Notes under the pieces: model-generated
The model's database searches: none
Seen by the model: the letters and a program-made list of their open reading frames with translations, nothing else
What the model was told of the DNA's origin: nothing
Program-made: the position numbers and the translations under genes
From: Thiomargarita sp.
GTDB taxonomy: Bacteria > Pseudomonadota > Gammaproteobacteria > Beggiatoales > Beggiatoaceae
Reading direction: 5' to 3'
Assembly (NCBI GenBank): GCA_020721005.1
Contig: DYNP01000005.1
Coordinates: 186,001 to 250,000, forward strand
Length of the DNA stretch: 64,000 nt
Part shown: positions 1 to 64,000 of the stretch, one piece after another
Numbering within the stretch: the stretch's first letter is position 1
How the letters are laid out: each line of letters begins with the position of its first letter

Positions 1-500
1 ATTTGGGCAACAAAATCACAATTTATCTCAGATATTTCAGGGTAATCCGGAATCTTTTCAAGTTTAAATTGCTCCAGTATTTTGCTTAACACTTCAAAAC
101 CAACATTACTTTCTGTATTTACAGTGGGGTGAATCTCAAACCTTGTAAATTGATGGAATTCCCGTAGATCATTGAAAAATCTCGTCTTCTTTTCAAATTT
201 GTCTGGATAATTTTTAAATTGTTTAAATTTAGCTTCCAAATGATAAACTAAAATTGGCTCACACACTGTGTCAATAGTCAATTCTTCCTGCCTGTTTAAT
301 TCTCTAACGTATCTCTGAAAAGCAGTTTGCACAAATCCTTCCCAAATTGAATAAACCATTGGTATTGAATGTTGCAGCAATAATTTCTTTTCATCATCTG
401 AAAAAACATCTCTGGTCAATAATCTTCTGATACTAAGCATTGATTCACTTCTTGTTTGCATATCCGACTCGATATCATTTTCCAAAGTTTGAAAAGCCAT
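1..500 (-). CDS. MAE_28990/MAE_18760-like HEPN protein, C-terminus cut by window edge
   Basis: The reading frame starts at an ATG at 500 and stays open to base 1, so about 166 residues are visible. It begins MAFQTLENDIESDM and is largely alpha-helical and charged. An early segment reads IPMVYSIWEGFVQTAF, typical of the first helix pair of the MAE_28990/MAE_18760 HEPN families. Members of these families are proposed RNases acting in toxin or defence modules. The start lies 2 bases after the stop of the upstream DUF262 gene, so the two are almost certainly cotranscribed and probably act together. The R-x4-6-H motif that would mark a catalytic HEPN domain should lie in the missing C-terminal part, so activity cannot be judged. 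The family call rests on pattern recognition and gene pairing. Confidence 0.6.
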   Translation of the reverse strand, partial: MAFQTLENDIESDMQTRSESMLSIRRLLTRDVFSDDEKKLLLQHSIPMVYSIWEGFVQTAFQRYVRELNRQEELTIDTVCEPILVYHLEAKFKQFKNYPDKFEKKTRFFNDLREFHQFTRFEIHPTVNTESNVGFEVLSKILEQFKLEKIPDYPEISEINCDFVAQ

Positions 501-502
501 TC

Positions 503-1582
503 TTAGTTACCAAATATCGAACGTGCTTTCTCCAAACGTTTGAGAATTCGTCCTTTTTGACTGTCTCCCCCGGAAGACGTTATAGTATCATCATGATCGA
601 TCTGATTGATTTTCAACATGATTTCTGCTTGAGACTTCGATTGATAGCGATCATAATTTTCTGCGATCCCAATGGTAATTATGTCATAGCGAGTTGGAGT
701 AAAACGATTTTGTGTATTCCGAAATATATTTCTACCCAAAGGTTTCAATAGTTTGAATACATTGGAATAAAGATTTTCATACTTATCGTAATCAAACTTA
801 GGGTCCTTCTGCTCCAATGCCTTTTTCATAAAAGAACTCATGTGTTGCGCAAGCCCGGTTTTAATATCACCCTCACTCATGTTATACAATGACATAAATC
901 TTAACACAAGTTCTTGATCATACAATCGTTCACGTTGTTCTTTACTGAGATCAACAACTTCTATAAAATCTTGGTTTTTAGCCAACCGTTCAATGAAATC
1001 ATTAAAGTCTGTTGAAATATCTCGATAGATACAGTTTCTAACTTCTTGCGGAGTTAACGGGGAGCCACCTGTATTTAATCTATTGAAAAGTTCAAATCGC
1101 ATGTCATAGTCAGTGGTCCATCGAAGAATTTCTACCCGACAAGTTGCCCGCTTGATATTGAGACGAAACAGATTCGGCAGCGTTTCATAAGTAAACCCGT
1201 CTAATGCCTCAAGTCTGTCACCTGCAATTAATCTCCAATTGTTATTTTTCCTGATCCCCTCATCTTCACTTTTTAATACTCCAAAAAATGAGAGTATTGT
1301 TGAGATCCGTTGGAGACCGTCCACTAATTCCCAAACCCCATCTTTGTCCTCAGCCACAAAAATAGGTGGAACTGGAATTCCCAACAACACTGATTCAATA
1401 AAGCGAGTTCTTTGCTCAATATCCCAACGAAAAAATCTTTGAAATGCGGGTTTAATTATGATTTCCTGACGCTCATACATACTCATTATTTCACCAAAGG
1501 ACACATCAAGTCTGTCAGTATTTAACTGATTTCTTGCAATTTCAATTTGTGTTGTGAGTTGCTCTTGTTGTTGCTGATCCAT
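503..1582 (-). CDS. DUF262 domain protein (GmrSD N-terminal / ParB-like NTPase family)
   Basis: The 359-residue protein carries the DUF262 signatures QRFFRW (residues 48-53) and DGLQR (88-92) in the expected order. DUF262 is the NTPase half of GmrSD type IV restriction enzymes and related defence proteins, and belongs to the ParB/sulfiredoxin-like fold. This protein lacks the C-terminal DUF1524 HNH nuclease found in full GmrSD enzymes. The effector is therefore probably the HEPN protein encoded 2 bases downstream. The N-terminus is glutamine-rich (MDQQQQEQLTTQ). The ATG start at 1582 is the first in frame. Inference: a two-gene nucleotide-sensing plus RNase conflict module; an anti-phage role is not shown by the sequence. 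Confidence 0.75.
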   Translation of the reverse strand: MDQQQQEQLTTQIEIARNQLNTDRLDVSFGEIMSMYERQEIIIKPAFQRFFRWDIEQRTRFIESVLLGIPVPPIFVAEDKDGVWELVDGLQRISTILSFFGVLKSEDEGIRKNNNWRLIAGDRLEALDGFTYETLPNLFRLNIKRATCRVEILRWTTDYDMRFELFNRLNTGGSPLTPQEVRNCIYRDISTDFNDFIERLAKNQDFIEVVDLSKEQRERLYDQELVLRFMSLYNMSEGDIKTGLAQHMSSFMKKALEQKDPKFDYDKYENLYSNVFKLLKPLGRNIFRNTQNRFTPTRYDIITIGIAENYDRYQSKSQAEIMLKINQIDHDDTITSSGGDSQKGRILKRLEKARSIFGN

Positions 1583-1898
1583 TTTATTATCTCAATTATT
1601 GTTAAGACGGTTTACTTTATTTTAGGCTATGCAAACTGATCTCTTTCAAATCTTAAAAAATTATGGACAATGAGATCAAAATCCTGTTATCTACAATTTT
1701 ATCCCTCCTTATTAAGAAGGGGGAATGAAGAATAGCTTCCCCCTAAAAAAATATCAAACCATTTGGCACGTTCATTGCCTATGAATAGGCAGCCATAACA
1801 CAAGCTACTCCTACCTAGTGAGTTATGGCAAGGTGGTTAGAGTGCTGGTCACACTCTAGCCACCGTCACTTCAACTGTCTACTGTTTCTCCTTATCAG
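1583..1898. other. Intergenic region with two hairpins
   Basis: This 316-base gap separates the DUF262 gene, which is transcribed away from it, from the 3' end of the usp operon. An 8-bp GC-rich stem (1718-1725 with 1737-1744) and a 13-bp stem (1832-1844 with 1852-1864) are visible. No coding frame was seen. The promoter of the DUF262/HEPN pair must lie here, but I could not pick convincing -35/-10 boxes. Confidence 0.5.
1832..1864 (-). terminator. Hairpin after the usp gene
   Basis: A 13-bp stem with one G-T pair (1832-1844 pairs with 1852-1864) has a 7-base loop. It lies 35 bases beyond the stop of the minus-strand usp gene. No strong U-run follows on the minus strand, so it may be a 3'-end stabiliser rather than a true intrinsic terminator. 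Confidence 0.4.
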
Positions 1899-2741
1899 TT
1901 AACTGCAAGCCACAAAGGTGGGACAATCAGCCAGTCCAATCACTCGTTCCGATACGCTGCCCATGAGGATTCGATCCAAACCGGTGCGACCGCGATTTCC
2001 AACAATAATCAAATCTACTCCCTTCTCCTTAGCTACTTTGACGATAGTTTCATGGGGCTTTCCTTCCAAAACCAGTCCTTCACAAATATTTCCTTCTTGA
2101 GTTAATACTTCCACAACGCGATCCACGGCTTCCTTGGCCTCAATTCGGCGTTTTTCCCCATGACTAGGTAAAATAACGGATAAAACCACCAGAGGCAGTT
2201 TCAACATTTTAGCCAATTGGACTGCATCTTCTGCTGCATTGTCGGAATAGCGAGAACCGTCGGTAGCAACAAGTATCCGTTTGCAAGGAATTTCTGCAGC
2301 ACGGGGGACCACCAATACTGGACAATGAGCACTTCCTACTGTCTGTACTGTAGAATGACTAACCATCCAACGTGCTATCTTACGTTTGTCCCGCCGACCC
2401 ATCACAATAACATCAGCCGATATTTCTTCCGAGACTGCTAATACCTCTTCTGCAGGCTCACTGCCATGACGCATCCAAATTTGACAAGGAATGCCGATGG
2501 CTTCTGCCTGTTGCCGAACTTGATGTAAAATCAGTTGCGCTTCTTCTTCCGCCTTTTCCACCCAACGTGGGGCAAATGCCTCGTATTCTGCGTTGGTAAT
2601 TACCGTAGTCATGAGATGTAAACTGGCGCCCTGATCCTTTGCCAAATGGAGGGCCAACCGGGTAGCACCGAAACTGAATTCAGAACCATCCGTAGATAAC
2701 AACAACTTTTTAAAGCGACCAATAGGGGATAATTGTGTCAT
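1899..2741 (-). CDS. Tandem-domain universal stress protein (UspA family)
   Basis: The 280-residue protein has two UspA domains, about residues 8-145 and 153-280. The second carries the nucleotide-binding pattern G-x2-G-x9-GS (GNRGRTGLDRILMGSVSERV). The first domain has a degenerate version (MGRRDKRKIARWMVSHS), so probably only the C-terminal half binds ATP. Usp proteins are cytoplasmic and bind ATP or AMP under stress; a specific role cannot be read here. The start is an ATG at 2741 with AAGGA eight bases upstream. It is the last gene of a three-gene operon behind a TauE/SafE transporter and a small membrane protein (16-base gap). Usp genes beside anion transporters are common, which suggests a regulatory link with transport. 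Confidence 0.88.
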   Translation of the reverse strand: MTQLSPIGRFKKLLLSTDGSEFSFGATRLALHLAKDQGASLHLMTTVITNAEYEAFAPRWVEKAEEEAQLILHQVRQQAEAIGIPCQIWMRHGSEPAEEVLAVSEEISADVIVMGRRDKRKIARWMVSHSTVQTVGSAHCPVLVVPRAAEIPCKRILVATDGSRYSDNAAEDAVQLAKMLKLPLVVLSVILPSHGEKRRIEAKEAVDRVVEVLTQEGNICEGLVLEGKPHETIVKVAKEKGVDLIIVGNRGRTGLDRILMGSVSERVIGLADCPTFVACS

Positions 2742-2757
2742 GAGGGGGTTCCTTAAT

Positions 2758-3177
2758 TCAGTGTCCTACAACGAGTATACCGGAAGCGGCTAAAACCAAT
2801 ACACCTATTTCAAGGATAGCCATGATAAAATAAGCCATATCCTTATTACGCAATAATGGGAGTAAAATCCGTAAGTAACAGACAATGGTGACTGCGGATA
2901 AGAAGGCGATACCAATAAAATTCATAAAATCGCCGCGATGGATCAAGGAGACCCAACTCCAACCGGTGTGTACATTGGCCGCTTTTAAATAGTCTCCAAC
3001 CGGCATAACCCAGTATTGGGGGAGTTGTTCTAAAGGGATATGGGGGGGGATAATGCCAAACATGTAGATCAGAAAGGTGATAACCAGTCCTATAAAACCA
3101 ATCTTCATGCCCCAATCTAATACGTTAGCATAAGCTAATTGCTCGGGCGTGGTATAATGTTGAGTGTTTGAGCTCAT
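2758..3177 (-). CDS. Small four-helix membrane protein (DUF1634-like)
   Basis: This 139-residue protein has about four hydrophobic segments (near residues 26-46, 85-105, 112-132 and a shorter one near 55-75). It has no signal peptide and no motif of known enzymes. Small membrane proteins of the DUF1634 type commonly follow TauE/SafE genes, and this one lies 25 bases after such a gene and 16 bases before usp. Assignment to DUF1634 is tentative. The likely role is as accessory subunit or partner of the neighbouring anion exporter in the inner membrane. Confidence 0.7.
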   Translation of the reverse strand: MSSNTQHYTTPEQLAYANVLDWGMKIGFIGLVITFLIYMFGIIPPHIPLEQLPQYWVMPVGDYLKAANVHTGWSWVSLIHRGDFMNFIGIAFLSAVTIVCYLRILLPLLRNKDMAYFIMAILEIGVLVLAASGILVVGH

Positions 3178-3202
3178 AGGTTAATTTTCCGTTAAAAGAG
3201 GG

Positions 3203-4195
3203 TTAATTCCAAATCCCCAAGCCCTTTAATAAGGCTCGAGAACCGGCAAGTAAGAGCATGGTGATGACGACTTTTCGGATGACTGAGGCTTTGGCAACTT
3301 TGAGCAATCGTACTCCAACAACAGATCCCAACATGATACCAACAATTGAGGGTACAGCAATCATGGCTAATACGGCACCCTGATTGAGATAGACCCAAGC
3401 CGCTGAGGTGTCTACAATAGAGAGCATGAATTTGCTGGTGGCTACGGAGACTTTGAGAGGGGCTCCCATGAGTAAATTGAGGACGGGGACATTGGCCCAG
3501 CCGGCGCCCAGTCCAAACATGCCCGCCATAATCCCAATGATGACGAATAAAAATAGTCCTTGTAGAGTACGATGCACCTTCCAATCCACTTCCCGACCAC
3601 TGCCGACGTCGTAGTAAATGCCGTTGATCTGTAAGGCACTGGACAGAGGATCTGCTTTGGAAACGTCCGGAAATTCGGATTTCTTTGCCATCCACATGAG
3701 GGCAACAATGGCTAAAATGGTAATTCCTAATGCAGTTTGTACGACATTAGTAGGTAAAGCCAGTCCCATCATAGCGCCCACGATAGCCGAAGCAGAGGCA
3801 ATCAGAGCCAACGGCAGGGCCAAACGCAGATTGGCCATGCCACTTCGTAACAGTCCTGGTCCTGCAGCAAGAGCACCCGCCAAAGCTACCAGTAATCCCG
3901 CACCTCGTACAAAATCCAGGTGAAAGGGGAAAAATCCTCCGACAATGGGGACAAACAATACACCTCCTCCAACTCCACCTAAAACAGCAACAATGCCGAG
4001 AAAGAAAGTAACTATGAAGAGGATGAGAGGCCACGCCCACCAAGGTAAAGTTCCCGTAGAGGGAGTTGCTACAGTTGTCGTCACCGCCGTTGATATATCT
4101 CCGGTTGCCAGCACCAAACCGGCCATACTCATCAAAATGAGTATGAAAATAGTGGATAATGTCCACTTACCCAGTTTCCAATAGCCTGTGTTCAT
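3203..4195 (-). CDS. TauE/SafE family anion (sulfite/organosulfonate) exporter
   Basis: The 330-residue integral membrane protein has about eight to nine hydrophobic helices. Its two glycine-rich repeat halves are characteristic of TauE/SafE: VAVLGGVGGGVLFVPIV near residue 70, and GIMAGMFGLGAGWANVPVLN near residue 240. The first helix (residues 12-32) resembles a signal anchor. Family members move sulfite, sulfoacetate or related anions across the inner membrane. In a sulfur oxidiser, export of sulfite is a reasonable guess but the substrate cannot be read from the sequence. The start at 4195 has AAGGAG five bases upstream. It is the first gene of an operon with the small membrane protein and usp. 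Confidence 0.88.
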   Translation of the reverse strand: MNTGYWKLGKWTLSTIFILILMSMAGLVLATGDISTAVTTTVATPSTGTLPWWAWPLILFIVTFFLGIVAVLGGVGGGVLFVPIVGGFFPFHLDFVRGAGLLVALAGALAAGPGLLRSGMANLRLALPLALIASASAIVGAMMGLALPTNVVQTALGITILAIVALMWMAKKSEFPDVSKADPLSSALQINGIYYDVGSGREVDWKVHRTLQGLFLFVIIGIMAGMFGLGAGWANVPVLNLLMGAPLKVSVATSKFMLSIVDTSAAWVYLNQGAVLAMIAVPSIVGIMLGSVVGVRLLKVAKASVIRKVVITMLLLAGSRALLKGLGIWN

Positions 4196-4530
4196 TGAAT
4201 CTCCTTGTAGAATATATTATTTATTGGCGATGAATAAGGGAAGCCTGACAAATCCTGAATGAGGGGTTAAACCTGCTTATTTGCAGTAACTGCTTGCCAC
4301 TCCAGATTTCATCCCTTATCATCTTATTTTATTTCTGCTCAATCGACTGAATTTTTTCCATTCACTCTTAAAACAGAATTTCATTATATATCTGACCACC
4401 GCATATTGACAATGAACACGCTATTTGACCCTTTCATTTTAACCACTTCCTACCTCTTTTTAAGGGCAGGAAAAGAGATACAAAACGCCCTGAAAACCGG
4501 GGGGAAGTCAACCGCTAAGGAATTTTACTC
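4196..4530. other. Divergent intergenic region tauE / aroF
   Basis: These 335 bases separate two divergent genes and must hold both promoters. I saw no ORF, repeat or clear regulatory RNA. An AAGGA ribosome-binding site precedes the aroF start by nine bases. Confidence 0.4.
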
Positions 4531-5547
4531 ATGATTATTATCATGCGCTCTCATGTTACTGAAGAACAGATTCAGGCGGTTGAGGCCAAACTCAATGCCG
4601 CCGGACTGAAAGCCAATATATCTCGTGGCATTGAACGAACTATTATCGGCGCCATTGGGGATGAACGTAAACTGCATCAAGAATCTTTACAGGCCCTGCC
4701 TGGGGTTGAGGATGTCATGCGAGTTGTTAAACCTTATAAAATAGTGGCTAGAGAATGGCACGAAACTGACACTGTGATCGATATCAAGGGAATCCCTTTG
4801 GGCGGTAAAACTTTACAAATCATTGGCGGACCTTGCTCCGTAGAAACGCAAAGTCAAATGGATTTAGCAGCTCAAGGAGTGGCGGAAGCCGGTTGTCGCC
4901 TAATGCGTGGCGGAGCATTTAAACCACGCACCAGTCCATATGCTTTTCAGGGCAAAGGTGTCGAGGGACTCACTCTATTTCGTAACGCTGCTGACAAGTA
5001 TAATCTGCCCATTGTTACCGAACTCATGGACGTTCGCATGCTAGATGCCTTTCTCAAACAAGGAGTTGAAGTCATCCAAATTGGAACTCGGAACATGCAA
5101 AACTTTGATCTACTTAAAGAAGTGGGTAAAATTCACACTCCCGTAATCCTGAAAAGAGGACTGTGTGCCACACTCTCCGAATGGCTCATGTCCGCAGAAT
5201 ATATTGCTGCAGGTGGCAATCACAACATTATCTTATGTGAACGAGGAGTACGAAGTTTTGAAACCGCCTATCGTAACATGTTGGATGTAACAGCCATTCC
5301 AGTCCTAAAAAAGGAAACTCATCTCCCGGTAATCGCCGATCCAAGTCATGCTGGAGGTAAAGCCGCTCTCGTTGCTGCCCTCTCTAAAGCCGCTATTGCA
5401 GCAGGTGCAGACGGATTACTGGTAGAAATGCACCCTTCCCCCTGCGACGCTTGGTGCGACGCAGATCAAGCCCTTACTCCCTTAGAACTGAAACAACTGT
5501 TGCAGGAACTCCGTCCATTGGCAAAGGCTGTAGGACGGGAACTGTAA
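4531..5547 (+). CDS. aroF: 3-deoxy-7-phosphoheptulonate synthase (DAHP synthase, AroA-beta type)
   Basis: The enzyme condenses phosphoenolpyruvate and erythrose 4-phosphate, the first step of the shikimate pathway, in the cytoplasm. The 338-residue protein has an N-terminal ferredoxin-like regulatory domain (about 1-70, MIIIMRSHVTEEQIQ) and a TIM-barrel catalytic domain. Visible signatures are GGPCSVET (near 109), KPRTSPYAFQG (near 132), ILKRGL and CERGVRSFET. This is the Thermotoga/Bacillus-like I-beta architecture, not the E. coli AroFGH form. The N-terminal domain normally gives feedback inhibition by tyrosine or phenylalanine. The start has AAGGA nine bases upstream; a second in-frame ATG four codons later is possible. 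A glycosyltransferase follows 155 bases downstream. Confidence 0.93.
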   Translation: MIIIMRSHVTEEQIQAVEAKLNAAGLKANISRGIERTIIGAIGDERKLHQESLQALPGVEDVMRVVKPYKIVAREWHETDTVIDIKGIPLGGKTLQIIGGPCSVETQSQMDLAAQGVAEAGCRLMRGGAFKPRTSPYAFQGKGVEGLTLFRNAADKYNLPIVTELMDVRMLDAFLKQGVEVIQIGTRNMQNFDLLKEVGKIHTPVILKRGLCATLSEWLMSAEYIAAGGNHNIILCERGVRSFETAYRNMLDVTAIPVLKKETHLPVIADPSHAGGKAALVAALSKAAIAAGADGLLVEMHPSPCDAWCDADQALTPLELKQLLQELRPLAKAVGREL

Positions 5548-5702
5548 ACCATTCCTCCTCGAAAACAAGAAGACGATTCTCCCTCCCACCCTTTTTTATC
5601 AAGAAAAAGGAGAGAGATTCTCTTCCTCCCATCTTCCCCTGTTCCTCCCTGAAAAGAGGTTTTTCATTCCCAAGTTGTCTGTTAAAAAGTGCCCCGGTAG
5701 CC

Positions 5703-6503
5703 ATGTCAAAACATTCTGAGAATTCACTGAATAATCATCCTCATTTACAGGATAGACCTCCCATTCCCTTATTATCCATTGTGGTCCCAGTCTACAATGA
5801 AGAGGGTAATATTGAACACCTGATCGCAGAAATCGATCAAGTGCTGTATGAGAAAATACCTTATGAAATCATCACCATTGATGATGGCAGTGACGATCAA
5901 AGTAGGCAATGTTTGCACAATTTAGCTAAACGTCGTCCTTGGCTAACCATTATTCGCCACAAACAACGTTATGGCCAAAGTGTAGCAATTTTAACAGGAG
6001 TACGAGCCGCCCGGGCCTCTTGGATTGTAACTTTAGATGGGGATGGACAAAACGATCCAGCCGATATTTTGCGACTGTTCACCACCTTACACCAACCCCA
6101 TCGTTCCCCAAAATTACAAATGATCATTGGTTACCGACAACAACGCCAAGATCGCTGGATAAAACGCTGGTCCTCTAAAATAGCCAATTTCATCCGCGCC
6201 TGGATTCTGCATGATCACACTCCTGACACCGGCTGCGGACTCAAACTATTTTCCCGATACGCTTTTTTAGCCCTGCCTCACTTTAATCATATGCACCGCT
6301 TTTTACCGGCTTTATTCTTGAGAAATGGGGGAGAAGTGCTTTCTATCGAAGTGGCTCATCGACCGCGCGAATATGGTCATTCAAAATACGGTACTTTCAA
6401 TCGCCTTGGGGTGGGAATCGTTGACTTGTTGGGAGTAATGTGGCTGCAAAAACGAAACTGTGCAGCTGAACTTATTGAGGAGAATAACTCACATGATTCC
6501 TAA
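5703..6503 (+). CDS. Family 2 glycosyltransferase (polyprenyl-phosphate sugar transferase-like)
   Basis: The 266-residue protein has a GT-A fold. It shows LSIVVPVYNEEGNIE near residue 23, the IDDGSDDQS segment, and DGDGQNDPADI, which carries the metal-binding aspartates. The sequence is close to dolichol-phosphate mannosyltransferase/ArnC-like enzymes but has no C-terminal membrane helices, so it is probably a peripheral inner-membrane enzyme that charges a polyprenyl phosphate with a sugar. The open frame extends upstream to 5451 inside aroF. I chose the ATG at 5703 because homology begins shortly after it. The end overlaps the LAB_N gene by 11 bases, so the two are translationally coupled. 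Confidence 0.85.
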   Translation: MSKHSENSLNNHPHLQDRPPIPLLSIVVPVYNEEGNIEHLIAEIDQVLYEKIPYEIITIDDGSDDQSRQCLHNLAKRRPWLTIIRHKQRYGQSVAILTGVRAARASWIVTLDGDGQNDPADILRLFTTLHQPHRSPKLQMIIGYRQQRQDRWIKRWSSKIANFIRAWILHDHTPDTGCGLKLFSRYAFLALPHFNHMHRFLPALFLRNGGEVLSIEVAHRPREYGHSKYGTFNRLGVGIVDLLGVMWLQKRNCAAELIEENNSHDS

Positions 6504-6762
6504 TGAAATCTTATGGTTAACGATAGGATTTATTGGACAAGGTTTTTTCACACTGCGTTTTTTAATACAATGGCGAGAAAGTGAGCGCCAAAAACGCAGT
6601 GTAATTCCCATTGCCTTTTGGTATTTGAGCATTGCTGGGGCCCTAACCCTACTGGTTTATGCAACCTATCGATTAGACCCGGTATTTATGATTGGTCAAG
6701 TGACTGGATTATTTATTTACTCACGCAACCTATATCTGATCAAGAAAAGTGACTCAAACTAA
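6493..6762 (+). CDS. Lipid-A-disaccharide synthase N-terminal-like (LAB_N) membrane protein
   Basis: The protein has 89 residues with about three hydrophobic segments and the LAB_N pattern GFIGQGFFTLRFLIQW followed by SERQKRSVIPIAFWYLS. This small domain occurs alone or fused to LpxB. Standalone copies sit beside family 2 glycosyltransferases in lipid or lipopolysaccharide modification clusters. The start at 6493 has GGAG upstream and overlaps the preceding glycosyltransferase by 11 bases. The usual third partner, a large membrane glycosyltransferase of the ArnT type, is absent; a repeat array follows instead. A flippase-like or partner role is inference. Confidence 0.82.
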   Translation: MIPNEILWLTIGFIGQGFFTLRFLIQWRESERQKRSVIPIAFWYLSIAGALTLLVYATYRLDPVFMIGQVTGLFIYSRNLYLIKKSDSN

Positions 6763-7177
6763 TCCATGATCTGAATTAGAATTCCTAAAATGATAAACTT
6801 TTCAAGTTGCCCCTCAGTTAAGAAACGTTGGAGTGGAGGCTTTAGCCGATCCCTTGGAGTAGAGGCTTTAGCCGGACAGCGGTAGGCTTTTGGAATAGAG
6901 GCTTTAGCCGGTCAGCGGTAGTCCCTTGCAATTTGTGTATGTGGGATAACGCCTATCGCTGACCGGCTAAAGCTTCCATTCCAAGGGACCAGCTAAAGCT
7001 TCCACTCCAAGGGACCGGCTAAAGCCTCCACTCCAAGGGACCGGCTAAAGCCTCCACTCCAAAGGACCGGCTTAAAGCCTCCACTCCAAGGGACCGGCTA
7101 AAGCCTCCACTCCAACGGGGATTTCCTTTTTATTTTTTCATCTCATCTTTATCGCATCATTTATTTTTACAAGAGGT
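6763..7177. other. Intergenic region between converging genes, mostly repeat array
   Basis: This 415-base gap separates the plus-strand LAB_N gene and the minus-strand PBP1b gene, which converge. Bases 6827-7116 are a repeat array described separately. The remaining flanks hold no recognisable gene or signal. Confidence 0.6.
6827..7116. repeat. 26-bp repeats in opposed orientations forming a long inverted array
   Basis: Six head-to-tail units run from 6960 to 7116. The consensus begins GGACCGGCTAAAGCC and ends TCCACTCCAAG; five units are 26 bp and one has an extra T. Three units in the opposite orientation lie at 6827-6917. The innermost pair (6891-6917 against 6957-6983) is complementary over 27 bp with two mismatches, around a 39-base loop. 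There are no spacers, so this is not a CRISPR array, and the 26-bp period does not preserve a reading frame. It could fold into a branched hairpin and end transcription from both sides. Confidence 0.9.
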
Positions 7178-9436
7178 CTAGTAAGCAAAAGGTATTTGGG
7201 TACGCTGTCCTCCAATACTGACCGTGCGCCATTCTATCCGGTTAGGAGTGGTGGGTGGGTAAGCGGAAGGCGAGATACTTTTCATGAGGTCACCCCAAAT
7301 GACCATCGCTCCAGACCCACCACTCAGTCCCATCGGCTTATTATCATCTCTGCCCACCCAAGTCACGGTGAGAAGATTACTGTCAAATCCGGCAAACCAA
7401 CTGTCTTTATAATCATTGGTTGTACCCGTTTTTCCTGCCAAAATCAACTCAGTCGATAACGACTCTGCAACCTTTCGACCTGTGCCTCGCCTGACTGCCT
7501 GTTGTAAAGCATAGCTCAACAAAAAAATGGGCGCAGAATCAAAAGATTGCTCCACTGACAAAGGATATCTTTGCAAAGGAGTTCCCTCATGATTCAAAAC
7601 CTCTCGGATAGCCCGGACCGGCACTTTAAAGCCACCACTGGCAATAGTTTGATACATTTGCGTCACTTCTAACGGACTCAATCCAATACTTCCTAATAGT
7701 AAAGAAGGATAGGCTCTCACCTGACGTTCCACGCCCATTTTTTGAACAGTTGCTCGCACTTTTTCCAATCCCAATTCCATGCCTAAGCGTACAGTCGCCA
7801 AATTATAGGAGTAGGCTAAAGCATTGACCAAGGGCACTTGACCATGAGAACGAAAATCATAATTTTGCGGTTTCCAAGTTTCCTTAGTTTGACGATCTTG
7901 CCACTGATAGGGACTGTCATCTAAAAGAGTAGCTAAATTATAAGCTCGGGGATTTTCCAAAGCCGCCAAATAAACAGCCGGTTTGATAAGAGAACCAATT
8001 TGTCGCACAGCGTCCAAGGGACGATTAAAGCCATGATAATGAGGATTTTTACCATTCACCATCGCCAGCACTTCTCCATTCTCACTGCCAGTGATGATCA
8101 GGGCACCTTCAAGTCCCCTTGTACTTCGATTAGTCCGTTCTAACTTTTTCAACCCCTTCACAAACACTTGTTCTGCCTGTTTCTGTAACCCTATATTCAA
8201 AGTACTGAAAACCTGTAAACCCTCAGATCGCAGATCCTCTTCTCGATAATCTTGACGCAATTGTCGGCGCACTAATTCAACAAAAGCCGGATATGGAAAA
8301 ACACTGTGGGTCGGTTTTTCCATAACCCCTAATTTCTCAAATTTTGCAGTTTCCGCTTCCTCCCGCTTGATCATATTCTGCTCAACCATTAAATCCAAAA
8401 CCCTATCTCTTCTCTCAATGGCTCGATCTGGATGCAAACGGGGATTATAATAAGAGGCACCTCGAATCAAACTCACCAATAGAGCCATCTGCGGTAAAGT
8501 CAATTCTTCCAAAGGACGGTTAAAGTAAAAGCGAGCACCCATTCCCATGCCATGAATGGCCCGATTGCCATCCTGTCCCAAAAAAACTTCATTCAGATAA
8601 GCTTCCAGGATTTGTTCTTTGCTATAATGCCATTCCAACAACAAAGCCATCAACGCCTCATTAACCTTGCGTTTAAAAGTCTTTTCAGAATTCAAAAACA
8701 AATTCTTAATAAGCTGTTGAGTAATGGTACTACCCCCTTGAACAACATCCCCGGCTTTGATATTTTCAACAGAAGCCCGCATTACCCCGCGCATGCTAAT
8801 GCCATAATGTTCAAAAAAGGAACGATCTTCCATAGCAATCAATGCTTTCACCAGCAGATCGGGTACTTCCTCATATTTAACCAAAACTCGATCTTCATTG
8901 TGAGTGGGGTAAATTTTCCCAATCAAACGCGGCTCTAAGCGTATCAAGGCCAACTGTCGATCCGGACGCAATTCATGTATATTTTCCACCTGATCTCGGT
9001 TAAACTGAATACGTACTGTTCTCGCGGGATCAGTCGCATCCCAAAACTTAAATGCACGTAACATAACAAACACTTCGTTATTTTGACGTAAATACTCCCC
9101 AGGTTCCAACAATTGAAAAGCTTTACGGTAACCAATCGCCTCCAACTCCTCCAAAAGGACAGAAGGAGACAATGACATGCCGGAGTAAATTTCCAACGGG
9201 CTGGCATAAACTCGGGCCGGCAATGCCCAACGTTTACCTTCAAACTGTTCCCGAACCTGAATATCCAACCAACTTAAATAACTGCCCATCGGAATTAAGA
9301 GTATAATCAACACTACCCACCGCCATTTAAACGCGAAATAAATCTCTTTTCGACGTTGAACTGCTGGTATAGGTCGGATTTTGCGTCGGGGATGACCCCG
9401 AGGGCCAACAGGCCTACTTATTGGTGACTGAGTCAT
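7178..9436 (-). CDS. mrcB: Bifunctional penicillin-binding protein 1b
   Basis: PBP1b polymerises and cross-links peptidoglycan at the periplasmic face of the inner membrane. The 752-residue protein has a short basic cytoplasmic tail, one membrane anchor (about 36-55) and a UB2H-like region (about 70-155). The GT51 glycosyltransferase domain has catalytic Glu203 in EDRSFFEHYG, then GGSTITQQLIKN. The transpeptidase domain has Ser482 of the S-x-x-K motif (GSLIKP), a SYN motif near 540 and KTGTTNDYKDSWF near 670. Length and domain order match PBP1b rather than PBP1a. The ATG at 9436 has no obvious Shine-Dalgarno. The gene stands alone, ending at the repeat array. Confidence 0.93.
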   Translation of the reverse strand: MTQSPISRPVGPRGHPRRKIRPIPAVQRRKEIYFAFKWRWVVLIILLIPMGSYLSWLDIQVREQFEGKRWALPARVYASPLEIYSGMSLSPSVLLEELEAIGYRKAFQLLEPGEYLRQNNEVFVMLRAFKFWDATDPARTVRIQFNRDQVENIHELRPDRQLALIRLEPRLIGKIYPTHNEDRVLVKYEEVPDLLVKALIAMEDRSFFEHYGISMRGVMRASVENIKAGDVVQGGSTITQQLIKNLFLNSEKTFKRKVNEALMALLLEWHYSKEQILEAYLNEVFLGQDGNRAIHGMGMGARFYFNRPLEELTLPQMALLVSLIRGASYYNPRLHPDRAIERRDRVLDLMVEQNMIKREEAETAKFEKLGVMEKPTHSVFPYPAFVELVRRQLRQDYREEDLRSEGLQVFSTLNIGLQKQAEQVFVKGLKKLERTNRSTRGLEGALIITGSENGEVLAMVNGKNPHYHGFNRPLDAVRQIGSLIKPAVYLAALENPRAYNLATLLDDSPYQWQDRQTKETWKPQNYDFRSHGQVPLVNALAYSYNLATVRLGMELGLEKVRATVQKMGVERQVRAYPSLLLGSIGLSPLEVTQMYQTIASGGFKVPVRAIREVLNHEGTPLQRYPLSVEQSFDSAPIFLLSYALQQAVRRGTGRKVAESLSTELILAGKTGTTNDYKDSWFAGFDSNLLTVTWVGRDDNKPMGLSGGSGAMVIWGDLMKSISPSAYPPTTPNRIEWRTVSIGGQRTQIPFAY

Positions 9437-9700
9437 AACATTTGCTCAAATCTTTTAAAGTTAACTACATAAATTTTAATTTTTAATCACAATAACTTAG
9501 ATCTATTAATTAAAGTATTACAACAGAAAGCAATGACTACTCATTGAAAACAAACATCATCTCTCAATATTACACCATCTACTTACCAAAAACACAACCT
9601 TTCAAAAGAAGAAAATTGGAATTCTTGGGTTAAGGAAAAATCCAGTATTACCCAAAATATCCCACCTCTACCTTTTTATCTAACTCGAATCGGAGACACT

Positions 9701-10765
9701 ATGTCCTTAGAAAATCCATCTTCCCCGCAAACCAAGGAAGAACGTCCTCACAATCGCACCTCTACTTCAAATTTGGAACTCCCTCGACTAATGACATCTA
9801 CCCCCATGACCCAAACTGAAATTCACGCAAAATGCCAAAACCGCTATTATGAGTTGGAGGAGTTGCTGGAATATGCCGTAGAAAATGGACGGCTTGACCC
9901 TCCTCACCTCGCATTTGAAGTCAAAACCCTCAAAAAAACTCTCTGTTATACTCCTATGGAAAATTTGAACTTGGAAGAACTGTGCCATACGGAAGCTGAA
10001 CTGGAAAAACTCTACAGCCAATTAGCCCAATTAATCACCCCTGTCAGTCTCGAAACTTTACGTATTACTTCTGAAAAATACGCTGTATGGCGTCCTTGGT
10101 GGCAGGCTTGGTTACTGGGCTCAAGTTCCGTCGGTCGTAACTTTTTCCGCCAAATCTTTTGGGTGGGAATGTTACTCATTTTCTTCATGTTCTTCAGACG
10201 ATATTTGGAACTGCAATTGCAGGGTGCAATGTTGACTTCTTCTAACGTCACTGACTTACAACTCTGGCACCAATTCTTAATCTTCCTAGACCCCTTCCTA
10301 TTTGGTGCCATTGGCGCTTGGATTTACCTCTATAAGATTCTCAACGAATACTATATCGAACGGTCCCTTCACCCCAAAAAACTATCCACCGACTGGTTGC
10401 GCCTTTTTATGGGAGCCCTTTCAGGAGGACTGATTGTCCATTTTCTCATGCCAGAACTGGCTGGAGAACGCGTATTGACTCAAGAAGCACTCAAAGAAAC
10501 AACCACCACCTCTTCCCATACCGAAATTTTTAACAGCTCATTTTCCTATTCAGTAGCTGCATTGGGACTATTGGCAGGTTACAGTGTCGACTTCTTCTAC
10601 CGAGCTTTAGAAAGTATGATTCGAGCCATTCTTCCCAAAAACGTGGGAGACTCAACCCTGGCCACCCCTAAACAACAACAAATCGAACTGCTGCTCAAAC
10701 GTCTACAAGAAACGGACAATGAGGAGGATAAACTTACCATTCGGAAAATGCTGGAAAAACTATAA
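9701..10765 (+). CDS. Unknown membrane protein with N-terminal coiled coil
   Basis: I do not recognise this 354-residue protein. The first 140 residues are polar and largely helical with heptad character (ELEELLEYAVENG, EAELEKLYSQLAQ). About four hydrophobic segments follow near 148-167, 190-215, 238-255 and 282-300. The C-terminal tail (about 310-354) is again charged and helical, ending RKMLEKL. The start has GGAG five bases upstream. It lies just upstream of the giant MscS-type channel in the same direction (126 bases to the chosen start), so they may be cotranscribed. An accessory subunit of that channel is a possibility, not shown. Confidence 0.75.
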   Translation: MSLENPSSPQTKEERPHNRTSTSNLELPRLMTSTPMTQTEIHAKCQNRYYELEELLEYAVENGRLDPPHLAFEVKTLKKTLCYTPMENLNLEELCHTEAELEKLYSQLAQLITPVSLETLRITSEKYAVWRPWWQAWLLGSSSVGRNFFRQIFWVGMLLIFFMFFRRYLELQLQGAMLTSSNVTDLQLWHQFLIFLDPFLFGAIGAWIYLYKILNEYYIERSLHPKKLSTDWLRLFMGALSGGLIVHFLMPELAGERVLTQEALKETTTTSSHTEIFNSSFSYSVAALGLLAGYSVDFFYRALESMIRAILPKNVGDSTLATPKQQQIELLLKRLQETDNEEDKLTIRKMLEKL

Positions 10766-10891
10766 AACTTGTTAAACACTAAACTGTGTTTAGCCAGTCA
10801 AACCCATTTTTGATACCTTAGGTCCGGTCAAATGAACCGACCATTACTTGCTAACTCAATCACAGTCCCTATCAACTTAGGAAATTTGAAG

Positions 10892-13800
10892 ATGAGGATA
10901 AAATCAACCCCACGTAACCTTTCTAATTTTATTGATGCCCTGATCATCATTGCCATCATTACCCTCGTACCCATTCTCCAATATGCTGAAGACGCTCCAA
11001 CTGGACAAACTAACCCTATTGAAGTAGATGAGTTTTCTGAAATAGAAAATTCGGAATCGGAAGATACCATTGAAAACGATATTAAGGAAGACATCGACAC
11101 TGCTGCCAAAATTTCCTTACCTCAACTCAATAACCAAGAACTTCTGCAACAATTCCAGCAAACTCTGGACTCTTTGCAAAACCGTTCGCGAATTACTTCC
11201 CGAACTTTGAAAGAAACCGAATTCTTGCTGGAAAAAACCAAAACAGACACTCAACAACTCACCTTACCTGTCGAACCTAATGTACAAGACCTCGATGCCT
11301 CTGAAACAGATAAAGTTAATTTGGACTATCGACAAGCCATGTTTGAAGCGCTTAAACAACAATTGACTGCTCACGAAGCTGAAAAAGCCTTGTTAGACCA
11401 GTATAATCAGCAACTGTCTGAAGCGCTCACAACTCTCAACACCCTCGCTCAAGAAAGCAAAAAATTAGACGAATGGCTTTTACAAGTGCAATTGCGTCTT
11501 GACGAGGGCAGTTTATCAAAAGAGTCCATTCCCAAAGGTCTTGACAAACCACAGGTAGAACAATTTCGTCAATCTTTGGCTGATGAACAAATGACAGTTA
11601 CTGCAAAAGTTGAAAATTTAAAAACCGTAATCGAGGCAGCCATTAAAGCACTTGAAGACAGTAAGAAAAAAGTAACTGAAGCAGAATCGGCGCAGAAAAG
11701 TGCCCAAGAGCGTTACAATCAAACCCAAAAACGTCGAGAATTAGAACAAACCTATGCCAAAAAGAGTTTGAAAAAATTGCATGAAGAACTCATGATCTTG
11801 TCGGAAGAACGAGCTTGGGTTTATAGCACTTTAAAAGCGTCCTTAAAAGACTTTCTGGCGCAACGAACCACAGAACAAGAAATGGCTAAGGAACTGGAGA
11901 AACTAGGGTCTCCTCCTGAAAAAGAGTCGGAAGAACCTGATAACGATCAATACTTTAAGGATTTAGACAGCTATCATAAAAATCGTTTGACCCTATTAAA
12001 AACTCACCAAGTGGTCTTGGAAAATCTAATTAAAAAAAGTGACTTGCTATTTGGTGATGCCAAAGTCCTCAGTGAATACTTATTCAAGATGCGGGTGATT
12101 GCCGATGTATTTGAACGTCTGCAAAAAGAACAAAACAATGCTAGCCTTGTGTTACTCCCAGAATTAACCGCCGAAGCAATTAAAAAGTATGATGAGGATT
12201 TGGTCACCCGCATAGCTGAATTGTCAGGAATTATAGCCTCTGCTCAGGAACAATTAACCACAACAGCTCAGTTGCAAACTCAATCCACAGATGCCATTGC
12301 TCAAGTTGAGCAAAGTTTGATCCATATCCAAAAGGCACGCGAGGCCCTGTTGGAATTGCAAAAATGGGAAGCCGATTTAAAGAAACAATCTCCAGATGAA
12401 ATTATTAAAAAATTCTCATCTGCCCGTAAAGAATTACTTGAAAAATCACAAAATTTGGATAAGAAACGTTCCAAATTCAAGGAAATAGAACTGACTTACA
12501 CTGAAATTAACAATAAGTTAGCCACCTTACAAGATCCATTTGTGCGGGAATTACAAACTCAAAAGCAGATAGATGAGTATGAAATGCTCAAGCAACTTTA
12601 TCAATTTGCTGGATTGGAACCACCAAAACTTGAAGAAGTGAGCACCGCAGTGTCTCCCCAAGTGGCAGCAATGAGTGCTGAAGCTGCTCCGGTTGCCAAT
12701 GCTGCTGCTTCTGCAGTAGCATCTGCGCCTCCCGCAACCAGTCCCAATCTTGCTGAAGCTTCTTCCAGCTCTGCAGTTCCTTCTCAAGCACAAACCGTTG
12801 AATCAGCAACGCCTCCTGTGGCAGCTGATGCAGCCGCCAATTTGGATACAGCCACAGCGCAGCCCGCAACTCCTCCCAAGCCAGTGGAAGATCCAGACGC
12901 AGTGGTGATTGCCTATCAAGGACAGCTGTCCAGTTGGTTGAGAATTGCTGAGGAACAAGCCAGGAAACAAGCAGAATTGTTAGAAATTTTAACGCAGTTG
13001 GAAAGTCAAATCCAAGTTTATTTATCAGCAGTTGAAGAAGTTTATCAACTGACTCAACAGCAACAGACAACAGCTTTGGAAATCAAGAAACGAGTGGGAC
13101 GAAATGAGTTGACTGTAGAACAAGTTCCCGAAGGGGTTACTGAGGCTTTGAAGCAGGAGCAATTGCAGGCATTGAGTGAAGAGCGGACATCAGTCCGCAA
13201 TCGACAACTATTGATGCAAGATGAAATTGCTCGTCTAAAGAGAACAGATGAAGTTTCCCCAAAAGTACTTAAATTTTTTGAAGAAACATCCACTTTCACC
13301 GGTAAATTATTGGATGCTTTACAACAGGCTCACAAATTGGAACTGGATTTTCAGTTGGATCAGAATGCCTTAGGAGCAGTGGAACGTAAGATTTTGGAGC
13401 AATCTACTCTTCGGCGTATTAAAGCTGAAAACAGCATTTTCGAGTCGATGCTGGGATTTTTTGAGTCCAAAGAAATTGCAGTTACAACGGAAATTTTGCA
13501 AGCTCGTTATTTGGACTTAACTGAACAAGAGAGTAAGCAACGAATTCTCACCACTTGGCAAGAAAAGTATAAGAATGCTGTGCTCTATCTGCAAGAAGAA
13601 AAAAAGATCATGTCACAACTGATCACTTTATTGCAAGAAAAACTCACTAAATTGAAAGATTTCCAAGAAGAGGAAACTGTCAAGAATAAGGCTCGTATTG
13701 CACCGGATCGAGCTAAAGAATTATTGGCTGCCTTCGAATCTGCAAAGGGCATGAGCTTGGTTCCTCTACCCGCATTAACCGAATCAGAAAGAACCACTGA

Positions 13801-14947
13801 AATAACCATAATTGCCAAGTACTTGTTTAATCTGGATATGCAAGTCCAAGCTTTGGAAAAGTGGATTGCCTTGTTTCAAACTCGCACTTCAGCAGAAGGA
13901 ATTGATGCCCAAATAGGTAACTATCAAGATGTGATTGCCAAATTAGACACTAAGGGACGAGCCATTGAACGTAAAATTGCGGGATTGATTGGCTTTTCTG
14001 CTGAAGAAGTTGCCAAATTGACCCCGGAGGAACAACCAACCACCTCTGAGGGATGGGCACTGTTAATGACTGGCGAAATTGGAGTATTACGGGCGGATCG
14101 GCTTGCCTTATACAACGAAAATATTTACATGATTGTTATCAAAGCTGGGCTTGTACTTCTTTCAGGTTTTTTGTTCTTGCTATTGGCCAATTTAATTTTC
14201 AAATACTGGTTGATTCGGGCGAGTAAAGACTTAGAATCTGGCAAGAGAACAGATACCACAATTCTATCAGTACTCAGTTTATCGCGTAAAGTTCTACGAT
14301 TCTTCATCATTGCAGCCACCTTTATCTTATGCTTAGATGCCTTAGGATTTAACACGGGCACTATTCTGGCAGGTCTGGGAATTGGTGGTATCGCAGTGGC
14401 AATGGCTTCTAAAGAAATTTTGGCTGATATTTTTGGGGGCATCACCATCATGACCATGGGCATCTATCGCATCAACGATCTCATTTCTTACAAAGGGACT
14501 TGGTATGTGGTCAAGGAAATTGGCATTCGCCACACCGAATTAGAAGATTTCAGCTACAATTACCGAGTCAGCATGCCCAATGGCAAAATGTTGGAGACTG
14601 AAGTGGTCAATATCAGTTCTCATCCTGGTTATACCGTCTTGAAGAACATATATTTATCCACCACCAATAACGCGGAAAAGATTAAATTGGCGCTGACCCT
14701 AATCGAGGAACTGGTCAAAGAGCATTCCGGAGCTCGATTCATTTGGGTCAAGCACCATCATTTTGATGACTATTCCTTTGTCCTGCGTTTACACTACGAT
14801 ATACGGAAATTTAAGGAACGTAATCGGGTAGAAAGTGATCTCAATGCTGAAATTGTGAAGCGTTTTCAAGAACATGGTATTCATTTTACTCCTTTACCTG
14901 GTTTACCCCCTGAATTCTTAGGTCTGGAAAAGCCCAAACTGGCTTGA
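10892..14947 (+). CDS. Giant MscS-type mechanosensitive channel with long coiled-coil N-terminal region (MscK-like)
   Basis: From an ATG at 10892 the protein has 1351 residues; an upstream ATG at 10832 would add 20. An N-terminal hydrophobic segment (IDALIIIAIITLVPIL) fits a signal peptide. Roughly 1000 residues of alpha-helical coiled coil follow, interrupted near residues 610-680 by an alanine/proline-rich linker. Membrane helices start near 1080, and the pore-lining MscS helix is clear near 1155 (GLGIGGIAVAMASKEIL). The cytoplasmic MscS beta domain and a C-terminal alpha/beta domain complete it. MscK/KefA channels have a similar plan with a periplasmic helical domain, but this one is longer. 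It should open on membrane tension and protect against osmotic downshock. A hairpin follows the stop. Confidence 0.87.
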   Translation: MRIKSTPRNLSNFIDALIIIAIITLVPILQYAEDAPTGQTNPIEVDEFSEIENSESEDTIENDIKEDIDTAAKISLPQLNNQELLQQFQQTLDSLQNRSRITSRTLKETEFLLEKTKTDTQQLTLPVEPNVQDLDASETDKVNLDYRQAMFEALKQQLTAHEAEKALLDQYNQQLSEALTTLNTLAQESKKLDEWLLQVQLRLDEGSLSKESIPKGLDKPQVEQFRQSLADEQMTVTAKVENLKTVIEAAIKALEDSKKKVTEAESAQKSAQERYNQTQKRRELEQTYAKKSLKKLHEELMILSEERAWVYSTLKASLKDFLAQRTTEQEMAKELEKLGSPPEKESEEPDNDQYFKDLDSYHKNRLTLLKTHQVVLENLIKKSDLLFGDAKVLSEYLFKMRVIADVFERLQKEQNNASLVLLPELTAEAIKKYDEDLVTRIAELSGIIASAQEQLTTTAQLQTQSTDAIAQVEQSLIHIQKAREALLELQKWEADLKKQSPDEIIKKFSSARKELLEKSQNLDKKRSKFKEIELTYTEINNKLATLQDPFVRELQTQKQIDEYEMLKQLYQFAGLEPPKLEEVSTAVSPQVAAMSAEAAPVANAAASAVASAPPATSPNLAEASSSSAVPSQAQTVESATPPVAADAAANLDTATAQPATPPKPVEDPDAVVIAYQGQLSSWLRIAEEQARKQAELLEILTQLESQIQVYLSAVEEVYQLTQQQQTTALEIKKRVGRNELTVEQVPEGVTEALKQEQLQALSEERTSVRNRQLLMQDEIARLKRTDEVSPKVLKFFEETSTFTGKLLDALQQAHKLELDFQLDQNALGAVERKILEQSTLRRIKAENSIFESMLGFFESKEIAVTTEILQARYLDLTEQESKQRILTTWQEKYKNAVLYLQEEKKIMSQLITLLQEKLTKLKDFQEEETVKNKARIAPDRAKELLAAFESAKGMSLVPLPALTESERTTEITIIAKYLFNLDMQVQALEKWIALFQTRTSAEGIDAQIGNYQDVIAKLDTKGRAIERKIAGLIGFSAEEVAKLTPEEQPTTSEGWALLMTGEIGVLRADRLALYNENIYMIVIKAGLVLLSGFLFLLLANLIFKYWLIRASKDLESGKRTDTTILSVLSLSRKVLRFFIIAATFILCLDALGFNTGTILAGLGIGGIAVAMASKEILADIFGGITIMTMGIYRINDLISYKGTWYVVKEIGIRHTELEDFSYNYRVSMPNGKMLETEVVNISSHPGYTVLKNIYLSTTNNAEKIKLALTLIEELVKEHSGARFIWVKHHHFDDYSFVLRLHYDIRKFKERNRVESDLNAEIVKRFQEHGIHFTPLPGLPPEFLGLEKPKLA

Positions 14948-14969
14948 CCCATTCCCAAGTGAAAATTCA

Positions 14970-15000
14970 GAGATAATGCCCCTTTAAGGGGTGTTATCTC
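14970..15000 (+). terminator. Hairpin downstream of the MscS-type gene
   Basis: GAGATAA plus GCCCC pair with GGGG plus TTATCTC around a short A/T loop, a near-perfect stem of about 13 bp. It starts 22 bases after the stop codon. There is no long T-run after it, so efficiency is uncertain. Confidence 0.5.
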
Positions 15001-15080
15001 TCAACTTCTATTAATCGCGTCATGGCAGTCTATTCTCAATTACAAACACTCATTCTCATGAAAATCCATCATTGTCTACC

Positions 15081-16001
15081 ATGAACATTATACTTGCTCA
15101 ACCCAGAGGATTTTGTGCCGGTGTTGTTCGTGCCATTCAAACTGTTGAACAAGCTTTGGCTCAACATTCTCCTCCTATTTATGTGCTCCACGAAATTGTC
15201 CACAATCGGCATGTAGTGGAGAATTTGAAACAACGGGGCGCCCTTTTTGTCGAAAATATTCAAGACATTCCCTCCAACTCTATCTGCATCTTCAGTGCTC
15301 ATGGAGTGGCTAATCATATCGCTCAACAAGCCAAGCAGCGCCAACTCAAAATCATTGATGCCACCTGTCCCTTGGTCAAAAAAGTGCATTCTCAAGCTCA
15401 ACGTTACCAACAACAAGGCTATGAAATTATTATCATTGGTCACAGCGGTCATCCAGAAGTGGAAGGCACCCGAGGCTGTATTTCCGGAAACGTGCATGTG
15501 CTTTGTACTAAAGAAGCCGTGTCCACCTTAACCGTTCAAAATCCCCAAAAATTAGCTTATGTCACCCAAACCACACTCAGTTTAGATGACACTCAGGAAG
15601 TGATTAAAGAACTCATACGCCTTTTCCCAACCATCCAAGGACCTGCCCTTACCGATATTTGCTATGCCACTCAAAATCGCCAAAATGCAGTTCGAGAATT
15701 GGCTAGTCAAGTGGATGTATTGTTGGTGGTTGGCGCTCATAACAGTTCCAATTCCAATCGGTTACGAGAAGTGGGCGCCCAGGCTGGTGTTTCCTCCTAT
15801 TTGATTGAAGATGCCGAAGACCTCCAACCTCACTGGTTTATAAAAACCACCCGGATTGGCATTACCGCGGGTGCTTCCACCCCGGAAGTCCTGATTGAAG
15901 GTGTGTTGGATCGTTTGAGAACTCTAGGAATTACTGAAATCACAACTTTGCCGGGTAAAATAGAGACCACCACTTTCCAATTGCCTATACTGGTAGATTA
16001 A
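15081..16001 (+). CDS. ispH: 4-hydroxy-3-methylbut-2-enyl diphosphate reductase
   Basis: IspH (LytB) makes isopentenyl and dimethylallyl diphosphate, the last step of the MEP isoprenoid pathway, using a [4Fe-4S] cluster in the cytoplasm. The three cluster cysteines are visible in PRGFCAGV, DATCPLVKK and TDICYATQNRQ. The conserved glutamate-bearing HPEVEGTRG segment is also present. The 306-residue length is normal. I chose ATG 15081; a TTG at 15072 is the alternative. It is followed 49 bases later by the solitary cas6 gene on the same strand. Confidence 0.94.
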   Translation: MNIILAQPRGFCAGVVRAIQTVEQALAQHSPPIYVLHEIVHNRHVVENLKQRGALFVENIQDIPSNSICIFSAHGVANHIAQQAKQRQLKIIDATCPLVKKVHSQAQRYQQQGYEIIIIGHSGHPEVEGTRGCISGNVHVLCTKEAVSTLTVQNPQKLAYVTQTTLSLDDTQEVIKELIRLFPTIQGPALTDICYATQNRQNAVRELASQVDVLLVVGAHNSSNSNRLREVGAQAGVSSYLIEDAEDLQPHWFIKTTRIGITAGASTPEVLIEGVLDRLRTLGITEITTLPGKIETTTFQLPILVD

Positions 16002-16050
16002 CAAACCTTTTCCCCATGATTGTTCCCCCACTTTCTTTTCTGGAAATCCT

Positions 16051-16731
16051 ATGTTTTGGCAAGACCAAGATACCTTTAATCACGCAACAATTTCCCCTAC
16101 TGTCCTTGACCTGTCATTTGAGATGCACTGTCCCCATTTACCTGTGGATCATGCTTATGCCCTTTCCCAAGCCATCCAACAAATTTTACCTTGGTTTACT
16201 CAATTGCCCCTAACGGGTCTACATCTCATTCATGGGGCTGCTTCCAGTCATGGTTGGCAAAGACCGACGGAACCCGACAGTTTATTACACCTGTCTAAAC
16301 GCACCAAGTTGACTTTGCGATTGCCAAACAGCCACTTGAGCCAAACTGTCCAAGCTTTGACTGGCCAAACTTTGGAAGTTTCTGGACATTATCTGATGTT
16401 GGGACACTCTCATGTTAAACCTTTGCACACTTTTCCTGTGCTCCTAGCACGACATGTAATCGCCGACGATCGACAAAGTGAACAAGAATTTTTACAAACC
16501 ATTGCCGAGGAATTGCACAGTTTAGAGATCGGTTGTCGAAAAGCGCTATGTGGTAAAACCGCCTATTTTAAATTGCCGACTGGTCAACTATTTACGCGAA
16601 GTCTCATGATTGCCGATTTGCCTCCAGAAGAATCTTTAACTCTCCAAGTGCAAGGTGTGGGGAAAGGGCGACATTTGGGCTGTGGACTATTTTTACCCCA
16701 AAAAGACATCAAGGCGGTAGAAAAAGGGTAA
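16051..16731 (+). CDS. cas6: Solitary CRISPR-associated Cas6 of the Cmx6 (type I-MYXAN) family
   Basis: The 226-residue protein matches the Cas6/Cmx6 pattern. It has an early VLDLSFEMHCPHLPVDHAYAL segment, a middle TKLTLRLP strand, and the C-terminal glycine-rich loop VGKGRHLGCGLFLPQK typical of Cas6 RAMP endoribonucleases. Cas6 cuts CRISPR precursor RNA at repeats. No repeat array and no other cas gene were seen anywhere in this window. It sits between ispH (49-base gap) and prmB (77-base gap), both housekeeping genes on the same strand. That fits a stand-alone gene, either serving a distant array or doing another RNA-processing job. The ATG at 16051 has GGAAA upstream. Confidence 0.8.
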   Translation: MFWQDQDTFNHATISPTVLDLSFEMHCPHLPVDHAYALSQAIQQILPWFTQLPLTGLHLIHGAASSHGWQRPTEPDSLLHLSKRTKLTLRLPNSHLSQTVQALTGQTLEVSGHYLMLGHSHVKPLHTFPVLLARHVIADDRQSEQEFLQTIAEELHSLEIGCRKALCGKTAYFKLPTGQLFTRSLMIADLPPEESLTLQVQGVGKGRHLGCGLFLPQKDIKAVEKG

Positions 16732-16808
16732 TGTATCTCAAATTCAGATCCAAATGAGTTCAATTTGACCATTATCGATCTCATCACACAAGGAAATTCA
16801 TCACTATC

Positions 16809-17726
16809 ATGGAAAATACCATAGACGAATTACAAACGGTAGGAGACTTTATTCGTTGGGGTGCTAGCCAGTTTAATAAAACACAATTGTTTTTTGGACA
16901 CGGTACCGACAATGCTATCGATGAAGCAATTCTGTTGACTTTACACACTTTACACCTTCCAAAAGAGACTCCAGAAATATTATGGCAAAGTCGCTTGACT
17001 TATCAGGAAAAAAGTCAACTCCTTGAAATCTTTCAAGAAAGAATTGAAAAACGCCTGCCCACTCCCTACTTAACTCATGAGGCTTGGTTTGCCAATCTGC
17101 GATTTTATGTTGATGATCGAGTGCTGATTCCCAGATCTCCTATAGCCGAACTGATCGAAGAACGATATGAACCTTGGATAGACCCGGAAGTAGTCACCAG
17201 AATGCTGGATCTATGTACAGGCAGTGGTTGCATTGCCATTGCCAGTGCCCTATTAGCCTTTCCAAATGCCGAAATTGATGCGGTGGATATTTCCTGTCAA
17301 GCGTTGGAAGTGGCCGATCACAATATTGAAAGTTACGGTTTAGAAAAGCGAGTGTATACCGTTTTTTCCGACTTATTCACCAATTTAAAAGGTATCCATT
17401 ACGATCTCATTGTTTCCAATCCTCCCTATGCCGATGCCAAAGAAATCAGTAACATGCCTGAAGAATACCATCATGAACCCATGATTGGTTTGGAAGCTGG
17501 GGAAGATGGACTTTTTTTTGTTAAACGCATTTTGCGAGAAGCCTTTTACCATTTAACCCCCAATGGCATCTTAATTGTCGAAGTCGGTGCCAGTCAAGAA
17601 GCTCTCATTGAGTATTATCCAGTGGTCCCATTCACCTGGTTAGAATTTAAACACGGTGGAGCTGGAGTATTCATACTGACTGCCGAACAACTTCATCAAT
17701 ATGCAGCCATTTTTGAGGAAGAATAA
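16809..17726 (+). CDS. prmB: 50S ribosomal protein L3 N5-glutamine methyltransferase
   Basis: PrmB uses S-adenosylmethionine to methylate a glutamine of ribosomal protein L3 during 50S assembly. The 305-residue protein has an N-terminal helical domain (about 1-100). The Rossmann methyltransferase domain follows, with LDLCTGSGCIAIA as the SAM loop (near 135) and the substrate-binding NPPY motif in VSNPPYADA (near 205). The segment FYVDDRVLIPRSPIAELI before the methyltransferase domain separates PrmB from PrmC. The start is ATG 16809 with AAGGAAA 13 bases upstream. It is the last gene of the ispH-cas6-prmB run and converges with a Smr gene. Confidence 0.9.
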   Translation: MENTIDELQTVGDFIRWGASQFNKTQLFFGHGTDNAIDEAILLTLHTLHLPKETPEILWQSRLTYQEKSQLLEIFQERIEKRLPTPYLTHEAWFANLRFYVDDRVLIPRSPIAELIEERYEPWIDPEVVTRMLDLCTGSGCIAIASALLAFPNAEIDAVDISCQALEVADHNIESYGLEKRVYTVFSDLFTNLKGIHYDLIVSNPPYADAKEISNMPEEYHHEPMIGLEAGEDGLFFVKRILREAFYHLTPNGILIVEVGASQEALIEYYPVVPFTWLEFKHGGAGVFILTAEQLHQYAAIFEEE

Positions 17727-17825
17727 TCACAAATCCCGAACTGATCTTCATTCTCTGCACGGCTTCTTAACTTGGAAATTCTCGTTACCAATCCTATTTG
17801 GTAACGTATCGCTGATTAAAAAGAT

Positions 17826-18386
17826 TCAAAATAATTGTCGACGCCCGCTGCCCTTTAGCAACACATAAATTGCCCCAGTGCCTCCATCAATCGGTCTCGC
17901 TGAACAAAAAGCCAACACCTCATCTCTTTGACGCAACCAATGTCCCAATTTCGTTTTTAACACCGGTTGCTTCTGCCAAGAATTATATCCCTTACCGTGT
18001 ACAATTCTCACACATCGAACATTTCGATGGCGACACAGGTACAAAAACTCGGCAATGGCCTCCCGAGCCTCTTTGACCACCATGCCATGTAAATCCAATT
18101 CTGCCCCCACGCTAAAATAACCTCGACGCAACTTATCAAAAATGCTCCGTTGCAAACCAGAGCGCACAAACAACAATTCCTCACCAGTTTCCAATTCAGT
18201 TGGATCGAACTGTTCAGAAAGCATATCTTGCCGAATAGCTTCCTCATCCAAATAACGTTGTTTAGGAATTGGCGGTGGCAATGGTCGCAGGGGCATAATC
18301 ACATCACATTGTATTGGTCTAACTCCTTGAGACTGCATAGTTTGACGAAATAATTCCCCTTCATCGTTATCCTGTTGTTTTTTCAT
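17826..18386 (-). CDS. Smr domain protein (SmrA-like)
   Basis: The 186-residue protein has a charged N-terminal extension and a C-terminal Smr domain. The signatures are LDLHGM (near 95) and the HGxG motif VHGKGYNSW, with a closing GGTGAIYVLL. Smr domains are nucleases; SmrB in E. coli cuts mRNA at collided ribosomes and SmrA resembles it. I use ATG 18386 because the GGAA site is well spaced for it. Starts at 18395 (ATG) and 18410 (TTG) are possible. The gene stands alone and converges with prmB. Confidence 0.85.
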   Translation of the reverse strand: MKKQQDNDEGELFRQTMQSQGVRPIQCDVIMPLRPLPPPIPKQRYLDEEAIRQDMLSEQFDPTELETGEELLFVRSGLQRSIFDKLRRGYFSVGAELDLHGMVVKEAREAIAEFLYLCRHRNVRCVRIVHGKGYNSWQKQPVLKTKLGHWLRQRDEVLAFCSARPIDGGTGAIYVLLKGSGRRQLF

Positions 18387-18578
18387 CGCCGGCATTTCCA
18401 CAATTATCAATCAGTTGCATCATTAAAAATCGGTCATTTTACTCTAATTGTTCAAATTTTGAAATCTGGGAAATGAAAAGTAAAGGCGTAACAATATTTT
18501 ACCTACCCCACTTATCAATATTAAGATATGAATTCCCTTGGACAAGAGTATTCTTTTTGAAACATCAAGTTACTTTCA

Positions 18579-21500
18579 TCAATTTTTCATAAACTGTCGG
18601 GCTAACTCTTCAATTGGTCGGTCTTGATAACTTTTCGCCCATTTTTTCACTTTTGCAGCAAAAGGCTGCAATGCTGGATTAGCAGTTTCCAATTGCTCAA
18701 CCAACTTCAAAATACCAAAAAAATCGCCCATTTGAGCCAAATCATATAACTCAGCAGCCTCTTCTGGACCGGGTCCAGTCGAAAAGTTGATGCTTTCCTT
18801 TAAAGAAGTCGCTTCAAATAACTTTGGTAAGGATTTTGGGGATAACAAATCTGCTTGCGCAAACTGTAAATGCACCTTAAAAGTTGTGCCCTGTCCCAAT
18901 TCACTGGTGACCTGCACTTCTCCCCCCATTAATCCCACCAACTGTTTCACCAAAGACAGTCCCAAACCCACGCCTTCAGATTTGTGCAACCAATCGCTGG
19001 CCTGCTCAAACAAATTGAACAATTTAGACAAATCCTCTGGAGACATGCCAATACCTGTATCAGTGATGATAAAATGAAACTGATACCAACCTATTGAATT
19101 CTCCAAAGGCGCAGCATCTACCTGAAAAGTAATTCTTCCCTGTTGAGTAAATTTTACCGCATTGCTCAACAATTGAAAAAGAATTTGTCGCAATCGCTTG
19201 CCATCGGCCAAAATAGCTGCTGGTAACAAAGGTGAAAATTGAACATAAAAATTCAACTGTTTATCTTGAGCCTGGGCTTGAAACCAATAACAAAGATCAT
19301 TCAATAAATTGTTTAAAGGCACTGCAGATAGCTGAAGTTCGATTTGACCAGTTTGCAACTTGGCAATATCCAAAATATCATTCACTACATTAAGCAAATG
19401 CTCCCCACTGTGATAAATAACCTCTACAGACCGTTGTTGCTGACTGGACAATTGCAAATTTTTTCTCAACAATTGCGCATGTCCCAAAATTCCATTTAAA
19501 GGGGTTCTCAACTCATGACTGACATTGGCTAAAAAGGCAGTTTTGGCTTGATTGGCTGCTTCTGCCGCCTGTCGGGCTTGAGATTCTGCTTGACGAGTCT
19601 GTTCCAATTCTTGGACAAAACGAGCATTGTCTAACGAAATGGCCATTTGACTGGACAATAAAGTTAAGATCTGAAAACGGTCAGGAGTAAATGCTCCAGC
19701 AGTCAAATTATTTTCCAAATAAATGATTCCTATCAGTTTTTGCTGATGAAGCAGCACCAGAGCAAGCACGGATTTAACTGCATGCAGGCGAACATAATCT
19801 TCATCCTGATATTTGACTTCTTTATGAAGATTTGAAAACACCAAGGATTGTTTGGTACGAATCACATAGTTGAGCAATGTAATAGGCAGTAAGCCTGCCA
19901 ATGGCAAGGATTGCAACACAGTGACTGTTTCCGGTTGGACAAGCATTTCCGCTTGAATAAGCCATTCTCCTTGTTGCTCCAAAATCAAAACTCCTCGTTG
20001 AGCTCCAGCATTCTCAATTACAATATGCATCATTTTGCTCAACAAATTCTCTAATCGAATTTCACTGGATAAAGTTTGAGCGGCTTTCATCACACTGGCT
20101 AAATCTAACCAATGGGTACTTGCTGCAAATTGAGTTGTGCTCAATCGAGTCGTTGACATTGTAGCCGCGGAAAAAGTTGAAGTTATTGGTAAAACAGTCA
20201 CTTTTTGAGGCGCTAACCATTGTGGATAACGATCTTCCAAATGTTTGAGTTTGACCAATGCGCCCCATTGTTGATAACGATAATAGGCTTCTTTCAAATA
20301 CAATTGAGCAAATTTACTCATGCCCCGTTTCTGATAAAATTCTGCCGCCAATTCATAGGCCAAGCCTTCTTCATGAAGATAATTATTTTTTTGGGCATCT
20401 GCGATGGCTTGCTCATAGAAGGCTTCCGCTTCCAAAAATTGTCCTGAGATTTTAGCCATTTCTGCCTCAATCAAATTGTATTTGTGTTGATAATTCATAG
20501 GCGCCTGCTTTGCCCAACATTGCAATTTTTCCTGATTGGCAGCTGCCTGAAAATAATGGAAAGCCTTGGCTGGCACCTGATCCACTTGATCGAGTAAAGC
20601 CAGGGAATAATAAAATCGATAGGACCCCGTTATAAAACTAGCCCCTCCTTCTGAGTAATTATCAGCATGTTGAAACATTTCCATTGCTGCACTCGATTGG
20701 CGCAGAAAATACAATAAAATTCCTTTTACCACGTATAAAGAGAAGAGAGAGGTGTTGTTTTGAGTGTCTAAAAATCGCTGCAACATGATCACTTCATCAA
20801 AATCTGGACCGATCAATAAATGAGCTTCTTCAGCCTTTCCAGTCAAATTATTTACCAATTGCTGCCACATTTTTAAATAATTGATCGCATGCTCATATTT
20901 GAATTTTTCCAACATTTTCAAGTGAACTGTACAACGCTGTTCCACATCATTTAAGGATTCTCCTGTCAGTAAAGGAAAAATACAACAATACAATGCGGAA
21001 TAAGAGGCATATTCAATATCCCCAGTTTCCAAACCAATTTGGATGGTCTCATGGAGAGAACTGAGAATGGCTTGTGGTGGTTCCTTCCAAGGTCGAATAA
21101 ATGCGTGGAATAATTCATGAGTTCTCGCTTTAATTCCCTTAGCATCCAGTTGATCAACTAACTTTAATGCCAATTGTCCAAAACGATAACCGGTCTCGAT
21201 CTTATCAATGCCGATACACAAAATCAACCCATAGAAACTATATCCGTATGCAGAAGGAGCGGCATGTCCATAATTTACGCTGAGATGGACCATGGTAAAA
21301 GCAATTGGACTTAACAAATTTGGATTAACAATAAAGGCAGGTGACATCATTGTCATAAGAATTCGCATCACTGCCACTTGGGTTGGATCTGTCATTCGAG
21401 GTTGATAAATCAAATCTTCAATGGTTATGGGAATAACAGGAGGAACTTGTTCCAATTCAATGCCTAACAAGTTCAAAACCAACAGTCCGGTGTTAAGAGC

Positions 21501-23990
21501 GTCTGCTATTTGGGTTTGAGTAATGTAATTCTGAATTTTCAACTCATAAATATTGGCCTGTTCCAAACAAGTTTGCACATGTTGCAATGCAATCTCTGCC
21601 AATTCCAATGACTCCTCAAAATAGGTATTTAGATATAAAACTTCAATCAATTCTAAGTATAGGGGAAGAGTTAGAGAATAAGTGGATTGCCAACAATCCA
21701 TTGGCAATAACAGCAATCCTTGACGCAAATAATTAAGGGCCGGCTCATAGGCCACAGCGGACTTGGCTCTTTGACCTGCCAATAAATTCAAACGAATAAT
21801 TTCTTCCCGCTCTGATAGATCCCAAATGAGCTCCATCCCCATATTAAAATGATCAAGCACTTCAAAAAGTCGATTTTCCAAAATTTCTGGTTGAACTTTA
21901 AGTAAACGAGCAATTTGTAAATGAATAACCACTTTGTCTTGATCTGAGATTAGGGAATAGGCTGCCTGTTGTACCCGATCATGGATAAATTTGTATTTTT
22001 CCTCTACAGGCACAATTAATCCTCCCACCAACGCTTCCCATAAGTGAGTTTTTACCCATTCGATTGATTGCTGTAAAACCACAGACAAAGTGGCTGCCTC
22101 AAATTGATTACCTATGGCTGCAGCCAAGGTTAAAACTTGTTGGGTTTCCTGCTTCAATTGTTGAATTTTACCTGTCATCAATTCCACCACATTGTCGGTA
22201 ATGTTACGCATTTCAATGTGTTTCAAATCCCAAGTCCACTGACGCTGACTGGTCTTAAAAATCAATAATTGTTCAGTGTACAACGTTTTTAGAAATTCAC
22301 CCAAAAAGAAAGGATTTCCACCTGTTTTTGCCATGACCAGTTTTGCCAGTGGCAAGGTTTGACTCAGGGGCAGATGCAATGCTTCACTGACCCATTGATT
22401 TACATGTGACAATTCTAATGGATTCAAAGTTAAGGTCTGTACCCACAGTCCTCGTTCCTTCATTTCGGCCAGAGTTTGTAGCAAACCATGACCTGCTTGG
22501 ACCTCGTTGTTACGATAGGCGCCTATCAATAATAAATAGGGAATATCAGTCATCATCAAGGTCATCAATTTTAAACTGGCACTGTCAACCCATTGTAAAT
22601 CATCTAAAAAAATTACCAAGGGATGGTCAGGTTGACAGAAAACTTTGATGAAATTTTCAAATACTAAGTTAAAACGATTCTGAGATTCTGCAGGTGCTAA
22701 TACTGGCACAGCAGGTTGTGGACCTATGATCAATTCTACATCCACAATCACATCGATGATGACTTGGCCATTGTTACCCAAAGCGTCTAAAAGCTGAGTA
22801 CGCCAATAATCCAATTGCATTTGAGTTTCAGTCAATAAGTGTCGTATCAATTCCCGAAAAGCTTGCACTACAGCAGAATAGGGAATATTACGTTGAAATT
22901 GGTCAAATTTGCCAGCGATGAAATAACCTCGCTTTTTGGTGATTGGTTTGTAAATTTCTCTGATCACTGCAGTTTTCCCAATTCCCGAATAACCAGCCAC
23001 CAAAAGTAACTGACTGTGCCCACTTGTAACGTGCTCAAAAGTATTCAAGAGTTGCTGGATTTCCGCTTCTCGACCATATAATTTCTGAGGTAAATGAAAA
23101 TGTTCTGAAAAATCCTGTTGGCCCAATTTAAACCCTGACCAATCAGTTGAGCCAATTGGACTTGAATCCATTAGGTTTTCTAAAATTGTTTCTAAATCGG
23201 CTTTCACTCCCCAAGCGCTTTGGTAACGCTCTTCCGCAGCTTTGGCCAGCAACCGTAAAATTAAATGAGAAATCACTGGAGGCAGATCAGGGTTAATATG
23301 GTGTGGAGACAGCGGTTGCTTGGCCAAATGACAGTGCACCAATTCCATCGCATCTTGACTTATAAAAGGCAATTGACCAGTGAACATTTCATAAAATGTC
23401 ACTCCCAGGGAATATAAATCAGTGCGATAATCCAAGAGCCGATTCATGCGTCCCGTCTGTTCCGGGGAAAGATAAGCCAATGTACCCTCTAGCTGATTAG
23501 GATTTTGTAAGGCCAAGGTTTCGCGAGGTAATTGCGTGGCAATTCCAAAATCAATGATTTTCAACTGGTTAGTTTCAGGGTTCCATACAATGTTATTGGG
23601 ATTGATATCTTTATGAATCACATGAGCTGCATGCAAGTGTCCCAAACCATCTGCAATTTGCACTGCCACTTTTAACCAATCTATCAAACCAAATTTGGAT
23701 TGGGTCAGCCAAAAATTCAATGAGTTTCCACCAAAATCTTCCAAAACCAGCACAAAATAATTTTGCCATCTTTCCAACTCAAACACTTCAACAATTCCCG
23801 GTAATTTTAGTTGATTGAGTAGGTTATATTCGTGCTGATAACGGGTTAATTGGGTGGTGGCAAGCAGATCTGCTTTTAATAGTTTGAGAATAACTGGTTT
23901 ATTGTCTACACTGTGAATGGCCCGATATACCAGAGAACTTTCACTTTCATAAATCTGAGTAATAATCTGGAAATGAGGATGCGTAAGCAT
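18579..23990 (-). CDS. Giant Ser/Thr kinase - AAA ATPase - GAF - histidine kinase sensor
   Basis: From ATG 23990 the protein has 1803 residues. An STK-like kinase domain covers about 1-275, with VILK Lys36, HKDINPNN Asp128 and DFG Asp147. An AAA/STAND ATPase follows with Walker A GYSGIGKT at 333-340 and LVIFLDDLQWVD as Walker B. A long TPR-like helical region runs to about 1280, then a GAF domain (about 1300-1455), HisKA with His1492 in SHELRTPLNG, HATPase with the GVGLGLSLV loop, and a short C-terminal helical tail. No receiver domain is attached, so a separate response regulator is needed. This architecture is typical of cyanobacteria and filamentous sulfur bacteria. An upstream extension to 24134 would overlap the DUF3782 gene and adds no homology, so it was not used. 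Confidence 0.88.
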   Translation of the reverse strand: MLTHPHFQIITQIYESESSLVYRAIHSVDNKPVILKLLKADLLATTQLTRYQHEYNLLNQLKLPGIVEVFELERWQNYFVLVLEDFGGNSLNFWLTQSKFGLIDWLKVAVQIADGLGHLHAAHVIHKDINPNNIVWNPETNQLKIIDFGIATQLPRETLALQNPNQLEGTLAYLSPEQTGRMNRLLDYRTDLYSLGVTFYEMFTGQLPFISQDAMELVHCHLAKQPLSPHHINPDLPPVISHLILRLLAKAAEERYQSAWGVKADLETILENLMDSSPIGSTDWSGFKLGQQDFSEHFHLPQKLYGREAEIQQLLNTFEHVTSGHSQLLLVAGYSGIGKTAVIREIYKPITKKRGYFIAGKFDQFQRNIPYSAVVQAFRELIRHLLTETQMQLDYWRTQLLDALGNNGQVIIDVIVDVELIIGPQPAVPVLAPAESQNRFNLVFENFIKVFCQPDHPLVIFLDDLQWVDSASLKLMTLMMTDIPYLLLIGAYRNNEVQAGHGLLQTLAEMKERGLWVQTLTLNPLELSHVNQWVSEALHLPLSQTLPLAKLVMAKTGGNPFFLGEFLKTLYTEQLLIFKTSQRQWTWDLKHIEMRNITDNVVELMTGKIQQLKQETQQVLTLAAAIGNQFEAATLSVVLQQSIEWVKTHLWEALVGGLIVPVEEKYKFIHDRVQQAAYSLISDQDKVVIHLQIARLLKVQPEILENRLFEVLDHFNMGMELIWDLSEREEIIRLNLLAGQRAKSAVAYEPALNYLRQGLLLLPMDCWQSTYSLTLPLYLELIEVLYLNTYFEESLELAEIALQHVQTCLEQANIYELKIQNYITQTQIADALNTGLLVLNLLGIELEQVPPVIPITIEDLIYQPRMTDPTQVAVMRILMTMMSPAFIVNPNLLSPIAFTMVHLSVNYGHAAPSAYGYSFYGLILCIGIDKIETGYRFGQLALKLVDQLDAKGIKARTHELFHAFIRPWKEPPQAILSSLHETIQIGLETGDIEYASYSALYCCIFPLLTGESLNDVEQRCTVHLKMLEKFKYEHAINYLKMWQQLVNNLTGKAEEAHLLIGPDFDEVIMLQRFLDTQNNTSLFSLYVVKGILLYFLRQSSAAMEMFQHADNYSEGGASFITGSYRFYYSLALLDQVDQVPAKAFHYFQAAANQEKLQCWAKQAPMNYQHKYNLIEAEMAKISGQFLEAEAFYEQAIADAQKNNYLHEEGLAYELAAEFYQKRGMSKFAQLYLKEAYYRYQQWGALVKLKHLEDRYPQWLAPQKVTVLPITSTFSAATMSTTRLSTTQFAASTHWLDLASVMKAAQTLSSEIRLENLLSKMMHIVIENAGAQRGVLILEQQGEWLIQAEMLVQPETVTVLQSLPLAGLLPITLLNYVIRTKQSLVFSNLHKEVKYQDEDYVRLHAVKSVLALVLLHQQKLIGIIYLENNLTAGAFTPDRFQILTLLSSQMAISLDNARFVQELEQTRQAESQARQAAEAANQAKTAFLANVSHELRTPLNGILGHAQLLRKNLQLSSQQQRSVEVIYHSGEHLLNVVNDILDIAKLQTGQIELQLSAVPLNNLLNDLCYWFQAQAQDKQLNFYVQFSPLLPAAILADGKRLRQILFQLLSNAVKFTQQGRITFQVDAAPLENSIGWYQFHFIITDTGIGMSPEDLSKLFNLFEQASDWLHKSEGVGLGLSLVKQLVGLMGGEVQVTSELGQGTTFKVHLQFAQADLLSPKSLPKLFEATSLKESINFSTGPGPEEAAELYDLAQMGDFFGILKLVEQLETANPALQPFAAKVKKWAKSYQDRPIEELARQFMKN

Positions 23991-24102
23991 AATATTAGTG
24001 ACCTTATTAGTTAAGGTGAACAAAGGTTTTACCTTGCCCACCACTTGAATATCTGAGACAAAATTAACATATAATATCCAACCCATCTCGATTAAGAATC
24101 GA

Positions 24103-25032
24103 TTACCAAACCATGGGTCGAAACTTATCATCATTCAAAAATTTGACAGAATCTCCTTTGTGGGCAATCACAAAAAATCCCTTTCGATAAGCATATTTAG
24201 CCACATTTTCCGGAACCACCATCCCAGCCACTGCACCATATACCTTATTGCCAGCATACGCCTGGAACAAGCGTTTAAATTTACTCATCCGTTCCACATG
24301 CTCATTGACATCGTCTATGCTCAAATTACTTTTCACTTCGATGAGCACGCAGGTATCAGTGTTGGTCACCAATAAGTCAATCTGCATGGCCAGTTTCAGG
24401 GTAGGATTATTGGCTTCCACATTACGACTGACCGCATGCACCTCAATTCCTCGCTCTTGAAATAATCTGACCACTGCGGGCTTAATCAATTCCTCGACAA
24501 AATCCCCCAAACGCCCACCAAGTCGACCAATTTTCTGATTGACCTCTTCAGACAACTTAGCCATTCTTCTATCTGTATCTTGGGACTGTTGTTTCAGTAA
24601 TCGTTCAGTTTCCTGAAATTTACGATCGGTTTCCTGAAATTTACGATCGGTTTCCTGAAATTTACGATCAGTTTCTTGAAACTTTAAGGTAGTTTCCTGA
24701 AATTTACGATCGGTTTCTTGAAACTTTAAGGTAGTTTCCTGGAATTTACGATCAGTCTCCTGAAACTTACGATCGGTTTCTTGAAACTTTAAGGTAGTTT
24801 CCTGGAATTTACGATCAGTCTCCTGAAACTTACGATCGGTTTCTTGAAACCGTCGATTGACTTCTTGGAACTCACCTTCAGTTTCTTCAGAACGTATTCT
24901 TGCTTCTTCAGCGTGTTTACTTATCAAGTCCCTAAGCTCTAGGAAACCTGTCCTATTCTCCTGAGCTTGTTCCTTGATCAGACGGTCGGTCTCTTTAAAA
25001 AGTGACCAAATTTCTTCTAAAGTTACAGACAT
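24103..25032 (-). CDS. DUF3782-type coiled-coil protein with PD-(D/E)XK nuclease-like domain
   Basis: The 309-residue protein starts at ATG 25032 with AAGGA upstream. Residues 61-144 are twelve uninterrupted heptads built on FQETDRK and FQETTLK, a near-perfect coiled coil. The C-terminal part has a PD-(D/E)XK-like core: Asp219 in QIDLLV, then Glu232-x-Lys234 in IEVKSN. Families of this design (DUF3782) are numerous in cyanobacteria and Beggiatoa-like genomes, and their function is unknown. A nuclease or restriction-like role is suggested by the core, but no activity is established. It lies between the CHASE2 cyclase (54-base gap) and the giant kinase on the same strand. Confidence 0.8.
   Translation of the reverse strand: MSVTLEEIWSLFKETDRLIKEQAQENRTGFLELRDLISKHAEEARIRSEETEGEFQEVNRRFQETDRKFQETDRKFQETTLKFQETDRKFQETDRKFQETTLKFQETDRKFQETTLKFQETDRKFQETDRKFQETDRKFQETERLLKQQSQDTDRRMAKLSEEVNQKIGRLGGRLGDFVEELIKPAVVRLFQERGIEVHAVSRNVEANNPTLKLAMQIDLLVTNTDTCVLIEVKSNLSIDDVNEHVERMSKFKRLFQAYAGNKVYGAVAGMVVPENVAKYAYRKGFFVIAHKGDSVKFLNDDKFRPMVW
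24601..24852 (-). repeat. 21-bp tandem repeats coding for twelve heptads
   Basis: Twelve 21-bp units inside the DUF3782 gene encode FQET-x-x-K/R heptads. Unit sequences alternate between two versions (ending DRK or TLK), and several neighbours are identical at DNA level, a sign of recent slippage or unequal exchange. The number of heptads probably varies between strains. Confidence 0.9.
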
Positions 25033-25086
25033 TGTTGTGTCCTTCTAAGTTAAAGGGGATTTGTAAATTAAATCCTTAATTTACAA

Positions 25087-27321
25087 TCACTTAGTCTTAA
25101 ACGTATATACCCCGTCCCAATTTTTTCCAGGAGGATATTGCATAAAATGGTTAATCCGTTCCAAATATAACTTATACAATAAGCGGTCGGGGGATTTTTT
25201 TTGTAAATAAGTGAATTGGATCTGAGCTTTGCTCCAGTCTTGTTGCCGATAAGTCAGCAATGCTTGCTCATAATCCACAATTTCATCAAAAACCTCTTTG
25301 CTTAAATTTTCTCGGCGCGCCACTGGTTCAAAAATCGCCACTGGTTGATCTTTGCCCTTGACTTTTACTCGATCTAATTCTCGGTAAACATAATTTCCCA
25401 CTGCGGATTTAGTGGTCTCGCTGACAATACATTGCACTCCATATTGTTTAGTAATACTTTCTAAACGAGAACCTAAATTAACCGCATCTCCTAAAACAGT
25501 ATAGGCCATACGAAATTGAGAACCCATGTTCCCCACATTCATCATTCCAGTGTTTAAGCTAATGCCAATTTTAATTTCCGGCCAGCCTCGATTTCTAAAT
25601 TGATTTTGCAAGTGGGTTAAATGAGTCAACATTTCCATAGCGGCTTCAACGGCATGTCGAGCGTGTTGAGAATTGAGCAAAGGTGCTCCCCAAAACGCCA
25701 TAATGGCATCTCCCATATACTTGTCAATAGTACCTCGATGTTTATGAATGATGGCTGTCATGGGAGTCAAATAGTCATTCATCAGTTCAGAAAGTTCCTT
25801 AGGTTCTAAACCTTCTGAAATCGTGGTGAATCCGCGCACATCTGAAAATAACACAGTCATTTCCCGATTTTCACTTTCCATAGTGAATTTTCGCCCCAAA
25901 TGCTTATTCATTTCATCCACCAATTCAGGAGGAATATATTGCCCAAATAGTTGATTTAGATAGCGTTTATTTCTGGATTCTATGAAATAACCATAGGACA
26001 TATTGAGAATAAATAAACTGAGTGTTAGGATTAAAAAGATTGCCAAGGGGAATATGATATTGTAAAATTGCCAGAATACCATATTAAGTGATACAATGCC
26101 AACTATGAGTCCCAAATTGCCCAAGGTGGCAATCAGTGGGCTAAAAGTAGCCAGTTTAATCAAGGCAATTCCTATCACAATGATTAAAAACAGTTCCAAA
26201 CTGGTTTGATAAGGCAGATGATATCGGAATTGTTGATCCAAAATGCCAGCAATGAGATTGGCATGAATTTCTACACCAGGATAGACCTTATCTAAGGGGG
26301 TGGCTCGCAAATCTAACAGTCCTTGAGCGGTGGTGCCTAATAGCACAATTTTATCTTGCAATTCCTTTTGTTCAGTGTGTCGCCGCAAAACTTCAATAAT
26401 TGAAATATAGGGAAAATTGCCCCTTTTGCCTTTGTAAGGGACAAAAACTTGCATTTTATTATCTATGGGAATAATTCGATCGGCCAGTTTTAAAAATTCC
26501 AAGTGGGGTTGTCCTCCCAGTTCATTAAAACCTAATTGAATGGGAGGATTCCCCAAGGCAATGCGAGCAGTGGCTAAGGCCAATGCCTCGTATAAATTAT
26601 CTTGGTAACCATACAGTAAAGGGGCTTTACGAATGATACCATCTGAATCGGGCAGTGAATTAAAATGTCCAGCGCCCATAGCTTTGTCGAGAAATTGTGG
26701 CAGATTGGCAGCATAACCTGTACCAGCAAAATAGTGGAGTCCATAATGCCGAGTTTGTTCTGCGTTGAGAATTGGAGGGGGTAATTGACCTGAGGTGACT
26801 TGTCCAGAGGTTTGGGAATTTTCCGTGAACACATGGCCAAGCACCACTCGCCTATTTTGCAGACTTTGTGTAAACAGGTTGTCGTAGTCAAGTTGGATTT
26901 TCAACTGTTTCAAGTGATTGAGAAAGTCAAGAGATTGGCTTAGTTCCCTTTGAGCCAGTAATTCCAATTGTTTGAGTCCTGAACTGTTGTCTGGTTCCGC
27001 AAATACTACGTCCATACCTAAAACATCAATTTGATAGTGATCAAACAGTTGGTCAATCAATTGAGCCATTACCAATCTTGGCCATGGCCATTGACCAATT
27101 TCTTTGAGACTATTTTCATCGATATCCAAGATAACAATCCGGGAATCTAAGGTTCCCGGAACAGTCAAATTCAGACGCAGGTCATACAATTTATTTTCAA
27201 AACTGTCGATGAATTCCCAAGTCATACTTCCATGAGCATGAAGTATCAGCAGGACCACAATGAGTAAACCAAGGGTCCAGCGAATCATGTGATGTTTGGT
27301 GGAGCTAAACCAATTGTTCAT
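25087..27321 (-). CDS. CHASE2-domain class III adenylate/guanylate cyclase
   Basis: The 744-residue membrane protein has an N-terminal helix (about 12-28) and a CHASE2 extracytoplasmic sensor (about 45-340, with YPGVEIHANLIAGILDQ near its end). Three closely spaced helices (about 355-435) precede a class III cyclase domain. VLFSDVRGFTTISEG and the later KYMGDAIMAFWGAP provide the two metal-binding aspartates; the YTVLGDAVNLGSRLE segment holds the transition-state Asn and Arg. A C-terminal tail of about 70 residues follows. It should make cAMP (or cGMP) in response to an unknown periplasmic signal. It starts 18 bases after trpC, so it may be cotranscribed with trp genes. Confidence 0.9.
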   Translation of the reverse strand: MNNWFSSTKHHMIRWTLGLLIVVLLILHAHGSMTWEFIDSFENKLYDLRLNLTVPGTLDSRIVILDIDENSLKEIGQWPWPRLVMAQLIDQLFDHYQIDVLGMDVVFAEPDNSSGLKQLELLAQRELSQSLDFLNHLKQLKIQLDYDNLFTQSLQNRRVVLGHVFTENSQTSGQVTSGQLPPPILNAEQTRHYGLHYFAGTGYAANLPQFLDKAMGAGHFNSLPDSDGIIRKAPLLYGYQDNLYEALALATARIALGNPPIQLGFNELGGQPHLEFLKLADRIIPIDNKMQVFVPYKGKRGNFPYISIIEVLRRHTEQKELQDKIVLLGTTAQGLLDLRATPLDKVYPGVEIHANLIAGILDQQFRYHLPYQTSLELFLIIVIGIALIKLATFSPLIATLGNLGLIVGIVSLNMVFWQFYNIIFPLAIFLILTLSLFILNMSYGYFIESRNKRYLNQLFGQYIPPELVDEMNKHLGRKFTMESENREMTVLFSDVRGFTTISEGLEPKELSELMNDYLTPMTAIIHKHRGTIDKYMGDAIMAFWGAPLLNSQHARHAVEAAMEMLTHLTHLQNQFRNRGWPEIKIGISLNTGMMNVGNMGSQFRMAYTVLGDAVNLGSRLESITKQYGVQCIVSETTKSAVGNYVYRELDRVKVKGKDQPVAIFEPVARRENLSKEVFDEIVDYEQALLTYRQQDWSKAQIQFTYLQKKSPDRLLYKLYLERINHFMQYPPGKNWDGVYTFKTK

Positions 27322-27339
27322 GATAGAATTGCCCCAAAA

Positions 27340-28185
27340 TCAACTGAATAGCTGGGCCATGGCTGCCCCTGGGTCGGGAGCTCTCATGAAAGTTTCTCCA
27401 ATCAGGAATGCTCTTACTCCGGAATTGACTAAGGTGAGCACCTCTTGTGGAGTGCGAATACCACTTTCACTCACGATAATATGTTTTTTGGGAACAATTT
27501 CTAAAAGTTCTAGGGTGGTTTCTATGCGGGTGACAAAGGTATGAAGGTTGCGATTGTTGATACCAATCAAACGTTGATTGATGCGCAAAGCCCGCTCCAA
27601 TTCTTCTCGATTGTGGACTTCTATCAAGACGTCCATGCCCAAATGTTCGGACAGACCAGCCAAATCATGGAGTTGGGCATCAACCAAGGCAGAAGCTATG
27701 AGTAATATACAGTCTGCCCCAATGGCTCTGGCTTCATAAACTTGATAGGGATCAATGATGAAATCTTTGCGCAGAATAGGTAATAAACAGGCTTGATGTG
27801 CTTGTTGTAGGTAAACATTGGCACCTTGAAAAAAATCTTGATCGGTGAGAACGGATAAACAGGCAGCCCCATTTTGTTCATAGCTCTTGGCAATTTCCGT
27901 GGGATTGAAAGACTCTCTTAATATTCCCTGACTGGGGGAAGCCTTTTTAATTTCAGCAATGATGGCAAGTTGTTCAAAGCGCAAACGGGCATCAATGGCT
28001 TCTACAAAACCACGGGTGGGGGGGTTGTCAGAGACAATGTGACTTAATTCTCGCAAGGAAACTTTGGCTGATTTTTCGGCAATTTCTTCTGTCTTCCGCT
28101 TAAGAATTTGTTTGAGAATGTCAGGTGTTTTCGGGTTTGCAGTGGCTTCTGGTTTTCGAGAGAAAAATCGGGTTAAGGTCGTCAT
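27340..28185 (-). CDS. trpC: Indole-3-glycerol phosphate synthase
   Basis: TrpC closes the indole ring, converting CdRP to indole-3-glycerol phosphate in tryptophan synthesis. The 281-residue TIM barrel shows the conserved IAEIKKASPSQG near residue 77, ILRKDFIIDPYQV near 135, GINNRNLHTF near 210 and VSESGIRT near 240. It is monofunctional; no TrpF domain is fused. The first 20 residues extend beyond the usual start. It follows trpD by 18 bases and precedes the cyclase by 18 bases, all on the minus strand. Confidence 0.94.
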   Translation of the reverse strand: MTTLTRFFSRKPEATANPKTPDILKQILKRKTEEIAEKSAKVSLRELSHIVSDNPPTRGFVEAIDARLRFEQLAIIAEIKKASPSQGILRESFNPTEIAKSYEQNGAACLSVLTDQDFFQGANVYLQQAHQACLLPILRKDFIIDPYQVYEARAIGADCILLIASALVDAQLHDLAGLSEHLGMDVLIEVHNREELERALRINQRLIGINNRNLHTFVTRIETTLELLEIVPKKHIIVSESGIRTPQEVLTLVNSGVRAFLIGETFMRAPDPGAAMAQLFS

Positions 28186-28203
28186 ATAAAGGTACTCAAA
28201 TGG

Positions 28204-29220
28204 TTAGAAACGTTGGGTAATTTGGATGATGGCATTGAGTTTTTCACGGGCTGCTCCAGTGGCCAAAACGGTTTGTGCCCGTTGTATTCCCTCTTGCAAG
28301 GAGGAAGTGAGTCCGGCCACATAAATAGTTGCTCCCGCATTGAGAACTACAATGTCTCGAGCTGGTCCAGCCTGGTTGTTGAGCACGCTGTGTACAAGAT
28401 TGACGCTTTCGGTAACTGATTGAACTCGAATGGTATTTAGGGGAGTGGTGGTGAATCCAAATTGTTCTGGAGTAATAAGGTAATGGGTGATTTGTCCGTG
28501 CTTCAATTCGACAATTTGGGTGGGGGCAGATAGACTGATTTCGTCCAAACCGTCTTCAGAATGGACCACCAGTATGTGTTCGCTGTGCAGTTGTTTTAAA
28601 ACCTGTGCAATGGGCATAAGCCAGTGTGGGTCAAAGACTCCAATAAGTTGGCGGGTTACTCGAGCTGGATTGGTCATCGGTCCCAACAGGTTAAAAATGG
28701 TACGCACTCCCATTTCTCGTCGGGGACCAATGGCATGTTTCATGGCACTGTGATGCAGAGGGGCAAACATGAAGCCGAATCCAACTTCTTGAATACAAAG
28801 GGCAACTTGTTCAGAGCTGAGGTTGATATGAATTCCCAATGCCTCTAAAACATCAGCACTTCCGGATTTACTGGAGACTGAACGATTGCCATGTTTGGCC
28901 ACTTTGCCTCCAGCTGCGGCTACTACAAAGGCACTGGTGGTGGATACGTTGAAGGTATGAGAATTGTCTCCTCCAGTCCCAACGATGTCGACTAAATAGG
29001 GGTCGTTGACGATGACTGGGTTGACCAATTCTCGCATAATTTGGACAGCTGCGCTGATTTCTTCTACAGTTTCTCCTTTCATGCGCAATCCAATTAAAAA
29101 GCCGCCAATTTGAGCGGGGGTGACTTCTCCTGTCATGATGCTGCGCATGACTTCCATCATTTCAGTTTGAGTCAGGTTGCGTCGTTCAACAACCGTTTGT
29201 AATGCCGATTTGATATCCAT
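28204..29220 (-). CDS. trpD: Anthranilate phosphoribosyltransferase
   Basis: TrpD transfers phosphoribose from PRPP to anthranilate. The 338-residue protein has the PRPP-binding loop [14 protein letters not shown] (near residue 82), the [21 protein letters not shown] stretch and a second metal/PRPP motif [10 protein letters not shown] (near 220). It is not fused to TrpG, which is absent from the window along with trpE, so the trp genes are split in this genome. The start has AAGGA upstream. coaBC lies 82 bases upstream in the same direction. Confidence 0.94.
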
Positions 29221-29302
29221 AGTGAAGTTCCTTGGGGTTAAAAGGGGTTATTGTTGGTGGTTGGGAATTTGATATACGTTATTTTGAGGAATTTTCGGAG
29301 TC

Positions 29303-30550
29303 TCAACTGGGTTGTAAGCGATTGAATTTGGATGATTGAAAATAGTGTTCAACGATCAGGTTTAACAGTTGTTTAGCCAATAAGGGTTTTGCACAGCGAG
29401 GCAAATCGATTTCTCCGGTTTTCCAGATCACTTTTAAGGCATTTTCTGCACTTTCAAATCCAGTGCCTGGCAGTCCCACTTGATTAGCTGCAATTAAGTC
29501 CAGGTTTTTACGGAGTAATTTGTCTCGGGCATAGTGGGCCAAATCATGGGTTTCGGCGGCAAAACCAACGGTAAAAGGGGGATTGCTTAATTGGGCCACT
29601 TCACTTAAAATGTCAGGTGTGCGTTCCAAGATGATTTCTAAAAATTCGGTTTGTTTTTTGAGTTTATGATCAACCGGATGGACAGGTCGATAATCAGCTA
29701 CTGCAGCACAGGCAATAAAAATAGCGGTTTGGTGAATGTGAGATATGACTGCATCTCGCATTTCTTGGGCAGTGGATACGGATATAGTGTCAACATTTAA
29801 GGGGACCGTTAGACAAACGGGACCGCTGATTAAAGTTACTTGAGCTCCTAATAATTGGGCAGCTTCTGCGACTGCATAGCCCATGCGGCCGGAACTGCGA
29901 TTGCTGATGAAACGAATTGGGTCGAGGGCTTCGCGAGTAGGACCTGCGGTGATCAGCACAGAATGTCCTTCCAAAGTACCCCGTTGAAACAGGGTTTGTA
30001 GGCAAGAGACCAGTTCCAGGGGTTCCAACATGCGTCCCAATCCTTGTTCGCCACAGGCTTGTAAACCGTGGCCGGGACCAAAGAATCGAACGCCCCAACT
30101 TTGTAGGCGTTGATAATTTTCTTGGGTACTTCGAGCATTCCACATTTGCTGATTCATTGCTGGGGCAACAATGATTTGAGCCGTGGTGGCCAGGCAAATG
30201 GTACTTAATAGGTCGTTGGCATGACCATAGGCCAGTTTGGCTAAAAAGTCGGCAGTGGCCGGGGCAATTAAGATAAATTCTGCCCATCTTGCCAATTCAA
30301 TATGTCCCATGGCAAATTCATTTTCAGAATCTAATAGGGTCGTATAAACGCGTTGTCCGGATACTGCTTGCAGGGTCAGTGGCGTAATAAATTCCTGGGC
30401 AGCCGCAGTCATAACGACACGTACTTCCGCTCCAGATTCGCGTAAACGACGAACCAGTTCCACACTTTTGTAGGCAGCTATCCCCCCGGTAACACCGAGT
30501 AGGATGTGTTTTTGAGTCAAATTGTGTTGCATATCATGATATTGTCCCAT
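29303..30550 (-). CDS. coaBC: Bifunctional phosphopantothenoylcysteine decarboxylase / phosphopantothenate-cysteine ligase
   Basis: CoaBC carries out two consecutive steps of coenzyme A synthesis, ligating cysteine to phosphopantothenate and decarboxylating the product. From ATG 30550 the protein has 415 residues. The N-terminal flavin-binding CoaC half shows GVTGGIAAYKS and the PAMNQQMW substrate motif. The C-terminal CoaB half shows SAGPTREALDP-like sequence and FISNRSSGRMGYA, the nucleotide-binding loop. A strong AAGGAGG lies at 30574-30580, 23 bases from this ATG, which is too far; ATG 30532 and TTG 30583 are alternatives. Later homology is unambiguous. Upstream is the divergent terC. Confidence 0.92.
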   Translation of the reverse strand: MGQYHDMQHNLTQKHILLGVTGGIAAYKSVELVRRLRESGAEVRVVMTAAAQEFITPLTLQAVSGQRVYTTLLDSENEFAMGHIELARWAEFILIAPATADFLAKLAYGHANDLLSTICLATTAQIIVAPAMNQQMWNARSTQENYQRLQSWGVRFFGPGHGLQACGEQGLGRMLEPLELVSCLQTLFQRGTLEGHSVLITAGPTREALDPIRFISNRSSGRMGYAVAEAAQLLGAQVTLISGPVCLTVPLNVDTISVSTAQEMRDAVISHIHQTAIFIACAAVADYRPVHPVDHKLKKQTEFLEIILERTPDILSEVAQLSNPPFTVGFAAETHDLAHYARDKLLRKNLDLIAANQVGLPGTGFESAENALKVIWKTGEIDLPRCAKPLLAKQLLNLIVEHYFQSSKFNRLQPS

Positions 30551-30817
30551 AATGGTATTGTTTGAATGGGAAACCTCCTTCAAAAGTATTATCTATTTGC
30601 AGAAAACTTGTCAATATCCAACAGGATCTTTTTTATTATTCCGCTACTTTGCAAATAGGAGGATATACGATTGCTGTATCCCAATGTCAGCAAGAAAATT
30701 GACTTTTTCTTGTACCTTACCTAAAATGCTCATTTTACTTCCGAATAAAGCTATTTTAAAGAGATTTTAACTTCTTTATAAATGAACAAATTTTGATCTA
30801 TGAACTGGGAATTTTTT

Positions 30818-31615
30818 ATGGAATGGATAATTGACCCTCAAGCTTGGATAGCCCTGGCCACTTTGACTGCATTGGAAATTGTATTGGGCATTGATAATGT
30901 TATTTTTATCGCAATTTTGTCTAGTAAATTACCGGCTCACCAACAAGCTCGAGCCCGTACTCTAGGTCTTGGTTTGGCCATGGTAACCCGTATCTTACTC
31001 TTGTTATCCTTGGTGTGGATTATGAAACTCACCGCCCCTTTATTTACCCTATTGGAGCAAGTTATTTCCGGACGAGACCTGATCCTCATTGGGGGAGGAC
31101 TATTTTTACTTGGCAAAAGTACTTTGGAGATTCACGACAGTTTGGAAGGTCATACTGAAAATTCCAGTTCCCCTGGGATTTATCCTGCTTTCACAAGCGT
31201 TCTCATCCAAATTATGTTGTTGGACCTCGTATTCTCCTTAGATTCAGTAATCACAGCTGTAGGAATGGTTAAACATGTTCCGATCATGATTTTGGCCATT
31301 GTCATTGCTATTACCTTTATGATATTTTTTGCCAGCCGGATCAGCACTTTTATTGACCAACATCCCACAGTCAAAGTTTTGGCCCTCAGTTTTCTGCTGT
31401 TGATAGGAATTGCCTTGATTGGAGAAGGATTGGACTTTCATATTCCCAAAGGATATATTTATTTTGCCATGGCCTTTTCAGTATTTGTGGAAATGCTTAA
31501 TTTACACCTGCGCAAGTCCCAAACTGTACCGGTGGAATTGCGGAAAAAATACCCTTCTGAACTGGCCAAATTTGCCCATGACTTTAATAAAACCCACAAG
31601 GAGACTGATACCTGA
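30818..31615 (+). CDS. TerC family inner-membrane protein
   Basis: The 265-residue integral membrane protein has seven or eight hydrophobic helices and the TerC signatures: LEIVLGIDNVIFIAI near the N-terminus and LLDLVFSLDSVITAVG in the second half. The two acidic residues in the membrane (IDN and LDS) are the family hallmark. TerC relatives export metal ions, manganese in particular, and support secreted metalloproteins. I prefer ATG 30818, which has GGGA seven bases upstream and matches the family start (MEWIIDPQAW). ATG 30800 is the alternative. The stop overlaps the nudix gene start (TGATG). Confidence 0.9.
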   Translation: MEWIIDPQAWIALATLTALEIVLGIDNVIFIAILSSKLPAHQQARARTLGLGLAMVTRILLLLSLVWIMKLTAPLFTLLEQVISGRDLILIGGGLFLLGKSTLEIHDSLEGHTENSSSPGIYPAFTSVLIQIMLLDLVFSLDSVITAVGMVKHVPIMILAIVIAITFMIFFASRISTFIDQHPTVKVLALSFLLLIGIALIGEGLDFHIPKGYIYFAMAFSVFVEMLNLHLRKSQTVPVELRKKYPSELAKFAHDFNKTHKETDT

Positions 31616-32235
31616 TGGAGGCTAACTGGTTAACTTGGGCCAAGCGTTTACAAGCCATTTCCCAAATTGGATTGACTTATGTACAAAATGATTTTGATAA
31701 AGAGCGTTATCAAGCCATTGGAGAAATTGCCCTCGAAATACTGGCGGAAGGTGCCCAAGCGGACATCCAAAAATTGCGCGACTTATTCATTCCCGAAACT
31801 GGCTATGTAACTCCTAAAGTGGATATTCGAGGAGTGGTTTTTCAAAATGACTTGATTTTATTGGTCAAAGACCGAGGCAATGGATTGTGGACCTTACCTG
31901 GAGGTTGGGCAGATGTGTGTGAAACTCCAGCGGAAGGAGTCGTGAGAGAAATTGCTGAAGAATCGGGTTTTAAAACTCGAGTGCTCAAATTGTTGGCAGT
32001 TTATGATCGGGATAAACACATTCAACGACCAAGTTCCCTTTACCATATTTACAAATTATTTTTCCACTGTGAACTGATTGGAGGGGAAGCTAAAACTAGC
32101 ATTGAGACCTCAGAAGTGGGATTTTTTCCCGAACATGCCATTCCTCCATTATCAACTGGGAGAGTGACCCTTTGGCAAATACAGCGTATGTTTGAACATG
32201 TTCGTCATCCAGAATGGCCCACTGACTATGATTGA
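31615..32235 (+). CDS. NUDIX hydrolase with N-terminal Nudix_N helical domain
   Basis: The 206-residue protein has a helical N-terminal domain (about 1-60, WAKRLQAISQIGLTY) of the type found in ADP-ribose or nucleoside-diphosphate-sugar pyrophosphatases. The Nudix box GWADVCETPAEGVVREIAEE lies near residues 98-117, with the metal-binding glutamates in REIAEE. The substrate cannot be assigned beyond a nucleoside diphosphate linked to another group. The start overlaps the terC stop by one base, so the two are translationally coupled; a functional link between them is not obvious. Confidence 0.9.
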   Translation: MEANWLTWAKRLQAISQIGLTYVQNDFDKERYQAIGEIALEILAEGAQADIQKLRDLFIPETGYVTPKVDIRGVVFQNDLILLVKDRGNGLWTLPGGWADVCETPAEGVVREIAEESGFKTRVLKLLAVYDRDKHIQRPSSLYHIYKLFFHCELIGGEAKTSIETSEVGFFPEHAIPPLSTGRVTLWQIQRMFEHVRHPEWPTDYD

Positions 32236-32353
32236 GTTCTAAAACAAGGTCGTCCTGTTGCGTGCAACATCTTCATCATAACATATTGATAATCCAAATG
32301 TTGCACAATACAGAGAATGAAAGAATTCCATTGATCGGGCGGAGATTTTCAAA

Positions 32354-33310
32354 TCATGGAGATTGAATAAACATGTCTTCCAATTTATCGACTTCCAGTA
32401 TTTGCAAACCCCACCGTTCCAACTGTTCACTTTGAGCCTGTTCAATCTGCTTATGTGCCCAGTTTGGTAAATTGCCAAAACGTTTTTCTAGTAAACGTTG
32501 TAAAAGGATTCTTTGTCCAGCCAACTTGCCCTCCAACTTGCCCTCTAACTTGCCCTCCAACTTGCCCTTGCGTTCTCCTTCTACTCGGCCTTTGCGTTCT
32601 CCTTCTACTCGGCCCTTACGTTCTCCTTCTACTCGGCCCTTACGTTCTCCTTCTGCTTGGCCTTTGCGTTCTCCTTCTGAAAAAACTTCTTGATACCAGA
32701 CTGTATTTCGCATATCTACGGAAATTGGCATATTTTTGACCTCCTGATTAAAAGTATGTTGAAGTTCTACACTGCGTAGATTCACTAGGATTTGTAATTT
32801 CTCCAGCGCATCTCGTCTCGCATTGGTATGCAATTGAGCGACGCGCTGTAAAATTATTTGTACTGTTTCTACTTTTTTTTCCACTTTGCACAGTATTGCC
32901 AATAGATTATCTTCTAAAAGGGGACTTTGCAACAGCGGTTCACAATCAATATCACGAATATCAATCAGTTGATAATAAAATTGTAATTTTTCCTCCAAAA
33001 TATGATTGGACATGTCCATTTTGTCCCTTCCTACATACAACACCTGTTGAATGATAGGTTGTTTATACTGTTGTTTAATCAGAAAAAAATATTCCAGCAT
33101 CCGCATGGCCATACTGTCATCATTGTCGCTTTGCAATTCCAAGTGATAAATGCTGCCATCTTCCAAACGACTGACTAAATCTGGACACCGTTTCCTGATT
33201 ACAGGATATTCTACATTCAATATTTCTTGGGGTTGCCTACCAATGAGAATATTAAATAATTGTTGAGGCAAGTGTTGGAATAATTCTTTTAGAGTTAAGT
33301 CATATTTCAT
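32354..33310 (-). CDS. Rpn/PD-(D/E)XK nuclease-like protein with DUF4351 C-terminus
   Basis: The 318-residue protein belongs to the large group of Rpn/DUF4351 nuclease-like proteins often called putative transposases. The nuclease core shows Asp44 (RCPDLVSR) and the Glu58-x-Gln60 pair (YHLELQ). A repeat linker of GERKGRVE octads and KLEG units occupies 213-264. The C-terminal DUF4351 segment (about 265-312, LLQRLLEKRFGNLPNW) follows. Rpn proteins promote RecA-independent recombination in E. coli; others in this family are uncharacterised. There are no terminal inverted repeats around it. It converges with the nudix gene. Confidence 0.85.
   Translation of the reverse strand: MKYDLTLKELFQHLPQQLFNILIGRQPQEILNVEYPVIRKRCPDLVSRLEDGSIYHLELQSDNDDSMAMRMLEYFFLIKQQYKQPIIQQVLYVGRDKMDMSNHILEEKLQFYYQLIDIRDIDCEPLLQSPLLEDNLLAILCKVEKKVETVQIILQRVAQLHTNARRDALEKLQILVNLRSVELQHTFNQEVKNMPISVDMRNTVWYQEVFSEGERKGQAEGERKGRVEGERKGRVEGERKGRVEGERKGKLEGKLEGKLEGKLAGQRILLQRLLEKRFGNLPNWAHKQIEQAQSEQLERWGLQILEVDKLEDMFIQSP
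32519..32674 (-). repeat. 24-bp and 12-bp in-frame tandem repeats
   Basis: Four to five 24-bp units coding for GERKGRVE-like octads are followed by three to four 12-bp units coding for KLEG. All keep the frame and produce a charged linker between the nuclease core and DUF4351. Near identity at DNA level implies recent copy-number change. Confidence 0.88.
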
Positions 33311-33845
33311 TCGCTGCTCTTAACTTTCTTGAGGTTTAATATTATCGAAGTATACTGGTAATTAAAAATTAATTTCAATTGGCAATTCAAGGTAGTCTGT
33401 AACAAGGTAATCTGTAACAAAGTAATTTGCTCTCAAATCAGCAGATTAACTGATAATTTTGTAGTATTCAAATATTGAATTGGAGAATCTCATAGTAATT
33501 TTAGCAAGAAATTGCTTTATAGGCTTCTCCGGATTTAATATCTACCCAATTTGAAGGATAAAATTAACTGTATACGGGAAGAATTTAGGGTTATACTTCA
33601 GTTATTTTTAAGGTTAGATGTCCTTCTTAAAAGCAATTGTCTACTTCTTATCTGCGTCTCAATAGGATAAACCATTTAATCAATCCCATAATTACCTTTA
33701 ACGTGAACTTTTATTACAAGAGCAGATGTGGTTAAATAGTTAAATGAAATTTGAACCACTGGGCTTCCGTCTGTAACCATTGGCAAGCACCGGACAACTT
33801 ATTAAAATCACCTTACCGTTATTATCCCCTGTTAAAGAGAACATT
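33311..33845. other. Long AT-rich intergenic region upstream of ileS
   Basis: These 535 bases lie between the divergent Rpn-type gene and ileS. A two-unit 15-bp tandem repeat (GGTAxTCTGTAACAA) is at 33391-33420. A weak open frame runs from 33780 into ileS, but family alignment says translation starts at 33846. No tRNA-like leader or riboswitch was recognised. Confidence 0.5.
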
Positions 33846-36668
33846 GTGAAAGACTATAAAGACACTCTTAACCTACCGCATACCGAATTTCCAATGCGAG
33901 GTAATCTTCCCCAACGAGAACCTGAAACCTTGAAGTATTGGGAAGAACTTCATTTGTACCAATTGCTTCGAGAACATTCTCAAAGTCGACCTCCCTTTAT
34001 TTTGCACGATGGACCTCCTTATGCAAATGGCGACATTCATATTGGTCATGCGGTTAATAAAATTCTTAAAGACATCATCATCAAGGCCAAATCGCTCAGC
34101 GGTTTTAATGCCCCTTATATTCCTGGATGGGACTGCCATGGACTGCCTATTGAATTACAAGTTGAAAAACAATTGGGCAAGGCCGGAGACAAAGTAAACA
34201 GTGGTCAATTTCGCAAAGCCTGTCGAGAATATGCAACTGTTCAAATCAACAGGCAACGCACTGATTTTAAGCGATTGGGAGTCATTGGAGACTGGGAACA
34301 TCCCTATTTAACCATGGATTTCAAGACCGAAGCTCATATCATTCGAGCTTTGGGGCGCATTATTGCTGCCGGTCACGTGGAAAAGGGAGTAAAACCTGTC
34401 CATTGGTGTACAGACTGTCGATCTGCCTTGGCCGAAGCAGAAGTCGAATATGAAGAAAAAGACTCCATTGCCATTGATGTACGATTCCCTGTCATTACTG
34501 AATCGGACCTGTTTAACCGTTGTCATCACGTTCCCGGTCATACTGGCTCTGGTCCCTTGTCTATTGTGATCTGGACCACCACCCCATGGACTCTGCCGGC
34601 CAATCAAGCCGTAGCCCTGCATCCGGAACTGGAATATTCAGTTGTGCAATGTGAAGAAGGACAATATGGTCCCGAAAGACTAATCGTGGCAGAAGCCTTG
34701 TTAAAGGAAACTTTATTTCGTTATGGCATCGATCGTTATCACGTTATCGCCTATTGTTTGGGCAAAAGTTTAGAGGGACTGCAATTACAACATCCATTTT
34801 ATGATCGTCAAGTTCCGGTAATTTTGGGTGAGCACGTTACTGTGGAAGCCGGTACCGGAGCAGTTCACACTGCCCCCGGACATGGTTTAGAAGATTATTG
34901 GGTTGGGACTCGTTACCATTTGCCAGTTGAGAATCCTGTAGATGGAGAAGGATGTTTTTTGCCCACAACTCCCTTGTTTGCTGGAGAAAACATTTGGAAG
35001 GCCAATCAACATGTGATTGAAGTTTTGAAAACTCAGGGAAATTTGTTACACGAGCACCGCATTCGTCACAGTTATCCTCACTGTTGGCGTCATAAAACGC
35101 CTGTGATTTTCCGAGCCACCCCCCAATGGTTTATCAGCATGGATAAACAGGGGCTAAGAGCACAGGCTTTAACTGCAATTAAAACAGTGACTTGGATACC
35201 TGATTGGGGTCAGCAGAGAATTGAAGGCATGGTGGATAATCGACCGGATTGGTGCATTTCCAGACAACGCACTTGGGGAGTTCCTCTGCCTCTATTTTTA
35301 CACAAAGAGACCGGAACTTTACATCCTCACACCTTGGAATTGATTGAACAAGTGGCCCAACGAGTGGAGCAGGTGGGCATTGAAGCCTGGTATCAATTGA
35401 GTAAGGAGGAATTATTGGGAAAAGACGCCCATCATTATGAGAAGGTTACCGACACTTTAGACGTCTGGTTCGATTCTGGAGTAACTCATGCCAGTATTTT
35501 GGAAGTCCATCCGGGACTGCAAGTGCCAGCCGATTTGTATTTAGAAGGCTCTGATCAGCACCGGGGTTGGTTTAATTCCTCCCTGATGACTTCAGTAGCC
35601 ATGCGAGCCGGTCAAGCGCCTTATAAAGCAGTGTTAACTCATGGATTTACTGTGGATGCTAAAGGTCGTAAAATGTCAAAATCTTTGGGGAATGTTGTAG
35701 CTCCTCAAGAAGTGACAAAGAGTCTTGGGGCTGACATTTTGCGCTTATGGGTGGCAGCCACTGATTATCGCGGGGAAATCAGTGTTTCCGATGAAATTCT
35801 CAAACGTATTGCCGAAGCTTATCGTCGGTTACGCAATACCGCCCGTTTTTTCCTGGCCAACTTGCATGATTTTAATCCTGCTCAACATCAAGTGCCTCCC
35901 GATCAATTGTTGGCTTTAGACCAGTGGGCCATACATAGAGCTTGGGAATTGCAACAAGAAATTATCCAGGCTTATGAGCAATATACGTTTCATGTGATCT
36001 ATCAGAGAATTCATCACTTTTGTACGGTAGACATGGGCAGTTTTTATTTGGATATCATTAAGGATCGGCAATACACTGGTCAAAAAGAAGGTTTGCCCCG
36101 ACGCTCAACCCAAACGGCTTTGTACCATATCGCCCAAGCTTTTGTGCGCTGGATAGCACCGCTGTTGAGTTTCACAGCAGAGGAAATTTGGCGACATTTG
36201 CCTGGCGATCGTGGTCCCTCAGTATTGTTGGAAACTTGGTACACAGATCTATTCCCATTAACTGATCTGCCTCAATTGGTATCTTGGCAAGGCATTTTTG
36301 AGATTCGAGAATCAGTGTATAAGGAATTGGAGAAATTACGGGCAGCAGAGGCACTTGGGGCTTCTTTAGAGGCAGAAGTGGTGGTCTATTGTGAAGAGCC
36401 TTGGTACAGTCAACTGTCTTTTTTGGGCGATGAATTGCGTTTTGTATTCATCACCTCTTATGCCACAGTGAGACCGAGTTCCGAACGCCCAACACAGGCA
36501 GTTGCTTACCCAAACTGTTGGGTATGGGCTGTGCCCAGTCAACATCCGAAATGTGTGCGGTGTTGGCATCGTCGTGAAGATGTGGGGCAGTGGGCCGATC
36601 ATCCTCAATTATGTGGGCGTTGCGTGGAAAATGTGGCTGGACAAGGGGAGAAAAGACACTATGCTTGA
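33846..36668 (+). CDS. ileS: Isoleucyl-tRNA synthetase
   Basis: IleS charges tRNA-Ile and edits misactivated valine. From GTG 33846 it has 940 residues, close to E. coli IleS. The N-terminus ([18 protein letters not shown]) matches the family start exactly, which decides the GTG over the upstream start at 33780. Class I signatures are HIGH at 65-68 and KMSKS at 609-613. The CP1 editing domain lies between them ([24 protein letters not shown]). The C-terminal zinc finger is intact ([12 protein letters not shown], then CGRCVEN). The stop overlaps the lspA start by eight bases; the ileS-lspA pair is a standard gammaproteobacterial operon. Confidence 0.96.
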
Positions 36669-37149
36669 CAAGTTATCCTTGTTAAAATGGTTCAGTTTAT
36701 CTTTTGTGGTGATCGGTCTCGACCAGATTACGAAGACGGCAGCAGAAGCAACTTTAAAATTTGGTCAACCGGAGCCCATTTGGCCATTTTTAAATTTTAC
36801 CCTGTTGTACAATACTGGGGCTGCTTTCAGTTTTTTGGCCGATGCAGGCGGTTGGCAACGTTGGTTTTTAATCGTGTTGGCTGTGGTAGTCTGCAGCATC
36901 TTGCTGGTTTGGTTGGTGCGTTTAAAACCAGGTCAAACTTGGTTAGCCACATCTTTGTCTCTGGTTTTAGGGGGAGCAATCAGCAATGTGATCGATCGAA
37001 TTATTTATGGCCATGTGATTGATTTTATTGATTTTTATTACCAAAATTGGCATTGGCCAGCTTTCAATATAGCCGACACTGCCATCAGTATAGGCGCCAT
37101 GATGCTGTTGTTAGAAGCGTTGAAAGGGGAAAATTTTAATCAACCGTGA
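36661..37149 (+). CDS. lspA: Lipoprotein signal peptidase
   Basis: LspA cleaves signal peptides of prolipoproteins in the inner membrane. The 162-residue protein has four hydrophobic helices, the [11 protein letters not shown] segment, and the two catalytic aspartates Asp112 (NVIDRIIYG) and Asp139 (FNIADTAIS). The start at 36661 lies inside the ileS 3' end (ATGCTTGA overlap), giving translational coupling. A pseudopilin gene converges 48 bases downstream. Confidence 0.95.
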
Positions 37150-37197
37150 TTTTTCCCTTTTTTGAAAAGCAAAGGAATTTGCTTAATAAAATGTTGG

Positions 37198-37953
37198 CTA
37201 TTCGGTTTGAATCATTTTTTGAAAAAGGGTATATTTGGAAATCCAGATCAATTGGTCATCAAATTCGCCAGGCACATGGTGGTCATAGATAAGGGTTTTA
37301 GTTTGGCCCCCGGGCGGTTTGGGGTTTTGACATTTTAAAATGGTATTGCGCTTGCCATCAGCATCATTGCTATCACTGCTGGGAATGGTGGCTGGTGGAG
37401 GAAAGGTGGGATCTGGACGACCATTGCGACCACATGAGAAAATGATCGCTGCCACCCGGGAATCTCCAGAAGTGGTGGTAAAATAGTTGTTTTGGCGGTT
37501 TTTGAGGCGCAATCCGCTGTTGTTGGCATTGTTCATGTTAACAAAGGGAAATTTGTTAAAGACCGCTTCTGTTTGATAACGGAAGGGATTGCCCCAAGCA
37601 TCTTGTTGTCCAACGCCCAATTCTTTCCAAGGCAGATAACCTTGTCCACTGGTTTCACAGGTGGGAATACCACTGATAAGTTCAACATTGCCTAAGCCAT
37701 CCGAGGGCTCATCAGTGTCTGCACAGGGTAAACGTTTTCGGAGAATGGCAAAACCCAGCAAAGCCTCTCGAATTTCGATAAGCAGCTGTTCAGTGCGTTG
37801 AATTTGTTGTTGTTCTATACGGGAAGATAAGGGAATTAATAAACCACTCAGTAGCAATCCAAGGATAATAAAGATCACTGCCATTTCCAATAAAGTTAAG
37901 CCCCGAGTTTTGAAAAATAGTTTGATTTTCAATTGGTTAATTTGGAATGTCAT
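37198..37953 (-). CDS. Type IV pilin-like / pseudopilin protein
   Basis: The 251-residue protein has a prepilin peptidase site in KTRGLTLLEMAVIF, with Glu at mature position 5 and a long hydrophobic N-helix (about 19-43). After it come ALLGFAILRKRLPCAD, YLPWKELGVGQQDAWGNPF and FDDQLIWIS, all of which recur in the upstream neighbour. The two are tandem paralogues. It should be processed by a PilD-type peptidase and enter a pilus or type II-like pseudopilus, but no assembly genes are nearby. The start overlaps the upstream stop as ATGA. Confidence 0.82.
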   Translation of the reverse strand: MTFQINQLKIKLFFKTRGLTLLEMAVIFIILGLLLSGLLIPLSSRIEQQQIQRTEQLLIEIREALLGFAILRKRLPCADTDEPSDGLGNVELISGIPTCETSGQGYLPWKELGVGQQDAWGNPFRYQTEAVFNKFPFVNMNNANNSGLRLKNRQNNYFTTTSGDSRVAAIIFSCGRNGRPDPTFPPPATIPSSDSNDADGKRNTILKCQNPKPPGGQTKTLIYDHHVPGEFDDQLIWISKYTLFQKMIQTE

Positions 37954-38507
37954 TGGGTTTTTACCATGACCAGGTAATTAACAAGGGTGTGCTCGGAAAG
38001 ATAGATCAGTTGGTCATCAAAATAATTAGATGTCATGAGTGGACGGTAGGTCATTTGTTGATAATGACCAGTGCTGGTTGCATTCTGATCATTGGGGCGT
38101 CTATCTTTTCCATAAGAGAATACCACTGCACGGATCACTCCAGTTGTAAAAACGTGTTGTTCAGTGGTTGCCAGTAAACTATTGTTGAGACAATAACGGA
38201 AAGGTTGTCCCCAAGCATCAGTTGGAGTGGTCCCTAATTCCAACCAAGGTAGAAAACCCTCTTTATCATCGCACGGCATTGAAGAAGAAATGCCCTTGAG
38301 ATCGGTGGCTCGACAGGGTAAACGGTGATTGATCGCAGCATAGCCAAGTAGAGCCTCTTTAATTTCCCCAAGCATTCTATCTGTGTTTTGGGTATTGAGG
38401 ATATTCATCTGTATGACCAGGGAATACAACAATCCAGTGAGTAATAGAGTGATGATTAATAGGACAACGCTCAATTCCACCAAGGTAATACCACGTTTAG
38501 TTTTCAT
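37950..38507 (-). CDS. Type IV pilin-like / pseudopilin protein, paralogue
   Basis: The 185-residue protein from ATG 38507 has a very short leader: MKTKRG followed by ITLVELSVVLLIITLL, with Glu at mature position 5. The body repeats the neighbour's pattern: ALLGYAAINHRLPCRA, FLPWLELGTTPTDAWGQPF, AVVFSYGKDRRPN and FDDQLIYLSEHT. A TTG at 38519 would give a longer leader and is less likely. Stop and next start overlap by four bases. Function as minor pilin or pseudopilin is inferred from the leader only. Confidence 0.82.
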   Translation of the reverse strand: MKTKRGITLVELSVVLLIITLLLTGLLYSLVIQMNILNTQNTDRMLGEIKEALLGYAAINHRLPCRATDLKGISSSMPCDDKEGFLPWLELGTTPTDAWGQPFRYCLNNSLLATTEQHVFTTGVIRAVVFSYGKDRRPNDQNATSTGHYQQMTYRPLMTSNYFDDQLIYLSEHTLVNYLVMVKTQ

Positions 38508-38519
38508 CAGACTATCCAA

Positions 38520-38702
38520 GTGAGGTCAATACTGAACATGAAGGAATGGGATGATCATCTCCCGAATGAGCACTTACTTGACTTGTTCGCGGATAAAATG
38601 AGCATTCCCATAGGCATTGCAGCCGATCCAGTTAAAGTTAAAACGCCATTAGGAGAATTTTATGCCGATTTGATCAGGCTGTCAAGGAAATCTTATGTTT
38701 AA
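38520..38702 (+). CDS. Doubtful 60-residue ORF
   Basis: A short open frame starts with GTG at 38520 (or ATG at 38538) and encodes a soluble peptide ending LIRLSRKSYV. I do not recognise it and see no clear ribosome-binding site. It may be chance or the remnant of a larger gene. It lies between the divergent pseudopilin pair and murC. Confidence 0.2.
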   Translation: MRSILNMKEWDDHLPNEHLLDLFADKMSIPIGIAADPVKVKTPLGEFYADLIRLSRKSYV

Positions 38703-38918
38703 TGGGAACTTATTTAAGGAGCACTGGTAAAGGGAAGGATAATTTTTTCAGTAGTTACTTTCCCTGATCGAAACGATATCACTGCTTACTTACTTTGCCC
38801 ATTGTATTGTAATAAACGGATTGATCCCCAATTGGGAAGTCACGGAAGTCTAAATTACCTTTAAAGACCCCGGTCGTTTAAACCGGTGTTATTCATTTGA
38901 ACTCAATTAATTACGAAC

Positions 38919-40328
38919 ATGACAGACTATTTAAAGTTACCTAAAAGAGGTAGACGTATCCATTTTGTAGGTATTGGAGGTGCAGGCATGGGCGGCATTG
39001 CTGAAGTAATGCACCACCTGGGCTATGCGGTCTCTGGCTCTGATCTGCATAAAAATAGCATGACCCAACACCTGACTCATTTGGGAATTAAAGTGCAAAT
39101 TGGCCATCGGGCAGAGCAGGTTTATGGGTGTGATGTGGTGGTCATTTCCAGTGCAGTCAAGGAAGACAATCCTGAAGTCCAAGCCGCCCGGGCCAAACCC
39201 ATTCCCGTAGTGCCCCGAGCAGAAATGTTAGGGGAACTCATGCGTTTTCGGCAAGGAATTGCGGTAGCGGGCACGCATGGCAAAACGACTACGACCAGTC
39301 TTATTACCAGTTTATTGGTGGAAGGGCAATTGCAACCCACCTATGTCATTGGTGGCAAACTCAACAGCATGGGACGCCATGCCAACTTGGGCGCAGGTCA
39401 ATATTTGGTGGCTGAAGCCGATGAAAGTGACGCTTCTTTCCTTTATCTAAAGCCAATCATGGCAGTTGTTACCAATATTGACGCGGACCATTTGGAAACT
39501 TACCATCACAATTTTGAAGAATTGCGTCAAACCTTTCTCAAATTTCTTCAACAATTGCCCTTTTATGGTCTAGCCATTCTCTGCTTAGATGATCCAGAAA
39601 TTCAACACCTTATTCCTCATTTGACCAAGCCTTTACTCACTTACGGTCTCTCAGAATCGGCCACCATTCGCGCCATCAATTTGCGACAAATTCGTGGGCA
39701 AACTCATTTTCAAGTGCTCAATGATCATGTTAACTGGTTGGACATCACGTTAAATCTACCCGGTCAACACAATGTTCGCAACGCTTTGGCAGCCATTGCA
39801 GTGGCTTCAGAATTGGGGGTCTCTGATCATGCCATTACCCAAGCTTTGGCCAATTTCAGCGGCATTGGGCGCCGTTTTCAAATGCAAACTTTGACCACCG
39901 GCAAAGGGGAAATTTTGCTCATTGATGATTATGGACATCATCCTCGCGAAATTGCAGCCGTTATTCAAGCCATTCGTGATGGCTGGGCTGATCAGCGATT
40001 AATCGTTATTTTTCAACCCCATCGTTACACCCGGACCCGAGATTTATTTGATGATTTTGTACAAGTGCTTAGCCAAGTGGAACGACTGTTTTTATTGGAA
40101 GTCTATTCTGCTGGGGAAAATCCTATTCCTGGGGCTCAAGGCCAAGATTTATATCAAGCTTTACACAAAGCCGTACCCACGACCTTTATAACCGAATTTG
40201 AAACCATTCCCCAGTTATTGTGGGCTGAGCTTTGTAATCGAGACATCGTATTGATTTTAGGGGCGGGTAATGTGGGCAGTTTGGCCACCAGTTTACCCAA
40301 ATTTTTAACCGGGACAACTGATTTATGA
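38919..40328 (+). CDS. murC: UDP-N-acetylmuramate--L-alanine ligase
   Basis: MurC adds L-alanine to UDP-MurNAc with ATP hydrolysis in cytoplasmic peptidoglycan precursor synthesis. The 469-residue protein has the N-terminal UDP-binding GIGGAGMGGIAEVM loop, the ATP loop GTHGKTTTT (near 117), the AEADESDASFL metal-binding motif and the C-terminal Mur ligase domain (DDYGHHPREI). No Shine-Dalgarno is evident at ATG 38919. It overlaps murB by four bases (ATGA). The surrounding dcw genes (murG, ftsQ, ddl) are absent, so the cluster is broken here. Confidence 0.95.
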   Translation: MTDYLKLPKRGRRIHFVGIGGAGMGGIAEVMHHLGYAVSGSDLHKNSMTQHLTHLGIKVQIGHRAEQVYGCDVVVISSAVKEDNPEVQAARAKPIPVVPRAEMLGELMRFRQGIAVAGTHGKTTTTSLITSLLVEGQLQPTYVIGGKLNSMGRHANLGAGQYLVAEADESDASFLYLKPIMAVVTNIDADHLETYHHNFEELRQTFLKFLQQLPFYGLAILCLDDPEIQHLIPHLTKPLLTYGLSESATIRAINLRQIRGQTHFQVLNDHVNWLDITLNLPGQHNVRNALAAIAVASELGVSDHAITQALANFSGIGRRFQMQTLTTGKGEILLIDDYGHHPREIAAVIQAIRDGWADQRLIVIFQPHRYTRTRDLFDDFVQVLSQVERLFLLEVYSAGENPIPGAQGQDLYQALHKAVPTTFITEFETIPQLLWAELCNRDIVLILGAGNVGSLATSLPKFLTGTTDL

Positions 40329-41287
40329 AATCACAATACCGTTGGCAAATCAATAATCGTCGTCATCTTAAATACAATCCTGATCTTTATGCTTCCCCCT
40401 TTGATTTACAAGATCTGCGCGGCCAATTGCGTCACAATGAGCCCATGAGTAAGCACACGACTTGGAGGGTAGGAGGGCCTGCAGAATGGTTTTATCAACC
40501 GGCAGATGTGCTTGATTTATCAGCTTTTTTACAAAGAATTCCTCCGGATATACCGTTATTCTGGTTGGGCTTGGGAAGCAATATTTTGGTACGAGACGGA
40601 GGAATTAAAGGGGTGGTTATTGCCACTTCGGGACTGTTAAATACCCTAACTCCATTGGATGAGCATCGTTTGTATGTAGAAGCAGGAGTCAGTTGTGCCA
40701 AAGTAGCTCGAACTGCGGCTCAACAAGGATTGACTGGGACTGAATTTTTGGCAGGTATTCCAGGAACTATGGGGGGAGCATTGGCCATGAATGCCAGTGC
40801 TTGGGGAGGAGAAACTTGGGTATTGGTTCGAGGAGTGGAGACTATGGATCGGTATGGCAATCAACACAGACGTACGGTTACCGATTATCAAGTGGGTTAT
40901 CGTACTGTTAAAGGTCCCTCTGGAGAATGGTTTACCGCGGTCACTCTCCAATTATTGCCTGGTTCCAATGAGGACAGTCAGATTCGTATACGAGAATTGT
41001 TGAAAAAACGCAATGATAGCCAACCCATAGGACAGCCCAGTTGTGGCTCCGTGTTTCGCAATCCCCCGGGAGACTATGCAGCACGTTTAATTGAACAGGC
41101 GGGCTGGAAGGGTCGCTGTTTGAGGGGAGCTTGTGTGTCCGAGAAACATGCCAATTTCATTATTAATCAAGGAGAAGCCACGGCCCAAGCTATTGAGGAA
41201 TTGATTGGTCAAATACGGAATTCGATACAGGAAAGTACAGGAGTCACTCTAATTCCCGAAGTGCATGTTATTGGGGAAACTGTATAA
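40325..41287 (+). CDS. murB: UDP-N-acetylenolpyruvoylglucosamine reductase
   Basis: MurB reduces UDP-GlcNAc-enolpyruvate to UDP-MurNAc with NADPH and FAD. The 320-residue protein has FAD-binding segments LGLGSNILVRDGG and AGIPGTMGGALAMNASAWGGE. The catalytic Ser sits in CGSVFRNPPGD, and the C-terminal glutamate in VTLIPEVHVIG. It lacks the extended loop of E. coli type I enzymes, so it is a type II-like MurB. A 40-residue N-terminal extension precedes the FAD domain. Translation is coupled to murC through an ATGA overlap. Confidence 0.94.
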   Translation: MKSQYRWQINNRRHLKYNPDLYASPFDLQDLRGQLRHNEPMSKHTTWRVGGPAEWFYQPADVLDLSAFLQRIPPDIPLFWLGLGSNILVRDGGIKGVVIATSGLLNTLTPLDEHRLYVEAGVSCAKVARTAAQQGLTGTEFLAGIPGTMGGALAMNASAWGGETWVLVRGVETMDRYGNQHRRTVTDYQVGYRTVKGPSGEWFTAVTLQLLPGSNEDSQIRIRELLKKRNDSQPIGQPSCGSVFRNPPGDYAARLIEQAGWKGRCLRGACVSEKHANFIINQGEATAQAIEELIGQIRNSIQESTGVTLIPEVHVIGETV

Positions 41288-41356
41288 ATTGGAAAAATTT
41301 TATAAGTTGGCACAGGGTATAGTTTTGTGTTGGGGAGTTGAGACTGAGAAAAAATT

Positions 41357-41376
41357 CTCCCTCTGTACAGAGGGAG
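41357..41376. terminator. 20-bp perfect palindrome after murB
   Basis: A perfect inverted repeat, CTCCCTCTGT facing its complement with no loop, lies 70 bases after the murB stop. It can form a stem of about eight pairs with a four-base loop, followed by TAAAA on the plus strand. It may be a terminator or a protein-binding palindrome. Confidence 0.4.
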
Positions 41377-41444
41377 TAAAATGCAGGGTGTTTAACTATG
41401 TTAACGGCAGAAGAAACTATTTGTAACTGTTTGCAAGTCGGTAA

Positions 41445-41474
41445 CAGGAGTACAAATTTAAGTTTGTACTCCTG
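41445..41474 (-). terminator. 12-bp perfect hairpin between converging genes
   Basis: CAGGAGTACAAA (41445-41456) pairs with TTTGTACTCCTG (41463-41474) around a six-base loop. It begins seven bases past the stop of the minus-strand secreted protein gene and converges with murB, so it can serve both directions. The U-run is weak. Confidence 0.6.
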
Positions 41475-41481
41475 AGTTATG

Positions 41482-43935
41482 TTATTTCTTGATGCTGCTT
41501 ACCAACAGAATTTGCTTGTGACCTGTAGGATAGGTGACGGCATAGTCTGCCAATCCATTCCCATCCACATCAGCCAATGGGGCGATTGTAGCGACTGTGG
41601 AAGTTGCAGGTTGAATGGCTTGACCTGCAGCGACTTGAGGAGCTTGCACTTCTAAAGACAGCACGGCTTTAATTACTGTGCCATCTCTCAAGTTTAAGGT
41701 CACATTGCCATCTTCTGACACTTGAGCTCTGCCCACTTGATTGAGAGCATTTAACAAAGCTTCTGAATTGAAGGAGATAGGATTGAGTTTCCACACTTCT
41801 TCTCTACCGGTGCAATCTGTGAAAGCCAAATTCCGGAAGTCGTCAGAGAGACTGGCTTCTACCACTGCGCAATCTGCCCCGGAGCGGGCTCCAGAACGAG
41901 GTCCGTCTCCACCATAGATGGCTGGGCGCACGATAAAGCGTTGATTGCCAACATAAATTTTCACTTCACCGCCTTCATTCTCAACAGCGATGTTGGAAGC
42001 ATCTCCCAGGGCCAAACGGATGGCTTCTTCTACATCATCTGGGACCATGGTATATTCAAAGGCTATGATTTCTGCATCACCGCTGGTTTCATACAGCCAG
42101 GAACGATAGTCACATTCTTTTGCGGGCCATTCAATGGATTCCAGATCATAGTAGGCAGTGACTTGTGAGAAGATCCGGGTGGCTTTTACGCTACAATCCT
42201 TGGGATCAACGGCGATGATACCAATGTCGGTGCGATCATGAGCTGCCAACAGGAGTAAATCATTGGGTTGCATTTCCAAAGCTTCCACTTCAGCGCTCAC
42301 TATGGGGTTACCCGGGCAAGATTCGGACAATTTCTTGGTCTCTAGGTTATATTCCCACAAATAAGTGCCATGGGGATCAACATCATTTCTTCGGATTTCT
42401 GAGACATATAAGATCTTGCCATCGTTGCTGAAAGCGGCGCCCTGGATAATTGGACTCTTATAGGGGAATTCCATGTCCAGCTCGGCTTTGCCAGTCACAG
42501 GATTGATTCTGATGGGACCAGCTTCGGTGATAGGTTTGACCTTCATGCCACCGGTTGCCCAACCCCACACTTCATCAGTGACTTGGTTATAGGCCAATGC
42601 AGAGACTTCAAAATAACCTGTGTAATCGGGAGCACCAATCGTTCGCAAAGCCCCGGATTTACGGTCAATTTCATACAAGGCACCTTGAGGCATCAGATAG
42701 ACAATATTCCCATTGGCATCTGTTTCACATACGGTAGTTGGAGTACCCCGAGAACTGTATACTTGATTCCCATTGGCATCCAATTTTGGTTTTTGTACAC
42801 ATTCTTGGTCTCCGCCAGAGGTGCCATACAGTTTTCCAGTGGTGTCCACCAGAGCTAAGCCTTCAATATCTAATGTGGGATAGAATGGTCCCAAGGGTTT
42901 TACGGAACCCACTCCATGTCCGGCAAAGGGGTCAATTTCGATCACTTGGCTGTCATATTGACCTTCATCATGTAGGGCATACATTAGGCAGGTTCCAGGC
43001 CCAGTTTCTGTGCGACAAGACACCGCTTCATAGTCCTTTTGGGGATCGCCAGCTGGAGGTAACAGTTGACCCACTGGAGAAGCAGCCCCGGTCTTTTTGT
43101 TGATTTTGAACAGGCGATGACGATTGCTGGGATCGTTATTTTTATTGGCACCACCGTCACCAGTTGTACCATAAAGCGTGTATGAACTGTCTTCTTCGGG
43201 TTCAGAGGAGAATGTTAGACTTTCAATATCATCATTATTGTTCCCAATATGAATTGCTTTCCCTGTGGGAATACCACCCACCACTTCCAATTTTGCCAAC
43301 ATGCTATTGACACCATCGCCATCGTTGGAGACTATGTACAAGGTGCCGTCTTCGGGATCGCTGGCAATATCATCAACGTCTTGTCTGGCATCTCCTCCAA
43401 CTACTACATAATCATGCCCCCCAACAAATACACCAGGAACAAATTTGCCGGTATAGGGGTCAATTTGGAATAATAGGTCAAAAGCCACAGGTTTTTGATG
43501 TTCTCGACGATGTATACCATACATGTTCCCGGTGGCATGGTGGAAAGTCAAACCATCTACATCATTGAGTTCAACCAATCCTTCTGCACCATTTGCAGTC
43601 CCAAATCCATTACCAATGGGGGTAAATACGGCTGTTTCTAAATCCAAAGTGCCCAATTGTCCACCGTCTGCAGCATATAAAAGTTCCCCTTTAATATCAA
43701 AAGTTGTGCCTTCAATGCTCAGGGTGCCGGTTTTACCAGCCCCAACTTCAACCGTGGTCCCATCAGTAAACATTCTTACCAAAACATCTTCGTCACCAAA
43801 ACGGTCATTATCCGCAATGCCATAACACACAGTGCTTAACGAATCCGCGTACACCGTGCCTACCATGCAGGAACTCGCAGTCAATGCTGCAATTATTCCC
43901 AATCTAATTTTGCTGACAACACCATGATTACTCAT
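41482..43935 (-). CDS. Large secreted beta-propeller-like protein of unknown function
   Basis: The 817-residue protein begins with a clear signal peptide (RLGIIAALTASSCMVGTVYA, cleavage near residue 31). The body has many short repeats in which a glycine/aspartate-rich strand ends in LYxI, LYGT or LWEY (for example TLYIVSNDGDG, LYGTSGGDQE, GALYEIDRKSG), as in beta-propellers. Near the C-terminus is one calcium-loop-like segment, DVDGNGLADYAVTYP. I do not recognise a family. It is probably periplasmic or exported. GAGG precedes the start by eight bases. It is divergent from another propeller-like secreted protein, 459 bases away. Confidence 0.82.
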   Translation of the reverse strand: MSNHGVVSKIRLGIIAALTASSCMVGTVYADSLSTVCYGIADNDRFGDEDVLVRMFTDGTTVEVGAGKTGTLSIEGTTFDIKGELLYAADGGQLGTLDLETAVFTPIGNGFGTANGAEGLVELNDVDGLTFHHATGNMYGIHRREHQKPVAFDLLFQIDPYTGKFVPGVFVGGHDYVVVGGDARQDVDDIASDPEDGTLYIVSNDGDGVNSMLAKLEVVGGIPTGKAIHIGNNNDDIESLTFSSEPEEDSSYTLYGTTGDGGANKNNDPSNRHRLFKINKKTGAASPVGQLLPPAGDPQKDYEAVSCRTETGPGTCLMYALHDEGQYDSQVIEIDPFAGHGVGSVKPLGPFYPTLDIEGLALVDTTGKLYGTSGGDQECVQKPKLDANGNQVYSSRGTPTTVCETDANGNIVYLMPQGALYEIDRKSGALRTIGAPDYTGYFEVSALAYNQVTDEVWGWATGGMKVKPITEAGPIRINPVTGKAELDMEFPYKSPIIQGAAFSNDGKILYVSEIRRNDVDPHGTYLWEYNLETKKLSESCPGNPIVSAEVEALEMQPNDLLLLAAHDRTDIGIIAVDPKDCSVKATRIFSQVTAYYDLESIEWPAKECDYRSWLYETSGDAEIIAFEYTMVPDDVEEAIRLALGDASNIAVENEGGEVKIYVGNQRFIVRPAIYGGDGPRSGARSGADCAVVEASLSDDFRNLAFTDCTGREEVWKLNPISFNSEALLNALNQVGRAQVSEDGNVTLNLRDGTVIKAVLSLEVQAPQVAAGQAIQPATSTVATIAPLADVDGNGLADYAVTYPTGHKQILLVSSIKK

Positions 43936-44394
43936 GTTAGTTACCTCTTTATTTGAATAGAGATTATTTTATCCTCATCATTTATGAGAAAATCTAATCC
44001 TTGGAAAAACCAAATCACATTCGCTCAGTTAGGAATTGCAAGAATGGATAACTTGAATTATCCTGTCAAGCGTTTCAGTTTCCTTTGAGCCCATACAATT
44101 ACTCGTAGTATATTACGAACCATTGCTTGAACGTCATTGCAAGTAGCCATTGAATTGACATTGAATTTGTCAACACATTTAACTCTCTGTTAAGCATTTA
44201 CTACGCCAATTTAATAAGTCATTCATTTAAAAACAATTATAAAATTGTTACTCAATAGTAGTATAGAAAAATGGGCAATTTTTTGAGAAGTACCTGCTGA
44301 TTTTCAACACTACTTGATCATTTTCAACACTCCGTCAAAACCTGAAATACTCCTTTTATTCACTCATTGCCCCATTAACCCTGACAATAAACCT
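43936..44394. other. Divergent region between two secreted protein genes
   Basis: This 459-base AT-rich stretch must hold promoters for both flanking genes. The phrase ATTTTCAACACT occurs twice around 44300-44332. A weak open frame from TTG 44314 joins the downstream gene but is less likely than ATG 44395. No RNA gene was seen. Confidence 0.45.
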
Positions 44395-46041
44395 ATGAAT
44401 TATCAGCACAAACAACCTTACCGAATTTCAGTCATATCTTCGGTATTCATACTCCAAATTCTCATTTTACCCTTAATACCTCCTTGTTTATCGCATGAAA
44501 TTATTACCAAAATCAGTCCGCCTGATGAGTCAATTAACGCCACTGGTGGGTCTTTTGCACCCACTATTTCAGAGGACGGTCGTTACCTCACATTTCAATC
44601 CGATGCCGGCAATTTAGTAGCGGATGACACCAATCAACACACGGATATTTTTGTCTACGATCGACAAGTTCAACAACTCAAACGTGTCAGTGTAGACAGT
44701 GTGGGCAAGGAAGCCAATTTCGTTTCCTATTTCCCCAAAATTTCCGCTGATGGGCGTTTTATCACCTTTCAATCCGACGCTTCCAACCTTGTTCCCCACG
44801 ATGACAATTTAACCACAGATATTTTTCTTCATGATCAAGAAACTGCTCACACTGAATTGATCAGTTTTAACAGTAACACATTGAAACAAGGCAATTCCAC
44901 TTCTGCTGAGCCTGATATATCTGATGATGGAAATTACATTGTATTTCATTCTGATGCCAATAATTTGTTCAAACAGGACAACAATGAACAAAAAGATATT
45001 TTCTTATATGATCGTTCCCAGCAAAAGCTCAGTCTGATCAGTCGTAATCACTTGAAAGACAAGGCTGCCAATGGACCCTCATTTGGCGCCCATATCTCAG
45101 CCGATAACCAATATATTGTATTTGCCTCAGAAGCCAGCAACTTGTCCAATATAAAGGATGAAAATAAGGTGACCGATGTATTTGTTTATCATCAAGACAC
45201 TCAAGAAATCACCTGCGTCAGTGTCAATTCTCAAGGGGAATTGGGTGATAAAGCCTCTTTCAGTCCGGCAACATCAGGTGATGGGCGTTATATCGTATTT
45301 CGTTCCCGAGCAACTAATTTAGTCCCCGATGATGACAATGCCGCCGATGATATTTTCATACATGATCGAGACACCGGAGAAACTCATCTGGTCAGTATTG
45401 GGCTTCAAGGTCAAACTGCCAATGGAAACTCTTTTGGTGCCAATATCTCTCACGATGGCCGTTATATCACTTTTAACTCCGATGCCAGTAACTTAACTGC
45501 GGATGACAATAACCAAAATACCGACGTCTTCTTCCATGATCAAATGACGGGACAAACTCATCGCCTTACCCTCAATAGCCAGGCGGACTCCACTTTAGCA
45601 GCAGCTACTTATGCCCCGGCCATTTCAAACGACAACCGTTGGATTGCTTTTGAATCAAAGGCTTGGAACCTCACACCCAACGATTTCAATGAAGCCTCGG
45701 ATATTTTCCTGTATGACCAAGGTTACTATGCCAGCTATGAAATGACCAGCCAACGCCTTACCATTCCCATTTTGGAAGTACCTGAATTGGGAGTGTATCG
45801 AGCCACTTTGACCTTGATCGGTCCCAAGCAGTTACAATTTCGTTTAGACAAACTCAAAACTCTCCAATTGCCCCTAGACAATCTACCTAACTTTTATGAG
45901 GTTAGCGCCGGTCTCCTCACTTTGACTCACCTTGAAATCAACAATCCTCCGGAAAATTTTCAATACTGTCAAGCCCAATTACAACCAGATTCTTCACTGA
46001 GTATTTTCACAGTCACCCAATTAAATTGTGAGACAAACTGA
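44395..46041 (+). CDS. Secreted TolB/WD40-like (PD40) beta-propeller protein
   Basis: From ATG 44395 the protein has 548 residues. A hydrophobic signal segment (VFILQILILPLIPPCLSH) is followed by about seven blades of around 57 residues. Each has the pattern ISxDGRYxxFxSDAxNLVxDDxNxxTDIFxxD, matching PD40/TolB-type propellers. Residues after about 460 form a different C-terminal domain. TolB itself is shorter and sits with tolA and pal, which are absent, so this is not TolB. Such proteins are usually exported; binding partner unknown. No terminator-like hairpin was noted. Confidence 0.85.
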   Translation: MNYQHKQPYRISVISSVFILQILILPLIPPCLSHEIITKISPPDESINATGGSFAPTISEDGRYLTFQSDAGNLVADDTNQHTDIFVYDRQVQQLKRVSVDSVGKEANFVSYFPKISADGRFITFQSDASNLVPHDDNLTTDIFLHDQETAHTELISFNSNTLKQGNSTSAEPDISDDGNYIVFHSDANNLFKQDNNEQKDIFLYDRSQQKLSLISRNHLKDKAANGPSFGAHISADNQYIVFASEASNLSNIKDENKVTDVFVYHQDTQEITCVSVNSQGELGDKASFSPATSGDGRYIVFRSRATNLVPDDDNAADDIFIHDRDTGETHLVSIGLQGQTANGNSFGANISHDGRYITFNSDASNLTADDNNQNTDVFFHDQMTGQTHRLTLNSQADSTLAAATYAPAISNDNRWIAFESKAWNLTPNDFNEASDIFLYDQGYYASYEMTSQRLTIPILEVPELGVYRATLTLIGPKQLQFRLDKLKTLQLPLDNLPNFYEVSAGLLTLTHLEINNPPENFQYCQAQLQPDSSLSIFTVTQLNCETN

Positions 46042-46613
46042 CCTCAACTTTCTTTGCACAACAAATACTCTTTGGGCTACTCAAAAAATCGATCTTATTT
46101 TTCATTGCACTTCTAACAAAAATATGCCATGCTTATAATAGCCTGTTTTCAAATTGCCACTTTTCTGGACTTTACAAACCCAGACCGTGTGTGAAGCAGT
46201 TCGGCGTATTTTGTCTGCAAATCGGCAAGATAGGTACTGTTATCCCTTTCGGATAGCTCATCAGGTAGAGCAGTTGACTCAAAATCAACGGGTAGCAGGT
46301 TCGAATCCTGCTCTGAAATCCTCCTCATTTATGATCCACCGGGAACGTTTAACCCTGTTCCCTCCTCACTTCCTTGGATAATTTACTGTTTTTCAAGTGA
46401 ATTTATCTGACAGGTGACAACGTTTGTATGCTCATGGGTATGATGGACTCGAATTTTTCTAACCAACCCTGTAGTTATGGACAGATCAATTCCAGCTCTT
46501 CACAAATGATCATCCCGTTGCTCACCTGAGGAAGTGAATTTTTATCTTGAAATCAAATACATCGACAGCAACAATGACAGATTCTTTTACCTCAATTTTT
46601 GAGGAAATTAAAC
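46042..46613. other. Intergenic region holding the tRNA
   Basis: Apart from the tRNA at 46247-46319, this 572-base stretch has no convincing gene. A 75-codon frame over the tRNA is the usual translation artefact. A GAGGAA site at the right end belongs to the SPFH gene. Confidence 0.5.
46247..46319 (+). tRNA. tRNA-like gene with CAA anticodon on a class I body
   Basis: All four stems fold. The acceptor stem TTTCGGA pairs with TCTGAAA (one G-U). The D stem is GCTC/GAGC with A14, G18G19 and A21. The anticodon stem GTTGA/TCAAC has loop CTCAAAA, so the anticodon is CAA at 46280-46282. The variable loop is five bases (GGGTA). The T stem GCAGG/CCTGC has loop TTCGAAT. CAA is a leucine anticodon, but bacterial tRNA-Leu is class II with a long variable arm, and this body looks like tRNA-Lys. 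Position 1 is T instead of the usual G, and CCA is not encoded. It may be a recoded tRNA, a tRNA-like regulator or a decaying copy. Confidence 0.7.
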
Positions 46614-47747
46614 ATGATTCGTAGAGTCATCGTCAAAAAAAATGAACGGGGGATTTTATTCAAAGAAGGCGACTTTATACGCTTTTTAGGACCAGACACT
46701 TACCACTTCTTTGACCCCTTTAAACGGATTACCGTAGAAACTTATGACACCTCGTCCCCAGAATTTCAGCATTCCCTGTTGGATTTTTGGCTCAAACACC
46801 ATCCAGACCTTATCAATTCCCACCTAACACCGGTTGAATTGACCGATCAACAAGTGGCCCTGGTTTATCAACATCAACATTTGGTCAGCATCTTACCTCC
46901 CAATACTCGTATTGCCTATTGGAAAGGGACCGTTGATGTGCAAGTGGAATTATTTGATATCAGCACCAACTTTCAAATCAATCCGGAAAAAGCCAAGTTA
47001 TTGGTGCACACTCAAAACCCCAAATTGAAAAAATTGGTCAATCAATTTGTTTATTATCAAAAGGTTCCAGAACATCAGGTGGGTTTATTGTACCTGAATG
47101 GCCAACACGTTGGCATTTTATCTCCTGGCCTACATGCCTATTGGAATTTTAACCATGAGTTGAAAACAACCATTTGGGACACTCGATTGCAAGAAATAGA
47201 AATGACTGGCCAGGAAATTCTGACCAAAGATAAGGTAACCTTGCGAGTCAATTGCACGTTATTCTGTCAAATACAAGATATTGTTCGTGCAATCAGTGTG
47301 TTACCCGATATCAACGACCACTTGTACAAAGAAATGCAATTTGGGTTACGAGCTGCAATTGGTACACGCACATTAGACGAGTTATTGGAGAATAAAACGC
47401 TGATTGATGAGCAAGTATTTGCTTATCTGCGTGAAAAAACAGCGGATATGAGTATTCTTATCAAATCGGTGGGTGTCAAAGATCTCATTTTGCCAGGAGA
47501 AATGAGAACTATTTTAAATCGGGTAGTTGAGGCAGAAAAGAGTGCGCAAGCCAATGTGATTCGTCGCCGCGAGGAAACCGCTGCCACTCGTTCCTTATTA
47601 AACACTGCCAAGGTGATGGAAGGCAATCCCGTTGCTCTGCGTTTGAAGGAATTAGAAACTCTGGAAAAAGTCACTGAAAAGATAGATAAAATCTCTGTAT
47701 TCAGTGGGTTGGAAGGATTGATGAAAGATCTCATCAATATCAGATAA
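46614..47747 (+). CDS. SPFH / band 7 family protein without membrane anchor
   Basis: From ATG 46614 (GAGGAA eight bases upstream) the protein has 377 residues. The band 7 domain spans about 165-320, with TKDKVTLRVNCTLFCQI and the downstream RTILNRVVEAEKSAQANVIRRREE helix. Before it are three similar modules of the kind that normally opens a slipin. Each is a basic or polar lead followed by xxLxxxGxxxxxLxPxxxxYW; they lie near 8-40, 85-125 and 150-190. No hydrophobic anchor is present, so membrane association must be peripheral or absent. SPFH proteins form oligomeric membrane scaffolds. It converges with fbp on a shared terminator. Confidence 0.85.
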   Translation: MIRRVIVKKNERGILFKEGDFIRFLGPDTYHFFDPFKRITVETYDTSSPEFQHSLLDFWLKHHPDLINSHLTPVELTDQQVALVYQHQHLVSILPPNTRIAYWKGTVDVQVELFDISTNFQINPEKAKLLVHTQNPKLKKLVNQFVYYQKVPEHQVGLLYLNGQHVGILSPGLHAYWNFNHELKTTIWDTRLQEIEMTGQEILTKDKVTLRVNCTLFCQIQDIVRAISVLPDINDHLYKEMQFGLRAAIGTRTLDELLENKTLIDEQVFAYLREKTADMSILIKSVGVKDLILPGEMRTILNRVVEAEKSAQANVIRRREETAATRSLLNTAKVMEGNPVALRLKELETLEKVTEKIDKISVFSGLEGLMKDLINIR

Positions 47748-47749
47748 TT

Positions 47750-47790
47750 AAAAAAAACCTGCCAGGTTTTGAAAACCTGGCAAGTTTGCA
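47750..47790 (-). terminator. Strong bidirectional terminator between SPFH gene and fbp
   Basis: An 11-bp stem, TGCCAGGTTTT (47760-47770) with AAAACCTGGCA (47772-47782), is followed on the minus strand by GG and eight T residues. This is a textbook intrinsic terminator for fbp, and the stem can also stop plus-strand transcripts. Confidence 0.8.
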
Positions 47791-47799
47791 AGCCCTCAG

Positions 47800-48813
47800 T
47801 TATTGCTCTGCCAAATGATAACTGATCATCCGCTCCACCTCATTCTTAGAGCCCAAAATAACTGGCACTCGTTGATGAAGCGATTTAGGGACGATTTCCA
47901 TAATTCTCTCTCGACCCGTTGTGCTCATTCCTCCCGCCTGCTCAATGATGAATGACATTGGGTTGGCCTCATACAACAGCCGTAAACGTCCTCCTTTGTC
48001 CTTGTTTTTATTGTCTATGGGGTACATAAATACCCCACCCCGAGCCAAGATACGATGCACTTCCGCCACCATGGAAGCAATCCAACGCATGTTGAAATCC
48101 TTTCCTCGGGGACCGGTATTGCCCTCCAAACACTCATCCATGTAACGACGGATTGGTGGTTCCCAAAAACGCATATTGGACATGTTAATTGCAAATTCCT
48201 GAGTGTCTGCAGAAATTTTCAAATTGGGGTGGCTTAAAATAAATTCCCCAATGTTTTGATCCAAAGTAAAGCCGTTAACTCCCCGTCCAGTAGTCAACAC
48301 CATCATGCTGGAAGGACCATACAAAGCATACCCAGCACACACTTGCTGCGTACCTGGTTGTAAAAAATGCTCAACTGTTGGATTTTGAACACCTTCTGGA
48401 CACCGTAGAATCGAAAAGATCGTGCCCACGGAAACATTGACATCAATGTTAGAGGAACCATCCAAGGGATCGAATAACAACAGATATTTGCCGCGCGGAT
48501 ATTTTTGAGGAATGGGATAAATTTCATCCATCTCCTCAGAAGCCATGGCCGCCAAATGCCCCGCCCACTCGTTGGATTGAATAAAAACTTCATTGGAAAT
48601 CACATCCAACTTCTTTTGCACTTCCCCTTGGACATTGTCAGTTTCAGCACTCCCCAAAACACCGACCAAAGCGCCATGATTGACCAAATTGGAAATCACC
48701 TTGCATGCAGTCACGATGTCATTCAGTAGAGACGTGAAATCACCCGTAGCTCCTTGTATTTGACGTTGCTCCTCAATGATAAATTGAGTAATAGTAGTTC
48801 GATTATTATGCAT
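47800..48813 (-). CDS. fbp: Fructose-1,6-bisphosphatase class I
   Basis: Fbp dephosphorylates fructose 1,6-bisphosphate in gluconeogenesis and, in autotrophs, the Calvin cycle. The protein from ATG 48813 has 337 residues. Metal-binding motifs are visible as [13 protein letters not shown] (near 114), and the conserved GGVFMYP and [10 protein letters not shown] segments follow. GGGAGG lies seven bases before this ATG, which decides it over an upstream start at 48864. The intrinsic terminator after the stop makes it a single-gene transcript. Confidence 0.95.
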
Positions 48814-49197
48814 TTTACACCTCCCGAAGGTTAGAATTTGCGAATACTGATCGTAAGAATACACTCACTCCCTCATTTTACCAAGAACCTTTCCGCTTGT
48901 CATTAAAAAAATGTGCATAACAACCACCAAGTCCCCTTTCCCCCTAAAATTAGATTAATTTTGCTTGTAAATCAGTCTATGCCATTGGCAATGACCTTCA
49001 AAATTCCAAACATCCTCTTGATAATCCCTCTCTCTTTTCCTCCCCTCCCAAAACGAAAAATTTGTCAAACTCACCAAAAATGGGTATCATTTTTGAAGAC
49101 AATGACTTTATCCACGCTGTAGAGCCATAAATACCCGTTTAGAGTAAACTCAAACTCAATGAGTCACCCATAAAATTGTTAGGATATCATTCACCCA
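48814..49197. other. Intergenic region fbp / cheR
   Basis: This 384-base gap lies between divergent genes. A 69-codon open frame at 48913-49122 has no ribosome-binding site and a low-complexity hydrophobic translation, so it is treated as noise. Promoters for both neighbours are expected here but were not identified. Confidence 0.45.
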
Positions 49198-50025
49198 ATG
49201 ATAGAAGACATAGAAACTCAGAATATCGAATTGCAATTGCTCCTACAAGCCATTTATTTAAAATATGGATATGATTTTAGAAATTATGCCAAAGCTTCCG
49301 TAAAAAGACGCATTTTGCATAGACTCAACAAGGACAGTTTTGCCAATATCTCTGCCATGCAACACAAATTGTTATATGACGTCAATTTTTTTGAAACCTT
49401 GCTGTTAGACCTGTCCATCAACGTTACAGAAATGTTTAGAGACCCCAGTTTCTACTTAGCATTGCGTCAAAAAGTCATTCCTGTTCTCAAACACTTTCCC
49501 TTTCTTAAAATCTGGCACGCCGGCTGCTCCACAGGTGAAGAAGTGTATTCTATGGCCATTGTTTTGAAAGAAGAAGATTTGTATGAGCGCACCCAAATTT
49601 ATGCCACTGACATGAACGAAGTTGCTTTAAAACAAGCCCGAGAAGGCATTTTTCCCATCAATCGTCTTAAACAATACACTATTAACTATCAAAAAGCCGG
49701 TGGAAAAGAATCTTTTTCCGACTACTATGCCGCCCACTATGACCATGCCGTTATGGACAAATCATTGAAAGAAAATATTTTATTCTCCGATCATAATCTA
49801 GCAACTGACGGGGTATTTGGAGAAATGAACCTTATCTTATGCCGCAATGTACTCATCTATTTTAATCGGGAATTACAAAATCGAGCGATAAGACTCTTTA
49901 GTGAAAGTTTATGTCCAACAGGATTCCTATGTCTGGGCACCAAAGAAAGCATTCGTTTATCTGAAGATTCAGAACACTTTGAAGACGTGGTCAAAGAAGA
50001 AAGAATTTACCAGAAAAAACATTAA
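49198..50025 (+). CDS. CheR-type protein-glutamate methyltransferase
   Basis: The 275-residue protein has the small helical N-domain (about 10-75, YGYDFRNYAKASVKRRI) and the SAM-binding methyltransferase domain. The latter carries IWHAGCSTGEEVYSMA (near 105), IYATDMNEVAL and LILCRNVLIYFN (near 220). CheR enzymes methylate chemoreceptor glutamates. No receptor is encoded here, and the neighbours are a CheB domain protein and a hybrid kinase. This arrangement is seen in CheB/CheR-hybrid sensor systems in cyanobacteria and sulfur bacteria. The target may thus be the adjacent kinase, not a chemoreceptor. A 49-base gap leads to the CheB gene. Confidence 0.9.
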   Translation: MIEDIETQNIELQLLLQAIYLKYGYDFRNYAKASVKRRILHRLNKDSFANISAMQHKLLYDVNFFETLLLDLSINVTEMFRDPSFYLALRQKVIPVLKHFPFLKIWHAGCSTGEEVYSMAIVLKEEDLYERTQIYATDMNEVALKQAREGIFPINRLKQYTINYQKAGGKESFSDYYAAHYDHAVMDKSLKENILFSDHNLATDGVFGEMNLILCRNVLIYFNRELQNRAIRLFSESLCPTGFLCLGTKESIRLSEDSEHFEDVVKEERIYQKKH

Positions 50026-50074
50026 TTCCCAATGGATATGCCTGACTTACTCATTGAATCTCTTGGAGATCTTC

Positions 50075-50665
50075 ATGTTTGAAGCAGTTGTGATTGGTTC
50101 CTCAGCTGGAGGAATTAAAGCCTTAACATACGTCCTTTCAGCTCTGCCTCATGAATTCCCATTACCTATCATCATTGTTCAACATTTACACCCCAATTCT
50201 GACAGTTACTTGACCAAAATCTTAGGGGCAAAATGCGGACTATTGGTTAAACAAGCCGATGAAAAAGAAACAATTGAACGCGGAATTGTTTACCTTGCCC
50301 CTCCTAATTATCACTTGTTGATAGAAGAAGATCACACTTTTTCCTTATCTTTGGAAGGACCTGTCAATTTTGCACGTCCCTCAGTCGATGTTTTATTTGA
50401 AAGTGCCTTATTTGCCTATCGTGGCAAATTGATCGGCATTATTTTGACTGGGGCCAATCACGATGGTGCTCAAGGGGTAAAACAAATTAAATCTGCAGGA
50501 GGATATATCATTGTGCAAGATCCAGCAACAGCTGAAGCAGAAGCCATGCCCAGAGCAGCCATTGTTGCTGCCTCAGTGGACAAAATTTTACCCCTCGATC
50601 AAATTGGCCCCTACCTTTTGCAGTTGGTCAATCGTTCCCAAAGTCGGCGCCATCCATTTGAATAG
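50075..50665 (+). CDS. Stand-alone CheB methylesterase domain protein
   Basis: From ATG 50075 (GGAG seven bases upstream) the protein has 196 residues. It starts directly with the esterase fold AVVIGSSAGGIKAL, which includes the catalytic Ser. The IIVQHLHPN segment provides the histidine, and ILTGANHDGAQGV near 135 provides the aspartate. There is no receiver domain, so phosphorylation control must come from elsewhere, plausibly the hybrid kinase 24 bases downstream. The longer open frame upstream overlaps cheR and is not used. Confidence 0.9.
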   Translation: MFEAVVIGSSAGGIKALTYVLSALPHEFPLPIIIVQHLHPNSDSYLTKILGAKCGLLVKQADEKETIERGIVYLAPPNYHLLIEEDHTFSLSLEGPVNFARPSVDVLFESALFAYRGKLIGIILTGANHDGAQGVKQIKSAGGYIIVQDPATAEAEAMPRAAIVAASVDKILPLDQIGPYLLQLVNRSQSRRHPFE

Positions 50666-50689
50666 CCTTGGTTTAGGAAAATTAAAACT

Positions 50690-53236
50690 ATGTTAGAGCC
50701 TATCAATATTCTCATCGTTGATGACAATCCCAACAACTTGTTTACCCTACACAATCTCATTAACGAACATATTGAGGCGACCATTGTTGAAGCCAATTCT
50801 GGGACTGTCGCCTTAGAAATTTTACTCCAACAAAAAATTGATCTCATCCTATTGGATGTACAAATGCCAGATATGGATGGTTTTGAAACTGCTCAGTTGA
50901 TTCGTTCTCGTAAGAAAACTCAACACATCCCTATTGTATTTTTAACTGCCGCTTTTAAATCCGATGAATTTAAACAAAAAGGCTTTTTATTGGGAGCTGC
51001 CGATTATCTTACCAAACCCATTGATGCCCCTCAACTGATCAGTCGCATTCGTTCCTACCTGCGATTTATTGAACAAGATAGACAACATCATCGAGAATTA
51101 GAAAAGCGAGTCCATGAACGAACTCTGGCTTTATTAGAAACCAACAAACAGCTGCAATTAGAAATTGAGGAGCGTAAACAAATTGAGCAAAAATTAAAAA
51201 AAGTGCAAGAAGAGTTGGAGCAGCGAGTTGCGGAACGCACTTTAGAACTTTCCAATATTAATCAACAACTTAAAGCTGAAATTAATGAGCGACAACAGGC
51301 TAAAGTGGCTTTGGAGCATTTAAACCGTTATATGCAACTAATTTTAGAATCGGCGGGTGAAGGGATTTTTGGGTTGGATATGGAAGGTAAAACCACTTTT
51401 GTCAATCCAGTTGCTCGTAAAATGTTGGGTTATGAAGATCATGAATTGATCGGTCTCCAACAACACGCAATTATTCATTATGCCAAACCGGATCAATCTC
51501 CTTATTTATTGGAAGAATGTCCAATTTATCAAGCTTTAAAACAGGGGGCTTCTTATCGTCGAGATGATGAGGTGTTTTGGCGCAAGGATGGTCATTGTTT
51601 CCCAGTGGAATATATGCAAACTCCTATTCTTGAAGAAGGGCAAGTGACCGGGGCAGTGGTGACATTCCGAGATATTACTGAGCGTAAAGAAGCAGAAAAT
51701 CGTTTGCAGGAGGCTAAGGAATCTGCTGAAAGAGCTCAGAAAATTGCAGAGACTGCCAATTTGGCCAAAAGTCAGTTTTTAGCCAACATGAGTCATGAGT
51801 TGAGAACTCCTTTGAATGCTATTATTGGTTACAGTGAAATGTTACAAGAGGAAGCGGACAGTCCACAATTTATTTCCGATCTCAAAAAAATTCACAGTGC
51901 AGGCAAACATTTATTATCATTAATTAATGATGTGTTGGATATTTCTAAGATTGAAGCAGGTAAGATGGAATTGTTTGTGGAACAGTTTGATTTGAAGGGT
52001 TTATTACAAGAGGTGGTAAGTACAGTCCAACCTTTGATGGAGAAAAATAAAAATCAGTTTGAGGTGCAATTGGCTACCGATTTGGAAAGTATGCAAGCCG
52101 ATTTATCCAAATTGCGTCAAATTTTGTTGAATTTGCTCAGCAATGCTGCTAAATTCACGGAACAGGGGGTGGTCTCTATAACAGTTAATCGAGAGAGGAC
52201 GCATCTTGGGGAGGTAATTTTATTTGAAGTGATTGATGATGGGATTGGAATGACAGTGGAGCAACAAAAGAAATTATTTCGTCCTTTCAGTCAAGCCGAT
52301 TCATCAACCACTCGAAAATATGGTGGGACTGGTTTAGGGTTGGCCATTACAAAGGAATTTACTGAAATGATGGGAGGGGAAATTCAAGTTCACAGTGAGT
52401 TTGGTCAAGGCAGTACGTTTCAAGTGCAGTTGCCCAGACAAGTGGCAGTTCCTTTTTCTCAAACTACAGAAATTCCCTTTAAAGGTCATGGAGTTATCTT
52501 GATCATTGATGATGATCGCATCATTTTAGAATTGTTGCAAGATTACTTGAATCAGTTGGGTTATGCCGTGGCAGTGGCAACCAGTGGTCCAGAAGGTTTA
52601 AAGTTGGCTAAAAAATTGCGACCAGATGCGATTTTGTTGGATGTGACCATGCCAGGCATGGATGGTTGGCAAGTTTTGTCTGCCTTAAAATCTGATCCGT
52701 TACTTTCTGATATTCCCGTGATTATGGCTTCGGTGGTGGAAGGACAGGAGAAGGGGTTAGCACTGGGGGCAATTGATTATTTGGTAAAACCCATCGGTCA
52801 TGAGCAATTGGTCAGTGTGCTGAGTCAACATCATATTGGGGATGATTCTCAAGGTTTAGTCATGGTGGTGGATGATGAAATTGTGTTTCGAGAATTGTTA
52901 ACGGAAATGTTGAAAGGAGAAGGGTGGCGAGTGTTTAAAGCTGAGAATGGAGTGGTGGCGCTTGAGCATTTAGAGGATAAAAAACCCGCTTTGATTTTCC
53001 TGGATTTGATGATGCCAGAGATGGATGGTTTTGAATTTTTTGAGCGATTACAAGATCATGTCACCGGGAAATCAATCCCGGTGGTGGTTTTTACCTCGGT
53101 TAAGTTATCAGCTCAAGAGGAATCTCGTCTTGAGGGAGTACAGAAAGTTTTCTATAAGTATGCACATAGCCAGGAAGAATTGTTGGTCAGAGTTCATGAG
53201 CAATTGGCTCAATTGCAGGGTAAGTATAAGAAATAA
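50690..53236 (+). CDS. Hybrid sensor kinase: REC - coiled coil - PAS - HisKA - HATPase - REC - REC
   Basis: The 848-residue cytoplasmic protein starts with a receiver (Asp56 in LLDVQMPDMDG). A long coiled coil (about 125-210) and a PAS domain with PAC (about 215-335) follow. HisKA has His369 (SHELRTPLNAII), and HATPase has LSNAAKFTEQG and GGTGLGLAIT. Two C-terminal receivers follow, with Asp651 in LLDVTMPGMDG and Asp772 in FLDLMMPEMDG. No transmembrane segment is present, so input arrives through the N-terminal receiver or PAS. AGGAAAA lies nine bases upstream of the ATG. It forms an operon with the CheR and CheB genes. A repeat-rich region begins five bases after its stop. Confidence 0.93.
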   Translation: MLEPINILIVDDNPNNLFTLHNLINEHIEATIVEANSGTVALEILLQQKIDLILLDVQMPDMDGFETAQLIRSRKKTQHIPIVFLTAAFKSDEFKQKGFLLGAADYLTKPIDAPQLISRIRSYLRFIEQDRQHHRELEKRVHERTLALLETNKQLQLEIEERKQIEQKLKKVQEELEQRVAERTLELSNINQQLKAEINERQQAKVALEHLNRYMQLILESAGEGIFGLDMEGKTTFVNPVARKMLGYEDHELIGLQQHAIIHYAKPDQSPYLLEECPIYQALKQGASYRRDDEVFWRKDGHCFPVEYMQTPILEEGQVTGAVVTFRDITERKEAENRLQEAKESAERAQKIAETANLAKSQFLANMSHELRTPLNAIIGYSEMLQEEADSPQFISDLKKIHSAGKHLLSLINDVLDISKIEAGKMELFVEQFDLKGLLQEVVSTVQPLMEKNKNQFEVQLATDLESMQADLSKLRQILLNLLSNAAKFTEQGVVSITVNRERTHLGEVILFEVIDDGIGMTVEQQKKLFRPFSQADSSTTRKYGGTGLGLAITKEFTEMMGGEIQVHSEFGQGSTFQVQLPRQVAVPFSQTTEIPFKGHGVILIIDDDRIILELLQDYLNQLGYAVAVATSGPEGLKLAKKLRPDAILLDVTMPGMDGWQVLSALKSDPLLSDIPVIMASVVEGQEKGLALGAIDYLVKPIGHEQLVSVLSQHHIGDDSQGLVMVVDDEIVFRELLTEMLKGEGWRVFKAENGVVALEHLEDKKPALIFLDLMMPEMDGFEFFERLQDHVTGKSIPVVVFTSVKLSAQEESRLEGVQKVFYKYAHSQEELLVRVHEQLAQLQGKYKK

Positions 53237-53240
53237 AATT

Positions 53241-53337
53241 ATGGCTAACCAAGCACAAAAAGAGACCGTGTATCCCATGTAGGGTGTGCTGAGCGTTTTT
53301 TTGCGAAGCGCATCAATTGAGGAAGGAAGACAATATT
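53241..53337 (+). repeat. 97-bp direct repeat, copy A
   Basis: This stretch starts ATGGCTAACCAAGC and ends GAAGACAATATT. It recurs at 53665-53760 with two substitutions and one T fewer in a T-run. Each copy opens with a 13-codon frame reading MANQAQKETVYPM; the change in the proline codon is silent. The two copies bracket a MITE-like element. Confidence 0.88.
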
Positions 53338-53348
53338 TTTCTCGTGTT

Positions 53349-53607
53349 CTCGTTCCCAAGTGCCACTTGGGAATGCAGTCTTGACCGCGCCGCGGTCAAT
53401 TATTCATCAATCTACTTTTCTGTATAGTCAAGAATCAGCCCCTGTTGTCGTGTAAACAAGGGCGGTCAGTTAATGACGGTATAAATTGAAAAATGGGAGG
53501 CTCGATTTTCATGGAATTGGTAACGATTGTGACCCTTTGTTCCTGTTTCTATTCGTACAGACCGCGACGCGGTCGAGACTGCATTCCCAAGTAGCACTTG
53601 GGAACGA
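53349..53607 (+). mobile_element. MITE-like element, copy 1
   Basis: This 259-bp element starts CTCGTTCCCAAGTGCC and ends with the complementary ACTTGGGAACGAG. The terminal inverted repeats are about 47 bp, each containing two nested palindromes (CCAAGTGxCACTTGG and GACCGCGxCGCGGTC). The interior has no coding frame. Two close relatives in the same orientation lie at 62477-62734 and 62799-63056. Extra partial ends (CACTTGGGAACGAG) follow at 53611-53640. No transposase is present, so mobility would need one in trans. Confidence 0.85.
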
Positions 53608-53664
53608 GTTAAGTAGCACTTGGGAACGAGTTAACTTGGGAACGAGTTAAAAATTATGATGGCT

Positions 53665-53760
53665 ATGGCTAACCAAGCACAAAAAGAGACCGTGTATCCT
53701 ATGTAGGATGTGCTGAGCGTTTTTTGCGAAGCGCATCAATTGAGGAAGGAAGACAATATT
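53665..53760 (+). repeat. 97-bp direct repeat, copy B
   Basis: This is the second copy of the direct repeat at 53241-53337, with CCT instead of CCC in the proline codon and GGA instead of GGG further on. It ends 44 bases before the stop codon of the agmatine deiminase gene on the opposite strand. Confidence 0.88.
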
Positions 53761-53803
53761 CGAGTCTCCATAATTTTGTGGCACGGGATGCTTATTGAGC
53801 AGC

Positions 53804-54835
53804 TTAAATGAGAGGGACTGGTTGTTGTTGGGTGATGCAGTGAATACATCCTCCTCCATAAACCAGGTCGAGTCCATAAACTGGGGTCAATTGCAGAGTG
53901 GAGAATGCTTTGCTGAGAATGTTCAGTGCAGTTTGGTCAGCAGGATCGTCGAAAGTTGGCACAATGAGACCGCCATTGGCTCGATAAAAGTTGATGTAGG
54001 AAAGAGCAAGTCGACCGTAAGCATCTTCCCGAGGTGCTGGTTGGGGAATTTCAATAATTTCCAGGGAACGACCTTGAGCATCGGTGGCGTGACGCAGGCG
54101 TTGGAGGTTGTCTTGGAGAGCTGGATAATTGCTGTCTTGAGGATCTTGACAAGTGAGGGCTAACACGGTTCCCGGGTGCACAAAACAGGCAAGATTGTCG
54201 ACATGTCCTGCAGTTTCATCGTTTTCCAGTCCCTGTCCTAACCAGATGATTTTGGAGATATTAAGGTAGTCTCGCAGATAGTTTTCGATTTCAGTTTGGG
54301 TGAGGTGGGGATTGCGATTGGGATTGAGTAAACATTCTTCGGTGGTGAGCAGGGTGCCTTGCCCATCTACATAAAATGAGCCGCCCTCCAAGATCAAAGG
54401 GGCTTGGTAACAGAGCAGTTGCAGATGTTGGAGCAGTCGTTGACCCAGTAAGGCGTCTTGTTGATAGTCGGCAAGAGATTCTCGATTTTCTCCCCAGGCA
54501 TTGAATTGCCAGTGAATGCCGGCAATTTTGGAGTGGTGCTGATGGATGAGGAAGGTGGGACCGGTGTCACGAAGCCAGGTATCATCCAAGGGTAAGGGAA
54601 CAATTTGGATATTGGGACCGCAAAGTTGTTGGGCTATAGTCTGATGTTCTGGAAGTGTAACCATGTTGACCGGTTCATAACGGGCAATGGCTTGGGCAAC
54701 ATTGGCATAGCTGATGGCGGCTCGAGACAGTTCAAAGGGCCAACTGTTGGGTCGACAAGGCCAGCCCATCCAGCAGCACTGGTGAGGGTGCCATTCGGCA
54801 GGCATGTAATAGTGGTCGATAAGGGGAGTGTTCAT
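53804..54835 (-). CDS. aguA: Agmatine deiminase family protein
   Basis: The enzyme converts agmatine to N-carbamoylputrescine, a route to putrescine. The 343-residue protein shows the guanidine-modifying fold: PAEWHPHQCCWMGWP at the N-terminus, DDTWLRDTGPTFL (near 85), ILEGGSFYVDGQGT (near 148), ENDETAGHVDNLACF (near 213) and the catalytic Cys in GGCIHCITQQ (near 335). Usually this last motif reads GGNIHCITQQ; the Cys two positions earlier is unusual. The carbamoylputrescine hydrolase partner (aguB) is not adjacent. Confidence 0.9.
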   Translation of the reverse strand: MNTPLIDHYYMPAEWHPHQCCWMGWPCRPNSWPFELSRAAISYANVAQAIARYEPVNMVTLPEHQTIAQQLCGPNIQIVPLPLDDTWLRDTGPTFLIHQHHSKIAGIHWQFNAWGENRESLADYQQDALLGQRLLQHLQLLCYQAPLILEGGSFYVDGQGTLLTTEECLLNPNRNPHLTQTEIENYLRDYLNISKIIWLGQGLENDETAGHVDNLACFVHPGTVLALTCQDPQDSNYPALQDNLQRLRHATDAQGRSLEIIEIPQPAPREDAYGRLALSYINFYRANGGLIVPTFDDPADQTALNILSKAFSTLQLTPVYGLDLVYGGGCIHCITQQQPVPLI

Positions 54836-54889
54836 TGATGTAACTTTCTGAATAGGTTGATATTTTCGTTTAAATATGAGGGTAATTTT

Positions 54890-55984
54890 TTAGAGGAACC
54901 GAGCTTGATGAATCTGTTGGATGACGGAAGAACTGCTGAGTTGATTGAGGCATTGGCTGTGACTTTGTTTGTGGCGATCGCAGCCTTCTTGGTGACAGGG
55001 AACACAATCTCCGGGGGCTTGTATTAATAAGACGTTACCTACTTTTTGGGTGCCATGGTGTTGAAAAGGATTGCAGTTTTGGCTGTGTCCGAGTGGCCAG
55101 GGGGACCATTTTAGAGGATTAGTGGGACCGTAAAGGGCAACGGTGGGGGTTCCCGTGGCGGCTGCCAAGTGAGTAACTGCGGTGTCTGGTCCAACGTAGA
55201 ATTGACTTTTTGGCAGCAGTTGGGCTATCTCGCCAAATTGAAGGCGCCCTGCTAGATTGAGAATGGGGCCTTTTAGAGAATGTAGGGTTTGCGTAAGGTA
55301 GGTTTGTTCGGTGGGCGATGAGCTGCCGGTGATGATGATGTGTAACCCTTGTTGTATCAGATAGGTGATGAGGTGTTGCCAGTTGGGTTGAGACCAGCGT
55401 TTGTAGTGCCATTGAGGCAGCAGATGCAGTAAGACAAAGGGGCGTTGTTGCCAAGTTTTAGGAATGTGGCGTTGCATCAGTTGTTCTGTGGGCTCTGCAC
55501 TTTTTGGGGGGATGATCGAATAGGTGCGCGGGATGTTGAGAAGGTCAGCCAGTCGCAGATTTTGTAAAACGGTGTGAGTTTGGGTATTGTCCAATTCAGT
55601 CCAGTGCTGAGTGAGTAGGCGTTTCCAGTTATCCTGCCAGCGAGGTTTGGGAACGATTGCAATGCGTTGTTTGGCAGCGAGAAAAGTGTAGACAAGGGGG
55701 CGATCGCCGGGTAAGGTGGAAATGCCCAAGTCATAGTGTCGGGTAATGCGGGTGAGAAGGTGTTTATACTGGGATAAGTTGGGGTGTTCAGCGACTGAAA
55801 TCAGTTGGTTATAGTCAGGATTGCCGATCAGCATATCTCCTTTATGAGCATAAACTAGGACGTCAATTTGGGACTGTGGATAGGAGTGTCGCAGGCTTCT
55901 AAGCAGGGGAGTGACCAGCAGCACGTCTCCAATTTGGCGGGTGGCGATGAGTAGAATGTTGTGAGCGGAGAATAGTGGGGGCAT
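54890..55984 (-). CDS. Family 9 glycosyltransferase (LPS heptosyltransferase-like)
   Basis: The 364-residue protein has the GT9 pattern: NILLIATRQIGDVLLVTPLLRSL at the start, an ADP-sugar-binding segment near 255 (LPKSQFYVGPDTAVTHLAAATGTPTVALYGPTNP in pieces) and a GT-B fold. Family members add heptose to the lipopolysaccharide inner core. It is closest to the WaaQ/heptosyltransferase III-like group. Near the C-terminus a cysteine cluster, CVPCHQEGCDRH, resembles the metal-like site seen in some GT9 proteins. No other LPS gene is next to it; the agmatine deiminase lies 54 bases downstream. Confidence 0.87.
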   Translation of the reverse strand: MPPLFSAHNILLIATRQIGDVLLVTPLLRSLRHSYPQSQIDVLVYAHKGDMLIGNPDYNQLISVAEHPNLSQYKHLLTRITRHYDLGISTLPGDRPLVYTFLAAKQRIAIVPKPRWQDNWKRLLTQHWTELDNTQTHTVLQNLRLADLLNIPRTYSIIPPKSAEPTEQLMQRHIPKTWQQRPFVLLHLLPQWHYKRWSQPNWQHLITYLIQQGLHIIITGSSSPTEQTYLTQTLHSLKGPILNLAGRLQFGEIAQLLPKSQFYVGPDTAVTHLAAATGTPTVALYGPTNPLKWSPWPLGHSQNCNPFQHHGTQKVGNVLLIQAPGDCVPCHQEGCDRHKQSHSQCLNQLSSSSVIQQIHQARFL

Positions 55985-56323
55985 TGGTTAAGGTGAAGGT
56001 GGCTTGGTGGAAGGTTCAAATTGTGATAATCATTGATTCCACAGTCCTTTTTGGATAGGGGATTGAAATTTTGAAAGGGGTATTTAGCTTGTCTGCTTGT
56101 TTAGCAAGAAAATATTTTCTTCAAAAGAGGAATTGTTTGGGGGTGAGGATTAGGCGTTTTAAGAGTATAACTAAAAATAATCTGGGTTGTCATTTCTTTA
56201 TGGGTGAATTTGTTTTATAATGCTGCAGTGCAACACTGTCAATTTTTACTTAGTCTTAGGAATTGTTTCGAATCACTTACTTTAGTTATTTTAATTGATA
56301 GACCTACCAACAAGGGGAAAAAT
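55985..56323. other. Intergenic region upstream of gltA
   Basis: This 339-base region separates the divergent heptosyltransferase and gltA. The gltA frame is open back to 56204, but family alignment and the AGGGGAA site support ATG 56324. I saw no repeat or RNA structure worth naming. Confidence 0.45.
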
Positions 56324-57628
56324 ATGAGCAATCATACGGTCACTATCACCGACAATGCCACGGGAAAATCGATGATCTGTCCAGTCAAGATGGGTACTCA
56401 TGGTCATCCTGTTATTGACTGCCAAGCTTTACCAAAAGAGTTGGGGATGTTTACCTTTGATCCGGCTTTTGTCACTACTGCCAGTTGTGAAAGTGCCATT
56501 ACTTTTATTGACGGAGATAAAGGTATTTTATTGTACCGGGGATACCCGATTGAGCAGTTGGCAGAGCAAAGTTCCTTTATTGAGGTTTGCTACCTGTTGC
56601 TTTATGGGGAATTACCTACCCCGCCTCAATTGGAGGAATTCACGTGGTCAGTGAAAAAGTACACTTTGCTGCATGAAGGGTTGTTGGGATTTTATCGGGG
56701 ATTCCGTCACGATGCTCATCCTATGGCTATGCTGGTGGGTATTGTAGGTGCGCTATCAGGTTATTATCATGATTCCTTGGATATTAAAGATCCTGAGCAT
56801 CGACACCGCTCCGCCCTTCGTCTAGTTGCCAAAATGCCCACCATTGCGGCAAATAGTTATCGTTATATTATGGGCAGACCTTTTTCTTATCCTCGTAATG
56901 ATTTGGATTATGTTCATAATTTCATGAATATGACATTTTCAATTCCCTCTGAGCCTTATGTTTTCAACGAGACTGCCATTCGGGCTTTGGAAATTATCAT
57001 GATTCTCCATGCTGATCATGAGCAGAATGCCAGTACTTCCACGGTGCGGCTGGCTGGCAGTTCCCAAGCTCATCCTTTTTCCTGTGCTGCGGCGGGAATT
57101 GCCACGTTGTGGGGACCGGCTCATGGGGGTGCAAATGAGGCTGTGATTCGGATGTTGCAAGAGATTGCACATCCTAAAAATATTCCTTCTTATATTGAAC
57201 GGATTAAGAAGGGTGACTTTCGGTTGATGGGATTTGGGCATCGGGTTTATAAAAACTATGATCCCCGGGCTAAAATCATTCGTGAAAGTTGTCACAGGTT
57301 GTTAACGGAGTTAAATGCGGAACATCTGCCCTTGTTTGAGACCGCTATGGAGTTGGAACGTATCGCATTGGAAGATAGTTATTTTATTGAGCGCAAATTG
57401 TATCCAAATGTTGATTTTTATTCTGGAATTATTCTCAGTGCCTTGGGTTTCCCGCTCAATATGTTTACGGTGATGTTCGCTGTATCACGTACCATTGGTT
57501 GGGTGGCTCAATGGATGGAGATGATGGATGAGCCTAATATGAGAATTGCTCGGCCACGTCAATTATACACTGGAGCAGCGCAACGAAATTATATTCCCAT
57601 GTCCCAACGTCAAACTTTGAAAAGTTGA
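56324..57628 (+). CDS. gltA: Citrate synthase (type II)
   Basis: GltA condenses oxaloacetate and acetyl-CoA. From ATG 56324 it has 434 residues. The small N-terminal beta domain ([13 protein letters not shown]) typical of hexameric, NADH-regulated Gram-negative enzymes is present. Catalytic segments are [19 protein letters not shown] (His near 267), [26 protein letters not shown] and the late Asp-bearing [12 protein letters not shown] precedes the start. A hairpin follows the stop. Confidence 0.95.
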
Positions 57629-57651
57629 GAGTTTCAATCCTAGGTTTAGGC

Positions 57652-57678
57652 AACAAGGGGTAATAATAGCCCCTTGTT
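57652..57678 (+). terminator. gltA terminator hairpin
   Basis: AACAAGGGG (57652-57660) pairs with CCCCTTGTT (57670-57678) around a nine-base loop, 23 bases after the gltA stop. It lacks a long T-run (TTGTTAATCC). Confidence 0.55.
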
Positions 57679-57739
57679 AATCCTGTTCAATTGTCCACAC
57701 TGATTAATTTATTCCCTTCTCCAATCAAAAGGGACTTAC

Positions 57740-58207
57740 TTAGTGATGGTGTACAAAGTTCCAAATTCTTCCCACCCATCCTCGTTCAGACCATGTGGTT
57801 TTCACGCCCTTTTCCAAAAAATGAGCCTTGTAACGCTTATCTTCCATTTGAATGTGATTGGTTAACCATTTACGCAAGAAGCTCAGCAATTCCATACTGA
57901 TGGGAATCTGTTCCTTCTTTAATTTGTTGTGTAATTCAATCACTTGCTTGGTCAATTCTTCATGACGAGCCTTGTGTTCGGGATATTCTGGGTAGTTGAA
58001 AATACGCATCAAACTTTCTTCCACCGAGAAATGGATTAGGGTGTATTGGATCAATTCCTGAAATATGTCGTTGATCACTGTGGTGTCATTTTGTTGAATA
58101 ATCGCCTTGTACAGTCGATTTACCAAACCAACCAATATTTTGTGTTGTTCATCAATTTCTTGAATTCCCACACTTAACTCATCGTTCCACTCAATTAGGT
58201 TTTTCAT
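57740..58207 (-). CDS. Bacteriohemerythrin
   Basis: The 155-residue four-helix protein carries the iron ligands of hemerythrins: WNDELSVGIQEIDEQHKIL (His in DEQH), HFSVEESLM (His and Glu), PEHKARHEEL (two His) and WLTNHIQMEDKRY (His and Asp). It binds O2 at a di-iron site; roles include oxygen storage, transport or sensing, fitting a microaerophile. I prefer ATG 58207, as GGGA is correctly spaced for it; ATG 58213 is two codons upstream. It converges with gltA. Confidence 0.93.
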   Translation of the reverse strand: MKNLIEWNDELSVGIQEIDEQHKILVGLVNRLYKAIIQQNDTTVINDIFQELIQYTLIHFSVEESLMRIFNYPEYPEHKARHEELTKQVIELHNKLKKEQIPISMELLSFLRKWLTNHIQMEDKRYKAHFLEKGVKTTWSERGWVGRIWNFVHHH

Positions 58208-58545
58208 AGCCATTTCCCAAACGCTTGTTCAGTCAAAAAATAATTCCATAGTCATTCAGTCAAAGTATTTTTCATTCCAAAAGGAGATGAGGGTAATTTT
58301 TGGCCTCATGAGTATGATTTTTGTGATGCCCTTAACTTATTTTAACCTTAGGGTATAAAATTAGGGTATAAAAAACTCTCTTTTTATCACAAATTGGGCC
58401 ATTTTGTGAAGTCATACTGTAAATCAATGCCCTTTTCAAGTTATACTTCAATTCTTAATTGCTTCCTTAAAAGAGATAACTTGGCAAATAAGTTAAGACT
58501 GTCTACAATGGATAATTACTCTACTATTACTTTAAGGATCGTGGT
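58208..58545. other. Divergent region bacteriohemerythrin / secreted protein
   Basis: A 13-bp tandem repeat (TTAGGGTATAAAA, twice, 58348-58373) is the only structure seen. Its TATAAAA-like units could carry a -10 element or act as an operator for either flanking gene. Confidence 0.45.
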
Positions 58546-59277
58546 ATGAAAAAAATCACTAAGTACTCCATCGCCTTAGTTAGCACTACCTTGTTAACTG
58601 GAAATTCCGGAGCCCAAGACGCCTCTTTGAATGATAATACGTCTAATATAGCCAATTTTACCCAGCCTCAAGAAAATTCTGTCCAACACTATGATGCTTA
58701 TTTAAGCAAAATCCCTACCGATTTGTTGATAAATCGCTCCAATTTGAGGAGCATTCGAGCCACTGGAGATACAGGTTCAAGTGGAGATCCCAGTAGTGAT
58801 CCCACGATACCCGTGGACAATGGAGTGCCTGAAGTTGAAGAGGAAGGGACTGGATCTACGGTAGCCAGTGGACAACCTCCGATCATGAGTTTATTGAGCT
58901 TCGTGCAGTTATCCCCTCATTACAAAGTGGGAGATCGGGTCAATGTTGCGGTCAATCTATTGCCTGATCAAATGGCAGAAATTCCCCAACGAGTTGATTT
59001 GTGGGTGGCAATTACTATTCCCGGAGTTCCCGATTTCTTTTTCTTTACCGGATCAGCGGTGGAACCAGCCTTCAGTACGCAACCGGAACCTTTTTTAACT
59101 TCCCTAGAGACTGCAGAAAGTAATGTGGCCGTACTGGATTTTCTAATTCCCCCTGGCATCGGTGGCGAGTATACTTTCTATGCTTTACTGGTCAGTGAAG
59201 GGAGCAATCCATTAGAAGGAACCTTGTACAATCGTTCCAACTTGGCTGTTCAATCGACTGTTTTGGACAATGAATAA
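58546..59277 (+). CDS. Secreted protein of unknown function
   Basis: The 243-residue protein begins with a signal peptide (MKKITKYSIALVSTTLL, cleavage near GAQ-DAS). A low-complexity segment rich in Gly, Ser, Asp and Pro (about 75-110) is followed by a compact C-terminal domain of about 125 residues, with LSPHYKVGDRVNVAVNLLP and GGEYTFYALLVSEGSNP. The latter resembles the beta-sandwich tails found in exported proteins of Beggiatoa-like genomes. I cannot name a family. AAGGA is seven bases before the start. It converges with rsxE. Confidence 0.75.
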   Translation: MKKITKYSIALVSTTLLTGNSGAQDASLNDNTSNIANFTQPQENSVQHYDAYLSKIPTDLLINRSNLRSIRATGDTGSSGDPSSDPTIPVDNGVPEVEEEGTGSTVASGQPPIMSLLSFVQLSPHYKVGDRVNVAVNLLPDQMAEIPQRVDLWVAITIPGVPDFFFFTGSAVEPAFSTQPEPFLTSLETAESNVAVLDFLIPPGIGGEYTFYALLVSEGSNPLEGTLYNRSNLAVQSTVLDNE

Positions 59278-59302
59278 CTGAGAGTGAATCTTTTATTTTA
59301 GG

Positions 59303-59989
59303 CTAAGAAAATTGCTCATGCCCCTCAATTTGAGAAGAAAGTGAAAATTGGGCAGTTTTGGCAAGTTTATGGTCAAGCCAATTTTTAAGAGCAACCAACA
59401 GTCCCAATCCAATAAAGGCGCCCGGGGGAAGAATGGCCAACAAGAATCCCCGATAGTCTTCAATCACAATAAAAGTCAAATTTTGAGCCGCTGCCCCAAA
59501 CAGCAGCTCAGCTTGAGAGAATAAAGTTCCATAACCCACCAATTCCCGAAATCCCCCCAACAATACCAGGACCAAGGTAGAGCCCAGTCCCATCATCAAT
59601 CCATCCAATAAAGCATAATCGACTCTGTGTTTGGAGGCAAAGGCTTCCGCACGACCGATGACAAAACAGTTGGTGACGATCAAGGGTATAAATATGCCCA
59701 GTATCAAATAGAGATCGTAATAGTAGGCTTTGATGAACATTTCTACGGCGGTCACAATGGACGCGATGATCAAAACGAAGATGGGCAAACGGACTTCTTG
59801 GGGAATCAGATTGCGGGTGAGTGAAATAATAAAATTGGAAGTGAGAACTGTTAATAAGGTAGCAATTCCCAATCCTAGCCCATTGATTGCAGTGCCAGTC
59901 ACAGCCAACAGTGGGCATAATCCCAACAGTTGTACAAGATTGGCGTTACTTTTCCAAAGTCCTTGGTAAATTATGCTTGAGTAAGTCAT
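59303..59989 (-). CDS. rsxE: Electron transport complex subunit RsxE/RnfE
   Basis: RsxE is an integral membrane subunit of the Rnf/Rsx complex that couples ferredoxin-NAD electron transfer to ion movement or reduces SoxR. The 228-residue protein has six hydrophobic helices and family motifs: LWKSNANLVQLLGLCPLLAVT near the start, IPLIVTNCFVIGRAEAFA near 105 and the ILPPGAFIGLGLL segment near 190. The usual neighbours rsxA, B, C, D and G are absent on both sides, so this copy is separated from its operon. It follows the sortase-type kinase gene by 41 bases. Confidence 0.92.
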   Translation of the reverse strand: MTYSSIIYQGLWKSNANLVQLLGLCPLLAVTGTAINGLGLGIATLLTVLTSNFIISLTRNLIPQEVRLPIFVLIIASIVTAVEMFIKAYYYDLYLILGIFIPLIVTNCFVIGRAEAFASKHRVDYALLDGLMMGLGSTLVLVLLGGFRELVGYGTLFSQAELLFGAAAQNLTFIVIEDYRGFLLAILPPGAFIGLGLLVALKNWLDHKLAKTAQFSLSSQIEGHEQFS

Positions 59990-60030
59990 GGGAATTTCCT
60001 ATGATTTTTGAAATGAGTCGTGTGTTGAAA

Positions 60031-62142
60031 TTACAGGATAGGCAATTGAACAGTGAATGTAGTGGCATTCTCTTTTTTATCGCTGGAGGCTTTGACTTGG
60101 CCACCGTGATAATTGGCTATTAGACGTACAATATACAGTCCCAGTCCCAAGTGAGGTTCTGTATTATTGGTCTGGGGTCGCAAGGAGACCATAGTTTGGA
60201 AAAGTTGCTCTTGCGGAATGTCACTGGGCAACAGTTTACCATAATTAGTAATTTGTAAGTGAGCCTGGTGTTTTTGTTGAGTCAGGCGAATTATAATGGG
60301 ATGATTATGTTGAGTAAAATCAACAGCATTGGCAATCAGTTTGTCCAGCATTTGGGCAATGAGATCTGGGGCACCTTGAAGATTGATCGTGTGAGGCGTA
60401 AGATGATCTTCAATAGTGTATTGAGGGTAGACTAGGCGATAGCTGGCAATACAACTTTTAACCAACTGCGTGAGATCGAATTGTTCCCGTTCTGCACTTT
60501 GTAACGTTTGTTCCAAACGAGTCGCTTCAGTCAATCGGGTGATCAGAACATTCAGACGAGTTATCCCCTCTTTAGCCCGTTGCAAATAAGTTTGGCTTTC
60601 TTCATTAGAACATTCATAAGGGTAATCTTGAGCAGAATGAAGAGCTTCTAGGTTTTCCAAAGAAGTTCTAACTACTGCAATAGGAGTTCTCAACTCATGA
60701 GAAAGGCGACTGGCCATCCCTTCCAAATAGGTATTGTACTGTTTCAGCCGTTCCAAATTGTTGGATATGGTACGAGAAAGTTGACCAATCTCATCTTGAG
60801 CCGTGGAGCCAAGATGCGTGGTGGTGACCCTTCCATTGGCGTCTATTGCACCTTCTGCCTGATTGCGCAAGCGTTGTAATCTGACGGCGAGATAACTTGC
60901 AAATGTCAGTAGTAGCAGAGTTACCGTTAAAAAAATGAGTAAAGTTTTGTTGTACAAACTGGCGATGGCTTGGCGTTGTATAGCTTGGATGCGATTGCTG
61001 GTCTCTTGTACGACCACAACGCCTACGATTTGGCCTTCAGTTTTAACCGGGTGAGCGGCAGAAACAATAATGGCTTGTTCATCAGGAGTACTGCTCCATG
61101 TTACACTTGCCTTCCCTTTAAGAGCATCGTGAACCTCTTGACCTTCCAACCGATAAGCGCGGGCTTGACTGTCCTTAAAATCTTCTGATGGGGGAGGTAA
61201 TAAGAGACTGTAAAATTTATTCAAAGGATGTTGAGGCAGAGAACGTTGCAATTCTCCGGTCTTAGCAAGTACCCGTCTTTGCTTATCCAATACCCAAATT
61301 CGACGCCCCGGAGTTTCTTCGGAAGCCTTGATGATTTGCTCAATATCCGAAGATGGAGTAAAAACTTTGCCCACAGTTTCCAAATTTTGAATCGGGGAAG
61401 TGCCAATCACAATTTTAACTTGTCGCTTTAGAGTATCATCAACATCTGCAATCGCAAACCCCAACTTATCCCCAATCATATTGTCGGGAATTCGAAGTTC
61501 CAGATTATAACCTTCAGCAGTTTCAGTGAAAGTTCCCTGTATACGATTTTCCGTGATCAATGAGTAAGGAGAATCACGTTCCTTGTAAGCGGTAACCCAA
61601 CCCGGTTGAAATGGGGCAACAAGGTAACGATGATAATTCTGATGAAGGTCTCGGATAACAATTTGAAGATGATCAACATCTTTCACTCCAGAATCAGTTT
61701 CTCTGCGGTACACAATCTTATTATCTTGCACAATAAAGAGAGCATAATAGTGACCCTTATAATTTCCCAACAAGTGACGAAATGACAGAGAATCGGGTTG
61801 ATAATCTTCCTCGATTTTCAGTATGTGTTTTTCCGCATAATTTTCTGCCAATTTGAGAATATCTCGCCAATCGTGGATGTTGTCATCCAATTTAATCGGC
61901 GTTTTGAGATTATGTACAAAGAGGGGATCATCCTCTCTGACCGTGTCCACCAATTTGCGACTGAATAACAATGGACGCCCATTAAGTATGTTGGCTAGGA
62001 TTTTAGCTGTATCCTGCAGAGAGATTTCCAAGTTATCCCGTAAATACCGTTCCATTTCCCGCACGTATTCATAACCCACATAAGGTATGCTCAGTAAGGT
62101 AAGTGACAGCAACAAAACTTGACTGCGTATAGTGAAAATCAT
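60031..62142 (-). CDS. Membrane histidine kinase resembling the proteobacterial dedicated sortase system kinase
   Basis: The 703-residue protein has an N-terminal membrane helix (about 5-25, with YEYVREMERYLRDNL right after it). A long extracytoplasmic sensor (about 28-385) includes FTETAEGYNLELRIPDNMIGD. A second helix (about 388-412), HAMP, HisKA (SHELRTPIAVV) and HATPase (HLGLGLYIVRLIANYHGG) complete it. Total length and the N-terminal sequence match the TIGR03785-type kinases that accompany a sortase and a VIT-domain surface protein. That response regulator and sortase are not in the window, so the kinase is separated from its system or its partners lie elsewhere. The family name is a recognition, not a search result. 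Confidence 0.8.
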   Translation of the reverse strand: MIFTIRSQVLLLSLTLLSIPYVGYEYVREMERYLRDNLEISLQDTAKILANILNGRPLLFSRKLVDTVREDDPLFVHNLKTPIKLDDNIHDWRDILKLAENYAEKHILKIEEDYQPDSLSFRHLLGNYKGHYYALFIVQDNKIVYRRETDSGVKDVDHLQIVIRDLHQNYHRYLVAPFQPGWVTAYKERDSPYSLITENRIQGTFTETAEGYNLELRIPDNMIGDKLGFAIADVDDTLKRQVKIVIGTSPIQNLETVGKVFTPSSDIEQIIKASEETPGRRIWVLDKQRRVLAKTGELQRSLPQHPLNKFYSLLLPPPSEDFKDSQARAYRLEGQEVHDALKGKASVTWSSTPDEQAIIVSAAHPVKTEGQIVGVVVVQETSNRIQAIQRQAIASLYNKTLLIFLTVTLLLLTFASYLAVRLQRLRNQAEGAIDANGRVTTTHLGSTAQDEIGQLSRTISNNLERLKQYNTYLEGMASRLSHELRTPIAVVRTSLENLEALHSAQDYPYECSNEESQTYLQRAKEGITRLNVLITRLTEATRLEQTLQSAEREQFDLTQLVKSCIASYRLVYPQYTIEDHLTPHTINLQGAPDLIAQMLDKLIANAVDFTQHNHPIIIRLTQQKHQAHLQITNYGKLLPSDIPQEQLFQTMVSLRPQTNNTEPHLGLGLYIVRLIANYHGGQVKASSDKKENATTFTVQLPIL

Positions 62143-62440
62143 GATATTTTGATGGCCGGCATTTTAGGCGATTTACCCCCTAATCTCAGTAGAATGGCTT
62201 GACGATAGAAAACCCCATCTTACCATGCCAAACTAAGTGCGTCAAGTAAATAGGCCTCGTTTTCCGCTTCAGTCAATAACAATCGCTATTCAAAATTGAG
62301 GTTATTTATCAAATAATTGGTCTTGTTTTATACTGATCGTGATGGTAAGATAAATTTTTTTATTGTCAGTTCGTCCCACCGGGCCTATTAGAGATCTACT
62401 ACATACGACATGACCATACTGTCTCTCAAAAGGAGTTTTT

Positions 62441-62581
62441 ATGTTCAATAAAACCACGATGTTGTTGTTTATTTATCGTTCCCAAGTGACACTTGGGAAT
62501 GCAGTCTTGACCGCGCTGCGGTCAGTTATTCATCAGTTTACTCTCCTGTATAGTCAGAAATCACTCCCTGTTGTCGTGTAA
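62441..62581 (+). pseudogene. ORF start interrupted by a MITE-like element
   Basis: A strong AAAAGGAG site at 62428-62435 precedes an ATG at 62441. The first 12 codons read MFNKTTMLLFIY, like the start of an exported protein. At codon 13 the sequence runs into copy 2 of the MITE-like element, and the frame ends at a TAA inside it (62579). The original downstream gene is not recognisable. Confidence 0.55.
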
Positions 62582-62734
62582 ACAAGGGCAGCCAGTTAAT
62601 GACGGTGTAGGTTGAAAAATGGGGGGCTTGATTTTCATAGATTTGCTAACGACTGTGTCCCTTTGTCCCTGTTTTTATTCGTATAGACCGCGACGCGGTC
62701 AAGACTGCATTCCCAAGTAACACTTGGGAACGAG
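62477..62734 (+). mobile_element. MITE-like element, copy 2
   Basis: This 258-bp copy has terminal inverted repeats starting CGTTCCCAAGTGACACTTGG and closing with the complementary AACACTTGGGAACGAG. It is inserted right after the start of a small exported-protein-like ORF. It is very similar to copy 3 throughout and slightly more distant from copy 1. Confidence 0.87.
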
Positions 62735-62798
62735 GCAAAAAATTTAACGGTTGATCAAGCAATTGCCTCGTTCCCAAGTGTTACTTGCCTCGTTGCCT

Positions 62799-63056
62799 CG
62801 TTCCCAAGTGCCACTTGGGAATGCAGTCTTGACCGCGCCGCGGTCAGTTATTCATCAATTTATTCTCCTGTATACTCAGAAATCAATCCCTGTTGTCGTG
62901 TAAACAAGGGCAGCCAGTTAATGACGGTGTAGGTTGAAAAATGGGGGGCTTGATTTTCATAGATTTGCTAACGACTGTGTCCCTTTGTCCCTGTTTTTAT
63001 TCGTATAGACCGCGACGCGGTCAAGACGGCATTCCCAAGTAGTACTTGAAAGCGAG
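62799..63056 (+). mobile_element. MITE-like element, copy 3
   Basis: This 258-bp copy has the same orientation as copy 2 and lies 64 bases after it. The right end is degenerate (GTAGTACTTGAAAGCGAG). A partial left end (CGTTCCCAAGTGTTACTTG) also lies between the two copies, at 62769-62787, so this region has been built up by repeated insertion or duplication. Confidence 0.85.
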
Positions 63057-63185
63057 GCAAAGATTATTGCCTTTTTTTGAAGTTAAGATATAATAAACTG
63101 ACTTTTGCACTCTTAAGGTGCGAAGCGAAATTTCCTATTATTAAGTAGGTTTCCTATTGACTGATTAACTAAAGTGGAGAGAATC

Positions 63186-64000
63186 ATGCAGAAAGTTGCT
63201 TCATTGCTATTGTTGTTTTCAATATTTGTTAGTGCTCAAGCCAATACAACCTCCTCTAAAGAGGATTTTCTCGTTAAGAATCTGCCTGGCCTGCATCAAA
63301 AAGTCAGCACACAATATGCGGGACTTTTACCCGTTGATAAGGAGAATAACGGTCACCTGTTTTTTTGGCTAGTTGAAGCGCAAAAATCGCCGGAGAAGGC
63401 TCCGCTGATAATTTGGTTAAATGGTGGAGCTGGTTGTTCTAGTATGTTGGGATTGTTTTTGGAAAATGGCCCATTTCGGGTTCAACCAGATCAAACCCTA
63501 TCGCTGAATTCTGCCAGTTGGAATCAAAAGGCTAATATTTTATTTCTTGATCAACCTGCTGGAGCAGGATTTTCTTATACTGAACAACCGCAAGGAAAGC
63601 TAACTGTTGAGCAAATTCAGGCTCAAATTGGAATTCATTTTTATGCTTTCCTGAAACAATTTTTTGCTATATTTCCAGAATACCGAGATCGCCAACTATT
63701 TATTGCCGGGGAAAGTTTCGCTGGTAATTATATTCCTCATATAGCAACGTATATTTTGGAACAAAACCAAAAACATCAATCTCCCCCAATAAACCTTACT
63801 GGTCTTCTCATTTTAGCAGGATGGGTCAGTCCTGTTGATCATTACGGTTCGTATGCAGATTATGCCTATGCCTTGGGAATTATCGAGCACAACGCTAAAG
63901 TTAGCATAGACGAGACTTTTACCAGTTGCAAACAAGATTTGGAAAAGGACGGACCCGGTTATCCTTGCTATCAAATTCAACCGACTATTCGTCAATTATC
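63186..64000 (+). CDS. Secreted serine carboxypeptidase (peptidase S10), cut by window edge
   Basis: The first 271 residues are visible. A signal peptide (MQKVASLLLLFSIFVSAQA) is followed by the S10 core: YAGLLPVDKENNGHLFFWLVEA, WLNGGAGCSSMLGLF (usually GGPGCSS), LDQPAGAGFSY and the nucleophile Ser177 in GESFAGNYIPHIA. Paired cysteines (CKQDLEKDG and CYQIQ) are near the right edge. Serine carboxypeptidases release C-terminal residues at acid pH; they are abundant in eukaryotes and patchy in bacteria. GGAGAG precedes the ATG. The catalytic Asp and His lie beyond the window. The GGAGCSS variant of the oxyanion-hole loop is unusual. Confidence 0.85.
   Translation, partial: MQKVASLLLLFSIFVSAQANTTSSKEDFLVKNLPGLHQKVSTQYAGLLPVDKENNGHLFFWLVEAQKSPEKAPLIIWLNGGAGCSSMLGLFLENGPFRVQPDQTLSLNSASWNQKANILFLDQPAGAGFSYTEQPQGKLTVEQIQAQIGIHFYAFLKQFFAIFPEYRDRQLFIAGESFAGNYIPHIATYILEQNQKHQSPPINLTGLLILAGWVSPVDHYGSYADYAYALGIIEHNAKVSIDETFTSCKQDLEKDGPGYPCYQIQPTIRQL

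What the first reader, a model, noticed from the sequence alone, without database searches (positions are those of the whole stretch)
46247..46319. tRNA with Leu anticodon CAA on a Lys-like class I body
The fold is complete and all usual invariant bases are present, but CAA on a short variable loop is not a normal bacterial tRNA-Leu. The body resembles tRNA-Lys with CTT changed to CAA. Position 1 is T and CCA is missing. If charged with lysine it would misread UUG codons; if not, it may be a regulator.
Basis: partly seen in the sequence, partly recalled or inferred. Interest (0 to 1): 0.6.

Follow-up and report, generated by a model that had tools for sequence, protein, structure and literature searches.

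The report
tRNA mimic beside an RNA-repair gene
What looks like a leucine tRNA on the wrong body is best read as a small RNA that imitates a tRNA, encoded just ahead of a ring-forming (slipin) protein gene of a kind that many bacteria keep next to their broken-RNA repair enzymes, and not a tRNA used to make proteins.

Summary
The tRNA-shaped gene at 46247-46319 (+) is real: Rfam tRNA 63.7 bits, CAA anticodon, short variable loop, U1, no CCA. It is unlikely to be a decoding tRNA-Leu or tRNA-Lys. It belongs to a family of tRNA mimics encoded upstream of a soluble SPFH/slipin gene (window 46599-47747). Of 84 slipin leaders examined (two are one contig fetched twice), 73 hold a parsable mimic. Across the family the tRNA body is conserved (anticodon stem 60-61 of 61 distinct rows at every pair). 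The working ends are not: 28 anticodon triplets in 64 seven-base loops, acceptor pairs 1-3 at shuffle level, CCA at the right place in at most 16 of 73. In 70 of 80 related loci the RNA ligase RtcB lies nearby; in three loci RtcR stands divergent. A covarying two-hairpin RNA precedes the mimics (73 of 80 loci; no significant Rfam match in two tested); the window keeps only its second hairpin. Most likely it is the RNA partner of a slipin-based tRNA-damage response, as Burroughs and Aravind proposed in 2016 (recalled; paper not held). How it acts is inferred. The window's genome has a normal tRNA-Leu(CAA), has RtcB elsewhere, and shows no RtcR by Pfam.

The parts
46247..46319 (+). tRNA-like RNA gene: class I cloverleaf, loop CTCAAAA (anticodon CAA), U1, U73, no CCA
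   Evidence: ARAGORN and Rfam RF00005 63.7 bits; member of the family aligned
46203..46237 (+). hairpin (8-base loop TGCAAATC closed by TGTC/GGCA): remnant of the second hairpin of the conserved two-hairpin leader RNA
   Evidence: local alignment to the L166 leader scores 38, reached by 0 of 2000 random sequences of like dinucleotide make-up; two L061 leaders 7 and 8 of 2000; four other leaders 128 to 1018 of 2000; summed over 7 leaders 2 of 2000. RNA fold of 46200-46240 z -2.51. The covariance model R1 does not recognise it
46181..46202 (+). place where the first hairpin of the leader RNA would lie; diverged, not recognised
   Evidence: R1 finds nothing convincing; inference from position
46320..46598 (+). 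spacer between tRNA-like RNA and slipin ORF; no terminator-like site found
46599..47747 (+). SPFH/Band-7 (slipin-family) protein gene, 382 aa from TTG 46599 (ATG at 46614 more likely, by eye); three tandem beta units, SPFH core, long helix, no N-terminal membrane helix apparent
   Evidence: Pfam Band_7 97.4 bits; AlphaFold model pLDDT 80.8; partner of tRNA-like genes in relatives

Best explanation
The gene makes a tRNA-like RNA that does not decode. It is the RNA member of a conserved module: (often) a two-hairpin leader RNA, then one or more tRNA mimics, then a soluble slipin (SPFH) gene, often beside the RNA ligase gene rtcB. SHOWN: the fold; the family; the link to slipin and RtcB; selection on the body (D arm, T arm, anticodon stem, inner acceptor pairs) but not on the anticodon triplet or the acceptor tip. 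INFERRED: the RNA is recognised by its L-shaped body, which all tRNAs share, and serves as a resident scaffold or competitor for the slipin oligomer and the repair enzymes, keeping them assembled until real, broken tRNAs arrive after ribonuclease or translation stress. In the window's lineage the module has shrunk to one mimic plus slipin; RtcB is encoded elsewhere. I hold the identity at about 0.9 and the scaffold/competitor mechanism at about 0.35.
For: Mimic then slipin in eight further relatives (L160-L162, L164-L168) and across Gamma- and Betaproteobacteria: 73 of 84 leaders parse a mimic. Anticodon stem paired in 60-61 of 61 distinct rows at all five pairs (shuffle means 28-58), acceptor pairs 4-7 in 60-61 of 61, but pairs 1-3 only 12, 15 and 15 of 61 against shuffle means 12.6, 11.5 and 13.4. 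28 triplets in 64 seven-base loops. A second, upstream mimic often has no anticodon loop: 26 of 53 foldable arms end in a tetraloop, 7 in a seven-base loop. One leader plus mimic stands without slipin (L169), which favours a role in trans. RtcB within the fetched flank of 70 of 80 slipin loci. RtcR divergent from slipin in Burkholderia, Citrobacter and Photobacterium; sigma-54-like TGGCACGCTYCTSGCW in the first two and in an E. coli record; RlaP repair nucleotidyltransferase after slipin in Citrobacter. In Anabaena a slipin gene, rtcB and a 26-tRNA operon are in one regulon, released by translation inhibitors (PMC10272220, passages).
Against: No expression, binding or charging data. In the window's genome no RtcR is found, RtcB is not next to slipin, no promoter above chance is seen, and the leader RNA is half lost. 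The window's own copy pairs along the whole acceptor stem, so its tip is less degenerate than the family's, and its core is close to true tRNA-Lys. Nothing tested shows that slipin binds RNA. The module is dispensable: 18 of 35 Xanthomonas species lack the leader, and 8 of 369 genomes of the class gave a credible R1 match. The survey of 84 started from slipin similarity, so its co-occurrence counts are not a random sample.
Confidence: 0.55

Rival explanations
1. Cis-acting leader: the tRNA fold in the slipin mRNA leader is cut by tRNA-processing enzymes (RNase P, RNase Z/E) and so sets the 5' end, stability or translation of slipin mRNA. The RNA itself has no trans role.
For: Place about 200-680 bases before slipin on the same strand; body features kept while both tRNA ends drift fits recognition by processing enzymes; hairpin-like repeats follow the mimic in Xanthomonas leaders (by eye).
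Against: Tandem mimics, three repeated [leader + mimic pair] units in one Beggiatoa contig, mimics without an anticodon loop, and a leader plus mimic with no slipin in the 18 kb fetched (L169). I lowered this rival from 0.22 to 0.20 when L169 was rechecked.
Confidence: 0.2
2. Decoy or bait for anticodon nucleases: toxins cut the mimics instead of real tRNAs, and changing anticodons follow changing toxins.
For: Anticodon differs among Xanthomonas species with nearly the same body: 3.3 changes per anticodon site against 1.59 in spacer and 0.90 in the rest of the body. Hughes et al. [quoted passage not shown]
Against: 41 of 345 spacer triplets change as fast as the anticodon, so drift is enough; many upstream mimics lack any anticodon loop. 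In Salmonella YrlA itself was not cut (same passages).
Confidence: 0.15
3. Translating tRNA: charged (Lys, Leu or other), it reads UUG and recodes it or acts as a reserve tRNA under stress.
For: Complete cloverleaf with seven acceptor pairs; core 83-86% like true tRNA-Lys of other families; sets of ordinary-looking tRNAs with CCA lie before the module in some Betaproteobacteria.
Against: U73 and no CCA; a normal tRNA-Leu(CAA) exists; relatives carry 28 triplets, among them TTA and TCA, which would read stop codons; acceptor tip unpaired in most relatives.
Confidence: 0.05
4. Decayed tRNA pseudogene without function.
For: CCA and discriminator lost; single copy; leader half lost; patchy in some groups.
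Against: 63.7 bits and a perfect anticodon stem; selection on stems across the family; same place before slipin in distant relatives.
Confidence: 0.05

Closest known systems
tRNA-like RNA paired with SPFH/Band-7 proteins in bacterial RNA-repair operons (Burroughs and Aravind 2016, doi 10.1093/nar/gkw722; recalled abstract, paper not held)
   Same: tRNA-like RNA next to an SPFH gene; relatives of the window locus have RtcB, RtcR or RlaP beside them
   Different: I could not check which sequences, loops or leader elements they described. The window locus has neither RtcB nor RtcR beside it
YrlA/Y RNA with Rsr (Ro60) in the Salmonella rsr-yrlBA-rtcBA operon (PMC7790460, passages)
   Same: non-coding RNA with a tRNA-like domain in an RNA-repair operon
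   Different: there the partner is a Ro60-like protein; here it is an SPFH protein, and the RNA is a whole cloverleaf
Anabaena trn operon and TrcR regulon (PMC10272220, passages)
   Same: slipin gene, rtcB, rimK and a 26-gene tRNA operon under one stress regulator
   Different: separate loci, a repressor instead of RtcR, tRNAs presented as tRNAs
tRNA-Other of Bacillus cereus (recalled, no call)
   Same: tRNA-like RNA outside normal decoding, raised in stationary phase
   Different: recalled as charged by lysyl-tRNA synthetases; no slipin link known to me
Major vault protein and vault RNA (structure rows)
   Same: tandem beta units, SPFH-like shoulder and long helix in a soluble protein that belongs to a ribonucleoprotein
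   Different: only three beta units, and taken alone the first of them resembles the SPFH1 unit of prohibitin/HflK more (Z 5-6.8) than vault repeats (Z 3-4.2)

Membership tests
Bacterial tRNA-Leu(CAA) | CAA anticodon | tested here: met
Bacterial tRNA-Leu(CAA) | class II body with long variable arm; A73 and CCA (recalled rule) | tested here: not met
   variable loop of five bases, U73, CCT follows; the genome's real tRNA-Leu(CAA) is class II
tRNA-Lys | UUU or CUU anticodon and A73 (recalled rule) | tested here: not met
   CAA and U73; 70% identity to own tRNA-Lys(CTT), though the core matches foreign tRNA-Lys at 83-86%
tRNA-like RNA of slipin (SPFH/Band-7) modules | tRNA cloverleaf encoded on the same strand directly before a slipin-family gene | tested here: met
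   46247-46319 before 46599-47747; same order in 73 of 84 leaders, window included
tRNA-like RNA of slipin (SPFH/Band-7) modules | sequence kinship of the RNA itself | tested here: met
   alignment of 18 mimics, 24 invariant columns, mean column identity 76%; 89% to G031 and G016 copies over 63 bases
tRNA-like RNA of slipin (SPFH/Band-7) modules | two-hairpin leader RNA upstream (my observation, not a published criterion that I know of) | tested here: inconclusive
   R1 finds nothing convincing in the window leader, but the second hairpin is recognisable
RtcR-controlled rtc RNA-repair operon | rtcB next to the slipin gene | tested here: not met
   RtcB lies on contig C67, slipin on C108; in relatives 70 of 80 have RtcB nearby
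RtcR-controlled rtc RNA-repair operon | rtcR in the genome | tested here: not met
   PF06956: no match in the own genome (0 of 1), positive in the E. coli control
Y RNA (YrlA type) | Ro60/Rsr partner and Y-RNA stem | not tested
   no TROVE search of the own genome was made
Vault ribonucleoprotein | MVP-like repeats before the SPFH core | tested here: inconclusive
   full model: 9z4w Z 11.7, 233 aligned, rmsd 14.3; N-terminal part alone: MVP Z 3-4.2, SPFH1 units Z 5-6.8, both mostly over the first unit

The most novel reading that the evidence does not exclude
Bacteria keep a body-only tRNA mimic: an RNA under selection for the shape common to all tRNAs but released from both ends by which tRNAs work. 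Together with a covarying two-hairpin RNA it forms a small ribonucleoprotein with a soluble, membrane-free SPFH protein of vault-like layout, a bacterial counterpart of vault plus vault RNA, which gathers broken tRNAs for RtcB whatever their identity.
Probability: 0.18. Interest if true: 0.85.

Novelty: new variant of a known kind. Interest (0 to 1): 0.6.

Why it matters
It removes a supposed miscoding tRNA and puts in its place an RNA that an annotation tool (ARAGORN here) names Leu, Met, Lys or stop depending on a drifting triplet; such genes may well stand in public genomes as real tRNAs. It makes the role of tRNA-like RNAs in RNA repair testable: which parts of a tRNA does the repair machinery read? 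It also gives a search model for a two-hairpin RNA that had no significant match in Rfam 15 in the two leaders tested, and that finds such modules without using protein similarity.

Tried and rejected
Misreading tRNA, Lys or Leu: rejected as main reading (see rivals). Positive selection on the anticodon: pairwise comparison suggested it (anticodon 0.54 against spacer 0.13 in the 24 pairs of one divergence bin, 88 pairs in all), but a parsimony count on 17 Xanthomonas leaders showed 41 of 345 spacer triplets just as fast, so I claim drift or more. A first version of that count missed loci on the minus strand and had a one-base frame slip; it is replaced. A first attempt at parsing loops failed through a too strict pattern, repaired. 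RtcR/sigma-54 control of the window locus: no RtcR, one sigma-70-like site where shuffles give 1.6. Viral origin: 12 pattern stretches, 0 relatives in viral contigs. Rfam names for the leader RNA: nothing but tRNA and chance matches (window; L166). Single-sequence folding of the leader RNA is weak support: L166 z -1.15 (24 of 200 shuffles as good), L061 z -2.06 (8 of 200); the number of pairs with a double change (6) was reached by 63 of 500 shuffles. R1 places taken as false: 12 weaker ones in the relatives search (L222, L224-L233, L236: no slipin, no mimic in the flanks) and 5 of 13 in the class survey (L244-L248, E 7.5e-7 to 5.3e-6: no slipin or RtcB by tblastn, two implausible relaxed ARAGORN calls). 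Vault membership: not shown; Foldseek's own top rows for the N-terminal part were meaningless (TM about 0.15). Near-identical DNA of the Citrobacter locus in E. coli genomes: no match. Rows left out: of 84 leaders 11 did not parse (5 without a T arm in the fetched stretch, 6 of other shape); of 73, 12 gave no upstream T arm and 8 no usable arm; L061 and L164 are the same contig and both count in the 84, 73 and 64. L192 (split contig) was dropped.

Full report
1. The window has one tRNA gene, 46247-46319 (+) (ARAGORN; Rfam tRNA 63.7 bits, E 1.7e-11; fold z -2.31). The loop is CTCAAAA, so the anticodon is CAA. The variable loop is five bases, base 1 and base 73 are T, and CCT follows. The genome has 49 tRNA places; ARAGORN on them gives 49 genes, among them an ordinary class II tRNA-Leu(CAA) on contig C67, and the window's gene as the only other CAA. 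38 of the 49 end in CCA. The 'lysine body' is half right: 51 of 73 columns equal own tRNA-Lys(CTT), while ordinary tRNA-Lys(CTT) genes of other families match the core at 83-86% (L038, L040, L041).

2. Relatives lead away from decoding. A search of 57 relatives found matches in 45, many of them ordinary Lys, Asn, Phe or other tRNAs. The best three, 86-89%, are tRNA-like genes in genomes of the same family. Further ones (80-85%) mostly lack CCA, are named Met, Ile, Phe, Ser, Lys, Gly or nothing by ARAGORN, and often stand in tandem with 0-4 bases between the called ends.

3. The usual neighbour is a slipin gene. In the window, L160, L164 and L165 the mimics lie just before an SPFH/Band-7 gene on the same strand; slipin is also found in L161, L162, L163 (cut by the contig end), L166, L167 and L168, but not in L169, where 18 kb around a mimic and leader RNA hold no slipin even at E 10 (only short chance matches). 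I then fetched 80 loci that encode relatives of the window slipin (134 were found, the best 80 kept). With the window, L160, L164 and L165 this makes 84 leaders; L164 and L061 proved to be one contig. 73 of 84 parse a full mimic next to the gene. The 11 others are told under Tried and rejected.

4. What is conserved and what is not. In the 64 mimics with a seven-base loop there are 28 anticodon triplets; position 37 is A in 57 and position 33 is T in 52. In 61 distinct rows the five anticodon-stem pairs form in 60-61 rows (shuffle means 28-58) and acceptor pairs 4-7 in 60-61, but acceptor pairs 1-3 in 12, 15 and 15 (shuffle means 12.6, 11.5, 13.4). CCA stands after a discriminator base in 5 of 73 and directly after position 72 in 11 of 73. 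The window is less degenerate: all seven acceptor pairs form. So the L-shaped body is selected, and the two ends by which a tRNA works are not. In Xanthomonas, 17 of 35 species have the leader; the anticodon changed 3.3 times per site on a tree of 17 leaders, spacer 1.59, rest of the body 0.90, and 41 of 345 spacer triplets changed as often. Fast drift explains this; arms-race selection is not shown.

5. A second mimic often lies just upstream. Of 73 leaders, 53 gave an arm that could be folded: 26 end in a tetraloop (12 of them GNRA), 9 in three bases, 8 in six, 7 in seven (two of these the same contig), 3 in five. Arms with a tetraloop have no anticodon loop.

6. A structured element before the mimics. 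Here lies a 55-75-base sequence, CAGCGG...CYGGYGCGC...GCGTATGCC, that folds as two adjacent hairpins. On 39 sequences 98.8% of cells pair (shuffles 87.6%), 63 cells changed on both sides (shuffles 14.9, 0 of 500 as high), covariation score 0.421 against 0.188, and sliding the partners destroys it; the count of pairs with a double change, 6, is not exceptional (63 of 500). Model R1 finds it in 73 of 80 slipin loci; 32 of these loci helped to build it, and 41 of the 48 others match. On 115 relatives it hit 26 genomes at E 1e-3; the strong new places that I opened with ARAGORN (L216-L220, L235, and the weaker L223) all have a mimic and a slipin gene, 12 weaker places have neither. On 369 genomes of the class it hit 13 at E 1e-5: of the 8 with E up to 2.9e-7, six show slipin in the fetched flank (one of them G024, a training genome), one the first codons of slipin at the locus edge (L242, read by eye), one RtcB (L221). 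The other 5 look false. No significant Rfam match was found in the two leaders tested. In the window R1 fails, but 46203-46237 keeps the second hairpin: it aligns to the L166 leader with a score reached by 0 of 2000 random sequences and to two L061 leaders with 7 and 8 of 2000, to four others no better than 128 to 1018 of 2000 (together 2 of 2000), and folds with z -2.51.

7. The link to RNA repair. RtcB lies in the fetched flank of 70 of 80 slipin loci, RtcR in 0 of 80. In four records from the plasmid collection that I opened (of 9 found), RtcR is divergent from slipin in 3 (Burkholderia multivorans, Citrobacter freundii, Photobacterium), RtcB is near in 2, and the nucleotidyltransferase after slipin in Citrobacter is RlaP, 'RNA repair pathway' (PF10127, 323 bits). 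Sigma-54-like sites precede the leader in Burkholderia, Citrobacter and the E. coli record; the same pattern found none in Photobacterium's leader. ARAGORN finds mimics in the Burkholderia and Photobacterium leaders, and R1 matches both. In the two enterobacterial leaders neither does; only a T-arm-like stretch is visible (by eye). An SPFH gene inside the rtc locus of Pseudomonas aeruginosa is in print (PMC13086221, one passage). The window's genome has RtcB on another contig and no RtcR by Pfam.

8. The protein. The window slipin has Pfam Band_7 at 155-326 and no obvious membrane helix at its start (by eye). The model (pLDDT 80.8, pTM 0.55) shows three five-strand units, the SPFH core and a long helix. 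Units 2 and 3 resemble each other in sequence (z 7.1), 1 and 3 (z 5.0), 1 and 2 not (0.7). Best structural relatives are stomatin SPFH domains (8gn9 Z 15.8); among the listed rows only vault proteins reach from the first unit to the helix (9z4w Z 11.7, 233 aligned, rmsd 14.3; 9r86 Z 10.6, 255 aligned, rmsd 15.4). In the N-terminal part alone (pLDDT 93.0) the first unit is closer to SPFH1 units of prohibitin, erlin and HflK (Z 5-6.8 over about 43 residues) than to vault repeats (Z 3-4.2); such Z values are low. The vault likeness is therefore one of layout.

9. Literature. The match with the 'novel tRNA-like molecule' of SPFH/Band-7 repair modules in Burroughs and Aravind 2016 is from memory of the abstract; the paper is not held, and I saw only its title in a reference list. 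Searches for slipin with RtcB, RtcR, tRNA-like, tRNA genes or leader, and for RtcB with SPFH or tRNA-like, returned no paper that, from the listing or the passages I saw, describes the leader RNA or the loop variation; most subscription papers are outside that library. From PMC7790460 (passages) I take the suggestion that a tRNA-like RNA may compete for an anticodon nuclease; from PMC10272220 (passages) that Anabaena keeps slipin, rtcB and a 26-tRNA operon in one stress regulon.

10. Verdict. A real gene, and most likely not a misreading tRNA: a tRNA-like RNA of a slipin module allied to RNA repair, in a reduced form. The kind is known; the freed ends, the loopless partners and the two-hairpin leader RNA are, as far as I could check, added here.

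Noticed in passing
L062, L063, L065, L066, L067, L068, L070, L089 upstream of slipin: Arrays of 5-15 same-strand tRNA calls within 2.5 kb, mostly with CCA and mostly one per isoacceptor type, lie before the leader RNA, mimics and slipin in Betaproteobacterial or related MAGs and one MAG labelled Verrucomicrobia; several also have rtcB beside them. They look like a reserve tRNA set.
   Followed up: partly
L061 (= L164) 2351-3670: Three tandem units, each a two-hairpin leader RNA followed by a pair of tRNA mimics, before one slipin gene in Beggiatoa sp. SZUA-411.
   Followed up: partly
L169 9616-9797 (-) (G007:C85): Leader RNA plus one mimic with an 8-base anticodon loop and no slipin in the 18 kb fetched; the same genome has another leader with slipin (L235). 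An orphan copy that speaks for a trans role.
   Followed up: partly
L235 (G007:C89): A second locus in the same genome, with slipin, whose mimic has a class II body with CAA anticodon: a Leu-like body in the same role.
   Followed up: no
L160 379-6671 (-): Divergent from the mimic/slipin unit: a MoxR-type AAA ATPase, four proteins without Pfam match and a radical SAM protein in one run.
   Followed up: no
L165 9619-12445 (+): Divergent from the mimic/slipin unit: GNAT plus DUF3335 peptidase-C39-like protein and a RimK-like ligase; the Anabaena TrcR regulon also holds GNAT and RimK genes.
   Followed up: no
L168 upstream of the leader RNA; L163: A consensus sigma-70 promoter (TTGACA, 17 bases, TATAAT) just before the leader RNA in L168 and a near one in L163 (by eye), unlike the sigma-54-like sites in L249-L251.
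   Followed up: no
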